A stretch of 64,000 bases of DNA, taken from positions 682,001-746,000 of the forward strand of contig NZ_CP018725.1 in NCBI RefSeq assembly GCF_001908725.1. The letters run 5' to 3'. Within the stretch, counting starts at the first letter, position 1, and each line of letters begins with the position of its first letter. The notes under the pieces were generated by a model. It saw only the letters and a list, made by a program, of their open reading frames with translations. It did no database searches and had not been told where the DNA came from. This document shows, in pieces, positions 1 to 64,000 of this stretch. The position numbers were made by a program, and so were the translations under genes. The stretch is from Xanthomonas vesicatoria ATCC 35937. Its GTDB lineage: Bacteria; Pseudomonadota; Gammaproteobacteria; Xanthomonadales; Xanthomonadaceae.

Positions 1-21
1 ACGCCGTTGCCAGCCTCAGCA

Positions 22-720
22 TCAGTCCTTGTTGTTGCGTCCCATCAGTTCGTAGGGACCACCCTTCTTCAGCGCTGCCTGATACGCGGGGCGCGCCTCG
101 ATCCGCTCCAGGAACGCGCGCAGGCGCGGGTAGCTCTCCAACCCGCCCCCGCGTGCCGCAGCAGCCTGGGCCGGGAAACTCATCTGGATATCGGCAGCGG
201 TAAACCGCTCGCCGGCAAACCAGGCGTTGGCCTGCAGCGACTGCTCCATCCAGTCCAGATGCAATTTCAACTGCGGGCCGACAAAACCCGCCATTGCCTT
301 GTCCACGATGGCGCGCGCAATGGGCTTGGCGAAGAACGGCATCGGTGCGCTACGGATGCGACCGAAGATCAGCGTCATCAGCAACGGCGGCATCGCCGAG
401 CCTTCGGCGTAGTGCATCCAGTAGCGGAACTGCTGACGCTCGGAGGAGTCGATCGGCCGTGCAGGCGGCGACAGTGCGCATTCGGTGTCGTAGCGCTCGG
501 TCAGATACTCGAGGATGGCCCCCGACTCGGCAATGGTCAGGTCGCCATCGACGATGACCGGCGACTTGCCAAGCGGATGGATCGCGCGCAACTCTGCCGG
601 CGCCAACATGGTCTTGGGATCGCGCTCATGACGCACGATCTGATAAGGCAGCGCCAACTCTTCGAGCAGCCACAGCACGCGCTGCGAGCGGGAGTTGTTG
701 AGGTGGTGAACAGTGATCAT
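22..720 (-). CDS. Glutathione S-transferase family protein
   Basis: A 232-aa cytosolic protein with the two-part GST fold. The N-terminal thioredoxin-like half begins MITVHHLNNSRSQRVLWLLE, which carries the Ser-rich glutathione-contact segment, followed by the cis-Pro region GKSPVIVDGD and the ESGAILEYL helix. The all-helical C-terminal half ends near position 22. Such enzymes conjugate or reduce small electrophiles with glutathione; the substrate here cannot be read from sequence. The start at 720 places the GST fold at residue 1; an in-frame upstream ATG at 735 would add only five residues. Neither start has a strong Shine-Dalgarno sequence. The gene stands alone, with no operon partner visible inside the window. 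Confidence 0.9.
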   Translation of the reverse strand: MITVHHLNNSRSQRVLWLLEELALPYQIVRHERDPKTMLAPAELRAIHPLGKSPVIVDGDLTIAESGAILEYLTERYDTECALSPPARPIDSSERQQFRYWMHYAEGSAMPPLLMTLIFGRIRSAPMPFFAKPIARAIVDKAMAGFVGPQLKLHLDWMEQSLQANAWFAGERFTAADIQMSFPAQAAAARGGGLESYPRLRAFLERIEARPAYQAALKKGGPYELMGRNNKD

Positions 721-1027
721 GGCAAGCGGCCGCACACGGAAAGCCCCATCCTAACCATTCGCACGTCATTGCCATGCGCAAGCAGAGCCTCAACTAGCCA
801 ATTGCCAGCCGGTCGCGTGAAGACTGACTACCAGGGATGGGGTGCATGCGGCGGGCTCACTGCCTGGATGCAAGCTGGGGCCTGATGCGCGTTCGATCAT
901 GCGCATTTAGATGACGCACAAACGGGAGTTCGGCAGCCAGCAACGATCACGCACGGCCTGGACGATGCGAAGACTACCCATACCCGAGGACACGCGACCC
1001 ATGGCAACAAAGGCGACCCACAGACAA
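721..1027. other. Intergenic region, no gene seen
   Basis: This stretch lies between the GST start and the cold-shock gene terminator. Open frames crossing it are the opposite strand of the GST gene running on. I see no RNA gene and no convincing repeat. Confidence 0.5.
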
Positions 1028-1028
1028 T

Positions 1029-1064
1029 AAAAAACGCCGGGCGCTTGCGCGACCGACGTTTTTG
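1029..1064 (-). terminator. Rho-independent terminator of the cold-shock gene
   Basis: A GC-rich imperfect hairpin (left arm ACGCCGGGCGC, right arm GCGACCGACGT, loop TTGC) is flanked by A-runs and T-runs. On the minus strand it lies about 25 bases past the stop codon of the cold-shock gene and ends in a T-run. Confidence 0.75.
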
Positions 1065-1087
1065 GCAACCCTAGGGTTGCAGACGGA

Positions 1088-1297
1088 TTAGACCGCCTGC
1101 ACCTGGTCAGCCTGCATGCCCTTCTGGCCCTGCACGGCGACGAAGGTGACCTTCTGGCCTTCCTGCAGCGACTTGAAGCCGGTGCCCTGGATGGCACGGA
1201 AGTGCACGAACAGGTCCGGGCCGCTTTCCGGGGTGATGAAGCCGAAGCCCTTGGCATCGTTGAACCACTTCACGGTACCGACTTGACGTTCTGACAT
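1088..1297 (-). CDS. Cold-shock domain protein, CspA family
   Basis: A 69-aa single cold-shock domain (OB fold) that binds single-stranded nucleic acid. The RNP1 motif KGFGFI and the RNP2-like LFVHF are intact, preceded by GTVKWFNDA. Length and motifs are those of the CspA family, which melts RNA structure and often acts as an antiterminator or RNA chaperone. The start at 1297 has AGGAG about 8 bases upstream. A longer open frame runs further upstream but lacks cold-shock sequence. A long gap to the next gene (1298-1565) would fit a long regulatory 5' leader, as is known for csp mRNAs, but no structure is proven here. Confidence 0.95.
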
Positions 1298-1565
1298 TTT
1301 ACTAACTCCTGAACTATTGATTGATAAATCGCAGCGTCCGAAAAGCCGGAGCTGAGACTGAGTTGCAGGCGTTGGTAAAGCGGAACGATGAAGCGAGATC
1401 TGTAACGATCCGGCTGCACCAGGCCACGATTCACGGTGACCCTTGCAAACACAGTGCGTGCACAGTACTCGTGTTTTCGGCAAAAAGCGACACCTTGCGT
1501 CAAATCTTTTGCAGTCAGGCCAAACCTGACTGTCTGTCAGGCCCGTCCCCATCCACAATCACCCG

Positions 1566-2051
1566 ATGAATACGCCTCAAGCCCATACACCTGCGCAGAT
1601 CTGGGTCGATGCAGACGCCTGCCCCGCAGTAATCCGCGACATCCTGTTCAGCGCCGCCGCGCGCACCGGCGTCGCGGTGACACTGGTCGCCAACCATTAT
1701 CTCAGTAGGCCTAGCCTGCCTCATGTCCGCGCCTTGCAGGTCCCCGGCGGCCCGGACGCGGCCGACGATGCGATTGCCGACCGGGTGGCTGCTGGCGACC
1801 TGGTGGTGACCCAGGACATCCCGCTGGCTGCGCGCGCGCCGGAAGCAGGTGCCACGGCGGTCGGGTTGCGCGGCGAAGCGTTCACCCGCAACACCATCAA
1901 AGAGCGCCTGTCGGTGCGCGGTTTCATGGAAGAGTTGCGCGGCGCCGGCATCGCGACCGGTGGGCCGCCGGCATTGCATGCACGCGATCGCCAGGCCTTC
2001 GCCGCCCAGCTGGACCGGTGGCTGGCAGCGCAACCGCGCACCCCGACGTAA
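1566..2051 (+). CDS. YaiI/YqxD family protein (UPF0178, DUF188)
   Basis: A 161-aa protein of the DUF188 family, recognised from the N-terminal IWVDADACPAVIRDIL segment, the VVTQDIPLAA stretch and the near C-terminal GGPPAL motif. These proteins have a PIN-like predicted fold with conserved acidic residues (DAD near residue 16, QD near residue 85) and are often suspected nucleases; no activity is established that I can cite. It is transcribed alone. The start at 1566 has a poor Shine-Dalgarno sequence but fits the family N-terminus. Confidence 0.9.
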   Translation: MNTPQAHTPAQIWVDADACPAVIRDILFSAAARTGVAVTLVANHYLSRPSLPHVRALQVPGGPDAADDAIADRVAAGDLVVTQDIPLAARAPEAGATAVGLRGEAFTRNTIKERLSVRGFMEELRGAGIATGGPPALHARDRQAFAAQLDRWLAAQPRTPT

Positions 2052-2107
2052 CGCGTCGCAGCTGGAGCGTGCGCGTATCATGAGCGCCCTTTGCAATCGG
2101 CATCCTG

Positions 2108-2656
2108 ATGGCCCTCACCGCCACCGTCCGCAGGGCGGAACTCCAGATCAGCGACATGGACCGCGGCTATTACGCCAACCATTCGCTCACCCTGGCCCAA
2201 CATCCTTCCGAAACCGACGAGCGCCTGATGGTGCGGCTACTCGCGTTTGCCTTGTTCGCGGACGACCGCCTGGAATTCGGCCGCGGCCTCAGCAACGACG
2301 ACGAACCCGACCTGTGGCGGCGCGACTACACCGGCGACCCGGATCTGTGGATCGACCTTGGCCAGCCCGACGAGAGCCGCGTGCGCAAGGCCTGTAACCG
2401 CTCGCGCGAAGCGGTGGTCATCGGTTACGGCGGCCAGGCCACCGAAACCTGGTGGAAAAAACACGCCAACGCCATGGGCCGGCACCGCAACCTGCGTGTG
2501 ATCGAACTCGAATCGCAGGCTACCGAAGCCCTGGGCGCGCTGATCCAGCGCGGCATGCGCTTTGACGTGATCATCCAGGACGGCGAAGTGCAGATGCTGG
2601 CCGACCAGGGCAACGTCACCCTCACACCGATGGTGCGACAAGCGCCGGCCGAATGA
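2108..2656 (+). CDS. yaeQ: YaeQ family protein
   Basis: A 182-aa YaeQ-family protein: MALTATVRRAELQISDMDRG at the N-terminus, LARHPSE-type segment LAQHPSETDERLMVRLLAFAL, then the DEPDLWxxD block and the EVQMLADQGNVTL C-terminus. The structure of the family resembles PD-(D/E)XK nucleases, with the acidic residues of DEPDLW lying at the expected site; the cellular role is not firmly known. Its last four bases overlap the start of the FAD oxidoreductase gene (ATGA at 2653), so the two genes are probably translationally coupled. Confidence 0.92.
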   Translation: MALTATVRRAELQISDMDRGYYANHSLTLAQHPSETDERLMVRLLAFALFADDRLEFGRGLSNDDEPDLWRRDYTGDPDLWIDLGQPDESRVRKACNRSREAVVIGYGGQATETWWKKHANAMGRHRNLRVIELESQATEALGALIQRGMRFDVIIQDGEVQMLADQGNVTLTPMVRQAPAE

Positions 2657-3834
2657 ACATGCGTTGCGACGTACTGGTCATCGGCGCCGGTGCAGCCGGC
2701 CTGATGAGCGCCTTCACCGCCGGCCGACGTGGCCGTCAGGTGCTGGTGCTGGACCACGCCAACAAGGTCGGCAAGAAGATCCTGATGTCCGGCGGTGGGC
2801 GCTGCAATTTCACCAATACCGGCACCACACCGGGCAACTTCATTTCCGCGAACCGCCATTTCTGCAAATCTGCGCTAGCGCGCTACAGCCCGGGTGATTT
2901 CGTGGAGCTGGTCGAGCGCCATGGCATCGCATATCACGAAAAAGAGCTGGGCCAACTGTTCTGCGACATCTCGTCCAAGCAGATCGTGCGGCTATTGCTG
3001 GACGAGTGCGAGGCCGCCGGGGTGCAGATCCATACCCAATGCGAGGTGCGATCGGTCCGCCGCAACAGCGACGGCTTCACGCTCGACACCAGCCTGGGGC
3101 GCGTGCAGGCGCAGTCGCTGATTGTCGCCACCGGCGGGCTGTCGATTCCCAGCATGGGCGCCAGCGGCTTCGGTTACACCCTGGCCCAACAATTCGGCCA
3201 TGCGCTGCTGCCGACGCGCGCCGGACTGGTGCCGCTCACCCTGAGCGGCAAGCATCAGGAACGCCTGCAGGAGTTGTCCGGCCTCGCCCTGCCGGTGGAG
3301 GCGCACTGCAACGGCGCCAGCTTCCGCAATTTCATGTTGCTCACCCACCGCGGAGTCAGCGGGCCAGCGATCCTGCAGATCTCCTCGTATTGGCAACCTG
3401 GCGAAGATTTGCGGCTCGACCTGTTGCCGGGACACGACGCGGGCACATGGCTGCGCGAGCAGAAGCAGCAGCGTGGCGCCACCGAGCTGCGCAACGTGCT
3501 GGGCGATGTGATGCCCCGACGCTTTGCGCAGCGCCTATGCGAGGTGTGGTTGCCGGACAAGCCGGTGCGTCAGCTGGATCCACCGCAGCTACAGAGCGCG
3601 GCCGACCTGCTTTCCGCCTTCCCGCTGATCGCCAGCGGAACCGAGGGCTACCGCACCGCTGAAGTAACGCTGGGCGGTGTCGATACCGATCAGGTCTCCA
3701 GTGCAACCATGGAGTCCAAGCTGGTGGCCGGCCTGTACTTCATCGGCGAAGTGTTGGACGTTACCGGCTGGCTGGGGGGCTACAATTTTCAATGGGCTTG
3801 GGCATCGGGGCATGCCGCCGGCAGCGTGGCCTGA
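2653..3834 (+). CDS. HI0933/YhiN-family FAD-dependent oxidoreductase
   Basis: A 393-aa flavoprotein. Residues 5-35 form the dinucleotide-binding site (VLVIGAGAAGLMSAFTAG), and the family-specific SGGGRCNFTNT follows at about residue 50. The C-terminal GGVDTDQV, GLYFIGEVLDVTGWLGGYN and FQWAWASG motifs are those of the HI0933-like (aminoacetone oxidase family) group. It should be a soluble FAD enzyme; the physiological substrate is not known. It overlaps yaeQ by four bases and is followed at once by fimX, whose upstream codons could read into its tail if a more distal start were used. Confidence 0.92.
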   Translation: MNMRCDVLVIGAGAAGLMSAFTAGRRGRQVLVLDHANKVGKKILMSGGGRCNFTNTGTTPGNFISANRHFCKSALARYSPGDFVELVERHGIAYHEKELGQLFCDISSKQIVRLLLDECEAAGVQIHTQCEVRSVRRNSDGFTLDTSLGRVQAQSLIVATGGLSIPSMGASGFGYTLAQQFGHALLPTRAGLVPLTLSGKHQERLQELSGLALPVEAHCNGASFRNFMLLTHRGVSGPAILQISSYWQPGEDLRLDLLPGHDAGTWLREQKQQRGATELRNVLGDVMPRRFAQRLCEVWLPDKPVRQLDPPQLQSAADLLSAFPLIASGTEGYRTAEVTLGGVDTDQVSSATMESKLVAGLYFIGEVLDVTGWLGGYNFQWAWASGHAAGSVA

Positions 3835-3950
3835 CCGCGCATCCCGGCTGGAAGCGTGGCCCAAGTCTCACAGCTGCTGCGGCCCTGTCCACAGACATGG
3901 ACGCCACCGATGACCTTCGTGTATTAAAGCCCGTCGCCAGGGAGTTGCGC

Positions 3951-6020
3951 ATGCAAAGAGGTAAAGATCTCACCCTCCGCTTGATGATCGTCGACGACAG
4001 TGTCGAAGGCGCGGAGGCGATCGTGACAGCGCTGCGCAACGGCGGCATTGCGGTGCGGCCGTCGCGTCCGCAAACGCCGGAAGAGCTCGCCAGCATGCTG
4101 GGCGGCCAGATCGATCTGGCCCTGCATGGGCAGGCGCAGCAGATCCCGATGAGTGCGCTGCAGCAGCAGATCGCCGGTAGCGGCAAGGACATCCCGATCA
4201 TCCTGTTGGCCCAACGCATCGAGGAAAATGCGGTGGTCGATGCCGCTGCGCACGGCATCCGCGCGATCGCGCTGCGCCAGCGCCCCGAGCACTTGCTGGC
4301 CCTGGTGCGCTCGGAATGGGCGGACTTGCAGGCGCGGCGCGGCCTGCGTCGTATCGAAGCGCAAATGCGCGAAACCGAGCGCCGTTGCGATGCACTGATC
4401 GCCTCCTCGCGCGACCCCATCGCCTACGTCCACGAAGGCATGCATATCCGCGCCAATGAGGCGTACCTGGAAATGTTCGGCTTCGAGTCGTTCGACGATG
4501 TCGAAGGTGTGTCGCTGCTGGACATGATTGCCGCGCAGTACGTCGACGACTTCAAGCAGTTGCTCAAGGCCCTGGCCAAGGGCGAGCCACCGCCGGCGCA
4601 GTACAAGGTCGATGCGCGCCGACTGGAAGGCGACACCTTCCCGGCAACGATGGAATTTGCGACCGCCACTTACGAAGGCGAGCCCTGCATCCAGGTAGTG
4701 TTCCGACGCCGCGAGGAATTCGACCCGGAACTGGCGCGCGAAGTCGAAGACCTGCGCCAGCGCGATCAGGTCACCGGCCTGCTCAACCGTCCCACCTTCA
4801 TGGTGGCACTGGAACAGGCAGTGGCGCGCGCTGGCCGCAGCGAGGGCCAATCCGGCTTTCTGCTGATCGAGCCGGACCACTATGCGCGTCTCCTTCCCGA
4901 GATCGGACTGGACTCGGCAGACACCTTGATCGCGGCGATGGCTGCGCATGTCGCCGGCATCGTGGATGAGAGCGTGGTCTCCGCCCGTTTCGGCGAGCAC
5001 AGCTTCGCGCTGTTGATGGACGGCAACTACGCACGCACGCACGCGCTGGCCGAAACGGTGCGCGATGCGTTCGCACAGCATGTTTTCAGCGTCGGTTCGC
5101 GCTCGGCGACGGTCACGGTGAGTATCGGCGGCGTGCAGATCGGCGAAAAGATCGCCAGCATCGGCCAGGTGCTCAATCGCGGCACCGAAGCGGTGCGCAC
5201 CACTGCCGAACTCGGCGGCAATGCGGTGAGCATTTACGACCCGGCCGCATCCGACCGGGCCGAAGAAGAGCGCATCGAGCGCTGGGTCGAGCAGTTGCGC
5301 GAAGCGCTAGTTGGTGATGGCTTCCTGCTGCATTACCAGCCGGTACTCAATCTGCAGGGCGAGCCTCTGGAGCTATATCAGGCGTTCCTGCGCCTGGATC
5401 GCAACGGCGAGATGATGTCGCCGAACGCCTTCATGGCCATCGCCGAAGAGCACGACCTGATCACAGAGATCGACCGCTGGGTGGTGGCGCGCGCCATCCG
5501 TCAGCTCGGCGAGCGGCAGCGTGCGGGGCACAAGACGCATCTGCTGGTGCGAATCGGCCCGAACTCGTTCTCCGACCCGCAGATGATCGACACCATCCGC
5601 GAGCAGTTGGCGGTGTACGGGGTGCCGGGCGAGCGCTTGTGGCTGCAGACGCCGGAATCGAAGGTGTTTACGCACCTGCGGAACGCGCAGCAGTTTCTGG
5701 CGGCCGTGTCGGCGATGGGCTGCAAGGTCGGGCTGGAACAGTTCGGCTCGGGCCTGGATTCGTTCCAGCTGCTGGCGCATTTCCAGCCGGCCTTCCTCAA
5801 GCTGGATCGCGGCATCACCGGCGAAATCGCCTCGGCCCGCGAGAGCCAGGAAAAGATCCGCGAAATCACCTCGCGCGCGCAGCCGGCCGGCATTTTGACC
5901 GTGGCCGAATTCGTGGCCGATGCCCAGTCGATGAGCAGCTTCTTCAGCGCTGGAGTGGATTATGTGCAGGGCGATTTTGTCGCACCGACCGGCCCGCTGA
6001 TGAACTACGAATTCGGCTAA
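3951..6020 (+). CDS. fimX: FimX/Filp-type c-di-GMP receptor, REC-PAS-GGDEF-EAL with degenerate motifs
   Basis: A 689-aa protein with four domains: receiver-like (residues 8-125), PAS (about 140-255), GGDEF (about 265-425) and EAL (about 432-689). Both catalytic signatures are broken: the GGDEF site reads GEHSF (about residue 347) and the EAL motif reads QAF (about residue 477). The family fact is that Xanthomonas FimX (Filp) does not make or cleave c-di-GMP but binds it through the EAL domain and passes the signal to a PilZ protein and the PilB motor, controlling type IV pili. The receiver-like domain keeps IVDDS but otherwise looks atypical. The start at 3951 is preceded by AGGGAG and gives the length expected for this family. 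In-frame upstream ATGs at 3897 and 3792 are possible. Confidence 0.88.
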   Translation: MQRGKDLTLRLMIVDDSVEGAEAIVTALRNGGIAVRPSRPQTPEELASMLGGQIDLALHGQAQQIPMSALQQQIAGSGKDIPIILLAQRIEENAVVDAAAHGIRAIALRQRPEHLLALVRSEWADLQARRGLRRIEAQMRETERRCDALIASSRDPIAYVHEGMHIRANEAYLEMFGFESFDDVEGVSLLDMIAAQYVDDFKQLLKALAKGEPPPAQYKVDARRLEGDTFPATMEFATATYEGEPCIQVVFRRREEFDPELAREVEDLRQRDQVTGLLNRPTFMVALEQAVARAGRSEGQSGFLLIEPDHYARLLPEIGLDSADTLIAAMAAHVAGIVDESVVSARFGEHSFALLMDGNYARTHALAETVRDAFAQHVFSVGSRSATVTVSIGGVQIGEKIASIGQVLNRGTEAVRTTAELGGNAVSIYDPAASDRAEEERIERWVEQLREALVGDGFLLHYQPVLNLQGEPLELYQAFLRLDRNGEMMSPNAFMAIAEEHDLITEIDRWVVARAIRQLGERQRAGHKTHLLVRIGPNSFSDPQMIDTIREQLAVYGVPGERLWLQTPESKVFTHLRNAQQFLAAVSAMGCKVGLEQFGSGLDSFQLLAHFQPAFLKLDRGITGEIASARESQEKIREITSRAQPAGILTVAEFVADAQSMSSFFSAGVDYVQGDFVAPTGPLMNYEFG

Positions 6021-6064
6021 CCTGGTCATAAGGCTCAGCCGAAGATACGGACGCGCAGCACAAC

Positions 6065-6092
6065 AAAAAACCCGCATTGCGCGGGTTTTTTG
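6065..6092. terminator. Bidirectional terminator between fimX and htpX
   Basis: AAAAAACCCGC and GCGGGTTTTTT form an A/T-flanked hairpin with a five-base loop. It lies between two convergent genes and can end transcripts in both directions. Confidence 0.9.
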
Positions 6093-6121
6093 TTTGGCAT
6101 CCAGCATGGCGGGCCGATGAG

Positions 6122-7000
6122 TTACATCGCAGTGCCATGGCCTGCGCGCAATGTTGCAATGCGCTCGGCCAGCGGGGGGTGACTCAGGAACAGGCGACGC
6201 AAGCCGTCGCCCACCCCGCCGGAGATGCCGAATGCCTGCACCTGCGATGGCAAGGTGCTCTGGCCGTGGTTGAGCGACAGCCGTTCCAGCGCGGCGATCA
6301 TCTTGGTGTGCCCGGCGAGCTGTGCGCCACCGGCGTCGGCGCGAAATTCGCGACGACGCGAGAACCACATCGCGATCATGGTCGCGAACATGCCAAGCAC
6401 CATCTCCAGCGCGAACACGATGATGTAATACGCAAAACCACGGCCGCCCTCGCGGTTACCCGACAAGGTGCTGTCGATGATGCCGCCCACCACCCGCGCC
6501 AACACGATCACGAAGGTATTCAACACGCCTTGCAGCAGCGCCATGGTCACCATGTCGCCATTGGCCACGTGGGCGATCTCGTGGCCCAGCACCGCTTCGG
6601 CTTCGTCCTGGCTCATGTTCTGCAGCAGGCCGGTGGAGACCGCGACCAAGGCATTGTTACGATTGGCGCCGGTGGCGAAGGCATTGATTTCCGGGCCCTC
6701 ATACACCGCCACTTCCGGCATGCCGATGCCGGCGGCCTGCGCCTGACGCCGCACCGTCTCCAGCAACCACCGCTCGGTGGGTGTGCGCGGCTCGGTGATG
6801 ACCTGCGCACCAGTGCTGCGCTTGGCCATGAACTTGGACAGCAGCAACGAGATGAGCGCGCCGCCGAAACCGAAGATGGCACCCATCACCAGCAGGCCGC
6901 TCATCTGCGCAGAATTGACGCCCAGGACCGACATCACAATGCTGGCGAGGAACAACACCGCCAGATTGGTCAGCAGGAACAGAAAAATGCGGTTGAACAT
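6122..7000 (-). CDS. htpX: Membrane zinc metalloprotease HtpX
   Basis: A 292-aa M48-family protease. Two transmembrane helices lie at residues 4-24 and about 35-57, and two more hydrophobic stretches follow the active site (about 155-180 and 190-215). The zinc motif HEIAH is at about residue 140 ([13 protein letters not shown]), with a downstream glutamate in the FRADAGGA segment. HtpX degrades misfolded inner-membrane proteins alongside FtsH. Length matches the usual 290-300 aa. It is a single gene, convergent with fimX and divergent from gluQRS across 95 bases. Confidence 0.96.
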
Positions 7001-7095
7001 GACGCGCTTGCTCCACGGATGCGAGGTGAACTGTTGCGGAGTTGCGGCCGTCTCAGCTTGAAATCAAGCAAGCACCTGACCGACGATTCAGCTGT

Positions 7096-7995
7096 ATGCC
7101 ACAGCCCTCCTACCGCGGCCGCTTCGCGCCCTCCCCGACTGGCCCCTTGCACTTCGGCTCCCTGCTGGCGGCATTCGGCAGCTGGTTGCTCGCCCGTCAT
7201 GCCGGCGGGCAATGGTGCGTCCGTATCGAGGACATCGACCCACCGCGCGCCGAGCCAGGCGCATCCGAGCGCCAGCTGCGCAGCCTGGCCGCGTTCGGGC
7301 TGACGTCGGACCTGCCGGTGATCCGGCAATCGGAGCGCGACGCGCACTACAGCGACGCCATCTCCGCATTGCTGGCGAGCGGGCTGGCGTTCGAGTGCAG
7401 CTGCAGCCGCGCCGATCTGGCCCAGATGGGTGGCATCCACCACGCCTGCGTGGCGGCGCTGGGCGAGCGGCGAGCGGTGCGCCTGCGGGTGCCGCCCCAG
7501 GCGCAGGTCGACTTCGACGATGGGCTACAAGGCCATGTGCAGCAGGACGTGTACGCCGACGTCGGCGATGTGGTCCTGCGCCGCGCCGATGGCTACTGGG
7601 CGTACCAGTTGGCAGTGGTGGTGGACGACGCCGCGCAGAGCATCACCGATGTCGTGCGTGGCGCCGACCTGCTCGACTCCACCCCGCGTCAGCTTCTGCT
7701 GCAGCGCGCCCTGGACTTGCCGCAGCCGCGCTATCTGCATCTGCCGCTGATCCTGGATGCCGATGGCCGCAAGCTGTCCAAATCGCACAGTGCGCCCGCA
7801 CTGGACGACGCCGACCCGTTGCCCGCGCTACATGCCGCCTGGCAGGCCCTAGGCCAGCCAGCATCCGCCCTCCCGCGGCATGCAGGCATCGATGCGTTGC
7901 TGCACCGTGCCGTACAGCATTTTTCGCCCGAGCTGCTGCCGCGCACCGCCACCCTGGGCAGCGATGGATGCGCAGCGCAGCCCGCGCGTGACTAG
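7096..7995 (+). CDS. gluQ: Glutamyl-Q tRNA(Asp) synthetase
   Basis: A 299-aa truncated glutamyl-tRNA synthetase paralogue that attaches glutamate to queuosine at position 34 of tRNA-Asp. The class I HIGH-like signature is GRFAPSPTGPLHFGS at residues 7-21 and the KMSKS-like motif is KLSKS (RKLSKSHSAP). A cysteine/histidine cluster (CSCSRADLAQ ... HHAC) at about residues 100-120 matches the zinc site of the family. The anticodon-binding domain is absent, as expected. The start at 7096 puts RGRFAPS at residue 6; the frame is open further upstream but carries no homology. Another queuosine gene, queG, lies 9 kb away but is not linked. Confidence 0.95.
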   Translation: MPQPSYRGRFAPSPTGPLHFGSLLAAFGSWLLARHAGGQWCVRIEDIDPPRAEPGASERQLRSLAAFGLTSDLPVIRQSERDAHYSDAISALLASGLAFECSCSRADLAQMGGIHHACVAALGERRAVRLRVPPQAQVDFDDGLQGHVQQDVYADVGDVVLRRADGYWAYQLAVVVDDAAQSITDVVRGADLLDSTPRQLLLQRALDLPQPRYLHLPLILDADGRKLSKSHSAPALDDADPLPALHAAWQALGQPASALPRHAGIDALLHRAVQHFSPELLPRTATLGSDGCAAQPARD

Positions 7996-8080
7996 AATTG
8001 CGACCCAGCACCGGCATCCGGGCGCAGCGCTTGCCCCGGCCCCCTGATCGCCCTGGCCTTACCCGTTCATTGGAGTCGTC

Positions 8081-8821
8081 ATGACATCTCGCGTCGCATT
8101 GGTCACCGGCGGCACCGGCGGTATCGGCACCGCCATCTGCAAGCGTCTGGCCGACCAGGGCCACACCGTGGCCAGCAACTTCCGCAACGAAGAAAAGGCG
8201 CGCGACTGGCAGCAGCGCATGGAGGCCCAGGGCTACGCTTTTGCGTTGTTCCGGGGCGATGTAGCGTCGTCCGAGCACGCGCGCGCCCTGGTTGAAGAGG
8301 TGGAAGCATCGCTGGGGCCGATCGAGATCCTGGTCAACAACGCCGGCATCACCCGCGATACCACCTTCCACCGCATGACCGCCGAGCAATGGCACGACGT
8401 CATCAACACCAACCTCAATTCGGTCTTCAACGTTACCCGCCCGGTGATCGAAGGCATGCGCAAGCGTGGCTGGGGCCGGGTGATCCAGATCAGCTCAATC
8501 AACGGACTCAAGGGCCAGTACGGCCAGGCCAACTATGCAGCTGCCAAGGCCGGCATGCATGGCTTCACCATCTCCCTGGCGCGTGAGAACGCCGCTTTTG
8601 GGGTCACAGTCAACACGGTCTCGCCCGGTTATGTGGCCACCGACATGGTGATGGCGGTGCCGGAAGAGGTCCGCGCCAAGATCGTGGCCGATATTCCCAC
8701 CGGCCGGCTGGGGCGCCCGGAAGAGATCGCCTATGCGGTCGCGTTCCTGGTGGCGGAAGAGGCCGCCTGGATTACAGGGTCCAATCTGGACATCAATGGC
8801 GGGCACCACATGGGCTGGTAA
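8081..8821 (+). CDS. phbB: Acetoacetyl-CoA reductase (PhaB type)
   Basis: A 246-aa short-chain dehydrogenase. The NADPH site TGGTGGIG is at residues 9-16, NNAG at about 87, the catalytic Ser of ISSINGLKGQYGQ and the YxxxK pair (YAAAK) at about 150-154. The SSINGxKGQFGQ-type segment and C-terminal NGGHHMGW tail are characteristic of PhaB, which reduces acetoacetyl-CoA to (R)-3-hydroxybutyryl-CoA for polyhydroxyalkanoate synthesis. phaR follows 159 bases later in the same direction, supporting this role. No PHA synthase gene is in the window. Confidence 0.92.
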   Translation: MTSRVALVTGGTGGIGTAICKRLADQGHTVASNFRNEEKARDWQQRMEAQGYAFALFRGDVASSEHARALVEEVEASLGPIEILVNNAGITRDTTFHRMTAEQWHDVINTNLNSVFNVTRPVIEGMRKRGWGRVIQISSINGLKGQYGQANYAAAKAGMHGFTISLARENAAFGVTVNTVSPGYVATDMVMAVPEEVRAKIVADIPTGRLGRPEEIAYAVAFLVAEEAAWITGSNLDINGGHHMGW

Positions 8822-8980
8822 CGTTTGCTGCAACTTTGCGGTGCAGCATGGATTTAGCGCAAAAACCATGCTGCGCAACATTTTTAATGTGTCCGCTTAA
8901 GCAAATAAGGCGGTTTGGCTGTTGCAACCGCTGCTGCGCTGCGCCATCCTGCGCGCACTATCAGTGTGAGTGAACGTTCC

Positions 8981-9556
8981 ATGGCCGGACTTCGCATCAT
9001 CAAGAAGTATCCCAATCGCCGTCTCTACGACACCGAGATTTCCAGCTATATCACCATCGAAGATGTACGCCAGTTGATCATCGACGGCGAAGAGTTCGAA
9101 GTCCGCGATGCCAAGAGTGGCGAAGATTTAAGTCGTGCCGTCTTGTTGCAGATCATTGCCGACCGGGAACAGGACGGCGAGCCGATGCTGTCCACGCAGT
9201 TGCTGAGCCAGATCATCCGGTTCTACGGAGACTCGCTGCAGGGTTTCATGGGCAATTACCTGGAGCGCAGCATGCAGGTGTTCCTGGACCAGCAGCAGCA
9301 GTTCCGCCAGCAGATGGGCAACCTGCTTGGGCAGACTCCGTGGGCGATGATGAACCAGCTCACCGAGCGCAACCTGGAGTTGTGGCAGGAGTTCCAGCGC
9401 AACTTCGGCGCCGGTTTCGGTCGCCCGGGTGGCCCTGGCACACCACCGACCCCGCCGGGCGCGGGCAGCATGGGTAGCGGCCCGATGGGCACCGGGACAC
9501 ACGGTGCATCGAACAGCCATACCGGTACCACTGGCAAGGCCCGCAACCGCGGATGA
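8981..9556 (+). CDS. phaR: Polyhydroxyalkanoate synthesis regulator PhaR
   Basis: A 191-aa regulator. Residues 1-65 form the PHB/PHA accumulation DNA-binding domain (IIKKYPNRRLYDTEISSYIT), followed by a helical region and a glutamine-rich segment (FLDQQQQFRQQMGNLLGQTPWAMM). The C-terminal 35 residues are Gly/Pro/Thr-rich and probably disordered. PhaR binds PHA granules and represses phasin genes. The start at 8981 fits the domain start; an in-frame GTG at 8966 is an alternative. It lies 159 bases downstream of phbB on the same strand. Confidence 0.93.
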   Translation: MAGLRIIKKYPNRRLYDTEISSYITIEDVRQLIIDGEEFEVRDAKSGEDLSRAVLLQIIADREQDGEPMLSTQLLSQIIRFYGDSLQGFMGNYLERSMQVFLDQQQQFRQQMGNLLGQTPWAMMNQLTERNLELWQEFQRNFGAGFGRPGGPGTPPTPPGAGSMGSGPMGTGTHGASNSHTGTTGKARNRG

Positions 9557-9561
9557 CAGCA

Positions 9562-9601
9562 CTGCTCGCGCCTGCCAGCCTTGGGCTGGACGCGCGAGCA
9601 G
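9562..9601. terminator. Hairpin between convergent genes
   Basis: CTGCTCGCG (9562-9570) pairs with CGCGAGCAG (9593-9601), and CCAGCC pairs with GGCTGG inside. There is no clear T-run, but the position between two convergent stop codons suggests transcript-end formation. Confidence 0.55.
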
Positions 9602-10564
9602 TCAACGGCCGGCCTGCTCCGCGCAGGCCGAGCAGATCCGTTCCACGTGGTAGCCACGCGCACGCAGGCGTTCCACCACGCCGTCAGTCCCCAACAGATG
9701 CAGCGCGCCCACCACGACCAGGGTGGTTCCACTACCCTTGCCCAGCTGCTTTTCCAGCCGCGGCACCCAACGCGCATTGCGTTCGACGTTGATGTCCTGA
9801 TACAGCGCGGGGTACTGGCGACGCATGTCTTCGGCCATCTGCGTCGATAGCGTGCGCACGTCGCCATTGCGCCACGCCGCATGCAGCCGACGCAGCTGAT
9901 CGGTGGTATCGGCTTCGTCCAGCGCCTCTTCCAGCAGCTGATGCTGCTCGGTGGGCGACATGCCATCGAGCAGGGTGATCTGTTCTTCGGCGCGCTCCAG
10001 GCCGTCGGCGGGCTTGCCCTTGGCCTGCGCCTGATCCATCAGGTAATGGTCCAGACCCGCGTTCGGGTCCATGCCCTGCCGGGTCATCTCGGCCAGGCTG
10101 ATCGACAACGCAACAAACCAGGGCTTGAGCGACTGCAAGGCATCGATCGACATGCCGTGCTTGCGCGTGTACGCAACGAGCGCCTGCCAGGTCTTGGCAT
10201 CCAGCACGTCCTGCAATGTGCGGCCATCGGTACGTCGCGCCACTTGCAGCATGCGGCTGGCCAGCTGCGGCGATTGCGCATCCGACGGAGGCAGCTCGAA
10301 CAGCAGACGGTCCGCCTTGGCGAATGCCTGCATCACATCTGTGGAGAGCGGGTAATCGCTAGGCTTGAGCACATGGAACGAGCCCAGCAGGTAGAGCGTG
10401 CCGCCCTTGCCGTCGACCTTCCACAGCAGTGGCACCGGCGGGCCGGCAGGCGCGGCATTGGCATCCCGCGCCCAGACCGGCGCGACCGCCCCGCTCCACA
10501 GCGCCAGGCCGATCATCGCCCCGCTGCACCACGCAGCAACGCGCGCACGCAGGCGCACCTTCAT
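9602..10564 (-). CDS. TraB/GumN family protein, exported
   Basis: A 320-aa protein with an N-terminal signal peptide (MKVRLRARVAAW followed by a hydrophobic stretch ending near VAPVWA). The mature part has the TraB/GumN signature: PLLWKVDGKGGTLYLLGSFH near the start, a mid-region GLDHYLMDQAQAKGKP, and the terminal block TLVVVGALHLLGTDGVVERL. The family contains conserved His and Glu residues suggestive of a metal enzyme; its function is poorly defined. It sits 33 bases downstream of the DUF1684 gene and may be the last gene of the mutL cluster. A GTG at 10588 would extend it by eight residues. Confidence 0.85.
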   Translation of the reverse strand: MKVRLRARVAAWCSGAMIGLALWSGAVAPVWARDANAAPAGPPVPLLWKVDGKGGTLYLLGSFHVLKPSDYPLSTDVMQAFAKADRLLFELPPSDAQSPQLASRMLQVARRTDGRTLQDVLDAKTWQALVAYTRKHGMSIDALQSLKPWFVALSISLAEMTRQGMDPNAGLDHYLMDQAQAKGKPADGLERAEEQITLLDGMSPTEQHQLLEEALDEADTTDQLRRLHAAWRNGDVRTLSTQMAEDMRRQYPALYQDINVERNARWVPRLEKQLGKGSGTTLVVVGALHLLGTDGVVERLRARGYHVERICSACAEQAGR

Positions 10565-10597
10565 CGCATCAACGCTCACTGTGTCCACCTCATCACG

Positions 10598-11533
10598 TCA
10601 GTGCGGCACCTTGTAGGTTTTCTCACCGGCCGAGACTGCCAGGTCGATCCGGTTTTCCGGCGGCGGTAGCGGGCAGGTTGCGAAGGGTGTGAATGCGCAC
10701 GGTGGGTTGTAGGCGCGATTGAAGTCCACCACCACATGACCGGAGGCATCCGGCACCTCCAGGTCCAGGAAACGCCCGGCCGGATAACTGCCGTGCCCAC
10801 TGGTGCGGTCGGCGAATACAACGAACGCCGGCCGCCCGGGTTCGCCGATCGTCTCCAGGCGATAGCTCTTGCCGTCGCGTTCGAAGACGACGGCGCCGGC
10901 ATTGGACTGCGCACTGGTGATGCCGACGATGTCCACGATCGGAATGGTCTTGCCGACATCGTTGGGCACATAGCGTGCGTCGATGCGCCAGGACCGATCT
11001 GCCGGCCAGTATTCCAGCCCGGCGAACTGACTGCGCGATGGCGCGTCGGCGTGCTTGACCCGCAACGCGTACCGGTCGCCACGACGGATCAGGCTGAGCA
11101 CGCCCTTGCCATCGTCGAAATGGATCAGCGTGGGCTGCGGATCGCGATCGGACTGAAAGCGGATCCTGCCGGTCAGCGGCTTTCCATCCACGGTGAGCGC
11201 GGTGCCACGTTCGGGGACGAACCACACCGCCCCGCTCTCGCTGGAGACCATTCCCATCTTCGGCGGCCCGACCGCAAGTCGGATGCCGCTGTCGGCACTA
11301 CTGCCGATGTAATGCGCCTTCAGCGACAGCCAATGCAGTCCGACCAGGCTGGTCCAGCCATCGGGCGCGCGCAGTTCGCTGATCCGGCTTTCGCGCCAGG
11401 CAGCGTTGTCGGCCAGGAATGTCTTGTCCAATGCGACCGGTGCGGCGGGCGGCGGCGCATTGCGCCCACACCCGACCAGCGTCGCGGCCACCCACATGCC
11501 CAGCAGCCAGCCTTTCCCCCTGTGCACCGCCAT
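10598..11533 (-). CDS. DUF1684 domain lipoprotein
   Basis: A 311-aa protein with a lipoprotein signal (lipobox LVGC at about residues 19-22). The rest is a DUF1684 domain: AWRESRISELRAPDGWTSLV near the start and the diagnostic FNRAYNPPCAFTPFATCPLPP near the end. The biochemical role of the family is unknown. The start ATG (11533-11531) shares its A with the mutL stop codon (TGATG), a strong sign of translational coupling. The frame is open upstream inside mutL, but the lipobox fixes the start. Confidence 0.87.
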   Translation of the reverse strand: MAVHRGKGWLLGMWVAATLVGCGRNAPPPAAPVALDKTFLADNAAWRESRISELRAPDGWTSLVGLHWLSLKAHYIGSSADSGIRLAVGPPKMGMVSSESGAVWFVPERGTALTVDGKPLTGRIRFQSDRDPQPTLIHFDDGKGVLSLIRRGDRYALRVKHADAPSRSQFAGLEYWPADRSWRIDARYVPNDVGKTIPIVDIVGITSAQSNAGAVVFERDGKSYRLETIGEPGRPAFVVFADRTSGHGSYPAGRFLDLEVPDASGHVVVDFNRAYNPPCAFTPFATCPLPPPENRIDLAVSAGEKTYKVPH

Positions 11534-13404
11534 CACCGCCCCCTGAGAAACCAACGATCGATATCGCTCAGCGTAAACCGAGCCCAGGTGGGTCGGCCAT
11601 GGTTGCATTGGCCCGAGCGCTCGGTGGCTTCCATATCGCGCAGCAAGGCGTTCATTTCAGGCACGGTCAGGCGTCGGTTGGCGCGTACCGCGCCGTGGCA
11701 GGCCATGGTGGAGAGCAGTTCGTCGCGTGCGCTGGCGATGCGGCGACTCTGGCCGTGCTCGCGCAGGTCTCCCAGCACATCGCGCAGCAACGCCTCCGGT
11801 TCGGCATTGGCTAGCAGCGCAGGAATGCTGCGCACGTGCAGCGATTGCGGGCCGGCGCGGGTGATCTCGAAACCGAGCGTTCCCAGCGTCTCGGCCTCAC
11901 GTTCGGCGGTATCGGCCTCGCGCTCGCCCACGGCCAGCGTCATCGGTACCAGCAACGGCTGCGCATGCAGACCGATGCTGTCGTGGGCGTGCTTGAGCCG
12001 TTCGTAACCAATGCGTTCGTGCGCGGCGTGCATGTCCACCACGATCAGGCCTTCGGCGTTTTCGGCCAGGATGTAGATGCCATGCAACTGCGCCACCGCG
12101 TAGCCCAGCGGCGGCACGCCGCTATCTTCTGCCGTCACCGGCAGGCCAGTCCCGGAGAACTGCGGCAAGCTGGAGGACTGCTGCACACTGCCCGGTAGCG
12201 GTGCATACAGCGCGCTATAGGCTGCGCGCGCCTCGTCCACGCGCAGACCCAAGGGTGACTGCGAGGGCGTCCAGTTGGCATAGCTGCCCGAGCCACCTCC
12301 ATTGCCGGGTGTGCCGGTATACGGTGTGACAGCGCCGCCAGGGAGGTTGCCCATTCCGCCAGCAGCCAGGTAGCCGGCGCCGTCGTTACCGATGCTGTTG
12401 GGCGTGGCGCCGGCGCGGGTCTGTGCCAGCGCATCCTGCAAGGTGCGATAGACGAAGTCGTGGATCAGCCGCGCCTCGCGGAAACGCACCTCGTGCTTGG
12501 CCGGGTGCACGTTGACGTCCACGCGCGCCGGGTCCAGCTCCAGAAACAGCACATATGCCGGCTGACGGCCATGGAACAACACGTCGCCGTAGGCCATCTT
12601 GACCGCATGCGCCACGCTGCGATCGCGTACCGAGCGTCCGTTGACGTAGAGATATTGCTGGTCGGTACTGGCACGCGAGTAATGCGGTTGCGCTACCCAG
12701 CCATGCAGACGCAGCCCGGCGCCGCTATGGTCGACGCGCAACGCCTGCCGTGCGAAATCCTCGCCCAGGGTTTCGCCCAACCGCGCATCCGAATACAGAT
12801 CGCCCGGCTTGTAACGACGCGACGGCTTGCCATTGTGCGAGACGCGCAACTCCACATCCGGGCGCGCCAACGCCAGCGAGCGCAGCCACTCTTCGATATG
12901 TCCAAGCTCGGTGCGCTCGGCACGTAAAAACTTGCGCCGCGCCGGCACGTTGAAGAACAACTCGCGGACTTCCACCGTGGTGCCGGGCGCGTGCGCATGC
13001 GGCGTCACCTCGCCAAGCCGCCCGCCTTCGATCTGCAACGCCGCCCCATGCTGGGCATCGTGACGGCGCGAGATCAGCGTAAAGCGGCTGACCGAGGCGA
13101 TCGAAGGCAAGGCCTCGCCGCGGAAGCCGAGCGTGGCGACGGTTTCCAGATCGTCCAGCGAAGCGATCTTGCTGGTGGCATGCCGCGACACTGCCAACGG
13201 CAGCTCATGGGGCGGGATGCCGCCGCCGTTGTCGCGGATGCGGATCAGGCGCACGCCACCCTCTTCCAAATCGATGTCCACGCGGGTGGCACCGGCATCC
13301 AGGGCATTTTCGACCAGCTCCTTGACCACCGATGCGGGACGCTCGACCACTTCGCCGGCAGCGATCTGGTTGATCAGGATCTCGGGTAACTGACGGATCG
13401 CCAT
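11533..13404 (-). CDS. mutL: DNA mismatch repair protein MutL with endonuclease motifs
   Basis: A 623-aa GHKL ATPase that links mismatch recognition by MutS to strand incision. N-terminal motifs are intact: [20 protein letters not shown], the Mg-binding glutamate and Asn of that helix, DNGGGI and GFRGEAL. A Pro/Gly-rich linker spans about residues 330-430. The C-terminal dimer domain has [12 protein letters not shown] (about residue 456), ACHGAVRA (about 568) and NHGRPTW (about 602). These match the DQHA(X)2E(X)4E, ACR-type and C[P/N]HGRP motifs of MutL endonucleases, with Met replacing Gln. That fits an organism without MutH. It lies between amiC (138 bases upstream) and the overlapping DUF1684 gene. 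Confidence 0.97.
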
Positions 13405-13542
13405 CAGCGTACGCTTCGGCGCTGCCAGCGCAAAACAGGGTGCATCGCGGGTGTAACAGGCAAGACGAACGTCGGCACGGCAATCCGGCGGCGCGCAGGC
13501 GCCGTCACTCAGGGAATCAGTGCCGAATGATAGCCGAGCGGG

Positions 13543-15243
13543 TCAGCGACTGCCGCCGGCCACGGTGCCGACGGCATCGGCTTCGGCCTGCGCGCGCGCG
13601 GCAAACAGGGTGCCTGGCGGCGGTTGCCGGGTAAAGAACGTATCGATGCCATCCAGCACGGCGGAAGCAATCTTGCGCTGGTAGGCGGGGTCGATCAGGC
13701 GCCGTTCTTCGTCCGGGTTGGAGATGAAGGCGGTTTCGACCAGCATCGCCGGCATATCGGAAGTACGCAACACTGCGAAATTGGCGCGTTCCAGCTGCGG
13801 CTTGTGGTTGTTGCCGATGCGCTTGAGCCCACCCAGCACATGGCCAGCGGCGTCTTCGGAAGCCTTCATGTGGCCGCTCTGTGCCAGGTCGAGCAACACA
13901 TTGGCCAGCGTGCTTTCGGTCTGCTGCAGACGTACGCCTCCGACCAGGTCGGCCGCGTTTTCCTTGTCGGCCAGCCACCGCGCACGTTGCGAAGAGGCGC
14001 CCTTGGTCGACAGCACATACACCGACGAGCCGGTTGCACTCCGATTTTCTGCAGCGTCGGCGTGGATGGAGATGAAGATGTCGGCCTTGGCGGCCCGCGC
14101 CTTTTGCGCACGCATCGGCAAGGGAATGAACACATCGGTATCGCGGGTCATGTACGCCTTCATGCCAGGCGTGGCGTTGATCTGGCGCGCCAGTTCGCGG
14201 CCGACAGCCAGCGTCACGTCTTTTTCGCGCTTGCCGGTCGGGCCCATTGCGCCTGGATCCTGGCCGCCATGGCCGGGGTCGATGGCCACGATCAGCGGTC
14301 GCATGCCCGGGGCCATCTTGACCCGCGACGCCTCGCTGGGCAGCACAGGGCGCGGTGGCAAATCGTCGTCTGCACTGGCGCCGGGCGCAGTACCCAAGAC
14401 GGCAGAACCACTGCCGGCGGCCGCCATTGGCGTGCTCCCGCCGTTCAAGATTGCGGCAGCCGATGCGCCGCCCGTGGACGTTGCACCGGCCGCAGGTGTG
14501 GCGGAGCTCACAGCGACACGATTCGCGGGATTGCCGATCGAAGTCGTCTGCGTGGCGGCCGGTGTTCCCGGGCGCGGGGTCGGCACACCGGTCGCCACAG
14601 TGGTTGGCACCGGCGCGGGTGTGACGGTCGGCATCGCCGAAGCAGGCACGACGACCGGCGCGGGTGACGGTGTTGGCGCAGGCGTTGGCGGCACCGACGA
14701 GGCACGCTGCGCGGACGCAGCCAGGGCCGCGGTTGCACGCGCAGCTTCTGCCTGTGCGTTGACGGGACGTGGCGGCGGCAGTGCAGCAGGCGTGCTGGCC
14801 GCAACAGGCGGTGTATTCGCCGGAACAGGATCGCCCGGCCACTCGATCACCAGCGTGGAGGCACTGCCCAGCGTCTGCATCTGCGGCTTGAGCGCGGTCA
14901 CCGGGCTTGCCAGTTCGAACACCACCCGGAAGGTCCCCGGCACTGGCTGCCCAGTGCGCACCGAGGTGACTAAGCCGCTCGCCGGCGGCAACTTCAAGCC
15001 ACGGGCGGCGGCCGAATCCGGGAAATCCACCACCAGGCGGTTGGGGTTGGCCAACGACAGCGTCTTGAAACCACCGCTACCCGCCAGCTGAATTTCTGCA
15101 CGCGTCCCGGTGGCACCGGTGCTGACACCAACGCCCTTGATTTCACCAGCCCACGCAGCAAAAACCGCCAGGCTGAGGCTGGCGGTCAGGACGGAAGCGC
15201 AGAACTGTCGGATCCCCGGTGTCATGGCGCTGGATTCAATCAT
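13543..15243 (-). CDS. amiC: N-acetylmuramoyl-L-alanine amidase, AMIN + Amidase_3
   Basis: A 566-aa exported cell-wall amidase. A signal peptide (about residues 1-33) is followed by an AMIN domain (about 35-135) that targets the enzyme to septal or old peptidoglycan. A long Ala/Pro/Thr-rich linker follows (about 140-310). The C-terminal Amidase_3 domain has the zinc residues in IDPGHGGQDPGA, GKREKDVTL and ISIHADAA. It cleaves the lactyl-Ala bond to separate daughter cells. The linker is unusually long, making this longer than the E. coli AmiB/AmiC enzymes (about 415-445 aa). A later ATG at 15225 is possible. Gene order tsaE-amiC-mutL matches the E. coli yjeE-amiB-mutL order. Confidence 0.92.
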   Translation of the reverse strand: MIESSAMTPGIRQFCASVLTASLSLAVFAAWAGEIKGVGVSTGATGTRAEIQLAGSGGFKTLSLANPNRLVVDFPDSAAARGLKLPPASGLVTSVRTGQPVPGTFRVVFELASPVTALKPQMQTLGSASTLVIEWPGDPVPANTPPVAASTPAALPPPRPVNAQAEAARATAALAASAQRASSVPPTPAPTPSPAPVVVPASAMPTVTPAPVPTTVATGVPTPRPGTPAATQTTSIGNPANRVAVSSATPAAGATSTGGASAAAILNGGSTPMAAAGSGSAVLGTAPGASADDDLPPRPVLPSEASRVKMAPGMRPLIVAIDPGHGGQDPGAMGPTGKREKDVTLAVGRELARQINATPGMKAYMTRDTDVFIPLPMRAQKARAAKADIFISIHADAAENRSATGSSVYVLSTKGASSQRARWLADKENAADLVGGVRLQQTESTLANVLLDLAQSGHMKASEDAAGHVLGGLKRIGNNHKPQLERANFAVLRTSDMPAMLVETAFISNPDEERRLIDPAYQRKIASAVLDGIDTFFTRQPPPGTLFAARAQAEADAVGTVAGGSR

Positions 15244-15295
15244 CCAACTGAGTGAATTGCAAGGTGATTTCCCTTAATAATCCGTAACCTGGCGT

Positions 15296-15796
15296 TCATT
15301 GTTCTTGTCCGCTGACAAAAAGAGGCTGCAACTCGACCCGTTGGGCTACCGCATGCAGCCAGTCGCGCCCGGCCAGGGTCCGGCCCAGCAACCGTACGCT
15401 GCGCCCTTCGCCTTCTACGGCCAGTTCCACGTCTAGGTCCACCGGCGGCAAGGTGCCTGCGCCGCGCTCCGGCCATTCGACCAGCCACAGACTGGCACTG
15501 CCCTCGTCCAGGCCGAGGAAATCCAGCTCGCCGGCATTGCCGATGCGGTACAGATCCAGATGCCAGGCTTCGTCGCCGCTACTGAGCGGATAGCGCTCGA
15601 CCAGGGTGTAGGTGGGGCTGCGGATGGGGCCGGTGACGCCAAGTGCGCGCAGCAGCGCGCGCGCCAGCGTGGATTTGCCGGCGCCCAGGTCGCCATGCAA
15701 CTGCACCATCGCCGCGGCGGGCCGCACTGCGGCCAGGGCGCGACCAAGTGTTTCGGTGGCCTCGGCGTCGATCAGATGTGCGTCGAGCTGATTCAT
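15296..15796 (-). CDS. tsaE: tRNA threonylcarbamoyladenosine biosynthesis ATPase TsaE
   Basis: A 166-aa P-loop protein of the TsaE (YjeE) family. The Walker A is GDLGAGKST (about residue 38), followed by GVTGPIRSPTYTLVERYP, and a Walker B-like HLDLYRI. The conserved VEWPERGAGTLP closes the core. TsaE works with TsaB and TsaD to install t6A at position 37 of ANN-decoding tRNAs. Its start overlaps the stop of nnr (ATGA at 15793-15796), indicating coupling. Confidence 0.95.
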   Translation of the reverse strand: MNQLDAHLIDAEATETLGRALAAVRPAAAMVQLHGDLGAGKSTLARALLRALGVTGPIRSPTYTLVERYPLSSGDEAWHLDLYRIGNAGELDFLGLDEGSASLWLVEWPERGAGTLPPVDLDVELAVEGEGRSVRLLGRTLAGRDWLHAVAQRVELQPLFVSGQEQ

Positions 15797-17280
15797 GCGC
15801 CGGCTCCGGCATTGGCGAGGCGACGCAGGTGCAGCAACAGGTCGGTGGGCAACAATCCACGCTCGCCCTCGCATGCGGCCGCATCGCCGGCGCAGCCGTG
15901 CAGCAAGGCGCCAAGGCTGGCGGCATCGAAGGCCGACCAACCCTGCCCCAACAATGCGGCGATCACCCCGGTCAGCAGGTCGCCCATGCCGCCGACGGCC
16001 ATGCCGGGGTTGCCGGCGTCGATGATGCGCGGCACTGCGCGGGGAGCAGCCACCACTGTGCCGGCTCCCTTGAGCACTACGACTGCGTCAAAGCGCTGGG
16101 CCAACGCGGTGGCAGCGGCGAGCCGATCGCGCTGTATCTGCGCGGTGGGCAGTCCCAGCAGCCGTTCTGCCTCGCCGGGATGCGGTGTCAGTACGCGCGG
16201 GCCGTGCGGCGGCGCGGAGGTGGCGGCCAGCAGATTCAGGCCATCGGCATCGATGACGACCGCGCTGTCCGAGCCCAGCACGCCCTGCCACAACGCGCGC
16301 GCCCAGTCGTCCTGGCCCAGTCCCGGCCCAAGGGCAACCACATCGGCAGCGTCGGCCAGTGGGCCAATGTCGTCGTCGGCCTGCACGGCGCGCACCATCG
16401 CTTCGGGGCAGCGCGCCAGCAGCGGGGCGACATGCTCGTCGCGGGTGGCGACCTGCACCAGCCCGGCGCCGCTGCGCAGTGCCGCTTCGGCGGTCAGCAT
16501 GATCGCGCCGCCGCTACCGAGATTGCCGCCCACGCACAGCACGCGCCCCGATTCGCCTTTGTGCGTATTGCGCCGTCGCGGCCGCAAGTGCGCTGCCCGG
16601 GCGTCGCTGTCCCAACCGTGTGCGGCCGGGTGCAGCCCCTCGAATGCGGAGGCCGGCACGTCCAGCGATGCAATGCCGCGTTCGCCCGTATATTCCAGCG
16701 CGTCGCCGGTATACAGGCCGATGTGCGGCACGATGAACTGCAACGTGACCTCTGCGCGCACCGCGGTCTCGAAGGCGACGCCGTGGTCCGCATCGATCCC
16801 GCTGGGCACATCCAGCGCCAGCACCGGGGTGCCGGCCGCGTTGATGGCCTCGATCAACGCGGCAGTCTGTACATCCGGTGCGCGGTTCAGGCCGATACCG
16901 AACAGCGCATCGACGATGACATCGGCCTGCGCCAACGCGTATGGAAACAGCTCGATCGCGCCGCCAACGGCCAGATAGTCGGTGCAGGCGCGCTGTGCCA
17001 GCGCCGAAGCTGGGCCGTGCTCGGGCAAATGCACCACGCACACCTGGCGTCCGGCGCGCTGCGCCAGTCGCGCCAACACGTAGCCATCGCCGCCGTTGTT
17101 GCCGGTGCCGCACACCACCACGAGGCGGCGCGCCTGCGGCCAGCGTTCCAGCAACCACTGCCAGGCGGCCTGCCCTGCGCGTTGCATCAAGGTGTAGCCA
17201 TCGCCACCCAGCAGCGCGGTGGCCTGCGCATCGAGCGTGCGCGCGGCGGCGGTATCGTAAAGAGCGAGCGGTGCGTACAT
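15793..17280 (-). CDS. nnr: Bifunctional NAD(P)H-hydrate epimerase / ADP-dependent dehydratase
   Basis: A 495-aa two-domain repair enzyme. The N-terminal YjeF_N epimerase (residues 1-215) has GNNGGDGYVLARL and VDALFGIGLNR. The C-terminal ribokinase-like dehydratase (about 225-495) has GNLGSGGAIMLTAEAALRSG, TPHPGEAERLLG and GMGDLLTGVIAALLGQG. Together they convert damaged NADHX/NADPHX back to NAD(P)H. The start at 17280 is 24 bases from the divergent queG start, so the two promoters must overlap the coding ends. Although the frame is open to 18534, only this part is homologous. It overlaps tsaE by four bases. Confidence 0.95.
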   Translation of the reverse strand: MYAPLALYDTAAARTLDAQATALLGGDGYTLMQRAGQAAWQWLLERWPQARRLVVVCGTGNNGGDGYVLARLAQRAGRQVCVVHLPEHGPASALAQRACTDYLAVGGAIELFPYALAQADVIVDALFGIGLNRAPDVQTAALIEAINAAGTPVLALDVPSGIDADHGVAFETAVRAEVTLQFIVPHIGLYTGDALEYTGERGIASLDVPASAFEGLHPAAHGWDSDARAAHLRPRRRNTHKGESGRVLCVGGNLGSGGAIMLTAEAALRSGAGLVQVATRDEHVAPLLARCPEAMVRAVQADDDIGPLADAADVVALGPGLGQDDWARALWQGVLGSDSAVVIDADGLNLLAATSAPPHGPRVLTPHPGEAERLLGLPTAQIQRDRLAAATALAQRFDAVVVLKGAGTVVAAPRAVPRIIDAGNPGMAVGGMGDLLTGVIAALLGQGWSAFDAASLGALLHGCAGDAAACEGERGLLPTDLLLHLRRLANAGAGA

Positions 17281-17304
17281 GCCGGGAATTCTATACTTGT
17301 CGCC

Positions 17305-18372
17305 ATGTCCGCCGTCCTCGCCCGCCCCGACCCCACCGATGCTGCCGCGCGCATCCGCGTGCTTGCGCGCGAAGCGGGCTTTCAACGCTGCGGCATCACC
17401 GGTATCGAACTGGGCGAAGACGAAGCGCATCTGCGCAGCTGGCTGGCAGAAGGCCTGTACGGCACGATGCACTGGATGGCCCAGCATGGCGACAAGCGCT
17501 CGCGCCCGCAGGAGCTGGTGCCGGGGACGTTGCGGGTGTTGTCGGTGGGCATGGATTACGGCCGCAAGGACGACACCGAGGCCTGGACGACCTTGCACGA
17601 TGGCACCCGTGCCTACGTGGCGCGTTATGCATTGGGCCGCGATTACCACAAGCTGATGCGCAACCGGCTGCAGAAGCTGGCCGAGCGCATCCAGGGCGAG
17701 ATCGGCGCATTCGGCTACCGCGTGTTCGTCGATTCCGCACCGGTGCTGGAGCGCGCACTGGCCCGCAACGCGGGGCTGGGCTGGATCGGCAAACACACCT
17801 GCCTGATCGACCGCAACGGCGGCTCGTGGTTTTTCCTGGGTGAGATCTACCTGGATCTGCCGCTGCCGATCGACACCCCGGCCACCGCGCACTGCGGCAC
17901 CTGCACGCGCTGCATCGACATCTGCCCGACCCAGGCCATCATCGCGCCGTATCGGCTGGATGCGCGGCGTTGTATCGCCTACCTCACCATCGAGCACGAT
18001 GGCGCAATCCCGGAAGAGATGCGCAAACCGATCGGCAACCGCATCTTCGGCTGCGACGACTGCCAGTTGATCTGCCCCTGGAACAAGTTTGCCCAGCGCA
18101 CTGACGAGGCGGACTTCCGCGCCCGCAACGCGTTGGACGTGGCGACATTGCCGCAGCTGTTCGCTTGGGATGAGGCCGAGTTCTTGCAGCGGACCGAAGG
18201 CAGCCCGATCCGCCGCAGCGGTCACGCCCGCTGGCTGCGCAATATCGCAGTGGGATTGGGCAATGCGCCCGGTACGCCGGAAGTGCTGGCGGCGTTGGAG
18301 GCGCGTCGGCACGACGATTCGGAACTGGTGCGCGAGCACGTGGGCTGGGCGCTGGCGCAGCACGGTCTCTGA
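17305..18372 (+). CDS. queG: Epoxyqueuosine reductase QueG
   Basis: A 355-aa iron-sulfur and cobalamin enzyme performing the last step of queuosine synthesis, reducing epoxyqueuosine to queuosine in tRNA. Two ferredoxin-like [4Fe-4S] motifs are visible: [16 protein letters not shown] (about residue 196) and [11 protein letters not shown] (about residue 251). Upstream, the conserved WIGKHTCLI segment is present. The C-terminal HEAT-like stretch [21 protein letters not shown] is typical. The start at 17305 gives the usual family length. It is divergent from nnr, an arrangement also found in E. coli. Confidence 0.96.
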
Positions 18373-18551
18373 TCCGCAGGCATCGCGTTGCCTGCGCAGC
18401 GCGCGCCACCGCTCCTGCCGGTAAGCGCGCGCCGCAGAGAGCTGCTGGTAAACACGCCATTGCGGCAAGACTCCACAGGCGCAGCCGCAGTCGCGGGGTG
18501 TTCCCGGCGGCCGATCACCATAGATCTTCGCCACTGCGGGATAATGCGGCG

Positions 18552-19889
18552 ATGGCCGACCGTAACCAACAGATCCTCACTCCCAGCCAGCTCAACACGC
18601 TGGCGCGCGACCTGCTGGAGGGCAGCTTCCCGCTGGTGTGGGTGGAAGCCGAACTGAGCAGCGTCACCCGCCCGTCTTCTGGCCATCTGTATTTCACGCT
18701 CAAGGATGCGCGCGCGCAGATCCGCTGCGCGATGTTCAAGCCCAAGAGCACCTGGCTGAAGTTTCAACCGCGCGAAGGCCTGCGCGTGCTCGCACGCGGC
18801 CGTTTGACCCTGTACGAAGCACGCGGCGACTACCAGCTGGTGCTCGACCATATGGAAGAAGCCGGCGAAGGCGCGCTGCGGCGGGCCTTCGACGAACTGC
18901 GTTCGCGGCTTGCGGCAGAGGGCCTGTTCGACGCCGAGCGCAAGCAACCATTGCCCGCGCACGTGCAGCGTCTGGCGGTGATCACCTCGCCCAGTGGCGC
19001 AGCCGTACGCGACGTGCTCAGCGTGCTGGCACGGCGCTTCCCGCTGCTGGAAGTGGACCTCTTGCCATCACTGGTGCAAGGCGACAGCGCCGCCGCGCAA
19101 GTCACCTCGCTGCTGCAGCGCGCCGATGCCTCCGGGCGCTACGACGTCATCCTGATCACGCGTGGCGGCGGCTCGCTGGAAGATCTGTGGGCGTTCAACG
19201 ACGAACGTTTGGCGCGTGCGATTGCCGCCGCGCAGACGCCGGTGGTGTCGGCGGTCGGTCACGAGACCGACTTCAGCCTCAGCGATTTTGTAGCCGACGT
19301 GCGTGCGCCCACGCCGTCGGTGGCGGCCGAGTTGCTGGTGCCCGATCAACGCGAACTGGTGGCACGGGTGCGGCGCGCGCGTGCGCGCATCGCCCAGCTG
19401 CAGCAACATGCTTTGGGCAATGCGATGCAGCGTGCCGACCGGCTGGCATTGCGCTTGCGTGCACACAGCCCGCAGGCACGATTGCAGTTGCTGCAGCGCC
19501 GCCAGGAGGACGCCGGCAGGCAGTTGCGTGCGCACATGAGCCAACTACTGGAGCGTCTGCAGGCCCGCGTGCAACGCGGGCAGACGCGCCTTACGGCACA
19601 CAACCCGCAACGCAATCTGGCCAATTTGCAGCAGCGCCTGCGCGCAGTGCACCCGCAGGCGGCCATGCAACGGCGGCTGCAGCACGATCAACTGCGGTTG
19701 CGCGGCCTGGTGCGCTCGCTGGAAGCGGTCAGCCCGCTCGCCACCGTGGCGCGCGGTTACGCCATCGTGACCCGCCCCGCCGATGGCAGCGTGGTGCGCA
19801 GCGCCGCAGATGTGACGCCCGGCGAGCGCCTGCGCGCGCAACTGGCCGATGGCAGCATTGCCGTGCGGGTCGAGCCTAGCGACGACTGA
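18552..19889 (+). CDS. xseA: Exodeoxyribonuclease VII large subunit
   Basis: A 445-aa nuclease subunit. The N-terminal OB fold ([20 protein letters not shown] ... GHLYFTLKD) binds single-stranded DNA. The catalytic domain has [30 protein letters not shown] and [17 protein letters not shown](V)RAPTPS. A long coiled-coil segment (about residues 285-390) and a C-terminal strand block complete it. With the small subunit XseB it degrades single-stranded DNA from both ends. xseB is not next to it. The frame is open from 18498, but the start at 18552 matches the family N-terminus. Confidence 0.96.
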
Positions 19890-20185
19890 CGGCAGCAGTG
19901 CATAGCAGGCTGACCTACAGCGCGTTGTCGTACCGCGGGCGGTGTCGTCGCCACGATAGCGCCCGGCGAGCGCGCATCGTCACGCACGTATGGGTGCTTG
20001 TGGCCGATAACCAGTAGCGCGCAGGCAGACCGCAAGCGGTATCGTCGCAATGCTGATGCGCAGCGATGGCGTCTAGCAGTGTCGTCAGGCGCTCGGCTAA
20101 CGTGTTGCCTACTTGCAAAGCGCCCACCCGGCAGCATCTCCACCCGCCCCGGACTTTGCTCTCAGGTGGAGAGCATGACCACACC
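19890..20185. other. Intergenic region, no gene seen
   Basis: About 296 bases between the convergent xseA and VirJ-like genes. Several short open frames cross it on both strands, none with recognisable protein sequence, and no strong terminator hairpin was found. Confidence 0.45.
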
Positions 20186-21433
20186 CTAGCCGTGGGCAGT
20201 CACCTGCGCCGCATGCCGCCAACCTTGCATCAGCAATCCAGCCAGCACTACCGGATCATGATCGAAGTGATGCCCGCCGGGCCGCATCACGACCTCAACG
20301 CCGCGTGTGCGCAGTTCCGGGCACAGCGTGTCTTTTTCTTCGCTGCCGTAGATGCATTGCAGACGATGTGCATCCAGTGACTGGATCGCAGGTTCGACAT
20401 CGCGCTCGGCATCGTTGTGCCAACCCAGCCAGCCGCCGACGCGAACCTTGAAGTCGGCCTGATGGCCAAGCCCCAGCAGGCTGACGAACTGCACCGAGGC
20501 GCGCCGCTGAGGCGACACCTCCGGATAGGCGAACGGCAATATGTCGGCGCCGAATGAGTAACCGACCAGCGCCACGTGCCGGATGTGCCAGCGTTGCTGA
20601 TAGGCGGCGATCACCCGGTCCAGATCCGCGCCTACTTGCTGCGGGGTACGGCTGGCCCAGAAGTAACGCAGGCTGTTCCAGCCCACCACCGACACGCCCT
20701 GCTGCTGCAATTGCGCGGCAATACCCTTGTCCAGCTCGCGCCAGCCGCCATCGCCCGACAGCATCACCACCAGCTTGTCGCTGCCGGGTGCGTGCATTTC
20801 GACCAGCGGCAGGTCGCCCAGACCCTGCGCCTGCGCCGCCTGGAAGTGACCGCGCGTTGCCACAGCAATCTGCATCGGGCTGGCGTCGTCGACCAGATCG
20901 TCCAGAAAGCCCTGATTGGCATCGGGCACGTCGCGCGAACACGCCAGGCCCGCATCCTTGGTGCCGGCATCGGCCACCACCGCGCCGCCGAGCACGTCCG
21001 GTGCCGCCGACGCCAGGGCCTGACGCGCCAGCACAGCGCCATCGCCCTGCCCCACCAGCACCGGCGGCAGGAAGGCATCCACGTGCTCGGCACGCAGCAA
21101 CTTCTTGCCGAGCCGCTCGGCGTCGTCGGCCAGCGAGCTGCATGCGGCGTGGTGCGAGCGCACGCGCTCGCGGTAGCTGGCGGTATCGACCACTGCGACC
21201 AGCGCGCCGTCGTTGCTCAGCATGTCGGCCAGTTGCTGCGCCTGCTGCGGATGGCCACTATCGGGCAACAGCACCACCATTGCCTTGGGCGTGCCTTCCG
21301 GGCGAAGCACTTCCACCGAGCGATAGTGCCCGGCGGTGTTGCCGTCCTGCAGATGTCGCGCCACGGCAAAGCCACTGCCGCCGATCAGCAAGATCGCCAC
21401 GACCCAACGAAATATCTTGATCCCCATGCCCAT
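20186..21433 (-). CDS. VirJ/AcvB-like exported alpha/beta hydrolase
   Basis: A 415-aa protein with an N-terminal membrane anchor or signal (IKIFRWVVAILLIGGSGFAVA). It has two related halves. The C-terminal half carries the VirJ domain: LVVMLSGDGGWRELDKGIA, the nucleophile elbow GYSFGADILPF, and the final GGHHFDHD with the catalytic His. Agrobacterium AcvB/VirJ is reported to act on aminoacylated phospholipid, usually next to a lysyl-PG synthase, and to matter for virulence. No such synthase is adjacent here. MGMG at 21433 is chosen as start because the membrane helix begins right after. Confidence 0.85.
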   Translation of the reverse strand: MGMGIKIFRWVVAILLIGGSGFAVARHLQDGNTAGHYRSVEVLRPEGTPKAMVVLLPDSGHPQQAQQLADMLSNDGALVAVVDTASYRERVRSHHAACSSLADDAERLGKKLLRAEHVDAFLPPVLVGQGDGAVLARQALASAAPDVLGGAVVADAGTKDAGLACSRDVPDANQGFLDDLVDDASPMQIAVATRGHFQAAQAQGLGDLPLVEMHAPGSDKLVVMLSGDGGWRELDKGIAAQLQQQGVSVVGWNSLRYFWASRTPQQVGADLDRVIAAYQQRWHIRHVALVGYSFGADILPFAYPEVSPQRRASVQFVSLLGLGHQADFKVRVGGWLGWHNDAERDVEPAIQSLDAHRLQCIYGSEEKDTLCPELRTRGVEVVMRPGGHHFDHDPVVLAGLLMQGWRHAAQVTAHG

Positions 21434-21953
21434 CACGGCAATTCCTGGAAGCGCTCGCACTTCGACCGCACCAGCCACGAGCGGTTCCGCCACAGGCGCT
21501 CATCGTTCGCTACGGTTAAGCCAACACTCCAGGCACGTCACGCGTGGCGGCCGAGCTGGCGCGGCACGCAGTCTGCGTTTGCCCTCCGCCATGCCCTTGA
21601 GCACGGCCAGGAACTCGCTGCATCGAAATCTCGACTGTAGTGGGTCGTCCCAGGACCACTGTTTGGGTGAGATGGGCGGAATCGAACCGCCGGCCTGAAG
21701 CCCCTATCTGCTCAAAACCTTCGCGCCAGCGAGCGCCCTCCCGGCAGCGCTCGCTGGTGGTGCGAAAGAAATGGCTAGCTCGTCCAGCCTCACCCGCGTC
21801 TGACCCGTCGGGGGCAACCCACATCCCGGTACTGCGAGTCCCGCGGTCGCACCGTCGATCTGAGAGACGCTCTCCAGCAACTGCAATGGCGAGCCGGGTG
21901 CGAGGACCATGCAGTTGGCCGAAAATAGCGCGCGTGATCCATATCGGGCGTTT
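21434..21953. other. Intergenic region with a tRNA-like 3' fragment
   Basis: About 520 bases upstream of the VirJ-like gene. The only notable content is a minus-strand T-arm plus acceptor-like sequence at about 21667-21720. Other open frames here look spurious. Confidence 0.4.
21667..21720 (-). pseudogene. Possible tRNA 3'-half remnant
   Basis: On the minus strand the sequence GGCGGTTCGATTCCGCC forms a perfect 5-bp T-arm with a standard loop. It is followed by CATCTCA and then C-CCA, which fits a 7-base acceptor strand, a discriminator and CCA. No matching 5' acceptor, D-arm or complete anticodon arm lies upstream at tRNA distance. It may be a truncated tRNA left by an integration event, or chance similarity. 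Confidence 0.3.
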
Positions 21954-23819
21954 CTAGATCCCGCGCGCGAGCCGGAAGCCAATGCGCGCACTGGTGGTAT
22001 CGGAGTCCTGCGATTGCCGCCAGGCCGCACGCGTCTGCTGCGGCGAATTGGCCCAGCTACCGCCGCGAATCATGCGCTGCCGGCAACCGGGGTTGAACCA
22101 TGCCGCGCCGTCGGCCGGTGCTCGCCGGTAGCTGGCGTGCCAGCAATCGGCCACCCATTCGCTCAGGTTGCCACCCATGTCGTGCAGGCCCCAGGCATTG
22201 GCACGAAAGCTGCCCACCGGTGCCGGCCCCCAAAACCCATCGCCGTAACCGACAAAGCCGTTGTTCCAGTGCCTGCCGCTGCGCGAGACATCGTTGCCGC
22301 CCGTGAAATTGCCCGCATCGGGAGGGGGCGAGCCGGCCTTGCCCCAGGGATAGCGCCCGGTGGTGCCAGCGCGTACTGCGTACTCGAACTCGGCCTCGCT
22401 GGGCACGTGGTAATGGCGGCCGGTCTGTTCCGACAGCCATGACGCATACGCCTCGGCGTCACGGATGCTGACGTGCATCACCGGGCTGTTGGGCGCGGCT
22501 TGGGCGCCGTTGTAGTCGGACTGCCAGTCCACGCCGCTGCGGCGGATGAAGTTGCCGCTGCGCTCGTCGTACACCACCGAGTGGCCGCGCCGTGTGGCAC
22601 GTGGACGCGCGCCGGTGGCTTCGACAAACTGGCGGAACTCGGCCACCGTTACCTCGGTGATCGACAGCGCGAAGCCGCGCGAAAAGCGCACGTAATGCGC
22701 AGGGCGCTCGTTATCGGAGGCGCCTGGCTCGGTGTCGCTCGCACCCATCTGAAAGGCGCCATGCGGCACCACGATCATCTGTGGTCCGCGGCCACCGACC
22801 TTGAGCCCGTCGGTGAAGACCTGCCCGGGCCGGAAGCTGCCGTAGTGGGTTGCCAATTCCAGGCGGCGCCGTAGATCGCCGGCCATCGGGTCACCGGGGT
22901 CGGCGATGCGCAGCACTTCCGCCAGTGTTTCGCCGGCAGCCTTGAGCCCACGTGGCGAGGTCAGATCGTGTAGACCGGCATCGTGCAACGCAGCGATCTG
23001 CCCGCGCCGGGTGCGCTCGATGCGCGCGCGCGCATCGGCAATGGTGGGCGCACGGTCACGCACCTGCCCGGCCATCTGAAGCCAGTACCGCGCGCCGATG
23101 AAATCGGCGGCGTCGGCAGCCTGTTCGGCGCGTTCCAGCAGGCCGCTTTCCACGGCAGCCAGCCCCTGGCGCGTGCGTGGGTTATCAGGATCCAGTTGCG
23201 CGGCATCGCGAAAATTTGCCAGCGCGCCATTGCCGTCTTCGCCCAGGCGGCCACCGCGCAGATCTTCTTCGCCGGCGCGGTTGAAACCAAGCACGCGTTG
23301 CGCGGTTTCCACCTCGCGCTGCAAGGCGCGCACCGTCGGGTCCTGCGGCGCAAGCGCCAAGGCCACGATGGCGAGCTCTCGCGCCTGTTCGAGCGCATCG
23401 TCTTGCCGATCAGTCTGTGCGACCAGCGCTTGCCCGCGTTCGATCAAGCGTGCGCGTGCCTGTTCCAGGCCACGCTGACTGGCCGCATCCTTGCCACCGG
23501 CACGTTGTTGGATGGCCAGATACAGCGGAATCGCATCGTCTGCATCGCGATACAGTCGGTCTTCCTGCAATGCCTGGCCGGCGCGCTTGCGGGCCTGCGC
23601 CAATGGCTCCTCACCCAGGTCAACCGCCGGCGGTTGCCACTGCGCCACCGTCTCGGCGGATTCTTCGCCACCGATGGAGACGTTCGGCTTGCTCGGTTGG
23701 GCCGACGCTGCAGGCTGACGCGCAGGGGCCGGCGCCGGTGCGGGGGCACGCGTACAGGCGCACATGCTGAGCGCGACCAATGCCCACGCTGCGATCCGGT
23801 TACCGCACTTGCCCACCAC
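21954..23819 (-). CDS. Lipoprotein with TPR-like region and formylglycine-enzyme fold (SUMF1/EgtB type)
   Basis: A 621-aa protein. The signal peptide has a Cys-containing end (ALSMCACT) that fits a lipobox. Residues about 60-330 are helical, with repeated Ala/Arg-rich segments that resemble TPRs. The C-terminal 260 residues are an FGE-sulfatase-type domain: VPHGAFQMGASDTEPGASDN, ITEVTVAEFRQF, VSIRDAEAYASWLSEQTG, GGNLSEWVADCW, MIRGGSWANS and IGFRLARGI. The Cys pair used by true formylglycine-generating enzymes (CxxxxC in an RYRCAAR-like segment) is missing; that position reads WRQSQDSD. It is therefore probably a non-catalytic or different-activity relative. The start is a GTG with GGAAGGAG just upstream; a second GTG follows immediately. 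Confidence 0.82.
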   Translation of the reverse strand: MVGKCGNRIAAWALVALSMCACTRAPAPAPAPARQPAASAQPSKPNVSIGGEESAETVAQWQPPAVDLGEEPLAQARKRAGQALQEDRLYRDADDAIPLYLAIQQRAGGKDAASQRGLEQARARLIERGQALVAQTDRQDDALEQARELAIVALALAPQDPTVRALQREVETAQRVLGFNRAGEEDLRGGRLGEDGNGALANFRDAAQLDPDNPRTRQGLAAVESGLLERAEQAADAADFIGARYWLQMAGQVRDRAPTIADARARIERTRRGQIAALHDAGLHDLTSPRGLKAAGETLAEVLRIADPGDPMAGDLRRRLELATHYGSFRPGQVFTDGLKVGGRGPQMIVVPHGAFQMGASDTEPGASDNERPAHYVRFSRGFALSITEVTVAEFRQFVEATGARPRATRRGHSVVYDERSGNFIRRSGVDWQSDYNGAQAAPNSPVMHVSIRDAEAYASWLSEQTGRHYHVPSEAEFEYAVRAGTTGRYPWGKAGSPPPDAGNFTGGNDVSRSGRHWNNGFVGYGDGFWGPAPVGSFRANAWGLHDMGGNLSEWVADCWHASYRRAPADGAAWFNPGCRQRMIRGGSWANSPQQTRAAWRQSQDSDTTSARIGFRLARGI

Positions 23820-23913
23820 CTGCTCCTTCCAGTGCTCTGCCGCACGACAGGCGATCGCGACGTTAGGCTATTCTGCGCGTTCTGCGCAAACCCTTGCTGT
23901 CGACGGAAATCAC

Positions 23914-25008
23914 GTGCCCCATTGGATCACCCACCCCTCCGAGCTGACCGAACGCCTACAGGCAGCGCGTCCTTCGCGCATCGGCCTGGATACCGAATTC
24001 ATTCGCGAACGCACCTACTGGCCGCAACTGGCCTTGGTGCAGATGGCCATCGGCGAGGAGATCCTGTTGATCGACCCGCTGATCCCGGGCATGAACGAGG
24101 CGCTCAAGGAGTGGTTGACCGCCACCGACATCGTCAAGGTGATGCATAGCGCCAGCGAAGACCTGGTCACCTTCAAGTGCGCATGCGGCGTGTTGCCACG
24201 CCCGCTGTTCGACACCCAGATCGCTGCCGCGCTGGCCGGTGTAGGCGGCGGCATGGGCTACCAGAAGCTGGTGCAGGAAGTGACCGGCACCTTGCTGACC
24301 AAGGGCGAGACGCGCTCGGACTGGATGCGCCGCCCGCTGTCGGCATCGCAACTGGAATACGCCGCCGACGACGTGCGTTACCTGTTCGCGATTCACGACG
24401 AGCTGTCCCGCCGCCTCACCGAACTGGATCGCCTGGGCTGGCTGGCCGAAGATGCCGAGCGCCTGCTTGCCACGGTCGAGCACGATGATGGCGAGCGCTG
24501 GCCGCATGTGAGCCTGCGTACCGCGCAGTTTCTGGAGCCGGCGGCGCAACGGCGGCTGCTGAGGCTGCTGCGCTGGCGCGACCTGCAGGCGCGCCAGAGC
24601 GACCGCCCGCGTAGCTGGATCCTGGACAACGAACTGGCCAGCCAGCTGGCGCGCTTTCCGCCCGCGGACCTGGACGCCCTGCTGCGACAGTTCGACAAGT
24701 TCCCCAAGGCGCCACGCAAGCTCGCCAACGCGGTGTGGGACGCGCTCAATACGCCATTGCCCGACGAAGACACTGCCCCGTTGGCGCAGGCCGCCACCGA
24801 TGGCAACAAAGCCTTGCTCAAGCGCTTGCAGGATGCGGTGGCGCAGCGCAGCCGCGAACTCGGCCTACCGGACGGACTGCTCGCCTCGCGCCGGCACCTG
24901 GAAACCCTGATCGAGCAGCACAGCTGGCCTGCCGCACTAGGCCAGTGGCGTCGCGAGGTGCTGGAAGCGCAGTTGATGCCGTTGCTGGCCGACCAGACGG
25001 CGCAATAA
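23914..25008 (+). CDS. rnd: Ribonuclease D
   Basis: A 364-aa DEDD-family 3'-5' exoribonuclease that trims tRNA 3' ends. Exo motifs are LDTEFIRERTY (Exo I), MHSASEDLVTF (Exo II) and YAADDVRYLF (Exo III). An HRDC domain follows (SWILDNELASQLARFPP region, about residues 225-300). The start is GTG at 23914, which puts the conserved WITHPSEL at residue 4 and gives the usual length; an upstream ATG at 23764 would add 50 unrelated residues that overlap the neighbouring lipoprotein gene. Confidence 0.95.
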   Translation: MPHWITHPSELTERLQAARPSRIGLDTEFIRERTYWPQLALVQMAIGEEILLIDPLIPGMNEALKEWLTATDIVKVMHSASEDLVTFKCACGVLPRPLFDTQIAAALAGVGGGMGYQKLVQEVTGTLLTKGETRSDWMRRPLSASQLEYAADDVRYLFAIHDELSRRLTELDRLGWLAEDAERLLATVEHDDGERWPHVSLRTAQFLEPAAQRRLLRLLRWRDLQARQSDRPRSWILDNELASQLARFPPADLDALLRQFDKFPKAPRKLANAVWDALNTPLPDEDTAPLAQAATDGNKALLKRLQDAVAQRSRELGLPDGLLASRRHLETLIEQHSWPAALGQWRREVLEAQLMPLLADQTAQ

Positions 25009-25024
25009 GCGGCGTGACGCAGAC

Positions 25025-25058
25025 AAAAAAAGCCCGCAGCGATGCGGGCGTTCTGTTT
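25025..25058. terminator. Terminator between rnd and ligD
   Basis: GCCCGCA and TGCGGGC pair around a GCGA loop, preceded by seven A and followed by a T-rich stretch. It serves the convergent rnd and ligD genes. Confidence 0.85.
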
Positions 25059-25094
25059 GCAGGGTGCGGCCTCATTCAAGGCGATTCAGCCCCA

Positions 25095-27671
25095 TCAATC
25101 CTGCGTTGCCCAACGTGCCAGGTTCTGCTGGAGACGATCGATCTCTGCCCACGGGTCCTTGCGCCGACGGCGCAATTTCTCCGGCACATCCCGCAAGCTG
25201 AAGGCATCGGCGCGGTGCAGCTTGGGTAAATCCGACCACGGCAGCGGCAACGCGACCGGTGCGCCCGGCCTGCCCCGCAACGAATACGAGGCCACCGCCG
25301 TGGCGCCGCGTCCGTTGCGCAGGTAATCGACAAAAATGCGTTTGTTGCGAAAACGCTTGGTGGCCGTGGCGACGAAACGCTCCGGCTCGGACTGCGCCAG
25401 CGCGTCGGCAAAGCCCTTGGCAAAGCGCTTGGTCAGCTCCCAATCGCAGCCCGGGTTCAACGGCACCACCACGTGGAGGCCCTTGCCCCCGGACACGCGC
25501 AGGAACGACTCTAGCTCAAGCTGCGCAAGCAGCTTGCGGATATCGGTGGCGGCACGTTTGACCTCGGCAAACGGCACATCCGGACCTGGATCCAGATCGA
25601 ATACCACTCGGTCGGCAATATCCGGGCGCGCCGCGTGCGAACCCCAGGGATGGAATTCCAGCGCATTGAATTGCACCAGCTCCAGCAGCCCGGGCGCATC
25701 GTCGACCACCAGATAGTAGGCGTTGCTGCCGGTCTCTTCCTTCAGCTTGACCGAGCTGACCCGTTCCAGCCCGGCTGTGTGGTGTTTCTGAAAGAAGCAG
25801 GGTTTTTCCGCCCCATTCGGGCAACGGATGATCGACAACGGGCGACCGACAATTTCCGGCAGCACATGGTCCATCACTGCTTGGTAGTACTCCCAGACAT
25901 CGCCCTTGGTGGCGCGGATGTCGGAGTAGATCAGTTTGGCTGGGCTGGAGAGTGCTGGTAACGGCGCTGCCATCGAGGTTGATGCCAGCGGCCTGGCAGA
26001 AGCAGTCTGTGCGCTGTTGCGTCTGGACAGACGCGGTTTCGCAGCCGCCTGCTCCACAGCGGTTGCGCCACCCGACGCATCGGTGTCGCCCAGATCGGCG
26101 ATGCGCTTGTCCGGCCGCAAGCTCTTGAACGAGGCTTGGCGCAACAAGTGTTGCCCGCCAACGCCACGGTAGAACACCTCTACCACAAAGCGCGGCGCAA
26201 ACCAGGTCGCGCCGCGGAGATCGGTGTCTTCAGTGGGGATGTAGGCGGTGGGTTTGCGTCCGCCACCGTCCAGCTGCTGCGTCACCTCGCGCATCAACGC
26301 ATCGGAAAAACCGGAGCCCACCCTGCCTACGTACAGCCATCCGTGCGTTGCGTCAGGTGTCGCCAGCAATAGCGAGCCGAATCCGCTGCGGCTGCCCTTG
26401 GGCGCGGTGTAGCCCACCACCGCATATTCCTGGCTCGCCAGCTGTTTGGTCTTGCGCCAATCGTCGCTGCGGCCGCCGCGATACGGCCGGTCCGCACGCT
26501 TGGAAATGATGCCTTCGAAGTGCTGCTGGCCTGCCACCCGGAACGCCTCTGACCCATCGCCCTCCACATGCGAGCTGTAGGCAAGATGCGCGTTCGGCGT
26601 CGCAGCCAGCACCTGCTGCAAGAGCTGCTTACGTTCGACTAACGGGGCCTCGCTGATATCCACGCCATCGATATGCAGAAGATCGAACACCGCGAGCGCC
26701 AGCGGCACCTGACGCTCGCCGGACAAGGTGGCCTGCAGCAAATTGAAATCTTCCTTGGTGCCGCGGCCGGCGATCAATTCGCCATCGAGTTGTGCCGAGC
26801 GCAGGCCCAGCGACAGGATTGCATTACGAATCTCCGGGGCCTTGTCCGTCCACTCCAGCGCGTTACGCGACCACAGCCGCACTACGCCGTCGCTGATCGT
26901 CGCCAGTATCCGGTAGCCGTCCCACTTGATCTCGTGCACCCATTGCCCGCCATCCGGCGGCGCCTGGCCCAGCTTGGCGAGCTGCGGCGCGAATGGCGCA
27001 TCGTCCATCTCCGCAGCGCACGCATTGGTCAATGCAAGCGCCTGCTTTGCCCAGTGCCTGCGCTTGCCGGCGCGCGGCGCTGGCACGTGCGTAAGCGCCT
27101 TGCGCTGGGCCTTGCCGGCACCCGCACGACGGACGTCTTCCGCCGGCGCTGCGGCGACATCGGCAAGCAGATCGTCGGCCTCCAAGGTGCTCGCATAGGC
27201 ATCGTCTTCTTTGAAGAGCAGCCACTGCGGCTGCCGTGCCGGCTTTCCGGAGCGCACCAGATGCCAGCCACCCTTGAGCTTGTCGCCAAACAGTTCAAAG
27301 CGCAGATGACCCTTGGCCAACTGCGCTTCCGGGTCGCCTGCAGTCGCCCACACGCCATGATCGAACTGGGCCACATGCCCGCCGCCATACTCGCCCTTGG
27401 GGATTTCGCCTTCGAAGCTGGCGTAGTCGACCGGGTGCTCCTCCACCTCCACCGCCATCCGTTTGACCTTGGGGTCGTAGCTCGGCCCTTTCGGTACCGC
27501 CCAGCTCTTGAGCGCGTCACCTACCTGCAGGCGGAAGTCGTAGTGGCGCCTGCTGGCATGGTGCAACTGCACCACGAAGATCGCTCGCTGTCCGGCGGGC
27601 ACGGTCTTGCCAGGCTCGGGCTCGCGGGTCTTGTCGCAGCTACGCTTGCGTCGGTACTCGCTCAGGCTCAT
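25095..27671 (-). CDS. ligD: ATP-dependent DNA ligase D, PE-LIG-POL
   Basis: An 858-aa non-homologous end-joining enzyme. Residues about 30-170 are the 3'-phosphoesterase module (LHHASRRHYDFRLQ, KGEYGGGHV). Residues about 215-525 are the ligase, with the adenylated Lys in EIKWDGY (about 247) and an OB-fold end. Residues about 570-850 form the primase-polymerase, with the metal-binding DLDPGPD. The domain order is that of Pseudomonas LigD. The partner Ku is not in the window. A small DUF3606 gene sits 15 bases upstream on the same strand and probably shares the transcript. Confidence 0.96.
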   Translation of the reverse strand: MSLSEYRRKRSCDKTREPEPGKTVPAGQRAIFVVQLHHASRRHYDFRLQVGDALKSWAVPKGPSYDPKVKRMAVEVEEHPVDYASFEGEIPKGEYGGGHVAQFDHGVWATAGDPEAQLAKGHLRFELFGDKLKGGWHLVRSGKPARQPQWLLFKEDDAYASTLEADDLLADVAAAPAEDVRRAGAGKAQRKALTHVPAPRAGKRRHWAKQALALTNACAAEMDDAPFAPQLAKLGQAPPDGGQWVHEIKWDGYRILATISDGVVRLWSRNALEWTDKAPEIRNAILSLGLRSAQLDGELIAGRGTKEDFNLLQATLSGERQVPLALAVFDLLHIDGVDISEAPLVERKQLLQQVLAATPNAHLAYSSHVEGDGSEAFRVAGQQHFEGIISKRADRPYRGGRSDDWRKTKQLASQEYAVVGYTAPKGSRSGFGSLLLATPDATHGWLYVGRVGSGFSDALMREVTQQLDGGGRKPTAYIPTEDTDLRGATWFAPRFVVEVFYRGVGGQHLLRQASFKSLRPDKRIADLGDTDASGGATAVEQAAAKPRLSRRNSAQTASARPLASTSMAAPLPALSSPAKLIYSDIRATKGDVWEYYQAVMDHVLPEIVGRPLSIIRCPNGAEKPCFFQKHHTAGLERVSSVKLKEETGSNAYYLVVDDAPGLLELVQFNALEFHPWGSHAARPDIADRVVFDLDPGPDVPFAEVKRAATDIRKLLAQLELESFLRVSGGKGLHVVVPLNPGCDWELTKRFAKGFADALAQSEPERFVATATKRFRNKRIFVDYLRNGRGATAVASYSLRGRPGAPVALPLPWSDLPKLHRADAFSLRDVPEKLRRRRKDPWAEIDRLQQNLARWATQD

Positions 27672-27686
27672 TTTCAGCGCGCGGAG

Positions 27687-27863
27687 CTACTTGCCCAGAT
27701 GGGCGCGAACGGTCGCGGCCACCGGGCCGACCTTCTCCACGGCAGCGCGCAATTCATCCGCGCTGACTCCCAGTGTCTTGGTCCAGTACTGCAACTCATA
27801 GGCTTCGTTGACGTTGATGCGGTCGCGGTCTGGCGAACCGGTGTTGCGCTTGTCATCGCTCAT
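27687..27863 (-). CDS. Small DUF3606 protein
   Basis: A 58-aa protein that reads MSDDKRNTGSPDRDRINVNE, then AYELQYWTKTLGVSADELR and ends VAATVRAHLGK. The DRxRIN-xxEAYELxYWTKxLGVSxxEL pattern is the DUF3606 signature. Function is unknown; the family is common in proteobacteria, often near stress or repair genes. The start at 27863 has AGGAG-like GGAGCACGCA upstream. It is 15 bases upstream of ligD, so a shared operon is likely. Confidence 0.85.
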   Translation of the reverse strand: MSDDKRNTGSPDRDRINVNEAYELQYWTKTLGVSADELRAAVEKVGPVAATVRAHLGK

Positions 27864-28080
27864 TGCGTGCTCCTGTTATCGTCATGGTCGGGCTTGCTGC
27901 CCTGTGGATAAGCAGGGCGCGCCTTTACGACAATGGGAAAGCGTCCGAGCAGGCTTCGTGAAAAGTCTGTTCACGCTACGTGCAAGCAGCCCTGCACGCA
28001 GCGGTCTCTCCCCGGACCGCATGCCATAATGGCGCGCGCCCTAGGGCGACGTCTCCACTCTTTTCCGAGGCCATACCTCT

Positions 28081-28482
28081 GTGAGCAATACCTCTTCGAA
28101 ACTGGATTCCATCGCGCAAGCCAAAGCCAAGCTGCTGGACGAACTGCAGAAGCTGGAAGAACAGGAGAAAACCGAGCGCGCGAGCGAGGCATCCTCTGCG
28201 CATGCCACCATCGTCTCGCTGCTCGAGCAGTTTGCCGGCCATTTCAACACCAAGCAGCGCAACGATATCGCCGCCTATCTGGGCACCACTTCCGCGCGTA
28301 AGGAAGTGGTCAAGAGCGGCCGGAGCGAAGTGAAGCCGAAGTACGAACTGCCGCACACCGGCGAGACCTGGTCCGGTCGTGGACGCACCCCGAAGGCATT
28401 TGCCGCCTGGGAAGGCTCGGTGTCGTACAAGGAATGGAAAGCCAAGAACCCGGACCTGAAGTTCCCGCTGGTTCGCGAGTAA
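28081..28482 (+). CDS. H-NS family nucleoid-associated protein
   Basis: A 133-aa protein with an N-terminal coiled coil (residues about 8-45, IAQAKAKLLDELQKLEEQEK) for oligomerisation and a C-terminal H-NS DNA-binding domain. The latter has PKYELPHTGETWSGRGRTPK, which holds the AT-hook-like GRGRTP core, and ends SYKEWKAKNPDLKFPL. H-NS proteins silence AT-rich, often horizontally acquired DNA. The start is GTG at 28081. It lies only 86 bases before tRNA-Ala and the lower-GC island; whether it silences that island is an inference. Confidence 0.93.
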   Translation: MSNTSSKLDSIAQAKAKLLDELQKLEEQEKTERASEASSAHATIVSLLEQFAGHFNTKQRNDIAAYLGTTSARKEVVKSGRSEVKPKYELPHTGETWSGRGRTPKAFAAWEGSVSYKEWKAKNPDLKFPLVRE

Positions 28483-28528
28483 TTCATTGCGGGATTGCGC
28501 CAGTTGGCGTGGTTCGCTGCCGGTTGCC

Positions 28529-28558
28529 TTGGCGAACCGTGCGGCATGTGGTTAGAAT
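28529..28558 (+). promoter_or_regulatory. Promoter of tRNA-Ala
   Basis: TTGGCG (28529-28534) and TAGAAT (28553-28558) are separated by 18 bases and end 10 bases before the tRNA. This fits a sigma-70 promoter. Confidence 0.6.
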
Positions 28559-28568
28559 CGAAGCACGT

Positions 28569-28644
28569 GGGGCGGTAGCTCAGCTGGGAGAGCGTCGCGT
28601 TCGCATCGCGAAGGTCGAGGGTTCGATCCCCTTCCGCTCCACCA
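28569..28644 (+). tRNA. tRNA-Ala (anticodon CGC)
   Basis: A 76-base tRNA. The acceptor 5' strand GGGGCGG pairs with CCGCTCC, with one G-U pair. The anticodon stem-loop TCGCG-TTCGCAT-CGCGA presents CGC at positions 34-36, and the T-arm is GAGGG-TTCGATC-CCCTT. The CCA end is encoded. It reads GCG alanine codons. Its 3' end is the likely attachment site of the element downstream. Confidence 0.96.
28622..28644 (+). repeat. attL, tRNA 3' end
   Basis: TTCGATCCCCTTCCGCTCCACCA is the last part of the tRNA-Ala gene. Its TTCG and CCTTCCGC blocks recur with the same spacing at the right end of the island. Confidence 0.55.
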
Positions 28645-28671
28645 TCTTTCCGTCCTAGACGGTGCAAACCA

Positions 28672-28712
28672 GGCCAGAAAGCCCTGCAGAATTAGGCTTT
28701 CCGGCCTTTTTT
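28672..28712 (+). terminator. Terminator after tRNA-Ala
   Basis: GGCCAGAAAGCC and GGCTTTCCGGCC pair almost fully around an 11-base loop, followed by TTTTTT. It lies inside the element, 28 bases past the tRNA. Confidence 0.85.
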
Positions 28713-28748
28713 GTTTCCGAGGCAGTCTAGCCGAGACCGCGCATATCC

Positions 28749-28779
28749 GGCGGTAGCTGGCGGTAATTTTGGCGGTAGC
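28749..28779 (+). repeat. GGCGGTA repeats, left arm-type sites
   Basis: Three direct copies of GGCGGTA start at 28749, 28759 and 28771, just upstream of the integrase gene. Two further copies lie at the other end of the element in the same orientation. Integrase arm sites of P4-type elements are often short direct repeats of this kind. Confidence 0.5.
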
Positions 28780-28817
28780 TGGGGCATCCCCTACCCTGTT
28801 ACCGTCAAGGAGCCACT

Positions 28818-30032
28818 ATGCCTCTCACCGATACCACCATCCGTAAAGCAAAACCCACCGCCACGCCCCAGAAGCTGCGCGACGGCAACGGCCTGTATCT
28901 ACTACTACGACCCGACGGCGCACGCTGGTGGCGCTACGACTACCGCCGCCCGGTCACTGGCAAGCGGAATACTCTGTCATTCGGCACCTACCCCGAAGTG
29001 AGCCTCGCAGATGCACGGGAGAAGCTGGCGGAAGCACGTCGGCTGCTTGCGGCCAAGGTAGACCCAGGCGAACAGCGAAAGGCCGTCAAGGCCGCTGGGG
29101 AGGCCGCCGCAGCGAACAGCTTCGAGGTAATCGCCCGAGAGTGGTTCGCCAAGCAGCAGAAGGATTGGAGTTCCCAGTACGCGGACAAGATCATCCGCCG
29201 CTTGCAGAGCGACATCTTTCCCTGGATCGGCAGCAGCCCCATCGCTGCCATTACCGCCCCGGAACTGCTGAAGCACTTGGAGCGAATCGAGCAGCGAGGT
29301 GCCATCGAGACAGCACACCGTGCTTTGCAGACCTGCGGCGCAGTCTTTCGATACGCGGTGCGTACTGGACGGGCCGAAGCCGATCCGACGGGCGCACTCA
29401 AGGGAGCACTGACACCCTGGAGATCCATGCCGTTCGCTGCTGCCACCACCTCAGAGGAAGCTACGACCGTGCTGCGGAAGATTGACATCAGCACCAGTCG
29501 GCCAGTGGTCAGGAGTGCCCTGCGACTGGCACCGTTGCTGTTCGCCAGACCCGGCGAGCTTGTCCGCATGAGGTGGACGGAGCTGGACCTTGATGCCGGA
29601 CAATGGCGCTACTTCGTGACCAAGACCAAGCGCACTCATATTGCGGCCCTTTCGACTCAGGCAATAGAAATTCTGCGCGACCTGCATCCTCTCACAGGGC
29701 GTGGCGAGTTCGTATTCCCTGGTGGGCGCGACCCTCGCAATCACATGTCAGGCAACGCTATTCTCGTAGCTGCGCGCCGCTGCGGTATCGAGAGAGAAGA
29801 AAGCACCATTCATGGCTTTCGGCACATGGCTAGTACGCTGCTGAACGAAATGGGCCTCTGGAACGCTGACGCAATCGAATCAGCGCTCACCCACAAGATG
29901 CCGGGAGTGCGAGGAATTTACAACCAGGCTCAGTATTTAGATGAGCGTCGGAAAATGATGCAAGCCTGGGGCGACTACATACAGGCGCTGAAATTTGATG
30001 GCAAAGCACTCACAGATAAGAAAGCAGCGTAA
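28818..30032 (+). CDS. int: P4-type tyrosine integrase with Arm (DUF4102) domain
   Basis: A 404-aa site-specific recombinase. Residues 1-85 form the N-terminal Arm-binding domain (MPLTDTTIRKAKPTATPQKL ... GTYPEVSLADAREKLAEAR). A SAM-like core-binding domain follows (about 100-190). The catalytic domain has the first Arg in ARPGELVRMRW, the HxxR box HGFRH, and the nucleophile Tyr in GIYNQAQYLDERRKMM. It should integrate and excise the surrounding island at tRNA-Ala. Its 3' end is followed 13 bases later by the gene of unknown function, with which it may be co-transcribed. Confidence 0.95.
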   Translation: MPLTDTTIRKAKPTATPQKLRDGNGLYLLLRPDGARWWRYDYRRPVTGKRNTLSFGTYPEVSLADAREKLAEARRLLAAKVDPGEQRKAVKAAGEAAAANSFEVIAREWFAKQQKDWSSQYADKIIRRLQSDIFPWIGSSPIAAITAPELLKHLERIEQRGAIETAHRALQTCGAVFRYAVRTGRAEADPTGALKGALTPWRSMPFAAATTSEEATTVLRKIDISTSRPVVRSALRLAPLLFARPGELVRMRWTELDLDAGQWRYFVTKTKRTHIAALSTQAIEILRDLHPLTGRGEFVFPGGRDPRNHMSGNAILVAARRCGIEREESTIHGFRHMASTLLNEMGLWNADAIESALTHKMPGVRGIYNQAQYLDERRKMMQAWGDYIQALKFDGKALTDKKAA

Positions 30033-30045
30033 GGAAGCCCCAAAA

Positions 30046-31032
30046 ATGAACCCCCTGATAAACATTAAGCAATCACTCTACATGCGTTGGTACGAGGAGT
30101 ATAGAGAACGCCGCTACCTCCACGGAGTGCCCGACGATATAGTGGCTCAGCGCGCCCGCGACCTGATATCCAACATACTAACCTTGGAACCCAATGGAAA
30201 AATTGGATGCGTTCAGGGCGATGCCCAGACTGGAAACTTTCTTTGGCGGCTTTTCTCTCACATTCTTGAGGAATCACGCCTTAGGACTGGGAGCCATCAA
30301 GGAATATTCATAAGATGCGGACTCAAAGACACGCCAACCCCAAAGCCCACCACTCCTAACAGCCCCGCATCTGCAGCCATCCTACGCCTACAAAAAAATA
30401 AACCCAAGGAACGCTACCTCTACAAATTCGGAGAAAGCAAATGGATGCAGGCACTGTTAGAGCGCGGAGAAATTCGCATAGCCCCAGCTTCTCTATACAA
30501 TGATGATTCACTGGGCGCAGCTATTGCAGACGACGAGCTTTCTTACGACTTAGAAACTAGCGCATTTGAGGACGACATACTTTCATTGAATCCGTTCAAA
30601 ACACGACTTATCGACACGTTTGGGCCTCCAGCATCGAAGCCACAAAAAGTAGTCATGGAGACGAATTACTACGTATGGTGCGCTAGCTTTGGCTTAAACC
30701 TCCGTCTATTCGACGACTTCAATGCTGACTCAGTATTAGTAATACGAAACGTTGGGGAATTTTCACGACGGCTACTGAAAGCACTTCAGCCTCATTTGCA
30801 TAGCTGGCGCTTCGCACCATGCGCAGTTCATTACTTTGATCCTTACCACCCATCAAGAAAGACGCAAAGTGTTTTCACTTGCAAACACTTCAAGTACCTC
30901 TATCAAGAAGAGCTTCGCTACGTCTTTCTCCCGCCAACCCCTACAAAAAACTTAACACCATTATTCCTAAAGCTTGGCCCTTTGAATGACATTGCTGAGC
31001 TTATATATAGAAATGGTCTCAAGCCGAGCTAA
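30046..31032 (+). CDS. Island protein of unknown function, weak DUF2971-like pattern
   Basis: A 328-aa soluble protein I cannot assign. Residues 1-110 are basic and aromatic-rich (QSLYMRWYEEYRERRYLHG). Near residue 125 begins RYLYKFGESKWMQALLERGE, then IRIAPASLYNDDSLGAAIAD and DDELSYD. This resembles the LYKY...LLxxGxIxfSxPxxFND pattern of the DUF2971 family, but the match is weak. The C-terminal part has FTCKHFKYLYQEELRYVFLPP, a pattern of 'xKxxxYxxExExRxv' also seen at that place in DUF2971-like proteins. Base composition is clearly AT-richer than neighbours and codons such as ATA and AGA are frequent, a sign of recent transfer. The start at 30046 has AAGGA upstream. A role in phage defence or element maintenance is only a guess. 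Confidence 0.7.
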   Translation: MNPLINIKQSLYMRWYEEYRERRYLHGVPDDIVAQRARDLISNILTLEPNGKIGCVQGDAQTGNFLWRLFSHILEESRLRTGSHQGIFIRCGLKDTPTPKPTTPNSPASAAILRLQKNKPKERYLYKFGESKWMQALLERGEIRIAPASLYNDDSLGAAIADDELSYDLETSAFEDDILSLNPFKTRLIDTFGPPASKPQKVVMETNYYVWCASFGLNLRLFDDFNADSVLVIRNVGEFSRRLLKALQPHLHSWRFAPCAVHYFDPYHPSRKTQSVFTCKHFKYLYQEELRYVFLPPTPTKNLTPLFLKLGPLNDIAELIYRNGLKPS

Positions 31033-31115
31033 GGAACGCAAGGGGCATCTTTTACGACAAAGGCAAGTACAACAACCCGTCATTGCATACAGACTCATCT
31101 GTATCGTTTTAGCCT

Positions 31116-31346
31116 TCAGTGAATCGATGCAACTCTTAAGGCCGCGAATACTACAATAAGCAAGACAACAACCCCCATCGCCACCTGAAATAAAATCAGT
31201 TGGCGCGGGTTCCTTCCAATTCTTGATGTCAATTTTCTTGAAATTAAGCTAATTACGCCAAGCAACAGCACAATAATAGGAATCGCAACTAACGTCCCCA
31301 CAGCACCTCCGTTAGAGTTTACAACTCGAAATAATTGCAAAATCAT
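31116..31346 (-). CDS. Small two-helix membrane protein
   Basis: A 76-aa protein with hydrophobic helices at about residues 16-36 (VGTLVAIPIIVLLLGVISLI) and 50-70 (ILFQVAMGVVVLLIVVFAAL), joined by a basic loop (SRKLTSRIGRNPRQ). I recognise no family. The gene is AT-rich like the preceding one and lies 12 bases downstream of the YecR-like lipoprotein gene on the same strand, so it is probably co-transcribed with it. Confidence 0.6.
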   Translation of the reverse strand: MILQLFRVVNSNGGAVGTLVAIPIIVLLLGVISLISRKLTSRIGRNPRQLILFQVAMGVVVLLIVVFAALRVASIH

Positions 31347-31358
31347 GCAAGAAAGATT

Positions 31359-31682
31359 TCATTTTTCCGGCGTCCCAATACATTGAAATTCGGCCGTTAC
31401 ACGCCTAGACCCGCAGTTCCCAAAGCCTCGACGAGATAGGCATTCGGTACTCTGCGACCCGAACGGCTCTGCCCCTTCATAACCCCAATTTCGGCACTTC
31501 TGCTCAGCGAGTTGAATTGCTTGCTGCTCGCTCAGATCAGGACGCTGGAACTCATTGCGCTCGTACGAAAGCGCGATCACACCATCTGCGCGGCTCGCTT
31601 TGGTTACCAGCCAGTCGGCGTGAGTGGCACATGCGCCGACAAGCAATACGACGGCCGCCGCAGCGCAAAACTTCAATTGCAT
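31359..31682 (-). CDS. YecR-like lipoprotein
   Basis: A 107-aa lipoprotein. The signal peptide MQLKFCAAAAVVLLVGAC ends with lipobox VGAC. The mature part matches the YecR pattern: W, SRADGVIALSYERNEFQRP, QAIQLAEQKCRNWGYEGAEPF, and a Cys-rich end GFGNCGSRRVTAEFQC. YecR is a small lipoprotein gene in the flagellar regulon of enterobacteria, with unclear function; copies are also found on phages and islands. The start at 31682 is fixed by the signal sequence. Confidence 0.8.
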   Translation of the reverse strand: MQLKFCAAAAVVLLVGACATHADWLVTKASRADGVIALSYERNEFQRPDLSEQQAIQLAEQKCRNWGYEGAEPFGSQSTECLSRRGFGNCGSRRVTAEFQCIGTPEK

Positions 31683-31844
31683 GGTGACCCCCTTTGGCGT
31701 TCGGACCCTAGTTGTACAGGGCAGTCGCAGAGCTGTCCGAGCGCTCCACCAAAGAATGATAGAAGAGCCAGGCACTAATGTCACTCATAGAGGGTGTCCT
31801 CATAGGGCGTGGCCCGATAGAGGTTGCAACTGCATCGTTCTCTC

Positions 31845-32093
31845 ATGCCAGAGAAATCGATGCCCACCGATCCACGCGTCCTGTTTGGGCTGCGACTTGC
31901 CGAGGTCCGTAAGGCCAAAGGACTCTCCCAGGAACGCCTTGCTTTGGAGAGCGGGTTGGCGCGCAGCTACCTGGGCGGCGTCGAGCGTGGTCAGCGCAAC
32001 ATCGCGCTGTTGAACATCTACCGTCTCGCCGAAACGCTGGGCGTGCATCCCACCTCGTTGCTAGAACCCCCATCTACCTCTAGCCCTGGGTAG
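31845..32093 (+). CDS. XRE-family helix-turn-helix regulator
   Basis: An 82-aa DNA-binding protein made of one HTH_3 domain: LFGLRLAEVRKAKGLSQERL, ALESGLARSYLGGVERGQRN and IYRLAETLGVHPTSLL. Nearly the whole protein is the domain, typical of small phage or island repressors and of antitoxin-like regulators. It is divergent from the YecR-like lipoprotein gene across about 160 bases, so it may control that promoter. The start at 31845 is chosen; an alternative ATG is at 31860. Confidence 0.88.
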   Translation: MPEKSMPTDPRVLFGLRLAEVRKAKGLSQERLALESGLARSYLGGVERGQRNIALLNIYRLAETLGVHPTSLLEPPSTSSPG

Positions 32094-32171
32094 CCCTAGC
32101 CATATCCGCCGAGATAGTCGGCGTCGCAAGTCATTGATCTTGAAGGCCGCATCATTTTGGTACACCTACAG

Positions 32172-32190
32172 CAGAAGAAGGCATCTTCTG
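32172..32190. repeat. Short inverted repeat upstream of the ParB-domain gene
   Basis: CAGAAGA and TCTTCTG flank a five-base centre. It lies about 100 bases upstream of the ParB-domain gene and could be an operator or a weak hairpin. Confidence 0.35.
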
Positions 32191-32293
32191 TCGGCGCGTA
32201 CCTTCAGCACCAAGAAGTAGCAGCTTCCCATTGGTTAGTAGTAAGCACAGGAAACTGCGCGCGTCTCCTATGACCACTTACAAGGAGACAGCC

Positions 32294-33205
32294 ATGAGAT
32301 ATGACGCGGTAATGGAGCAGTTCAAACATGCTTCCACTCGCCTGATCCCACTCGGCGATATACGAACCCACGACGCTTTGCAACCACGTGTTGCCCGCTT
32401 GGTGCCGTTTAAGGACAAAGGGCGAGCCGAGGAAAGCAGCGAGCAACAAGTCGCAACGCTTCGCTTAGTACTGGAAGCGACGGAGGATAAGCAGCTTGAT
32501 CCGGTTTGGCTCGCTGACATTGGTAGCGCCGAGCCGGTAGAAACTGGCTTGTATCTGGTGGATGGTCACCACCGCCTGAGGTCTTACCAACAAGCAGGCA
32601 GACAGCAAGTTCCGGCATGTGTTCTGGCGTTAGATTGGCGGACTGCCCTGGTTGTTTCCAAACTGGTCAACTGCACCGGCAGATCGCTCGCCCTTCACAA
32701 CGAGCAGCGCCGGGACGCGGCTTGGCAGTACCTTGCAGATCTAACACATAGAGGAGCTATCGAGCTTCCTAGTGGGGAGTCATTACGCTCTGTCGCCGCT
32801 CGATTTGGCATCAGCAAGAGCACGGTAAGCAGCATGCTTACCAGTATGCCGCACGTCATCGCTGCAGAGTTCCACGCGCTGGCGATTGACCCCGGCACGG
32901 GTTGGCCGAGGTGGCGACATGTACGCGAAGCGAAGAACCCTTGGCAAACAAGCCTGCCTAGCTCGGACCAGCAGCAGCTAGACCGGGATGCAGAAAGGGT
33001 TGCGCGCCACATAGTCAAGCTCGTGGATGGCTCATCCCCAGCCGTGCGCGCCAGAGCGCTTGAGATGCTGGCGAACGACGAGGTGAATGCCACAGATCAA
33101 CTCGCATCGGTGGAGCTTCTTGCTCACTTCAGCCCACCACCATGCGGCCCTGTCCCAATTGGGACACCCGCTGTCCCAGCGCAACCGGCACATCTGGACA
33201 ACTGA
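32294..33205 (+). CDS. ParB/sulfiredoxin-domain protein of the island
   Basis: A 303-aa protein with an N-terminal ParB-like nuclease/CTPase domain: STRLIPLGDIRTHDALQPR, then LYLVDGHHRLRSYQQAGRQQ, with the DGHHR box. A middle helical part carries a helix-turn-helix (SVAARFGISKSTVSSML, about residues 170-190). Proteins of this kind occur on plasmids, phages and islands as partition-like or regulatory factors. There is no ParA next to it, so classical partition is unlikely. The start at 32294 has a strong AAGGAG at 32281-32286. A 16-bp palindrome lies near the 3' end of the gene. Confidence 0.85.
   Translation: MRYDAVMEQFKHASTRLIPLGDIRTHDALQPRVARLVPFKDKGRAEESSEQQVATLRLVLEATEDKQLDPVWLADIGSAEPVETGLYLVDGHHRLRSYQQAGRQQVPACVLALDWRTALVVSKLVNCTGRSLALHNEQRRDAAWQYLADLTHRGAIELPSGESLRSVAARFGISKSTVSSMLTSMPHVIAAEFHALAIDPGTGWPRWRHVREAKNPWQTSLPSSDQQQLDRDAERVARHIVKLVDGSSPAVRARALEMLANDEVNATDQLASVELLAHFSPPPCGPVPIGTPAVPAQPAHLDN
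33151..33166. promoter_or_regulatory. 16-bp palindrome TGTCCCAATTGGGACA
   Basis: A perfect palindrome inside the last codons of the ParB-domain gene, followed a few bases later by a further TGTCCCA half-copy at 33172-33178. Perfect 16-mers of this type often bind a dimeric regulator; it could be an operator or a ParB-binding site. Confidence 0.45.
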
Positions 33206-33360
33206 CAGCCCCAGCCTGATTTGACCGCTCTGCCGGCGGGAGAAGAAACAAGATTTTCGCTGCGAAATTACGCGGCAGTCACTTCAACCATTCAAGGCCC
33301 AGCCGCCCCCATGCCGCCCCCCTCCGGGGAGAGCTACCCAACGGCAGGCACCACCAACCC

Positions 33361-33396
33361 AAAGGCTCGCTGCAACCATGTGCAGCGGGCCTTTCT
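33361..33396 (+). terminator. Hairpin upstream of alpA
   Basis: AAAGGC-T-CGCTGCA pairs with TGCAGCG-G-GCCTTT around a six-base loop, followed by a T-rich stretch. It may end the ParB-domain gene transcript or act in the alpA leader; the alpA start codon is only about 16 bases further on. Confidence 0.6.
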
Positions 33397-33411
33397 CATT
33401 TCAAGGAAGCC

Positions 33412-33645
33412 ATGACGACTCAACCACAGACGACACTGCCGTATCACTTCATGCGCTTGCCAGAGGTCATCGCGACCGTCGGCGTCAGCAAGTCCACGCT
33501 CTATGCATGGGCCGCTGCGGGCAAGTTCCCGAAGCCAGTACAATTCCCCGGTGGCAATATTGCGGCTTGGGTCTCCACCGAAGTGGCCGCATGGATGAGT
33601 GCAGCTGTAGACGCACGCATTGGTACGCATCGCCTAGCCGCATGA
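33412..33645 (+). CDS. alpA: AlpA-family excisionase/regulator
   Basis: A 77-aa MerR-like winged helix protein. The diagnostic segment is FMRLPEVIATVGVSKSTLYA followed by WAAAGKFPKPVQFPG and WVSTEVAAWM. AlpA of prophage CP4-57 activates integrase-dependent excision, and homologues act as recombination directionality factors of P4-type elements. Here it lies at the far end of the element from the integrase. CAAGGAAG is just upstream of the ATG. Confidence 0.92.
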   Translation: MTTQPQTTLPYHFMRLPEVIATVGVSKSTLYAWAAAGKFPKPVQFPGGNIAAWVSTEVAAWMSAAVDARIGTHRLAA

Positions 33646-33649
33646 GCTT

Positions 33650-33668
33650 GGCGGTAACTATGGCGGTA
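33650..33668 (+). repeat. GGCGGTA repeats, right arm-type sites
   Basis: Two direct copies of GGCGGTA at 33650-33656 and 33662-33668, just after the alpA stop codon. They match the three copies at the left end in sequence and orientation. Confidence 0.5.
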
Positions 33669-33723
33669 ACAACATTCACCGCATCGGAAATACCTATTGC
33701 ATTACAGTCACTTGCAAGTATTA

Positions 33724-33742
33724 TTCGGGAGCCTTCCGCCCA
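33724..33742 (+). repeat. Candidate attR, decayed tRNA-Ala 3' end
   Basis: TTCG, then CCTTCCGC eight bases on, then CCA, in the same order and the same TTCG-to-CCTTCCGC spacing as in the tRNA-Ala 3' end. Four bases (TCCA) of the tRNA end are missing. A perfect terminator follows at once, as expected for a gene end. Confidence 0.45.
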
Positions 33743-33750
33743 TTGCATCA

Positions 33751-33792
33751 AACGAAGAGCCCCGGACGTCCCGTCCGGGGCTCTTCGTTTTT
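33751..33792 (+). terminator. Perfect 18-bp stem terminator
   Basis: AACGAAGAGCCCCGGACG pairs fully with its reverse complement around a three-base loop (TCC), followed by TTT. It may be the original terminator of the tRNA-Ala gene, displaced by the insertion. Confidence 0.9.
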
Positions 33793-33887
33793 CAGCGTCC
33801 ACAGGCACCGGGCGGCCGAACAGGCCATGCCGCCGGGATCACATCGAGCGCGCTAACGTCCACCTTCCATCACAGCGGACCTTGGCC

Positions 33888-34061
33888 ATGAACCAACAAC
33901 GTCAACCCGACACTGCCGCCACCGACGCCAACGGCGTTTCCGAAAGCCAGGAGTCGCGCAAGCAGGACGAAACTGCCAAGCAGCGCCCGGGCCAGGAAGA
34001 TCTCAAAGTGCGTGACGAGCACAGCCGCAGCCCAAAGGGCAATGACGGCCAGGGCGAGTAA
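33888..34061 (+). CDS. Small hydrophilic protein
   Basis: A 57-aa protein, MNQQRQPDTAATDANGVSES then a stretch rich in Gln, Lys, Glu, Asp and Ser, ending RSPKGNDGQGE. It has no hydrophobic segment and looks intrinsically disordered. I recognise no family. Codon composition is like that of the host chromosome, so it lies outside the island. Support is a reasonable start (CTTGGCCATG context) and an open frame in the right composition; expression is not shown. Confidence 0.5.
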   Translation: MNQQRQPDTAATDANGVSESQESRKQDETAKQRPGQEDLKVRDEHSRSPKGNDGQGE

Positions 34062-34257
34062 CCGCCCCGCTCTACGGGGCCGGCTCCGCAGCGCCGGCGT
34101 GGAAGCGGCAGCGCCTCGCGGCGTCCGCCGATGTGGCAAGATCCAAATGATCAGCCGCTGGGGCGGCCGATGCTTGGTCCGGCCATTTGGCGCACGCAGC
34201 GGTTGAGGCTGCTGCATATACCTGATCGCCTCGATGGCGCTTGTCGCAAAGGCTTGC

Positions 34258-35343
34258 ATGCAGCTTCCGGATGTACCCGCGTTGCACCTGATCCACGCGC
34301 CATTGTTGCCAAGCGAGGTTGGCGCATTGCTTGGTGCGCGCCCGCCGGCCAATGAAGACGAGCGCCTGGCCGCGCTGCACGCACATCAGCTTCTGGATAC
34401 GGCAGCCGAACCGCAGTACGACGCGCTGGTTTCCGATGCCGCCGCGCTATGCCGCACGCCGATGGCGTTGATTTCACTGGTCGACACGCAGCGGCAATGG
34501 TTCAAGGCAAGGATCGGGATGCAGCCAGGCGAGACGCCACGCACGCTGTCGTTCTGCGCGCACGCCATCCTTGCACCCGATCAACTCATGGAGGTGACCG
34601 ATACCCGTCTGGATGCGCGCTTCGTCAACAACGCTCTGGTCACCGGCGAGCCGCAGATCCGCTTTTATGCCGGCGCCCCACTGCTGACCTCCGATGGCAT
34701 CGCACTGGGCACCCTGTGCGTGCTGGATCGCACTCCGCGGCGGCTGTCCGGTGCCGAGCGCGATGCGTTACGGGCGCTGGCCCGGCAGGTCGTGGATACT
34801 ATCGAATTACGGCGTGCGGCCGAGCTGGTCGAACTGGATGGGTTACGCGATGCGCTTACCGGACTCTGGAACCGCGCCGGCCTGGAGCATGGACTGCAAA
34901 CTCTGCAAGGCACGAGCGCCGCAGCGACGGAATCGTCGCTCGGCTTTCTACTGATCGAACTGGATGGCTTCAAGCGGCACAGGCTGCAATCGGGCGTTGC
35001 AACAGCCGAAGCCATGCTGGTGCAGGCGGCACGACTGCTCGAGGCACAGTTGCCGCCTGCCGCCATCGTGGCGCGGCTAGGCTGCGATCGGCTGTGTGTA
35101 GCGCTGCCGGTGGCAGCAGCGTCTGCTGCAATGCGGCTTGCTGAAGACCTTCGTGGGAAGTTCGAAGCAGCCCGCTGGCCGACGGGCACCTTGACCGTGA
35201 GTGTCGGACTGGTCGACGGGCCTATTGGCGAGATGATCGACAGCAACACCTTGCTTGCGCGCGCACGGCATGCGCTGCAGGGCGCGATCTGCGATGGACG
35301 CAACCGGGCACAACGGTTCAGCGGCTGGCACCTGCACGGCTGA
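34258..35343 (+). CDS. GAF-GGDEF protein with degenerate active site
   Basis: A 361-aa soluble signalling protein. The GAF domain (about residues 40-185) has TPMALISLVDTQRQWFKARI, SFCAHAI and FYAGAPLLTSDGIALGTLCV, the pattern of free-standing GAF sensors. The GGDEF domain (about 195-355) keeps DALTGLWNRAGL and LIELDGFKRH, but the signature reads GCDRL instead of GG(D/E)EF. Catalysis of c-di-GMP is therefore unlikely; it may bind GTP or a partner instead. The ATG at 34258 gives MQLPDVPAL; an upstream ATG at 34234 is also in frame. It is monocistronic. Confidence 0.85.
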   Translation: MQLPDVPALHLIHAPLLPSEVGALLGARPPANEDERLAALHAHQLLDTAAEPQYDALVSDAAALCRTPMALISLVDTQRQWFKARIGMQPGETPRTLSFCAHAILAPDQLMEVTDTRLDARFVNNALVTGEPQIRFYAGAPLLTSDGIALGTLCVLDRTPRRLSGAERDALRALARQVVDTIELRRAAELVELDGLRDALTGLWNRAGLEHGLQTLQGTSAAATESSLGFLLIELDGFKRHRLQSGVATAEAMLVQAARLLEAQLPPAAIVARLGCDRLCVALPVAAASAAMRLAEDLRGKFEAARWPTGTLTVSVGLVDGPIGEMIDSNTLLARARHALQGAICDGRNRAQRFSGWHLHG

Positions 35344-35683
35344 CGTTCGCGCAAACTGATTTGCGTAATCGGTTTTTCTTCGTGCATTGAGCCGCAGTCG
35401 GCCAGTGCAACGCCGTGCATGGACCGTTGCCGTTGTACGGCGCCGTGAGAAGCGTTCGATGACATGGGTCGATGCACACCCGGCAATTCCTGGGGCAGCA
35501 CGTCTCTGCACGACGCGATCTGCCTGGGCAACCCGCGACGAGCAAGCGACTGACACGCTCGCCGCCCACCACCGCGTCGAGGTTCCGAATCGACGCGAAC
35601 CACGACGCGCGGTCTCTTTACACGCTGGCAACCGTCTGCATTCTCACGCGACCGGCATCGCTCGCCAGCGCTCCACGCAGCTG
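35344..35683. other. Intergenic region, no gene seen
   Basis: 340 bases between the convergent GAF-GGDEF and cheW genes. Frames crossing it lack recognisable protein features. No clear terminator or repeat was found. Confidence 0.45.
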
Positions 35684-36193
35684 TCAGGCAGCCAGCGCGT
35701 CGCCGTTGCCGGCAATCTCGTCCACCTGCAGCACCTGCTCCATGTCCAGCAGCACCACGAAACGCTCACCCACCTTGCCCATGCCACGCAACAAGTCGCG
35801 GCGAATATGCGTACCAAACGCTGGCGCCGCTTCAATATCGTCATCGGCCAGTTCGATGACGGCGTTGACCGCGTCGACCAGCACACCGATCACCTGCGTG
35901 CCCTGCGCCTGCTCGGCGGACAGGATCACGATGCAACTGCGCTTGTTGATGGCACCGTCAGCACGCCCGAGCCGGGCCTGCAGGTCCACCACCGGCACCA
36001 CCGCACCGCGCAGATTGATCACGCCGCGCACGCATGCCGGCATCGATGGCACCAGCGTCGGAGTGCGGTACTGGATGATTTCGCGGATCCCAAGAATGCT
36101 GGTGGCGAACGTTTCGCCGTCCAGTTGAAAGGTGAGGTACTGGGCGGCCGCATCGGCATCGCCCGGCATGACATCGGAAGTCTGTGCGGTCAT
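35684..36193 (-). CDS. cheW: Chemotaxis coupling protein CheW
   Basis: A 169-aa CheW-like protein: QYLTFQLDGETFATSILGIR, EIIQYRTPTLVPSMPACVRG, VINLRGAVVPVVDLQARLG and VGERFVVLLDMEQVL. It couples chemoreceptors to the CheA kinase. The start at 36193 is 11 bases downstream of the receptor gene stop, so the two are co-transcribed. The N-terminal extension before the domain is short, as usual. Confidence 0.94.
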   Translation of the reverse strand: MTAQTSDVMPGDADAAAQYLTFQLDGETFATSILGIREIIQYRTPTLVPSMPACVRGVINLRGAVVPVVDLQARLGRADGAINKRSCIVILSAEQAQGTQVIGVLVDAVNAVIELADDDIEAAPAFGTHIRRDLLRGMGKVGERFVVLLDMEQVLQVDEIAGNGDALAA

Positions 36194-36204
36194 CGGTCGG
36201 TCTC

Positions 36205-37863
36205 TCAGAAGCGAGCAAATTGCCCTTCGTCCGGGCCCTCGGACATCGCGTATGCCGGCGTTGCACTGCTGCGCCAACTGCGCGCACCCGCGACACGCGC
36301 GGGGCGTGCGGCGACCTGCTTGCCACGCTTGGGCGGCGTGCTCGCAGTTCCCTGCCCGCCCAGCCGGAAGAACGCCATGCTCTGTTGCAGTTGCTCGGCC
36401 TGTGCGCTCATTTCTTCGGCGGTGGCCGCAAGTTCTTCGGAAGCACTGGCGTTCTGCTGGGTGGTCTGGCTCAACTGCACCACTGCCGAGTTGATCTGGC
36501 TCACACCCGAGGACTGTTCTTCGGACGCGGCGGAAATTTCCTGCACCAGATCCGAGGTGCGCTTGATACTGGGCACGATGGTGTCGAGCAAGCGCCCCGC
36601 GCGATCGGCCAATTCCACGCTGGAACTGGCCACCTCACCGATTTCCTGCGCTGCCACCTGACTGCGTTCGGCCAGCTTGCGTACTTCGGCGGCAACCACC
36701 GCAAAGCCCTTGCCGTGCTCGCCGGCGCGCGCCGCTTCGATGGCGGCATTGAGCGCCAGCAGGTTGGTCTGGTAGGCGATGTCATCGATGATGCCGATCT
36801 TCTGTGCAATCTGCTTCATTGCCTGGGTGGTGGCCACCACCGCTTCGCCACCTTCGATGGTTTCCTTTGCGGCCTGGGTGGCCATGCCGTCGGTGATGCG
36901 GGCATTCTCGGTGTTCTGGCTGATCGAGGCGGTCATCTGCTCCAACGAGGCGCTGGTTTCTTCCACGCCGGCCGCCTGTTCGCTGGCGGCCTGCGACAGC
37001 GATTGCGCCGTGGCGCTGACTTCTTCCGAGGCGCTGGCCAGGGTCTCGGCGCTGGTGTTCACTTCGCCCACCACCTGCGACAACTTCTGCACCATGGTGC
37101 GCATGGCTTCGAGCAACTGGGCGGTTTCGTCGCGGCCGTGCACATCGATGCGCATGGTCAGATCGCCCTCGGACAGCCCGTTGGCGACCGTGACGGCGCG
37201 ACGGATCGGGCCGGTGACGCTGCGACTGATCACCACGCCGAGCACGCCCCCGAGCAACACGCCGCTACAGATGATGGCCATCAGCAGCCTGGAACTCCGC
37301 GCGTGGATGGCGCTGGTCTCGGCGTTGGCCGTCGCCGCGCTGCGCTCGCGCAGGCCACTCAGGTCGGTCATCAGGTTATCGACCTCATCCGAACTTGCGC
37401 GGACTGCACGCGACAGCGTGGCCAATTCCGGATTGGCTTCGCGGAAGGCTTCGCGATTGGCGGCTTCGATGAAGCGACCGCGCTCGTCCAGATACTTCTG
37501 CCAGGCCCGGTCGAATTGCGCGAGCTTGTTCTTGCCCTCTTCGGTCTGAAAGCTACCGCGTGCACGGGTCATGTAATCGACCACCTTTGCGGTGTATTTG
37601 TCGATGTTCTGCACGTGCGACTGACGCTCTTCCGCGTTGCTGGCCAACATCAGGTTGGCGCGTGCGCGGCCGGCGTAGATCAGGTTGATATTGGCTTCTT
37701 TCACGTTGGACAGGCCCAGCAACTCGCGCTCGTACAGCGAGGTCGACAGGTCGCTGATGCGTCCGGAGTTGGAATAGCCCACCCACCCGATGCACGCGCC
37801 GATCGCCGAGACGATCAAAAACGCCACGACCAGCCGGGTTCCGATTTTGAAGTTGCCTAACAT
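36205..37863 (-). CDS. Methyl-accepting chemotaxis protein
   Basis: A 552-aa transmembrane receptor. TM1 lies at about residues 10-30 ([20 protein letters not shown]), the periplasmic four-helix-bundle sensor at 31-190, TM2 at 191-213 and HAMP at about 214-266. The cytoplasmic signalling domain has the hairpin tip [20 protein letters not shown] followed by [20 protein letters not shown]. The tail is Ala/Arg-rich and has no CheR-binding pentapeptide (it ends GQFARF). The ligand is unknown. A sigma-28 type promoter lies 106 bases upstream of the start, and cheW follows. Confidence 0.95.
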
Positions 37864-37968
37864 TGGGAGTTCTCTTGAGTGATGCGTGGGCTGCTTGCGG
37901 TGCATGGGCGATCGACGATGCTGCACGTGCCGATCGCATGATGCGGACGTCTAACCAATCGTTGATAG

Positions 37969-37995
37969 CTATCGGCGATGGCGAAATACGCTTGA
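37969..37995 (-). promoter_or_regulatory. FliA (sigma-28) type promoter of the mcp-cheW operon
   Basis: On the minus strand TCAAGCGT and GCCGATAG are separated by exactly 11 bases. The sigma-28 consensus is TAAAGTTT-N11-GCCGATAA. The -10 has seven of eight matches. It points toward the receptor gene, whose start is about 106 bases downstream. Confidence 0.75.
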
Positions 37996-38158
37996 GACGT
38001 AACCGCTGGTACAGCGCCCATTCATGCGGACGGATATGCATTTTTGTGACAGACCCGGCGCTCCTGAGCTGGTGTATTCGGAAAAGCCCTACCCCTTGCT
38101 GCCCGTCTGTCCGGGACAGTCCGCAGAGACATCACGTGCGTGCAGCTAGGCTGATGCC

Positions 38159-38779
38159 ATGTCGCCGACGCCATTGCCCCGTAGCTTTTACGCACACGAT
38201 GCGCGCGACGTTGCGCCGCGTCTGCTCAACAAGGTGTTGGTCAGCGCCGATGGCCGCCGCGGCCGCATCACCGAGGTGGAAGCCTATTGCGGCAGCGAAG
38301 ATCCTGCTGCGCACTCATTCCGTGGGATCACCCCGCGCACGCAGGTGATGTTCGGTGCGCCCGGGCATCTGTATGTGTATTTCATCTACGGCATGCACTG
38401 GGCGATCAATGCGGTGTGCGGCGGCGCCCCTGGCCATGCCGTACTGATCCGCGCGTTGCAGCCGCTCGCCGGCGTGCCGGCCATGCAGGCGGCACGCGGC
38501 ACGGCACCGGCCAAGGCGCTGACCACCGGCCCCGGCCGTCTGGCGCAGGCGTTCGGTGTCACTGCGGCCGACAACGGGCTGGACCTGACCGATGCCGACG
38601 CACGTTTATGGATTGAGGACGATGGCACCCCGCCGCCGGCGGTCCCGCTCGCAACGCCGCGCATTGGCATCCGCAAGGCCGTCGACCAGCGATGGCGCTG
38701 GGTCGTACCAGACAGCGCCTACTTGTCGCGTCCGCTCCCCCGCGTGATCGGCGCGCGTGCGGCACTCTCGGGCGACTGA
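38159..38779 (+). CDS. mpg: 3-methyladenine DNA glycosylase (AAG/MPG family)
   Basis: A 206-aa DNA repair enzyme that removes alkylated purines. Family motifs are [19 protein letters not shown], the catalytic ITEVEAY(C)[31 protein letters not shown] and the [13 protein letters not shown] block. Length is that of bacterial AAG homologues. The C-terminal 61 bases overlap the 3' end of lhr on the other strand, so the two genes converge and overlap. Confidence 0.94.
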
Positions 38780-41700
38780 GCCAGCCACTGCTCCATCGGC
38801 GTCGGCTCGGCCGCACCCGGCCCGCGCTGCAGGATGCGCAAGGCCTGATCGGTTTGTTCGACGGTGAGCTCCTGCAACGGCAGGAAGCGATCAGCCGACC
38901 ACACTGCCATCGGCAGGCCATCGAGCGATGCGACCCGATTGCCCGGTACCCGAGCCACGCGCTCGCCGGGCAGGACGCTGCCCAATAGATTGCTGGGGTC
39001 GCTTGCGCTTACGCACACCCAGCGCTGTTGCGGAGGCTGCGCGCGCACGCGACGCAAGGCAGCGATCGCATCGGGCAAGGCAAACTGCTCGCCAGACAGG
39101 CCGGCGATGAAACGGCCGCCGCGGATTTCGCCGCGCGCTTCCAGGCGTTGATACATGCGCAGCAGTTCACGCCAGGGTGGCAACCAGGCCGCCTCGCGCT
39201 CGAGCAAGCGCCAACACACCACCCCGTAGCGGCGCAGCAGCGTGCGCGCGACGTGTTCGAGCATCTCCTGCTGCCGCTCGCCGGCTTCTGCCAGCGGCAG
39301 CTCGGCAAGCGCACGTACCGGCGCCCAGCGCCCGGCATCGCGAATGCCCAGCGCACCGGCACGGCGCCGCTGCCGCGAGAGCGCCGACGGCCGCTTCGAT
39401 GCCGGCACCAGCAACGCGCGCAGCCCGGCATAGCTGTCGCAATGCGCACGTCCGCGCATCACCAGTTCGCTCAAGGCGTCTTCCAGTTCGGTGCTCATCA
39501 GGCGTGCTGCATCGGCGATCTCGTCGAAGAACAACGCGCCCTGCTGCTGAAGCACCTCCACCACGCGCTGGGCGCGCGACCCCAGCGGTGCGTCGTCGGC
39601 CGCGCGCGCCAGGCCGCTCCAACGCTGTGCTTCGCGGCGCGGCAACAACACGATTGGGGTGGCCCGCAGCGCAGCACCGCTGCGCCCGCCGCCCGGCCGC
39701 AAGCGCGCCCACGTGGTGCGTCCTGCGGTGCACAGCTCGTCCAGCCATGCGGGTTGATAGTCGCGCACACGCGCAGGCAATACTTCGCTTTCCCACAGTA
39801 CGGCCGGCGCTTCGAAACCTTCCAGTTGCTCGACAACCCCGGCCAATGCGTCCGGTCCGGCAACCCTGCTAGCGCTGTCCAGGTGCTGCCACTCGAACAG
39901 AAAGCGCGCGTAATCGCGTTGCGAAACAGGCTCGATCTCGCGCCGCAACCGCCCCAGCGTGTAGCGATGGATGCGCGCCAGCAGATGCCGTTCGCACCAC
40001 TCTTCCGACGGCGCATGCGCACTGAACTGGCCGGCCATGACATAGCCCTCGCGCTGCAATGCCAGCAACGCCAGTGCGATCTCGTCCTCGGGCAAGCGCA
40101 ATGCGGCGGTCAATGCCGACACCTGCGCCGGCCCAACCGCCGACAAGCGACCGCGCAACAGTTCGCGCACCGCCGAGTCGCGCTTCCAGGCGGTCACACG
40201 GCAATCGTCCGGTGCATGCAACAAAGGCTGTGCCGAGGCGTGCGGATACAGCCGCATGAACCAATCGATCCGCTCGGCGCTGATCCATAGCGCCGGCACG
40301 CCATGCATGAGCAGGCAACTGGCGCGACCATCGGCGGCAAGCACGCTCAGCCACGCCTGCCACTGCGGGTCTGTCGCCTCATCGGCCGGCAGCACGCCCA
40401 GCCCGACCAGGGTCTCGTGCATCTCTTCGGCATCGCGGGGCTGCGGCCAGGCTTCTTCGCGCACCGATGTGATGGCCTGCGGGTCCAGGCGCCCGAGGTC
40501 GTCGCTGTTCTGCGGGGTGTAACGACGGCTTTGCACGGCCTGGGTGCGGCGCTCCTCCAGCGGCGCATCGTCCAAAAATGCGTACGGCCGCGCATTCAAG
40601 GCCTCGGCGGCCAGCGGCGACGGTGCCGCCAGATCGCGCGCCACCAGGGTGATGGCACCCGATTCCAGCCCACGTAACACCTCTAACCAGCCTTCGCTGT
40701 CCATCGCCTGGTGCAGGCAATCGTCCAGCGTCTGCGTCACCAGCGGATGGTCCGGCACCTCGCGCTCGCCGACCAGGTTTTCCGCACAGGCCACCTGATC
40801 CGGGAACACGGTCGCCAACAGGTCTTCGGACTTCATCCGCTGCAACTGCGGCGCCACCTTGTTGCCACCGGTGAAACGCGGCAGCGCCATCGCGTTGGTG
40901 GCGTTCCAGCGCCAGCGCACGCCGAACAACGGCGCATCCAGCAGCGCCTGGATCAGCACATGCTCGGCCGATGACGAATGCAGATAGCGGCCGACCTCTT
41001 CCAGCGCAAAACTATGACTGGTGGACAGCGACAACACGATCGCGTCTTCGGTCGCTGCCGCCTGCAACTCGAAATTGAAGGTGCGGCAGAAGCGCTTGCG
41101 TAACGCCAGCCCCCATGCACGATTGATGCGGCTGCCGTAGGGCGAGTGGATCACCAGTTGCGTGCCGCCGCTGGCATCGAAAAACCGTTCCATCACCAGA
41201 CACTGCTGCGTGGGCATGGCGCCCAGCGCCGTGCTGGCATGCGCCAGATAGTCCACCAGCTGCTGGGCCGCTTCTGCGCAGCAGCCCAGCGCGCTGCAGA
41301 GCCAGTCGCGTGCTGCCTGATGCGGTGCGTGGTCGAGTCGGGCTGCAATCTCGCTGCGCAGGCGCGACACCGCTGCCGACAACTCGTCGCTGCGGCCAGG
41401 TGCTTCGCCCAACCAGAACGGGATATTCGGTGGCGCGCCTTTGGCATCTTCCACACGCACGCGCCCGGCATCCACGCGCAGGATGCGATAGCTGGCATTG
41501 CCGAGCTGGAACACGTCGCCGGTGAGACTTTCGACCGCAAAATCTTCGTTCACCGTGCCGATTTTTTCGGCCTGCGGCTCCAGCACCACACTGTAGTCGC
41601 CGGTTTCGGGAATGGTGCCGCCCGAGGTCAGCGCCGTCATGCGCGCACCGCGGCGTGCATGCAGCCGCCGATGCACCGCATCGCGATGCAAATAGCCGGC

Positions 41701-43113
41701 ACGCGGGCCAAGCCGGGTACTGAAACCCTCGCACAGCATGCGCACCACGCTGTCGAAGGTGGCGCGGCTCAGTTGAGCGAACGGCCACGCGCGCCGCATC
41801 AGCGTAAACAGCGCGTCCTCGTCCCAGTCCTCGCATGCCGCTTCGGCCACGATCTGCTGCGCAAGCACATCCACCGGCGCCAGCGGAATGCGCAGCGCAT
41901 CCAGTTCGCCACGCCGGATGCCGTCCAGTAACGCCGCGCATTCGACCAGCTCGTCGCGGGTCTGCGGGAACAGCCGCGCCTTCGGCGTGCCGCCGACCTT
42001 GTGACCGGAGCGGCCGGCACGCTGCAGAAAGGTGGCGATCGAGCGCGGCGAGCCGAGCTGGCACACCAGATCCACATCGCCGATATCCAGGCCCAGCTCC
42101 AGCGATGCGGTCGCCACCAGCACAGTGAGTTCGCCCGCCTTGAGCCGTTGCTCGGCCAGCAGACGCGTCTCGCGCGACAGACTGCCGTGATGGGCGGCAA
42201 CGCGTTGCTTGCCCAACAGATCGCCCAGATGCCGCGCCGCACGCTCGGCCATGCGCCGCGTATTGACGAACACCAGCGTGGTGCGATGCTGCTGCGCTAG
42301 CGCGGCCACGTCGGCATAGACCTGCAGCCATTGATCATTGGACATCACCACGCTCAGCGGCGTGGGCGGCAGCGCCAATGCCAGATCGCGCTCACGCGTG
42401 TAGCCGATATCGACGATCTCGCAGGGTGGCGGCGCACCGTCTTCGCCAACGCCGACCAGGAATTGCGCAACGGTCTCGATGGGTTTCTGTGTCGCCGACA
42501 AGCCGACCCGCGTGATCGGCTGATCGGCCAGTCGCTGCAGCCGCTCCAGGGTCAGGCTCAGATGGCTGCCACGTTTGTCCGCCGCCACCGCGTGGATTTC
42601 ATCGACGATGACCGTGCGCACATGCCGCAGCGCGCTACGCCCGGAAGCCGAGCCCAGCAGCACGTACAACGACTCCGGCGTGGTCACCAGGATATGCGGC
42701 GGCACCCGCCGCGCCTGTGCCCGCTCGCGTTGCGGGGTGTCGCCGGTGCGCACTGCCGTGCGCACCGCCACATCCGGCAGGCCGTCGGCAACCAGGGCCG
42801 CGCGGATGCCCTGCAGCGGCGCTTCCAGATTGAGATGGATGTCGTTGGACAGCGCTTTCAGCGGCGACACATACACCACCCGCGTTTGGTCGGGCAGCGC
42901 ACCGCCATTGTCCAGCCCGTCGCGGATCAGGGCATCGATCGCCGCAAAGAACGCGGTAAGCGTCTTGCCCGAACCGGTGGGCGCCGCCACCAGCGTATGA
43001 CGTCCCGCCTGGATCGCCGGCCACGCGGCGACCTGCGCCGGCGTAGGCGCAGCAAAGGTCTGCGCGAACCACGCGGCGACCACGGGATGAAAATGTTGCA
43101 AGACAGGATGCAT
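38719..43113 (-). CDS. lhr: Large ATP-dependent helicase Lhr
   Basis: A 1464-aa superfamily 2 helicase. The N-terminal third has motif [20 protein letters not shown], motif II VDEIHAV, motif III LSATQ and the C-terminal helicase motif VI (QRAGRSGH). A winged-helix and a large Lhr-specific C-terminal core follow, with the DUF4981-like end region. It translocates 3'-5' on single-stranded DNA and is implicated in DNA repair. Length is close to E. coli Lhr (about 1538 aa). The start at 43113 follows an in-frame upstream extension without homology. Its end overlaps mpg, a convergent pair of repair genes. Confidence 0.94.
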
Positions 43114-43534
43114 GGGCGGTGCCCGAGGACGCGGGCCAACTAGCCGCGGCAATCGGTTTCAACTGGGCAGGAAGGCAATGGATGGGGCTGCGCGACAGCG
43201 CACACAAGTCTGTCGCGACGACGCCAGTGAACGATTTAGAGCGGCTGACGCGTCCACTCGCGACGACCTGACGGGCAAGGCTGCCCGGCGAGCGCTAGCG
43301 GCATCCGGATCTTGCGTACCAGGGTCAACCCCGCGCCTGGGTGCCGCCCACACCGTTTCGCAGCCGCTCGTTGCGTTCTGCATGCTGCTTTTGGTGCGGC
43401 ATGGCTGGAGACCGGCTGGGGGTGCTGAAGCGAGGCCCCCCGCGAATGCCATGGCGATGCAGGCTTCGCTGACGCAACGCTGCGGGCCGATCGGGCGATT
43501 GTCGATCAGTCGCTAGCCGTGGCACATTGGCGGC
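43114..43534. other. Intergenic region, no gene seen
   Basis: 421 bases between lhr and the DUF3301 gene, which diverge. Short open frames are present on both strands but none has protein-like features. Promoters for both genes must lie here. Confidence 0.45.
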
Positions 43535-43879
43535 ATGCCTAGCCTCATCCTCTTCATGATTGCCGGTGCCGCACTGTTCGCGTTCTGGAACTCATCCCGG
43601 GCTGCCGCCGAACGCGCCGATATCCTCGGCCGCAATGCTTGCCGTGCTGCCGATGTGCAGTGGCTGGACCAGAGCGTGCACTCCACCAGTCTGCGCATCT
43701 GCAGGATGCCCAATGGATGGCTCGGCTTCGAGCGCACGTTCCGCTTCGAGTATTCCTACGATGGAGCAGATCGCCACAGCGGCAAGCTGGTGCTGCGCGG
43801 GGATCAATTGATTGCCTTCACCGGGCCGCAGGTCGCGACGGTGCGTGCGCTGCATCCGGAACACGCGCGGCTGGAATGA
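43535..43879 (+). CDS. DUF3301 domain protein
   Basis: A 114-aa protein with an N-terminal membrane helix (LILFMIAGAALFAFW) followed by the DUF3301 pattern: SRAAAERADILGRNACRAAD, VQWLDQSVHSTSLRICR, and FRFEYSYDGADRHSGKLVLRG. The function of the family is unknown. It is a probable inner-membrane protein facing the cytoplasm or periplasm; topology cannot be settled. It is monocistronic. Confidence 0.8.
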   Translation: MPSLILFMIAGAALFAFWNSSRAAAERADILGRNACRAADVQWLDQSVHSTSLRICRMPNGWLGFERTFRFEYSYDGADRHSGKLVLRGDQLIAFTGPQVATVRALHPEHARLE

Positions 43880-44322
43880 GCGTGCTGGGTTGATGCCAGC
43901 GGCTTGCAACAACGCGCTAATTTGCGCGACGCCGAACACCACAGCTCTGTTGTGCAGCCGCCCCGCCACGGCCGTGCACTTCATCGTTGACTGCGTGCGA
44001 GACTAGCTGGCTGCGTGCGAGCCTACGATCTGCGCCTGGGTGCGGCTGCCGAGTACAAATTCCCTGACCAAGCGGGCTGATCTGCGCGCCTTGGGCCACG
44101 TGCCGGCCGGCGGTAGCGCGCTGGCCGTGCCCATGACGGATGCCAAGTGTGGAGCGGCTGACAGAGAGTCGCGAGCGGCCATCAGACCGATTCGAACAGC
44201 GCGCTGAAATCGGCGTGTATGCGGGCTCGATACCGCACCGCGCACTAACCGCGTCCATCCAACGGTGAGCGCGACAGCTCCTAGGCTTTTCTGCGTGCGG
44301 GCAGTTAGCCGTTTGCGCTGGC
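43880..44322. other. Intergenic region, no gene seen
   Basis: 443 bases between two convergent genes. Short duplicated CTGCGTGCGAG sequences occur at about 43991 and 44011. No gene is supported. Confidence 0.45.
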
Positions 44323-44712
44323 CTACTTCATCAGGCGGCCAATGATGTTTCTCCAACCAGATCCGGCCGCTGCCGAGCCATCCGGCACCGGCTCGTACCC
44401 GTTGCCCTTACCGCTCAACCAATGCAGTTGCTGCTTACCTTCACGACGCAACTCCGCCTGAGCAAACAGGCACAGCGACTGCAGCAAGTCGCCTCGCTTC
44501 AACAGGCGCGGCATGCCACCCACTTCGATGCTGAGAAAGTGCGCTTCATCGGGCGTATCCACATAGCTACGCGCCACAAGGCAGCGCGCGCCCTGCATGA
44601 AACGATAGATGTCGTACTCGTAGTGGTAATCGACTGCGCCGGATGCGTCCGCCTCACTGCAATCGACATGACGGGTGCGTTCCATCCGCACGGGAACGCA
44701 GCTGTCAGTCAC
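44323..44712 (-). CDS. Hypothetical protein downstream of sspB
   Basis: A 129-aa soluble protein I do not recognise. It has a central YHYEYDIYRFMQGARCLVAR block, then SYVDTPDEAHFLSIEVGG, and a C-terminal GYEPVPDGSAAAGSGWRNII. No signal or membrane segment. Start is GTG at 44712, nine bases after the sspB stop codon, so it is probably the third gene of the sspA-sspB transcript. An internal ATG (MERTRHV) lies nine codons on. Confidence 0.65.
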   Translation of the reverse strand: MTDSCVPVRMERTRHVDCSEADASGAVDYHYEYDIYRFMQGARCLVARSYVDTPDEAHFLSIEVGGMPRLLKRGDLLQSLCLFAQAELRREGKQQLHWLSGKGNGYEPVPDGSAAAGSGWRNIIGRLMK

Positions 44713-44721
44713 CTCAAGCGC

Positions 44722-45162
44722 TTACTTGACCACGCGCAGGTGCGGGCGCTTGCCACTGCTGGGCGGCTCATCCGGCGTCGGCGCACTCGGCGGCGGTGCA
44801 CCCGGATCAGGTGGCTCGCTGCTGGTGCCTGGAATGTCGTCCGGCAATGCCATGCCCTGCCCGGTTTCGCGCGCATAGACCGCCAGCACGGCGGCCATGG
44901 GCACCATCACTGGATAGCTGACGCCACCAAAGCGCGCAGTAAAACTCACGCTCTCATTGTCGACCTGCAAGCCAACCACGGCGCGCTCGGCGATGTTCAA
45001 CACAACGCGGCCATCTTTGACAGCACTGGCCGGCACTTGCACGCCGGGCAGTCCTGCATCCACCAAAACGTGCGGCGTCATGCCGTTGTCGTTGATCCAT
45101 TCGACCAAGGCCCGCAGCAGGTACGGGCGATGGCTGGTCATGCGGGGGAAATCTTCGCTCAT
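44722..45162 (-). CDS. sspB: ClpXP protease specificity factor SspB
   Basis: A 146-aa adaptor that delivers ssrA-tagged proteins to ClpXP. The N-terminal RPYLLRALVEWINDNGMTPH and VNNxx-type DAGLPGVQVP, and the NIAERAVVGLQVDNESVSFTARF segment, are family motifs. The C-terminal part is a Pro/Ser/Gly-rich linker ending with PHLRVVK, the short ClpX-binding tail. It follows sspA by 78 bases, as in most gammaproteobacteria. Confidence 0.95.
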   Translation of the reverse strand: MSEDFPRMTSHRPYLLRALVEWINDNGMTPHVLVDAGLPGVQVPASAVKDGRVVLNIAERAVVGLQVDNESVSFTARFGGVSYPVMVPMAAVLAVYARETGQGMALPDDIPGTSSEPPDPGAPPPSAPTPDEPPSSGKRPHLRVVK

Positions 45163-45240
45163 GACATCATTTTACCCGGACATGACCCGCAACGGCGGCG
45201 ACGCGCTCGCAAGTCGGTCTGTTGGCATACAGCCGTCGCA

Positions 45241-45876
45241 TCAGCCCGGCAAATCACGCAGCTTCTTTTCCTGATCGGTGAGGCTGCGAATGAAACCGGG
45301 ATTACGGAAGATCCGGTTGCCGTAGTCCTCGATCGCCTTGCCATCCTTGGGCAAGCCGATCTCCAATGCATCCAGTCGCCAGATGATCGGCGCCATCGCG
45401 CAATCGGCCAGACTCATTTCCGGATTGAGGAAGAACTTGCTGGCCTTGAACAGCGGCACCGAGGCGGTGAGCAGTTCTTTCAGGCGCTTGCGCCCGGCTT
45501 CGGCCTGGGTCTTGTTGCCGAGCTGGATCGCCTGCACCTGCGGCACCCAGTCGTGTTCAATACGCAGCATCGCAAGGCGCAGCCGGGCGCGCGACAGCGG
45601 ATCTACCGGCATCAACGGCGGATGCGGATAGCGCTCGTCCAGATATTCGCTGACCACCGACGCAGCGTAGAGCACTAGATCGCGCTCGACCAGCGTCGGC
45701 ACCGAATGATAGGGATTGAGATCGATCAGATCTTCGGGAGGATTTTGAGGGTCGACCGGCACCAGGTCGTAGGTCACCCCTTTCGCCGCCAGGACCAGAC
45801 GGACCCGGTGGCACAACACGTCGTCGTTGGACGAAAACAAAGTCAAGGTATTCCGCATACGCACACTCGTCGCCAT
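45241..45876 (-). CDS. sspA: Stringent starvation protein A
   Basis: A 211-aa GST-fold protein that binds RNA polymerase. N-terminal thioredoxin-like part: LTLFSSNDDVLCHRVRLVLA and YHSVPTLVERDLVLYAASVV. C-terminal helices contain PHPPLMPVDPLSRARLRL and the SLADCAMAPIIWRL block. It lacks true GST catalysis in the family. The start at 45876 has GGAGAG upstream; a second ATG is at 45858. It heads the sspA-sspB transcript. Confidence 0.95.
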   Translation of the reverse strand: MATSVRMRNTLTLFSSNDDVLCHRVRLVLAAKGVTYDLVPVDPQNPPEDLIDLNPYHSVPTLVERDLVLYAASVVSEYLDERYPHPPLMPVDPLSRARLRLAMLRIEHDWVPQVQAIQLGNKTQAEAGRKRLKELLTASVPLFKASKFFLNPEMSLADCAMAPIIWRLDALEIGLPKDGKAIEDYGNRIFRNPGFIRSLTDQEKKLRDLPG

Positions 45877-46652
45877 TCAAGGCTCTCCGACGACCGGAAT
45901 CCGCCGGTCGCATCGGCGCGGCCGGCCCAACGCCGACCGTCACCACGGTCCTTCGAGTGTGCAATCACGTCACGCAAAAGCCAAGAGTGATAGGCGTTAT
46001 TAATGCCCGGGTAACGGATGACGTTACGGAGTTGTCAGGCATGGCCGAACGATTCGCGCCGTTTTGGCGGGATATCGCCTCCCGGCAATGCGGTCAGCGT
46101 GCGGCCAACGGCCGATGCGTGGCAGTGCAGGCGATGTGTCGCCCGGATGCTTCGCAACGCTTGCGCCCCGTTGGAGCGCGCGCTGCAACAGCCGACGTGG
46201 CATTGGCACCCCGATTGAGTTGGATGATTTGCGGCGACCGCTGCCTGGTGTGACCGTTGCCTGAGACCACCCCAGCTTTGCTCAGGATGCGTGGTATAGG
46301 CGGTTGCCAGCGCCGGGGTGTGAGATTTGGCTGTCGCGCGTAAATTGACGCGTTATGGCTTGCCTGCACTGCGTATTGCATCCGCGCAGATGTGTGTGAC
46401 TTATCAAGCTCGGCATGCTTGAGCAAGCAACGATGGGCGGTCATGCATGACCGGTGACGGCCGACCCTCACCCCAAGCCCTCTCCCGGGGAGAGGGGCTT
46501 GAGCATGCAAGTCCATGCCTGCGCTGTGAGCCGCTGCTTCGCGCCTGCGCTTGGTGCCTGCCTTGATGCGTAAGCTTGGTAATTACCTGATGCGCGCGTG
46601 ATGCGTGCATTGATCGCAGATCACGCCCCCGACCAATACACGTTTTCAAGCC
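45877..46652. other. Intergenic region upstream of sspA, with a repeat
   Basis: 776 bases between the sspA and petC genes. The one clear feature is a GC-rich hairpin at 46475-46500. Several open frames up to about 140 codons run through it on both strands, but their composition is not protein-like and one of them crosses the repeat. Confidence 0.5.
46475..46500. repeat. REP-like hairpin
   Basis: AAGCCCTCTCCC and GGGAGAGGGGCTT form a nearly perfect inverted repeat in CCCTCACCCCAAGCCCTCTC context. This type of sequence is recurrent in Xanthomonas intergenic DNA. Confidence 0.6.
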
Positions 46653-47411
46653 TCAATGCACATCCTTCCAGTATTCCTTCTTCAGCAGGTACGCGATAAA
46701 GGTAAGGAACGCCAGGAATAGGATCACCCACACGCCCATGCTCTGCCGCTTCAATGCCGCCGGTTCGCCAGCGTATTCGAGGAAGTTGGCGATATCGCGC
46801 ACGGTCTGGTCGAATTCCACCGGCGTTTGACGCCCCGGCTGACCAAGCTTCAACGCCTCGACCGGTTTGTCGCCGGTGGCCTTGTCGGCCGGGCCGAATT
46901 GCGCCTGTTGCAGGCCTTGCAGTTCCCATAGCGGGTTGGGCATGGACGCATTCGGGAACAACTGGTTGTTCCAGCCCAACGGACGGGTCTGATCCAGATA
47001 GAACGACTTGAGGTAGGTGTAAACCCAGTCGGTGCCGCGCACGCGTGCGATCAAAGTGAGATCCGGTGGCGCCTTGCCGAACCACTTTGTCGCCGCATCG
47101 TGCGGCATGGTGCCTTCGATATGCTCGCCGACCTTGGCCCCGGTGAAGTTGAGGTTAGCCATGACCTCTGCCTCGCTCAGTCCCAGGTCGCTGGCCATGC
47201 GCGAGTAGCGGAGGTACTTCAACGAGTGGCAGCCGGAGCAGTAATTCATGAACAACTGCGCACCGCGTTGCAGCGATGCGCGGTCGCCCAGATCGTTGCC
47301 GGCCTGCTGCACCTTCCCGCCTTCGGCCGCCATTGCGCCAGCGGCCAGCGTCAGGCTGCAGAGCACTGCCGCTACCCGCGACTTCCATGACATCACGATG
47401 TGCTTAGTCAT
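46653..47411 (-). CDS. petC: Cytochrome c1 of the bc1 complex
   Basis: A 252-aa haem c protein. A signal peptide (residues about 7-28, VAAVLCSLTLAAGAMA) is followed by the haem motif CSGCH (about residue 58, NYCSGCHSLKYLRYSRM). A C-terminal membrane anchor lies at about residues 225-243 (VWVILFLAFLTFIAYLL). It takes electrons from the Rieske protein and passes them to cytochrome c. The ATG at 47411 overlaps the end of petB by eight bases. Confidence 0.96.
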   Translation of the reverse strand: MTKHIVMSWKSRVAAVLCSLTLAAGAMAAEGGKVQQAGNDLGDRASLQRGAQLFMNYCSGCHSLKYLRYSRMASDLGLSEAEVMANLNFTGAKVGEHIEGTMPHDAATKWFGKAPPDLTLIARVRGTDWVYTYLKSFYLDQTRPLGWNNQLFPNASMPNPLWELQGLQQAQFGPADKATGDKPVEALKLGQPGRQTPVEFDQTVRDIANFLEYAGEPAALKRQSMGVWVILFLAFLTFIAYLLKKEYWKDVH

Positions 47412-48663
47412 GGGTCGTCACCCGCTCCGGAACCGGCTTGGTCTTGTCCAGCCGCGTCCACACCGGCATGGTGATGAAGAAGGCGAAGTACAGGAAGGTC
47501 AGCACGCGTCCCACATAGGTTTCGTGCGCATCGGTGCCTGGACCGGAGCCGATCACGCCCAGCCACACGAAGCACACCACCAGCACCCCTAGCGCCACCT
47601 TCGAGATCCAGCCGCGATAACGCACCGAGCGCACCTTGGCGCGATCCAGCCACGGCACCAGGAACAGGATGGCGATTGCCGAGAACATCACCAGCACACC
47701 GCCCAGCTTGTTCGGCACCACGCGCAACATCGCGTAATACGGCGTGTAGTACCAGACCGGCTTGATGTGCTCGGGCGTCACCAGCCGGTTGGCCTCGGTG
47801 AAGTTGTCGTGCTCCAGAAACAGGCCGCCAAAGGCGGGCGCGAAGAAGATGATGAACGCCGCGATCAGCAGCAGGAACCCGACACCGACCAGATCCTTGA
47901 CCGTGTAATACGGATGGAACGGAATGCCGTCGGTGGGCTTGTGCGCATCCCAGCGGTTGCCCTTGGGACCCTTCTTGATATCCACGCCGTCGGGGTTGTT
48001 GGAACCCACTTCGTGCAGTGCGCCGATGTGCAGCACGATCAACAGCAACAGCACCAGCGGCAACGCAATCACGTGCAACGCGAAGAAACGATTGAGCGTG
48101 GCATCGCCGGGCAGGTAGTCGCCCATGATCCACTCCGTCAGCCCGTTGCCGATCACCGGGATGGCGCCGAACAACGAGATGATGACCTTCGCCCCCCAGA
48201 ACGACATCTGGCCCCATGGCAGCACGTAGCCCATGAAGGCTTCGGCCATCAGCACCAGGTAGATCAGCATGCCCAGAATCCACACCAGCTCGCGCGGCTT
48301 CTGATAACTGCCGTACATCAACCCGCGGAACATGTGCAGATACACCACGATGAAGAACAGCGAGGCGCCGGTGCTGTGCATGTAGCGGATCAGCCAGCCC
48401 CACTCCACGTCGCGCATGATGTATTCCACCGAAGCAAACGCATCGGCGGCGCTGGTCTTGTAGTGCATCGTCAGGAAGATGCCGGTGACGATCTGATTCA
48501 CCAGCACCACGATGGCTAGCGAGCCAAAGTAGTACCAGAGGTTAAAGTTCTTCGGGGCGTAGTACTCGCTGATGTGCTTTCTATACGTGGGCATCAGCCC
48601 GGGCGCGCGTTCGTTGACCCACTCGAACACGCCGTTGGCGGTACGAACCAGAATATTGCTCAT
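47404..48663 (-). CDS. petB: Cytochrome b of the bc1 complex
   Basis: A 419-aa integral membrane protein with about eight or nine helices. The haem ligands lie in the RYMHSTGASLFFIVVYLHMF helix and in the later HVIALPLVLLLLIVLHI helix. The quinol-site PEWY-type motif is PVWYYTPYYAMLR. It oxidises ubiquinol at the outer face. The start at 48663 shares its A with the petA stop codon. The frame is open further upstream but overlaps petA. Confidence 0.96.
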   Translation of the reverse strand: MSNILVRTANGVFEWVNERAPGLMPTYRKHISEYYAPKNFNLWYYFGSLAIVVLVNQIVTGIFLTMHYKTSAADAFASVEYIMRDVEWGWLIRYMHSTGASLFFIVVYLHMFRGLMYGSYQKPRELVWILGMLIYLVLMAEAFMGYVLPWGQMSFWGAKVIISLFGAIPVIGNGLTEWIMGDYLPGDATLNRFFALHVIALPLVLLLLIVLHIGALHEVGSNNPDGVDIKKGPKGNRWDAHKPTDGIPFHPYYTVKDLVGVGFLLLIAAFIIFFAPAFGGLFLEHDNFTEANRLVTPEHIKPVWYYTPYYAMLRVVPNKLGGVLVMFSAIAILFLVPWLDRAKVRSVRYRGWISKVALGVLVVCFVWLGVIGSGPGTDAHETYVGRVLTFLYFAFFITMPVWTRLDKTKPVPERVTTHD

Positions 48664-49307
48664 CAGGCAGCCCCCGTGCTTTTGGCCGACGTACCGGCAC
48701 CATCCGGATCGACGCCGATCACCAGGGTGTTGTCGTCCACATAGTGATGCGGGGGCACCAGCAGGTTGATCGGTGCGGGCACGCCATCGAAAACGCGGCC
48801 GGACATGTCGAAGCGCGATTTGTGGCAGGGGCAGAAGTAGCCGCCCTTCCACTGCGGGTCGTAGGGCTCGGGCCGGATCTCGGCCACCATTTCCGGCGAG
48901 CACCCCAGATGCGTGCACAGCCCCACCAGCACCGAGATCTCGGACTTGATCGAGCGGTACTCGGGATTCTTCAGCACGTACTCGGGCTGTTGGTCCTTGT
49001 TCTCGGACTTGGGGTCCTTGAGACGGTCATCCAACGAGGGCAGTGCGTCGAGCATCGCCTTGGAGCGCTTGACGATCCAGATTGGCTGACCGCGCCATTC
49101 CAGCACCAGCCGTTGCCCCTCCTGCAAGGCGCTGATGTCGGCGGTCACCGGTGCGCCGGCCAATTTGGCGCGTGCACTGGGGTTCCACGACTTCACGAAC
49201 GGAACTGCAACAAATCCTGCTCCGACCGCACCGACCACGGCCGTCGTCGCGGTCAAAAACCGGCGACGCCCGAGATCAGCAGGTGCGTTAACCCCATCGT
49301 TGGCCAT
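48663..49307 (-). CDS. petA: Rieske iron-sulfur subunit of the bc1 complex
   Basis: A 214-aa protein. A Tat-type N-terminus RRRFLTATTAVVGAVGAGFV serves as signal anchor (residues 14-35). The [2Fe-2S] cluster motifs are CTHLGC (about residue 130) and CPCHKSRFD (about 155). It takes electrons from ubiquinol and passes them to cytochrome c1. The gene order petA-petB-petC with overlaps of one and eight bases shows a tightly coupled operon. Confidence 0.97.
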   Translation of the reverse strand: MANDGVNAPADLGRRRFLTATTAVVGAVGAGFVAVPFVKSWNPSARAKLAGAPVTADISALQEGQRLVLEWRGQPIWIVKRSKAMLDALPSLDDRLKDPKSENKDQQPEYVLKNPEYRSIKSEISVLVGLCTHLGCSPEMVAEIRPEPYDPQWKGGYFCPCHKSRFDMSGRVFDGVPAPINLLVPPHHYVDDNTLVIGVDPDGAGTSAKSTGAA

Positions 49308-49671
49308 CCGGCTCTCCGATCTTGATTAGGTAGCGTGAGGCTGCCAACGGCTGGCGGGGGGTCCAGCCGCGATGAATCGACCGCAGTGTAGCGGAACGCT
49401 TAATGCACAGACAATGCAATGTACGCAGTCGGGCATGTGCGATGCAATGGCCGATGTGTGCGGTCGCGTCGGGGCTGCAGGCGAAGCGCGATGGCCCATG
49501 CGACGGCTGTAACGCAATGCGCGCAGACAGCGCGTCGGTGCAAGGGCGCGCTGATGCGGCGAAAGTATTGCGACGCATGTGCAGCCTCGGTAGCCATGCG
49601 AAACACAAGGTCTGCGGAGTGACCACCTCAGCGCTGTCTGCGTCTGCACGCCTTGGGGGCCAACCCGCTGC
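49308..49671. other. Intergenic region, no gene seen
   Basis: 364 bases between petA and the lytic transglycosylase gene, which are in the same orientation; it should contain the petABC promoter. No repeat or RNA gene was found. Confidence 0.45.
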
Positions 49672-50652
49672 TTAGTGTGCGGTGGCGCTCTGACCGCGAT
49701 AGCGGCCTGCCAACAGGCCAACGCGTTGCACATAGCGCTGGGTCTCACTGTAAGGCGGCACGCCACCATAGCGATCCACGGCACCCTCGCCGGCGTTGTA
49801 ACCAGCAGCCGCCAGGGTGAGGTCGCCATTGAAGCGCTTCAGCAACCACGAAAGATATTGCACGCCGCCACGGATATTTTGCGATGCGTCATAGGCATCG
49901 CTGACGCCGAAGCGGCGCGCGGTGCCCGGCATCAGCTGCATCAATCCCTGCGCACCGGCGCGGCTCAGTGCCAGCGGGTTATAAGCCGATTCGGCATGGA
50001 TGATGGCGCGCACGATCGCTTCTTCGACCCCGAACTCGCGTGCCGCCGACGCGATCTCCTGCTGATAGGCCGCGGTGTTGAGCCGGATTGCACCGAAGTT
50101 GACGCCCGGCTTGGCGCCGCAGGCATAACAGGTTTCGATAAAACTGTAGTGGATGGTGCGTAGCCCTTCGATGCTGGCCACCTGACGTGGACGTGCGCTG
50201 GTGTAATGGCGAACGCCGTCCTTCATGTAAGAGTAGACCTGCCCGCTGACCACACGACGCGGGTTCACCGCAGTGGCAGGCGCGGCGGCGGGCATGATCG
50301 AGGTCGCGTTATCCGTGATCGGCAGCGCGCGCGGCGCGGCCACAGCGGCCTCGGCAGTGCGGCGTAGCGGCGGGCTGATGATGGTGGCGGGTGCACCACT
50401 GTCGATAGTGGCAATGGAACGGGCCGCGTCCGCGGGCATTGCCTGCGCCGGACGCACGGGCGATGGTAGACGACGGGCCGAGCGGTCTGGAGTGTAGCTG
50501 CTGATGACGCTGCAGGTGGCCCCGCTCTGACGCTTGCTCAGATAGCTGATGATGCCGTCGCCGCTGACGCACTTGTATAGCGTGCCGGCGCTGGCCGGCG
50601 CAGCCGACAACGTAACAAGCAACAGCCCCAGCAATCTTGACATCCCCTTCAT
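49672..50652 (-). CDS. Lytic transglycosylase, SLT domain
   Basis: A 326-aa exported enzyme. The signal peptide is about residues 1-23 (LLGLLLVTLSAAPASA). A DUF4124-like N-terminal segment follows (TLYKCVSGDGIISYLSKRQS). A low-complexity Ala/Pro linker precedes the C-terminal SLT domain, which has the catalytic Glu in IIHAESAYNPLALSRAGAQG, then LMQLMPGTARRFGV, and AAGYNAGEGAVDRYGGVPPY. It cleaves peptidoglycan with formation of anhydro-muramic ends. It is monocistronic. Confidence 0.93.
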   Translation of the reverse strand: MKGMSRLLGLLLVTLSAAPASAGTLYKCVSGDGIISYLSKRQSGATCSVISSYTPDRSARRLPSPVRPAQAMPADAARSIATIDSGAPATIISPPLRRTAEAAVAAPRALPITDNATSIMPAAAPATAVNPRRVVSGQVYSYMKDGVRHYTSARPRQVASIEGLRTIHYSFIETCYACGAKPGVNFGAIRLNTAAYQQEIASAAREFGVEEAIVRAIIHAESAYNPLALSRAGAQGLMQLMPGTARRFGVSDAYDASQNIRGGVQYLSWLLKRFNGDLTLAAAGYNAGEGAVDRYGGVPPYSETQRYVQRVGLLAGRYRGQSATAH

Positions 50653-50701
50653 GCGGCGGAGTGTCCCAGCTTGCCTCGGGATTGCCAAGAGGCGGAAGCG
50701 C

Positions 50702-51667
50702 TCAGGCCGACAGCCGGTGCAGTCGCGTTCGCAAGGCATCGAGCGCATCTAGCAGCGGTTGCCGCATGGCATCCGGCTCGATCGCCTCGAAAGGCAGATC
50801 GAGCAGCAACAGATTGGCGGCAAGCGCCGGCATGCTCGCCGCGCCCAGCCCGAGCCAGCAATGGCCTGCCCCGTCTGCCTGCAGCGCGCCCAGCCAGGGT
50901 GGAACCTGCGCCGCCAGCGCCTCCAGCGTTCCAGGCAGCCGCACCCGTGCCCGACACGCAAAAGGCGCTTCGCCGATCGCTTTGCGCAGCAACTGCAGCG
51001 GCTCTTCCGGCAGTGTCCTGGCAGCGAACATTGCGCCGGTGGGCACTGCCAGATCGACACGGTCTGCGCGCAGCGTGCGCCAGTCCTGACGTTCACAGTC
51101 CCAGGCCAGCAGATACCAGCGCCGGCCGTAGTTGACCAACAGCGCCGGCTCGACGCAGCGGCTAATGGCCTCGCCCGAGTGACGCCGGTAGTTCAGCCGC
51201 AGCGTGACGCGGTCGCGGCAGGCGCCGGCAAGCTGAGCCAGCAACGCCGCATCCACCCGGGTTCCCGGCTCGCCGATCGGCATGCTCGCCATGGCGGCAT
51301 GCGCGGCGCTGGCGCGTTGACCGCTCCGCCGTGGCAGCAGCGGGTCCAGCTTTGCCAGCACACGGGCAGCAGCCGCGTCCATGCCGGCAATGGCTGGGGC
51401 GGCCGCACGCAAGGCGATTGCCACGGTCAGCGCTTCCTCCTCCTCGAACAATAGCGGCAAGGCGGCCGCCCCCTGCCCCAGCCGGTAACCGCCGCCGGAC
51501 CCGGGCACCGCATGCACCTGATAGCCAAGCTCGCGCAGGCGCTCGATATCGCGCCGCAAGCTACGCGGGTGCACCTCCAGGCGCCCGGCTAGCGCAGCGC
51601 CTGACCAGTTGCGGCCACCTTGCAGCAAGGAAAGCAGTCGCAACAGACGGGCAGCGGTCGAGGCCAT
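50702..51667 (-). CDS. WYL-domain transcriptional regulator
   Basis: A 321-aa regulator. The N-terminal winged helix (residues 1-60) has RLLRLLSLLQGGRNWSGAAL and RLEVHPRSLRRDIERLRELG. A WYL domain follows (about 130-225), with NYRRHSGEAISRCVEPALLV, NYGRRWYLLAWDC and the R-D-F-type RADRVDL; a WCX-like C-terminus ends the protein. WYL domains bind nucleotides or nucleic acid ligands. It is divergent from the GST gene across 108 bases and may regulate it. Confidence 0.93.
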   Translation of the reverse strand: MASTAARLLRLLSLLQGGRNWSGAALAGRLEVHPRSLRRDIERLRELGYQVHAVPGSGGGYRLGQGAAALPLLFEEEEALTVAIALRAAAPAIAGMDAAAARVLAKLDPLLPRRSGQRASAAHAAMASMPIGEPGTRVDAALLAQLAGACRDRVTLRLNYRRHSGEAISRCVEPALLVNYGRRWYLLAWDCERQDWRTLRADRVDLAVPTGAMFAARTLPEEPLQLLRKAIGEAPFACRARVRLPGTLEALAAQVPPWLGALQADGAGHCWLGLGAASMPALAANLLLLDLPFEAIEPDAMRQPLLDALDALRTRLHRLSA

Positions 51668-51775
51668 GGCGAGACGGTATTGCGGACAGAAGCTGTCCGC
51701 AATAGCGCTCTAGGATCGGCATACCAGTAATGACCTCGAACCACACCATCGACCACCAACTTCAAGGAGCCTGCC

Positions 51776-52396
51776 ATGTCTGACGACCGCCATATCACCC
51801 TGTTTCACAATCCCCGTTCACGCTCGCGTGGCGTCCTGGTACTGCTGGAGGAACTGCGTGCCAGCTACAGCCTGCAGTGCATCGATCTAGAAAAAGAGCA
51901 ACAGCTTGCGCCGCAGTTCCTGGCGATCAATCCAATGGGAAAAATCCCGACGATCGTGCACGGCGACAGCGTGGTCACCGAACAAGGTGCCATCTATCAG
52001 TACCTGGCCGAGCTGTACCCAGAAGTCGGCCTGTCGCCGGCCCCGGGCGACGCCGACCGCGGCGCCTATCTGCGTTGGCTGGCGTTTTACGGGTCGGCGT
52101 TCGAACCGGCGGTGCTCGACAAGGCGTTGAAGCGCGATGCACCGCCGCGCGGGTTCTCGCCCTACGGGAACGTCGAGACCGTGCTGCAGGTGGTAGATAC
52201 CCAACTGGCAAAGGCAGACTACCTCCTGGGATCACGCTGCAGCGCGGCTGATGTCCTGTGGGGTAGCGCGTTGGGCTGGCTGACCGGCTTCGGACTGCTC
52301 GACCCGCCGGCCCCGACTCGCGCCTACATCGCACGAATGGCCAAGCGCCCTGCGGTCGCGCGCGCAACCGCCGTCGACGCGCAAGCACCAAGCTAA
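51776..52396 (+). CDS. Glutathione S-transferase family protein (second copy)
   Basis: A 206-aa GST. The N-terminal half has ITLFHNPRSRSRGVLVLLEE, NPMGKIPTIVHGDSVVTEQG and AIYQYLAELYPE. The C-terminal helices contain YLLGSRCSAADVLWGSAL. The strong AAGGAG before the ATG decides the start. It is divergent from the WYL regulator. It shares the fold but little close sequence with the GST at the left end, so they are not a recent duplication. Confidence 0.92.
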   Translation: MSDDRHITLFHNPRSRSRGVLVLLEELRASYSLQCIDLEKEQQLAPQFLAINPMGKIPTIVHGDSVVTEQGAIYQYLAELYPEVGLSPAPGDADRGAYLRWLAFYGSAFEPAVLDKALKRDAPPRGFSPYGNVETVLQVVDTQLAKADYLLGSRCSAADVLWGSALGWLTGFGLLDPPAPTRAYIARMAKRPAVARATAVDAQAPS

Positions 52397-52460
52397 AAGC
52401 GCAAGCGCCGGCGTGAGCGGGTAAACTGCGCGGCTATCTCACCCGCCTGGAATAAGCGCC

Positions 52461-53930
52461 ATGCCCGGGACATCCGTTTCCGATCTGTCCACGGCCACCG
52501 CCGTGGACGCCCCTGCCCTGCTGCCGTTGCCGGTTGCCCGCCCGCAAGCACCTGCCGTGGTGCGCGGCAAGCTGTACATCAAGACCCACGGTTGCCAGAT
52601 GAACGAGTACGACTCGGCCAAGATGGCCGACGTGCTTGCCGCCTCCGAAGGGTTGGAGCTGACCGACAACCCCGAAGACGCCGACGTGGTGCTGGTCAAC
52701 ACCTGCTCCATTCGCGAAAAGGCGCAGGAAAAGGTATTCAGCCAATTGGGCCGCTGGCGCTTGCTCAAGGAAAGCCGCGCCAAGGCCGGCGGCACGCCGG
52801 TGATCATCGGCGTCGGCGGTTGTGTGGCATCGCAGGAAGGCGAGGCCATCGTCAAGCGCGCGCCGTATGTGGATCTGGTGTTCGGGCCGCAGACCCTGCA
52901 TCGCCTGCCGGAACTGATCCGTGCACGCCGCCAGTCCGGCAAGTCGCAGGTAGACATCAGCTTCCCGGAAATCGAAAAGTTCGATCGCCTGCCCGAACCG
53001 CGTGCCGATGGTCCGTCGGCGTTCGTGTCGATCATGGAAGGCTGCTCCAAGTATTGCTCGTTCTGCGTGGTGCCCTACACGCGCGGCGAAGAGGTCAGCC
53101 GGCCATTCGAGGACGTGCTGGTGGAAGTGGCGCAGCTGGCGGCGCAAGGCGTGCGCGAGATCAACCTGCTGGGTCAGAACGTCAACGCGTATCGCGGTGC
53201 GTATGGCGCCGATGCGGACGAGGCGGCCCAGTATGCCGATCTGGGTCTGTTGATCCGCACCATCGCGCAGATCGAGGGCATCGGCCGCATCCGTTTCACC
53301 ACCTCGCATCCGCTGGAATTTTCCGATTCGCTGGTGGATGCGTATCGCGGCGTGCCGCAGCTGGCCAACTACCTGCATCTGCCGGTGCAGGCAGGCAGCG
53401 ACCGCATCCTGTCGGCGATGAAGCGTGGTTACACCGCGCTGGAATTCAAATCCAAGATCCGCAAGTTGCGCGCGGTGCGCCCGGACATTTCGATCAGCTC
53501 GGACTTCATCGTCGGTTTTCCCGGCGAGACTGAAGCGGATTTCGAAAAGACCATGAAGTTGATCGAAGACGTCGGTTTCGATCAGAGCTTTTCGTTCGTG
53601 TATTCGCGTCGCCCTGGCACGCCGGCCGCGGATCTGGAAGACGACACGCCCGATGCAGTCAAGCAAGCGCGCCTAGCCCGCTTGCAGGCGCACATCAGTG
53701 CGCATGCGGCGACCATTTCGCAATCCATGGTCGGCAGCGTGCAGCGGGTGCTGGTGGAAGGCCCGTCGCGCCGCGATCCAAACGAACTGACCGGCAAGAG
53801 CGAGAACATGCGCCCGGTGAATTTCCCCGGCAATCCGCGTTTGATCGGGCAGTTCGTGGATGTGCTGATCACCGAGGCGATGAGCAACTCGTTGCGTGGC
53901 CGCATCCATCTGGATGACAGCACCAGCTGA
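52461..53930 (+). CDS. miaB: tRNA-2-methylthio-N6-dimethylallyladenosine synthase
   Basis: A 489-aa radical SAM methylthiotransferase. The N-terminal UPF0004 domain has [19 protein letters not shown] and [17 protein letters not shown] [13 protein letters not shown]. The radical SAM cluster is CSKYCSFC (about residue 195), followed by [13 protein letters not shown]. The C-terminal TRAM domain closes the protein. It adds a methylthio group to i6A37 of tRNAs. The N-terminal ~35 residues before the conserved KTHGCQ core are not strongly conserved. It reads toward phoH. Confidence 0.97.
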
Positions 53931-54450
53931 CACACGCGCCGCATCTGTGCGGCGCTACGTTGAGAGCGGCTGACAAAAGACTGTGCGCACCGCCGGGCGT
54001 GCCTGGCAGGCGCTCGGAGTGGCAGGAACCGCTCGTACATGACGGTTCCTCCGCCATCCGCACCCGGCTGACTATCGCTCGCTACTTTTTGCAGCTCTCA
54101 GGATGTGATCGCGGCGCACGCACGCTGCGCGTGCGCTGCACGCGTGATGCCGTGTCGGCAATCAATGGTTGAACGTTCGATGCAAGCTGCGCTCCGCGGA
54201 CATGCCAGTGCGTGTACTTGACCGTAAGGCGCGCATGCTGGCGTGCGTTAGTCCTGTCTCACATCAGCGCGGCGCACTCCCCGCTCATCGGCTCATGCGC
54301 TCCCCGCGCGCGATGCACGGCGTCGCTGCCGAAGGGGACGTTGTCGGCAGCTACACATCCGGCGATGGGCCACGCAGCGGCTAGATGACGGCAAGCAGCA
54401 GTGTGCAGCGCCTGCGGCAGTGATCAAAAATTCACCACACCGGTTCAACA

Positions 54451-54465
54451 CCTTGCAGTGCAAGG
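54451..54465. repeat. Perfect inverted repeat
   Basis: CCTTGCA-G-TGCAAGG, seven-base arms around one base, within the DnaA-box region. Confidence 0.5.
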
Positions 54466-54476
54466 CGTGGTGACAC

Positions 54477-54636
54477 TTACCCACAGGCTTTGCCGGATTC
54501 GATCCACACCGTGTGTGGACAAGCTTGCGCGCGGTGGCGATTTTTTCACCACACACCTTCCAGGCCTTATGCCAGTAAGGCCGACGCAATTTATCCACAG
54601 GTTATTGATGCGTGACTCCACAGCACTTGTGGAAAA
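54477..54636. promoter_or_regulatory. Cluster of four DnaA-box-like sites
   Basis: TTACCCACA at 54477-54485 (+), TTGTCCACA at 54514-54522 (-), the consensus TTATCCACA at 54591-54599 (+) and TTTTCCACA at 54628-54636 (-). The E. coli-type consensus is TTATNCACA; each differs by at most one base from TTATCCACA. A hairpin GGCCTTA-N6-TAAGGCC and an AT-rich tract are inside. Confidence 0.55.
54563..54582 (+). repeat. Hairpin GGCCTTA/TAAGGCC
   Basis: Seven-base perfect arms with a six-base loop, between the second and third DnaA-like boxes. Confidence 0.5.
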
Positions 54637-54754
54637 GCTGTCCTCCCTCGCATTGGCGACGCCGCGACGCCCGGCGTGTTGGTGGGATCACGTCCTGCGC
54701 GCTACCCTCATCTGCCGCCCTACCTACGCCCCGCGCGCGCTGTCCGACCCGACC

Positions 54755-55744
54755 ATGAACACACCTGCTTACCGCGATTTCACCCTGGAGCCTGACGACA
54801 CCGAGCGCCTAGCCAATCTGTCTGGCCCGTTCGACGCGCACCTGCGCCAGATCGAACTCAAGCTTGGCGTGGAGATCGCCAACCGCGGCAACATCTTCCG
54901 CGTCACCGGCCCGGAGCCGGCGATCACCGAGGCGCAAACGCTGTTGGCCGCGCTGTACGAAGAAGCCGCGTCCACCCTCTTCGATAACCATGCGATCCAC
55001 CTGCGCTTGAACGATGCCAATGTCGAGCACGTGGTCGAACGCGCGTACCAAGCACAGGAGGTGGCGATCAAGGTCAAGCGCGGCACCGTGCGCGGCCGCG
55101 GCGCCAACCAGGCCAAGTACCTGCACGCGATCGCGACCCATGACATTAATTTCGGCATCGGCCCGGCCGGTACCGGCAAGACCTTCCTGGCGGTGGCAAG
55201 CGCGGTGGAAGCCTTGAAAGAATCGCGCGTGCAGCGCCTGATCCTGGTGCGCCCGGCCGTGGAAGCCGGCGAGAAGCTCGGCTTCCTGCCCGGCGACCTC
55301 AGCCAGAAGGTGGACCCCTACCTGCGCCCGCTCTACGACGCGCTGTACGAAATGCTGGGCGTGGAAAAGGTGGTCAAGCTGCTGGAGAAGAACGTCATCG
55401 AGATCGCCCCGCTGGCCTACATGCGCGGCCGCACGCTCAATGATGCGTATGTGATCCTGGACGAGGCGCAGAACACCACCATCGAACAGATGAAGATGTT
55501 CCTGACCCGGCTGGGTTTCGGCTCCACCGCGGTGGTCACCGGCGACCTGACCCAGATCGACCTGCCCAAGCACGTCAAGTCCGGCCTGCGCGATGCGATC
55601 GAGGTGCTGCGTGACGTCGAAGGCGCCAGCTTCACCTTCTTCGAAGCGCGCGATGTGGTGCGTCACCCGCTGGTGCAGCGCATTGTCACCGCCTACGACC
55701 GCCGCGATCAGCAGGAGGGCGCGACCAAGGGCAATGCGGAGTGA
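54755..55744 (+). CDS. ybeZ: PhoH family ATPase (YbeZ type)
   Basis: A 329-aa protein. Residues 1-105 form an N-terminal KH-like domain. The P-loop ATPase has Walker A GPAGTGKTFLA (about residue 135) and Walker B-like YVILDEAQN (about 236), then GSTAVVTGDLTQIDLP. It is thought to work with YbeY on RNA. Start ATG at 54755 is chosen because the domain starts soon after; the frame is open 350 bases further upstream. Its stop overlaps the next gene (GTGA). Confidence 0.94.
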   Translation: MNTPAYRDFTLEPDDTERLANLSGPFDAHLRQIELKLGVEIANRGNIFRVTGPEPAITEAQTLLAALYEEAASTLFDNHAIHLRLNDANVEHVVERAYQAQEVAIKVKRGTVRGRGANQAKYLHAIATHDINFGIGPAGTGKTFLAVASAVEALKESRVQRLILVRPAVEAGEKLGFLPGDLSQKVDPYLRPLYDALYEMLGVEKVVKLLEKNVIEIAPLAYMRGRTLNDAYVILDEAQNTTIEQMKMFLTRLGFGSTAVVTGDLTQIDLPKHVKSGLRDAIEVLRDVEGASFTFFEARDVVRHPLVQRIVTAYDRRDQQEGATKGNAE

Positions 55745-56238
55745 GATGGCGACCTGCAAGCCTGCTGTTGGCAAGTGGAATGGCGGCAGTGGCACACCTC
55801 CACGCCACGCCGGCGCCGCTACCGGCAGATGTTTCGATTGTCGATCGCGATGTCACGCCGGCAATTCGGGTTACACCGCCGTGCATTTCATTGGCCGCCG
55901 AAGCAGCTAGCGTCAGTGTGCCCACTGCGTCGCTGCAGGCGATAGTGGCCCAGTCTCCGTCGGCACGTTGGTTGCTCGATTTGCCGGGAACCGTCACCGA
56001 TGCACGCGGTTGCGATAGTTCGCCGGTGGCGCATGCGCACCGTGCCAGCCAGTTGCTCGTCGGGAAGTTGCTCGAAGACCGCATTGCTGCGGTCTGGGTG
56101 CACGATCAACCCGGGTTCGTTTCAAGGTTGCGGGTGCGCGATTACAATCACGGCTGCGGGCGCGGCCCGCTTGGCAGTTCGAGCTACCGTGTGGCCAATG
56201 GGCCCGCGGTGCTCTTGCTGATCACCTGCACTCGTTGA
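55741..56238 (+). CDS. Hypothetical exported protein between ybeZ and ybeY
   Basis: A 165-aa protein with a likely signal peptide ([18 protein letters not shown], residues about 5-22). The mature part has two Cys (PPCISL and DARGCDSSP) plus NHGCGRGP, and a final LLITCTR. I recognise no family. The start is GTG overlapping the ybeZ stop codon (GTGA), so it is translated from the ybeZ-ybeY transcript. It is not present at this place in E. coli. Confidence 0.7.
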
Positions 56239-56263
56239 TCTCTTTACCCAGGAAGCGCTCGCC

Positions 56264-56749
56264 ATGACCCGTGGACCCGTCCGCCTCGACGTTGCCGTCA
56301 GTTACGCGCTGCCGCGCGCCGGCCTGCCGTCGGCGGTGAGTTTTCGCAAGTGGGTTGCCGCGGCGCTGAAGGGCCGCATCCGCGAGGCCGATCTGGCGGT
56401 GCGCGTGGTCGACGAGAAGGAAGGCTGCTCGCTCAACCACCACTACCGCGGCAAGGATTACGCCACCAATGTGCTGAGCTTCCCGGCCGAGCTGCCGGAG
56501 GGTCTGCCCAAGGGCATCAAGATGCCGCTGCTGGGCGACCTGGTGATCTGCGCGCCGGTGGTGGCGCGCGAGGCAGCAGAACAGGGCAAGTCGCTGGCCG
56601 CGCACTACGCGCACCTGACCGTGCACGGCACCTTGCATCTACTGGGCTGGGACCACGAGGACGACAAGGAGGCCGATGCGATGGAACAACTGGAACGCGA
56701 GATCCTGGCCGACCTGGGGATCGAAGACCCCTACGCGGGAGAGCGTTGA
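56264..56749 (+). CDS. ybeY: Endoribonuclease YbeY
   Basis: A 161-aa zinc-dependent enzyme of rRNA maturation and quality control. The conserved metal motif is [11 protein letters not shown] (H-x3-H-x5-H, about residue 122). N-terminal [17 protein letters not shown] is typical. AGGAAG precedes the ATG. The stop codon shares its A with the ATG of the next gene (TGATG). Confidence 0.96.
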
Positions 56750-57267
56750 TGCGCGCGCTGATCGCGGTGAGCTGCCTGCTGTTGAGTCCGGCAGCGGCAT
56801 TGGCGCAGGGCGCGCCGGTGCGCCCGGACCTGCCGGCATTGATCGAATGCCGCCAGCGCATCGGCGACTTCAACGCCCTGGCGCCGGTCTTGGCCGACCC
56901 GCTCAAGGCGGTGGCACTGGGCTGGACGCCGCTGGATCAGTCCAACCTGTTCATGACCGAATACACCCTCAACACGCCCATCAGCGTGTTCGGCCACAGC
57001 ACCACGCATATCGCCTTTTCCGGCGCCAGCATCATGGCGATCCTGGACCTGCCCGACCCGCGCCCGCTGGCCAAGCAACTGGACCTGGAACTGGGCGTGG
57101 ATAACGCCGACAAGGTCATGTACGGCCGCGAGCTGGTCAGCGAAGACACCACCAACCCGAAGACCGGCGAGGCGATGATCGAATCGGTGGTGCTTAGCGT
57201 GACCAACGTCAAATCGCATCCGGGCAAGACCGTGGTCGGCTGCGGCTATAGCCTGGACCTGCCCTGA
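56749..57267 (+). CDS. Hypothetical exported protein between ybeY and corC
   Basis: A 172-aa protein with a signal peptide ([20 protein letters not shown]). The rest has IECRQRIGDFNALAPVLADP, LGWTPLDQSNLFMTEYTLN and a final KTVVGCGYSLDLP. Two Cys (one near each end) could form a disulfide. I do not recognise a family. The TGATG overlap with ybeY indicates coupling. The frame is open upstream in another reading of ybeY, but the signal peptide sets the start. Confidence 0.75.
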   Translation: MRALIAVSCLLLSPAAALAQGAPVRPDLPALIECRQRIGDFNALAPVLADPLKAVALGWTPLDQSNLFMTEYTLNTPISVFGHSTTHIAFSGASIMAILDLPDPRPLAKQLDLELGVDNADKVMYGRELVSEDTTNPKTGEAMIESVVLSVTNVKSHPGKTVVGCGYSLDLP

Positions 57268-57363
57268 CACCCTGGCCCACGGAAGCGGATCCACAGCGCC
57301 TTGCCGGCTTCCTGCTAGACTGCAGCCTAACGCCTGGTTTGCCGGGTGCCGTTTCCCGTCACG

Positions 57364-58242
57364 ATGTCCGAAGACGACAGTAGCCATACCTCAGAACCCT
57401 CCGAAAAACGCCGCAGTTGGCTCGAACGCCTGAGCGCGGCCTTCTCCGGCGAACCCCATACCCGCGACGAACTGGTCGCGTTGCTGCGGACTGCCGAGCA
57501 AGACGGCCTCATCGCCGCCGACACCTTGCGCATGATGGAAGGCGCGATCTCCGTGTCCGAGCTCACCGTGGGCGACGTGATGATTTCGCGCTCGCAGATG
57601 GTCTCGCTGCCGGTGGAAGCGCGCTTCATCGATCTGATGAAGCAGGTGGTCGAATCCGGCCACTCGCGCTTCCCGGTGCACGGCGAGAACAAGGACGAAG
57701 TGCTTGGCATCCTGCTGGCCAAAGACCTGTTGCGCGGTGTGGTTGCCGACAACGGGCCCGGCAACGTGCGCGAGCTGTTGCGCCCGGCGGTGCTGATCCC
57801 CGAGTCCAAGAAGCTCAACGTCCTGCTCAAGGAATTCCGCCTGTCGCGCAACCACATGGCGATCGTGGTGGACGAGTACGGCGGCGTTGCCGGCCTGGTC
57901 ACCATCGAAGACGTGCTGGAGCAGATCGTCGGCCAGATCGACGACGAGCACGACGATGCCGAAGAAGAGAATTCGCTGATTGCGATCCAGGCCGACGGCC
58001 GCTACGTGGTCGATGCGCTGACGCCGATCGAGGACTTCAACGAGCGCTTCGGTGCCGAGTTCCCTGACGACGAGTACGACACCGTGGGTGGCCTGGTCAC
58101 CGATGCGATCGGGCACCTGCCCGAGACCGGCGAAGAGCTGACGCTGGGCAGGTTTGCCTTCCGTGTGGCCAAGGCAGACGCGCGCCGCGTGCACGCCTTC
58201 CACGTCACCATCCTGCCGCCCGACCCGCAGGACGACGCTTGA
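57364..58242 (+). CDS. corC: CorC/HlyC family CBS protein
   Basis: A 292-aa cytosolic protein. Two CBS domains (about residues 70-195, VGDVMISRSQMVSLPVEARF, and LNVLLKEFRLSRNHMAIVVD followed by EYGGVAGLVTIEDVLEQIVG) precede the CorC_HlyC domain (about 205-290). In enterobacteria CorC is associated with magnesium and cobalt efflux by CorA. The ATG at 57364 starts the family N-terminus. Its stop overlaps the TTG of the next gene. Confidence 0.95.
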   Translation: MSEDDSSHTSEPSEKRRSWLERLSAAFSGEPHTRDELVALLRTAEQDGLIAADTLRMMEGAISVSELTVGDVMISRSQMVSLPVEARFIDLMKQVVESGHSRFPVHGENKDEVLGILLAKDLLRGVVADNGPGNVRELLRPAVLIPESKKLNVLLKEFRLSRNHMAIVVDEYGGVAGLVTIEDVLEQIVGQIDDEHDDAEEENSLIAIQADGRYVVDALTPIEDFNERFGAEFPDDEYDTVGGLVTDAIGHLPETGEELTLGRFAFRVAKADARRVHAFHVTILPPDPQDDA

Positions 58243-59504
58243 ACCTCGCACGCAGTTCCGCCACGGTGCGTCACCGCCGTGGTGCCTGGCAATGGGTCCG
58301 GTCCTGCGCGCTGCTCTTGCTGATGCTGTTGGTGGCGCCGCTTGCAGCAGCCCAGGGGGCGCAGACCGCTTCCCCGACCAGCACGCCTTCGCCCCGTGTC
58401 GGCGTGGTGACCATGCAGCCCGGCGAAGTGTTCTTCGAACGCTTCGGGCATGACGCCATCGTGGTGGTCGACCCGCTCACCCAGCAGGCGACCTCGTACA
58501 ACTTCGGCTTCTTCGACCCGAGCGAGGCGGACTTCGTGCCGCGTTTTGCGCGTGGCGAAATGATGTATTACCTGGTGGCGCTGCCGCTGGACGAAGACCT
58601 GTCGCAATACCGCAACGTTGGCCGCGGTGTCAGCGTGCAATGGCTGGATCTGCCGCCGGAGCAGGCGCGCGCGCTTGCCGATGGCCTGGCGGTCCGCAGC
58701 CAGCCGGAAAACGCCCGTTATCATTACGATTACTTCGAAGCCAACTGCGCCACCATGGTGCGCGACACCCTGGACCGTGCAATGGGTGGCGTGCTCAAGT
58801 CGCAACTGGCCGGGCGCTCGCGCGGCAATACCTTCCGTAGCGAAGCGGTGCGCCTGGCCTCCCCTGCCCCATGGATGTGGCTGGGCTTCGACCTGGGGCT
58901 GGGGCCGTACGCAGATCGCCCCTTGTCACGCTGGGAAGAAGCGTTCGTGCCGATGCGCCTGGCCGACAGCCTGACCCAGGTGCACAACAGCGCTGGCCGC
59001 CCGTTGGTGCAATCCACGCAGGTACTGCTGCCGCATCGCATCGCACCCGAGCCCGCCGAACAGCAGCGACATTGGTGGCCGTGGTTGCTGGCAGGCCTGC
59101 TGGTGGCCGCCGGCGCGCTGGCGCTGCGTCGCAGGCAACGTGTGCTGGCCAGGCTGGCGCTGCCGTTTTGGCTGCTGTGCGCCATCGGTGGCGGCCTGCT
59201 GGTGTATCTGTGGGGCTTCACCGCGCATCAATCCGCGTGGGCTAACCGCAATCTCTTGCTGGTCAATCCACTGTGTCTACTGCTGTGGTTCGGTGGCATT
59301 CGGCTGCAGCTGGGCCATCGGCCGGGCCGCTGGTTCAATGTGGTGTCTTGGCTGGTGGCAGCCGGAGCGCTGCTGGCATTGGTGATCCACTGGCTGTCGT
59401 TCCAGGCCCAGGACAACCTGCAGTGGGTAATGCTGCTGTTGCCGATCCATGTCGCGCTCGCGCTCGCTCTGCGGCCACGTGACTTGTCGCTGCGCGCACG
59501 CTGA
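58239..59504 (+). CDS. DUF4105 membrane protein
   Basis: A 421-aa protein. A signal or anchor helix (about residues 20-38, VRSCALLLLMLLVAPLAA) is followed by a DUF4105 domain with VTMQPGEVFFERFGHDAIVV, YNFGFFDPSEADFVPRFARG and YDYFEANCATMVRDTLDRAM. The C-terminal 120 residues hold four to five membrane helices. The Asn-Cys-Ala motif in the middle resembles a cysteine peptidase-like Cys (YFEANCAT), but activity is unproven. Start is TTG overlapping the corC stop (TTGA). In E. coli this place holds lnt. Confidence 0.82.
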   Translation: MNLARSSATVRHRRGAWQWVRSCALLLLMLLVAPLAAAQGAQTASPTSTPSPRVGVVTMQPGEVFFERFGHDAIVVVDPLTQQATSYNFGFFDPSEADFVPRFARGEMMYYLVALPLDEDLSQYRNVGRGVSVQWLDLPPEQARALADGLAVRSQPENARYHYDYFEANCATMVRDTLDRAMGGVLKSQLAGRSRGNTFRSEAVRLASPAPWMWLGFDLGLGPYADRPLSRWEEAFVPMRLADSLTQVHNSAGRPLVQSTQVLLPHRIAPEPAEQQRHWWPWLLAGLLVAAGALALRRRQRVLARLALPFWLLCAIGGGLLVYLWGFTAHQSAWANRNLLLVNPLCLLLWFGGIRLQLGHRPGRWFNVVSWLVAAGALLALVIHWLSFQAQDNLQWVMLLLPIHVALALALRPRDLSLRAR

Positions 59505-59518
59505 TCCAGGATGCGCCC

Positions 59519-60520
59519 ATGAACAACCACGGTCGCCATCCAGACAACCCCTCCTGCGTCATCACCTGCGCTCACTATGACGGCGAAGGCAAACGGCACG
59601 ACATCAGTCTCGAACAGATCAGCGACGAGTTGCAGCGCCCGGATGGCTTTGTCTGGGTTGGTCTGTACGAACCGCAGGAATCGGTGCTGCGCAAGTTGCA
59701 GGAAGAGTTCGGCCTGCACGACCTGGCCATCGAGGACGCGCTCAAGGCGCATCAACGCCCCAAGGCCGAGAGTTACGGCAATTCACTATTCGTGGTGGTC
59801 AACACCGCGCAACTGGTCAACGAACGCATCCGCTACGGTGAAACGCATGCCTTCCTTGGCGCACGCTTTTTGCTCACCGTGCGCCATGGTGCATCGCTTT
59901 CCTATACCCCGGTGCGCCACCGCGTGGAGCGCGAGCCGGCGATGCTGCGCATGGGCTCGGCATTCTGTCTCTACGGTGTGCTGGACTTTGTGGTCGACAA
60001 TTACCTGCCGATCATGGACGAGTTCCGCGACACCCTGGAAGGTCTGGAAAAGGACATCTTCGCGGAGAACTACAAGCGCGAAACGGTCGTACGGCTTTAC
60101 GAACTCAAGCGCGAACTCAACAAGATGCGGCTGGTGGTGGCACCGCTGCAGGACGTGCTCTCTCACCTCAAACGCAACCCCGGCTCGTTGATTCATGGCG
60201 AAGTGGGCGTCTACCTGCGCGATGTGCTGGATCACGCCGTACGCATCAATGACGCCATCGACACCTTGCGCGAGATGCTGGGCACTGCCTTGAGCGTCAA
60301 TCTGTCGATGGTGACGCTGGCCCAGGGCGAAACCGTCAAGCGCCTGGGCGCCTGGGCTGCCCTATTGGCCGCGCCTACGCTGATCACCAGCTGGTATGGC
60401 ATGAACTTCACCCACATGCCCGAACTCGACAAGCCCTACGCCTACCCATTACTGGTGGGCGCCGTGGTGGCCTCGTGCCTGGTGCTGTATCGCCTGTTCA
60501 AGCGCGCGCGGTGGCTGTAG
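59519..60520 (+). CDS. corA: Magnesium transporter CorA
   Basis: A 333-aa channel protein. The N-terminal cytoplasmic part (residues 1-265) has the long helix region; two C-terminal membrane helices follow, with the selectivity motif YGMNFTHMPEL between them (about residue 300). It takes up magnesium and cobalt. The gene follows the DUF4105 gene by 14 bases and is downstream of corC, linking the two Cor proteins in one cluster. Confidence 0.96.
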   Translation: MNNHGRHPDNPSCVITCAHYDGEGKRHDISLEQISDELQRPDGFVWVGLYEPQESVLRKLQEEFGLHDLAIEDALKAHQRPKAESYGNSLFVVVNTAQLVNERIRYGETHAFLGARFLLTVRHGASLSYTPVRHRVEREPAMLRMGSAFCLYGVLDFVVDNYLPIMDEFRDTLEGLEKDIFAENYKRETVVRLYELKRELNKMRLVVAPLQDVLSHLKRNPGSLIHGEVGVYLRDVLDHAVRINDAIDTLREMLGTALSVNLSMVTLAQGETVKRLGAWAALLAAPTLITSWYGMNFTHMPELDKPYAYPLLVGAVVASCLVLYRLFKRARWL

Positions 60521-60792
60521 GCCGCTTTGCTGCCGGGATTGGGAGTTGGGATTCGGGATTGGTTGGAGCGGATTTGCTGATTGCTGATCCGGCTTGAGCG
60601 AGTTGTGTGTCGATGGCTGGCGCGTTGATCGTTTAACCCAGACTGTTCGATGCCTGCCGGTTTCTTTGGCCCGCGCATGAGTCAATCAGCCCTCATGTGC
60701 CCCTTATCCGGCCTTCGGGCACCTTCTCCCTGCGGGAGAAGAAAGCGCCCTGGCCTTTGCGAATCCCGAATCCCCAATCCCAATCCCAGCCC
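60521..60792. repeat. Intergenic element with GGGATT inverted repeats
   Basis: GGGATTGGGAGTTGGGATTC at 60535-60554 and its near-complement at 60761-60788 (GAATCCCGAATCCCCAATCC) bound about 250 bases. Inside are a perfect hairpin CTTCTCCC-TGC-GGGAGAAG (60723-60741) and a CCGGCCTTCGGGC sequence. No protein is encoded. It looks like a REP-derived or MITE-like unit recurrent in Xanthomonas. Confidence 0.55.
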
Positions 60793-62157
60793 TCAAGCCA
60801 CATAGATCGTCTTGATGTTCATAAATTCATGTATGCCATGGTCGGCGAGCTCGCGGCCGAAGCCAGAGCGCTTGATGCCACCGAACGGCAACCGCACGTC
60901 GCTCTTGACCACCGAATTGACGAAGGCCGCACCGCACTGCAGTTGCTGCGCCACGCGTTCGCCGCGCCTGGCGTCGGCAGTCCAGACACTGCCGCCCAGG
61001 CCAAAGGTGGTGTCGTTGGCCACGCACACCGCTTCAGCCTCGTCGGCCACACGAATGATCGAGGCCACCGGGCCGAAGAATTCTTCCTCGTAGGCAGGCA
61101 TGCCGGGGGCGACCTGGTCGAGTATCGTGGCCGGGTAGCCGGCATGCGAGCCCGGTACCGGTTCGCCGCCCAGCAATACCTTGGCGCCCTTTTCCACGCT
61201 GGCCTGCACTTGCTTGTGCAATTCGTCGCGCAGGTCGGCGCGTGCCATCGGTGCGAGCGTGCTGCTGTCCTGCCGCGGGTCGCCGATCACGCGCTTGGCG
61301 GCCGCCGCGACAAAGCGTTCGATGAACTGGTCGGCAATGGCGTCGACCACGATGAAACGCTTGGCTGCGATGCAGGTCTGCCCGCTATTGTCGAAGCGCG
61401 ACTGCACTGCAGATTGCACTGTGTGCTCAAGATCGGCGTCTTCCAGGACCACGAAGGCGTCGCTACCACCCAACTCCATCACGCATTTCTTCAGCTGGTC
61501 GCCTGCATTGGCGGCCAACGAGCGGCCTGCACGTTCGCTGCCGGTCAAGGTGACCGCAGCGATGCGGTCGTCGCGCAGCACATCGGCGGCCTGGTCGTTG
61601 TCGATATGCAGCACGTCGAAGACACCCGGCGGAATGCCGGCAGCATCGAGCACGTCCTTCATGGCATCGGCGCAACGCGGCACATTGCTGGCGTGCTTGA
61701 GCAGCGCCACATTGCCGGCCATCAGGCCCGGGGCGAGAAAGCGAAACGCCTGCCACAGCGGAAAGTTCCAGGGCATCACCGCAAATACGCAACCCAGCGG
61801 CTCATAGCGCACATAGCTGGACTGCGCCTCGGTTGGAATCTCGTGCGGCGCCAGGTACTCGGCAGCATGGTCGGCGTAGTACGCGCAGGCCTGCGCACAC
61901 TTGTCGACTTCGGCCAACGCCTCGTGGCGCAACTTGCCCATTTCGGCAGTCATGATGCGCTGCAAGTCCTCGCGCCGCTTGGTCAGCTCTTCGCCGACCC
62001 GGTGCAGCAAGGCGCCGCGCTCGGCCAGCGGCAACGCAGCCCAGGCCGGGAAGGCCTTGGCGGAAGCGGCCAGGCGCGCTTCGATGCCGGCGGCGTCCAG
62101 GGTCTGCTGGGTGTGCTCGACCTGACCGTTGGCCGGGTTGACAGTGTCGTAGGACAT
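60793..62157 (-). CDS. gabD: NAD(P)-dependent succinate-semialdehyde dehydrogenase type (GabD)
   Basis: A 454-aa aldehyde dehydrogenase. The cofactor site has VMPWNFPLWQAFRFLAPGLM and LTGSERAGRSLAANAG. The general base is the Glu in CVMELGGSDAFVVLE (about residue 232) and the nucleophile is the Cys in NSGQTCIAAKRFIV (about 266). The C-terminus has EEEFFGPVASIIRV. It is closest to the short SSADH group (about 455 aa) that oxidises succinate semialdehyde; exact specificity is not certain. GGAGA before the ATG at 62157 sets the start; an upstream ATG at 62184 would add nine residues. It is monocistronic. Confidence 0.88.
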   Translation of the reverse strand: MSYDTVNPANGQVEHTQQTLDAAGIEARLAASAKAFPAWAALPLAERGALLHRVGEELTKRREDLQRIMTAEMGKLRHEALAEVDKCAQACAYYADHAAEYLAPHEIPTEAQSSYVRYEPLGCVFAVMPWNFPLWQAFRFLAPGLMAGNVALLKHASNVPRCADAMKDVLDAAGIPPGVFDVLHIDNDQAADVLRDDRIAAVTLTGSERAGRSLAANAGDQLKKCVMELGGSDAFVVLEDADLEHTVQSAVQSRFDNSGQTCIAAKRFIVVDAIADQFIERFVAAAAKRVIGDPRQDSSTLAPMARADLRDELHKQVQASVEKGAKVLLGGEPVPGSHAGYPATILDQVAPGMPAYEEEFFGPVASIIRVADEAEAVCVANDTTFGLGGSVWTADARRGERVAQQLQCGAAFVNSVVKSDVRLPFGGIKRSGFGRELADHGIHEFMNIKTIYVA

Positions 62158-62417
62158 GGCGTTCTCCAGTAGCAAGGCCGCCATCCTAGTCGCCAGAAAG
62201 TTTTTGCCGCGTCACAGCCGGCTGAAATCGGTGCAACGCTGTGTTTGCCGGCGCTGCGACGCAATGCGGCGCCGGCAGCGCGCAACACGAACCTGATGGC
62301 GTCTGAATACAGCTTCCGGAACAACGTAACGGAAGATGCCATGCCCCATGGTTCAACCGCACAAACTGCTCTAGCATCGCGCAGTGGCAGATTCACTCTT
62401 CATGGAAGAACACTACG

Positions 62418-62828
62418 ATGCGCCGAGATCTCGTTGTTCTGGTTGTCCTTGTCACCTGCGCGTGCCTTCCCGGCTGCGCCGCCTTCCAGGATCTCTTGCG
62501 TGGTCCGCGGCCCGGCCCGGCCGGGTTTGTCACCGTGAGCTGCAACAGCCTGATGCCCGATTCCGCGCAACCCTGCGAGGAAGAGGCACAGCGCGCGTGC
62601 TCGGACACGGCCATCCGCCAACTCATTACCGCGCGTTCATCGCCGAACATGGTCACGATCTTTCCCGAGAAGCGAAAATCCAAGGGCGACGACAAGAACA
62701 GCCGCAAGGACCGCGCCGACGAACAATCCAGGGTCGAGCAACACGGCTACGACATCACGGCCGAATATCAGTGCTACCTGACCAAGCCGCAGCCCTGGGA
62801 TAGCGGTTACACGCCACCAACCCGGTAA
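62418..62828 (+). CDS. Small lipoprotein of unknown function
   Basis: A 136-aa protein with a lipoprotein signal (VLVVLVTCACLPGC, lipobox LPGC). The mature part is Lys/Arg/Asp-rich (KRKSKGDDKNSRKDRADE), and four Cys residues are visible, including NSLMPDSAQPC, ARC-type QRACSD and YQCYLTKP. I recognise no family. GGAAGA precedes the ATG. It is convergent with the polyamine transporter genes and divergent from gabD. Confidence 0.75.
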   Translation: MRRDLVVLVVLVTCACLPGCAAFQDLLRGPRPGPAGFVTVSCNSLMPDSAQPCEEEAQRACSDTAIRQLITARSSPNMVTIFPEKRKSKGDDKNSRKDRADEQSRVEQHGYDITAEYQCYLTKPQPWDSGYTPPTR

Positions 62829-62979
62829 GAGCGTCCCATCGAAGTGTGGCGCGCATTGGCAGGCAGGCGTATCAAACAATTGGAACCGATTTGCAGCCTT
62901 CACGCGCAGGTGGCTTAAGCGCTTGTCTGTCTGGCGGCCGGCCGCTGCGGTCCATTGGCCAGCTCAGCGGTGGCGCGCT

Positions 62980-63828
62980 TCAGGGAGTGGCTTGCAGCGC
63001 AAGTTGCTGATCGCGCTGCCGGCGTTTTTCGCTGCGCGCCAGCAACCACCAGCCGATTACCGCGGCGATCGACACCGCCAGCACCATCACCGTGGCCAGT
63101 GCGTTGATCTTGGGGCTGATGCCCAGCCGAACGGAGGAGAACACCTTGATCGGCAGTGTGGTGGAGCTGGGCCCGGCCAGGAAGCTGGCAATCACCACAT
63201 CGTCCAGCGACAGCGTAAAGGCAAGCAGCCAACCCGATGCGAGCGCCGGGGCGATGATCGGCAAGGTGATCAAAAAGAACACTTTCAGCGGTGTGGCCCC
63301 CAGGTCCATCGCGGCTTCTTCCAACGAGCGGTCCAGCTCCTGCAGGCGGGAGGAAATCACCACGGTGACGAAGGACACGGTGAAGGTGACATGCGCGACC
63401 CAGATCGCCACTGCCCCGCGTGGTGCGATGCCGAGTATGCCGCCCATCGAGACCAGCAACAGCAGGATCGACAAGCCAATGATCACCTCAGGCATCACCA
63501 ACGGAGCGGTGATCAGCGCGCCGAACAGCGTTTTGCCGGGAAACCGCCGCATGCGCACCATCGCCATCGCAGCCATCGTGCCCAGCACCATCGACGCGCA
63601 AGCCGTCCAGAACGCGATTTCCAGGCTGACCCACGCCGCCTCCAGCAATTGCCGGTCGCGCAGCAATTCGCCATACCAGCGCGTCGAAAATCCGCCCCAC
63701 ACCGTGGCAAGACGCGAGGCGTTGAACGAGTACACCATCAGCAACAGGATCGGCAGATACAAAAACCCGAACCCCAGCGCAAGCACACTGCCACCGAGCA
63801 CGCGCCCACCGCGCGAGGCGCGCATCAT
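62980..63828 (-). CDS. potI: Spermidine/putrescine ABC transporter permease (PotI/PotC type)
   Basis: A 282-aa inner-membrane permease with six predicted helices. The binding-protein-dependent transport signature EAAMDLGATPLKVFFLITLP is at about residues 175-195, where the cytoplasmic EAA loop touches the ATPase. The N-terminal LALGFGFLYLPILLLMVYSF and FSTRWYGELLRDRQLLEAAW are typical of the PotC/PotI group. Two adjacent ATGs (63828 and 63825) are possible. The upstream gene ends at 63830, two bases before its start. Confidence 0.92.
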   Translation of the reverse strand: MMRASRGGRVLGGSVLALGFGFLYLPILLLMVYSFNASRLATVWGGFSTRWYGELLRDRQLLEAAWVSLEIAFWTACASMVLGTMAAMAMVRMRRFPGKTLFGALITAPLVMPEVIIGLSILLLLVSMGGILGIAPRGAVAIWVAHVTFTVSFVTVVISSRLQELDRSLEEAAMDLGATPLKVFFLITLPIIAPALASGWLLAFTLSLDDVVIASFLAGPSSTTLPIKVFSSVRLGISPKINALATVMVLAVSIAAVIGWWLLARSEKRRQRDQQLALQATP

Positions 63829-63829
63829 G

Positions 63830-64000
63830 TCAGCCGCCCTTCCAGCTCGCGCTGCTGGTAACGGTGGAAGATCACGATCGGCACCAGCAGCAATACCAGC
63901 ATGACGGTGGCCACCGCAGCGGCCACCGGCCAGTCGCGATTATTGAAGAATTCGCCCCACAGCACGCGGCCGATTATCAAGGTATCGGGGCCGCCCAGCA
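63830..64000 (-). CDS. potH: Spermidine/putrescine ABC transporter permease PotH/PotB type, partial
   Basis: The window edge cuts this gene; only the last 56 codons and the stop are seen. They read GEFFNNRDWPVAAAVATVML, a membrane helix, then PIVIFHRYQQRELEGRLT and a stop. This end is typical of the PotH permease that pairs with PotI. The two genes are in tandem, TGA then ATG two bases on. The rest of the transporter (potF, potG) should lie beyond the window. Confidence 0.88.

What the first reader, a model, noticed from the sequence alone, without database searches (positions are those of the whole stretch)
30046..31032. AT-rich gene of unknown function, possible DUF2971-like accessory or defence protein
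Its composition differs from all neighbours and it sits directly behind the integrase, the usual place for cargo. A weak pattern LYKF...LLERGEIRIAPASLYND recalls DUF2971 proteins. The N-terminal 110 residues match nothing I know. A cargo defence gene is a plausible reading but not proved.
Basis: inference. Interest (0 to 1): 0.72.

Follow-up and report, generated by a model that had tools for sequence, protein, structure and literature searches.

The report
Mobile DUF2971-related, ART-fold cargo protein
A gene carried in the exchangeable cargo slot of a small mobile element makes a two-part protein whose second half is a distant relative of the uncharacterised DUF2971 family and is predicted to have the fold of enzymes that transfer ADP-ribose, which together with where its relatives sit (prophages, defence genes) makes an anti-phage role likely but unproven.

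Summary
The ORF is real (30046-31032 +, 328 aa, GC 47% against about 64%). It lies 13 nt behind the integrase in a 5.1-kb element at the 3' end of tRNA-Ala. Two genomes of the genus carry other genes in the same slot of the same backbone, so it is cargo. It has some 300 homologues, over several phyla, but no Pfam, NCBIfam or PADLOC family. Residues 1-110 are a conserved helical module. AlphaFold models of this protein (pLDDT 95) and of a canonical DUF2971 protein (pLDDT 94) both find ADP-ribosyltransferase (ART) folds first (Tpt1, DarT), with modest Z (4.8; 6.6). A basic residue at 127 and Q-x-E at 287-289 are kept, as expected of one ART type; the serine at 214 is not strict. Some relatives sit in prophage tail or terminase modules, a few beside restriction-modification, Gabija or OLD-type genes, three beside a DUF2971 gene. 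DUF2971 also shows a moderate link to AbiGi. Best reading: a single-gene, mobile, ART-fold anti-phage effector. DUF2971 kinship and mobility are well supported; the fold rests on models; catalysis and defence are inferred.

The parts
28569..28644 (+). tRNA-Ala (anticodon cgc), integration target; the element starts right after it
   Evidence: ARAGORN; in 30 of 35 genomes of the genus the best match to 27700-28700 stops at 28644-28646
28818..30032 (+). tyrosine integrase (Arm-DNA-bind_3, Phage_int_M, Phage_integrase)
29995..31374 (.). exchangeable cargo slot between integrase end and YecR-like gene
   Evidence: backbone homology breaks at 29994/29978 and resumes at 31375/31381 in L139 and L140, which carry other ORFs there
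30046..31032 (+). the gene: two-domain protein, 328 aa
30046..30375 (+). residues 1-110: conserved helical N-terminal module (N43 and E76 in 118 of 118)
30409..31008 (+). residues 122-321: DUF2971-related domain with predicted ART fold (basic 127, C-x-S 212-214, Y263, D265, K280, Q287-x-E289-x-R291)
   Evidence: hhalign; model; VIA-align; conservation
31116..31346 (-). short ORF (76 aa), membrane-like by eye, in the same slot; no tblastn hit (E<=1e-4) in L139-L145, the G004 element (L143) included
31359..31784 (-). YecR-like lipoprotein, element backbone
   Evidence: PF13992
31824..32093 (+). HTH regulator, element backbone
   Evidence: PF01381
32231..33205 (+). HTH / ParB-like protein, element backbone
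   Evidence: only weak Pfam matches below the curated cut-offs; conserved in L139, L140, L143
33412..33645 (+). AlpA-like regulator, element backbone
   Evidence: PF05930
33732..33746 (.). right junction; of this stretch only the first 8 bases (CCTTCCGC) match the tRNA 3' end in unbroken run

Best explanation
The gene encodes a stand-alone, horizontally mobile effector with two domains. The C-terminal domain (about 122-321) is a far branch of the DUF2971 superfamily with an ADP-ribosyltransferase-like fold. It most likely uses a basic residue (127) and a Q-x-E pair (287-289) to act on NAD or to move ADP-ribose onto a target. The N-terminal helical module (1-110), found almost only in this family, most likely recognises a trigger or a target, or holds the enzyme in check. 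Its place in a swappable cargo slot, in prophage morphogenesis modules and sometimes beside known defence genes points to an anti-phage or superinfection-blocking role. Shown: real gene under purifying selection, cargo position, relation to DUF2971. Supported by models only: ART fold. Inferred: catalysis, the module's role, defence.
Confidence: 0.42

Rival explanations
1. ART-fold protein without ADP-ribosyl transfer: it binds NAD or ADP-ribose, or modifies an RNA/DNA end like Tpt1 (a 2'-phosphotransferase with ART fold), and acts as a sensor or nucleic-acid modifier.
For: Best structural rows are Tpt1/KptA rather than protein-modifying ARTs; residue 214 varies.
Against: The nearly invariant Q-x-E is, as recalled, not a Tpt1 feature; no Tpt1-like basic quartet was looked for.
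Confidence: 0.25
2. A selfish or lysogeny gene: it helps the element or prophage (maintenance, satellite-helper interplay, counter-defence) rather than defending the host against phage.
For: Carried inside prophage late-gene modules and by a small integrase-AlpA element; 4 of 39 loci near confirmed defence genes is modest.
Against: The element backbone persists with other cargo, so the gene is not needed for the element; among 128 near ORFs of 39 loci no integrase family appears in the 25 families listed of 114.
Confidence: 0.2
3. Toxin of a toxin-antitoxin pair with an unrecognised antitoxin beside it.
For: ART folds occur among TA toxins (DarT; recalled); one locus (L198) has an OLD-like gene 24 nt downstream.
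Against: No neighbour family is conserved over 47 loci: the largest other cluster has 6 loci at scattered distances and strands.
Confidence: 0.08
4. A secreted effector acting on the plant host.
Against: The family is spread over Planctomycetota, Acidobacteriota, marine Gammaproteobacteria and viral contigs. Secretion signals were not tested.
Confidence: 0.03

Closest known systems
DUF2971 (PF11185)
   Same: Same domain core: Y-[KRH]-[YF] start, strand-helix-strand, C-x-S, Y, K, Y-[EQ]-x-E-x-R; hhalign 92-93% with 29-30 diverse members (motifs)
   Different: PF11185 matches none of 118 members at E<=1; M-W-x-x-Y replaced by L-F-x-D-F; E-x-E is Q-x-E; extra helical N-terminal module; 60.2% against a narrower canonical set
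ADP-ribosyltransferase fold: Tpt1/KptA, DarT
   Same: Best structural rows for this protein and for a DUF2971 protein
   Different: Modest Z; no significant sequence similarity; activity untested
AbiGi (PF10899) of the lactococcal AbiG system
   Same: Linked to DUF2971: hhalign 73.9% / E 2.8e-5 with 7 sequences, 60.8% without the one annotated DUF2971 (60 shuffles at most 16.4 against 36.6); an AbiGi-like Paenibacillus protein is annotated DUF2971
   Different: 16.1% against the canonical DUF2971 set and 0.4% against this family; AbiG has two genes, this gene stands alone
CmdTAC (CmdT mRNA ADP-ribosyltransferase)
   Same: An ART effector in anti-phage defence (PMC11618068, abstract)
   Different: Has antitoxin and chaperone partners; no similarity to this protein was tested
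Tai systems of PICIs, prophages and P4-like satellites
   Same: Mobile distribution over prophages and satellites (PMC11364771, abstract)
   Different: No relation to this protein was tested

Membership tests
DUF2971 (PF11185) | Match above Pfam's cut-off | tested here: not met
   0 families for the protein at E<=10; PF11185 is not among the 18 families matched by any of 118 members at E<=1; not found in the window's genome by PF11185
DUF2971 (PF11185) | Common ancestry of the domain (profile-profile) | tested here: met
   93.0%, 91.7% and, cleaned, 92.7% (score 55.9, 60 shuffles at most 21.4); 60.2% with a narrower set of 70; direct HMM hits to some family members
DUF2971 (PF11185) | Signature W-x-x-Y and E-x-E-x-R (invariant in 70 DUF2971 rows) | tested here: not met
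   W78, Y81, E165, E167, R169 invariant in A6; here F-x-D-F and Q-x-E-x-R
ADP-ribosyltransferase superfamily | ART fold | tested here: inconclusive
ADP-ribosyltransferase superfamily | R/H - S/Y - E site, Q/E-x-E in R-S-E types (recalled) | tested here: inconclusive
   Basic 127 in 118/118, S214 in 77/118, Q287 in 117/118, E289 in 118/118; geometry could not be measured
ADP-ribosyltransferase superfamily | NAD-dependent ADP-ribosyl transfer | not testable with these tools
   needs an assay
AbiGi (PF10899) | Sequence relation of this family to AbiGi | tested here: not met
   A3 against 7 AbiGi-like proteins 0.4%
Known anti-phage system (PADLOC-DB 2.0.0) | Match to a defence protein model | tested here: not met
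   0 families at E<=10
Toxin-antitoxin pair | Conserved adjacent partner gene | tested here: not met
   no neighbour cluster conserved over 47 loci; the largest has 6 loci at scattered places

The most novel reading that the evidence does not exclude
DUF2971, AbiGi and this new two-domain family together form an unrecognised ART-fold superfamily of mobile anti-phage effectors; in this branch a helical module serves as the trigger sensor and can also be joined to a nuclease-like domain instead of the ART-like one.
Probability: 0.33. Interest if true: 0.78.

Novelty: new variant of a known kind. Interest (0 to 1): 0.55.

Why it matters
DUF2971 is common in bacteria (26 of 200 sampled genomes of this phylum), yet the paper library held here names it in one paper, in a list of corrected genes, and PF11185 in none. 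If its fold is that of ADP-ribosyltransferases, a widespread unknown family becomes testable with standard NAD assays. A link to AbiGi, if it holds, would give a long-described abortive-infection gene a biochemical hypothesis. The present family adds a distinct branch with its own sensor-like module, carried by prophages and by a small integrative element.

Tried and rejected
Pfam and PADLOC by sequence: nothing for the protein; NCBIfam: one chance row for it (E 0.22). PDB by sequence: one chance row at E 1.1 for this family, none for DUF2971. Viral structure library: no E<=0.001. Phage records: no match; plasmids: 3 records. Conserved operon partner: none. Sequence link to DarT or Tpt1: none significant. 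My first DarT and Tpt1 sets held wrong frames, so I cleaned them (7 of 9 and 9 of 11 kept) and reran; the positive control DarT-Tpt1 fails too (1.1%), so the test is uninformative; the sub-threshold matches of this family, DUF2971 and DarT to Tpt1 fall on the same Tpt1 stretch (about 104-127), that of the canonical set A6 partly so and in another register. The DUF2971 set of 30 held one sequence in a likely wrong frame (L051); dropped. An exact att repeat of 14 nt or more in the window: none. Plasmid DNA search of the element: no record covers 80%; the rows shown are tRNA or short pieces. Helical module in 385 genomes: only the one known protein, which was in the query alignment. AbiGi: first try with 3 picks, one of them a wrong 14-aa frame, gave 19%; none in phage records, none with L202 in plasmids. 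Literature: no paper pairs the terms for an ART assignment of DUF2971 or AbiGi in three searches of this library (one search listed 5 of 3,938 papers). Defence neighbourhood: 128 of 168 near ORFs from 39 of 47 loci match 166 PADLOC families at 1e-6, against 119 of 135 ORFs from 31 of 35 control regions, 11 families, the best mad3 at 1.5e-33. I looked one by one at 10 proteins of 6 loci only; four of them match 58, 54, 35 and 12 families, so family counts overstate the difference, and the controls come from other genomes. Suggestive only.

Full report
1. The gene. The ORF at 30046-31032 (+) is real: 328 aa from an ATG with AAGGAAG 8 nt upstream, 13 nt after the integrase stop. GC is 47.0% (GC3 48%) in a window whose 987-nt stretches average 64.2%; 30001-31000 is the lowest 1-kb step. 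The single sequence finds 30 database proteins, itself included, and a profile of 25 finds 305 (the best 7998 candidates scored), among them a 74% identical X. oryzae protein. The window's genus is Xanthomonas by inference: the unnamed same-genus genome G004 has a contig of 32,664 bases, as has the X. cissicola record behind L001, and G007 a contig of 21,835 bases, as has X. populi. Three of 35 genomes of the genus carry the gene, one of them (G007) broken; 11 of 398 genomes of the phylum match the family profile, some over the C-terminal half only. Against the intact G004 copy pN/pS is 0.21, so the protein is under purifying selection.

2. The element and its slot. In 30 of 35 genomes of the genus the match to 27700-28700 stops at the 3' end of the tRNA-Ala (28644-28646). 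In L111-L115 and L117 homology resumes at 33732; in many others it resumes at about 33824 or was not seen within the 1.5 kb held. The element is therefore about 5.1 kb: integrase, slot, YecR-like lipoprotein, HTH, ParB-like protein, AlpA. At the right junction an unbroken run of only 8 bases of the tRNA end is kept. Genomes G020, G011 and G004 hold the same backbone right of the slot at 88.6-90.5% DNA identity, but the stretch 29995-31374 differs: a 253-aa ORF in L139, a 166-aa ORF in L140, a 74% relative of our protein in L143. Between the window and G004 the ParB-like gene has dS 0.15 while our gene has dS about 2.0 (near saturation), so cargo and backbone have different histories.

3. What the protein is. 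No Pfam or PADLOC family matches the protein, and its one NCBIfam row is chance. The C-terminal part is related to DUF2971. hhalign of 118 family members (of 121 listed proteins) against 30 DUF2971 proteins taken from genomes by PF11185 gave 93.0% (E 4.9e-8) and 91.7% (E 7.8e-7; 60 shuffles at most 13.4 against 53.7, reversed profile 18.5). One of the 30 was in a likely wrong frame; without it the result is 92.7% (E 4.4e-7, score 55.9, 60 shuffles at most 21.4). Against a narrower set of 70 canonical DUF2971 proteins it is 60.2%. Plain HMMs of the DUF2971 sets find some family members among 6,599 ORFs (L027 E 5.5e-6 with 30, 3.1e-4 with 29; L017 3.3e-5 and 2.2e-5). The aligned core is Y-K-F / strand-helix-strand / C-x-S / Y / K / Y-Q-x-E-x-R. 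In DUF2971 the last motif is Y-E-x-E-x-R, and a further W-x-x-Y is replaced here by F-x-D-F. It is thus a sister branch, not a member of PF11185 as Pfam draws it.

5. Residues. In 118 sequences position 127 is always basic (R 91, K 27); 212 is C in 111; 214 is S 77, A 25, T 16; Y263, D265, K280, E289 and R291 are invariant; Q287 is Q in 117. The N-terminal module has N43 and E76 in 118 of 118 and R80 in 117. One protein (L154, genome G290) carries this module without the C-terminal domain in its frame (HMM E 2.4e-6 among 11,132 ORFs), behind a region with a D...E-x-K pattern seen by eye. A search of 385 genomes of its class found no other case.

6. Company it keeps. 47 loci in named genomes and 6 in viral contigs were read. 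No partner is conserved. L197 has it between terminase and portal; in L199 and L200 it lies in the tail module downstream of a minor tail protein; L201 and L009 have a tape-measure gene nearby (L196 repeats the L197 arrangement by eye). Defence neighbours confirmed: type IIG R-M in L005 and L011, GajA in L021, an OLD/AriAB-like ATPase in L032 (best E 6.7e-27); L006 has a methylase and a helicase with weaker matches. L198 has an OLD-like gene 24 nt downstream (naming by eye). So at least 4 of 39 loci scanned for defence genes; the control is weak (see tried and rejected). A DUF2971 gene lies next door in 3 of 53 loci (L199, L010, and L003 where both genes look degraded) and in 0 of 35 control regions (350 kb against 779 kb, which alone is not decisive). 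PF11185 gave 27 places in 200 whole genomes, so three neighbours are more than that rate suggests. A tree of 37 proteins (36 of 47 loci, 11 partial or broken ones left out, and the window) needs 7 changes for Pseudomonadota, at least 3 by starred branches, and puts Halomonas L012 beside Vibrio L013 at 100/100 with short branches, consistent with transfer but no proof.

7. Link to AbiGi. From memory I noticed a likeness of DUF2971 to AbiGi and tested it. Seven AbiGi-like proteins against the DUF2971 set give 71.3%, 73.9% with the cleaned set, and 60.8% without the Paenibacillus one (60 shuffles at most 16.4 against 36.6). Against the canonical set of 70 it is only 16.1%. The DUF2971 HMM scores two of the seven at 14.8 and 12.8 bits (a search of seven sequences). 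An AbiGi query finds a Paenibacillus protein annotated DUF2971. Our family has no direct signal to AbiGi (0.4%). AbiGi alone was not toxic in E. coli (PMC3985639, passages).

8. Mechanism. The best-supported account is a single-gene ART-fold effector with a regulating or targeting helical module, spread by prophages and islands and probably directed against phage. Relation to DUF2971 and cargo status are shown; the fold rests on models; catalysis and defence are inference. Rivals are an ART-fold protein with other chemistry and a gene serving the element itself.

Noticed in passing
window 31116-31346 (-): Short AT-rich ORF (76 aa, hydrophobic by eye) in the same cargo slot, convergent to the gene; no family; no tblastn hit in L139-L145.
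   Followed up: partly
L139 1563-2324, L140 1587-2087: Other cargo in the same slot of the same element: a 253-aa lipoprotein-like and a 166-aa membrane-like protein (by eye), both without Pfam match.
   Followed up: partly
L205, L203, L206: AbiGi-like proteins may belong to the DUF2971 superfamily; in L206 (Sphingobium plasmid) one sits beside an AAA ATPase and a helicase.
   Followed up: partly
L154 748-1845; L158 3168-6966: The helical module occurs behind a nuclease-like region (by eye) in L154; a relative in Catenovulum (L158) lies two genes from a DUF2971 gene.
   Followed up: partly
L199 7887-9684: Prophage tail module with a family gene and a canonical DUF2971 gene convergent, 91 nt apart.
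   Followed up: yes
L145 4284-5249; L003 9276-10775: Degraded copies: Xanthomonas populi copy broken; in Lysobacter both the family gene and its DUF2971 neighbour look broken.
   Followed up: partly
L012, L013: Closely similar family genes in Halomonas and Vibrio (tree branches 0.058 and 0.059), suggesting recent transfer.
   Followed up: partly
window 25095-27671 (-): Looks like a DNA ligase D gene by eye; not tested.
   Followed up: no
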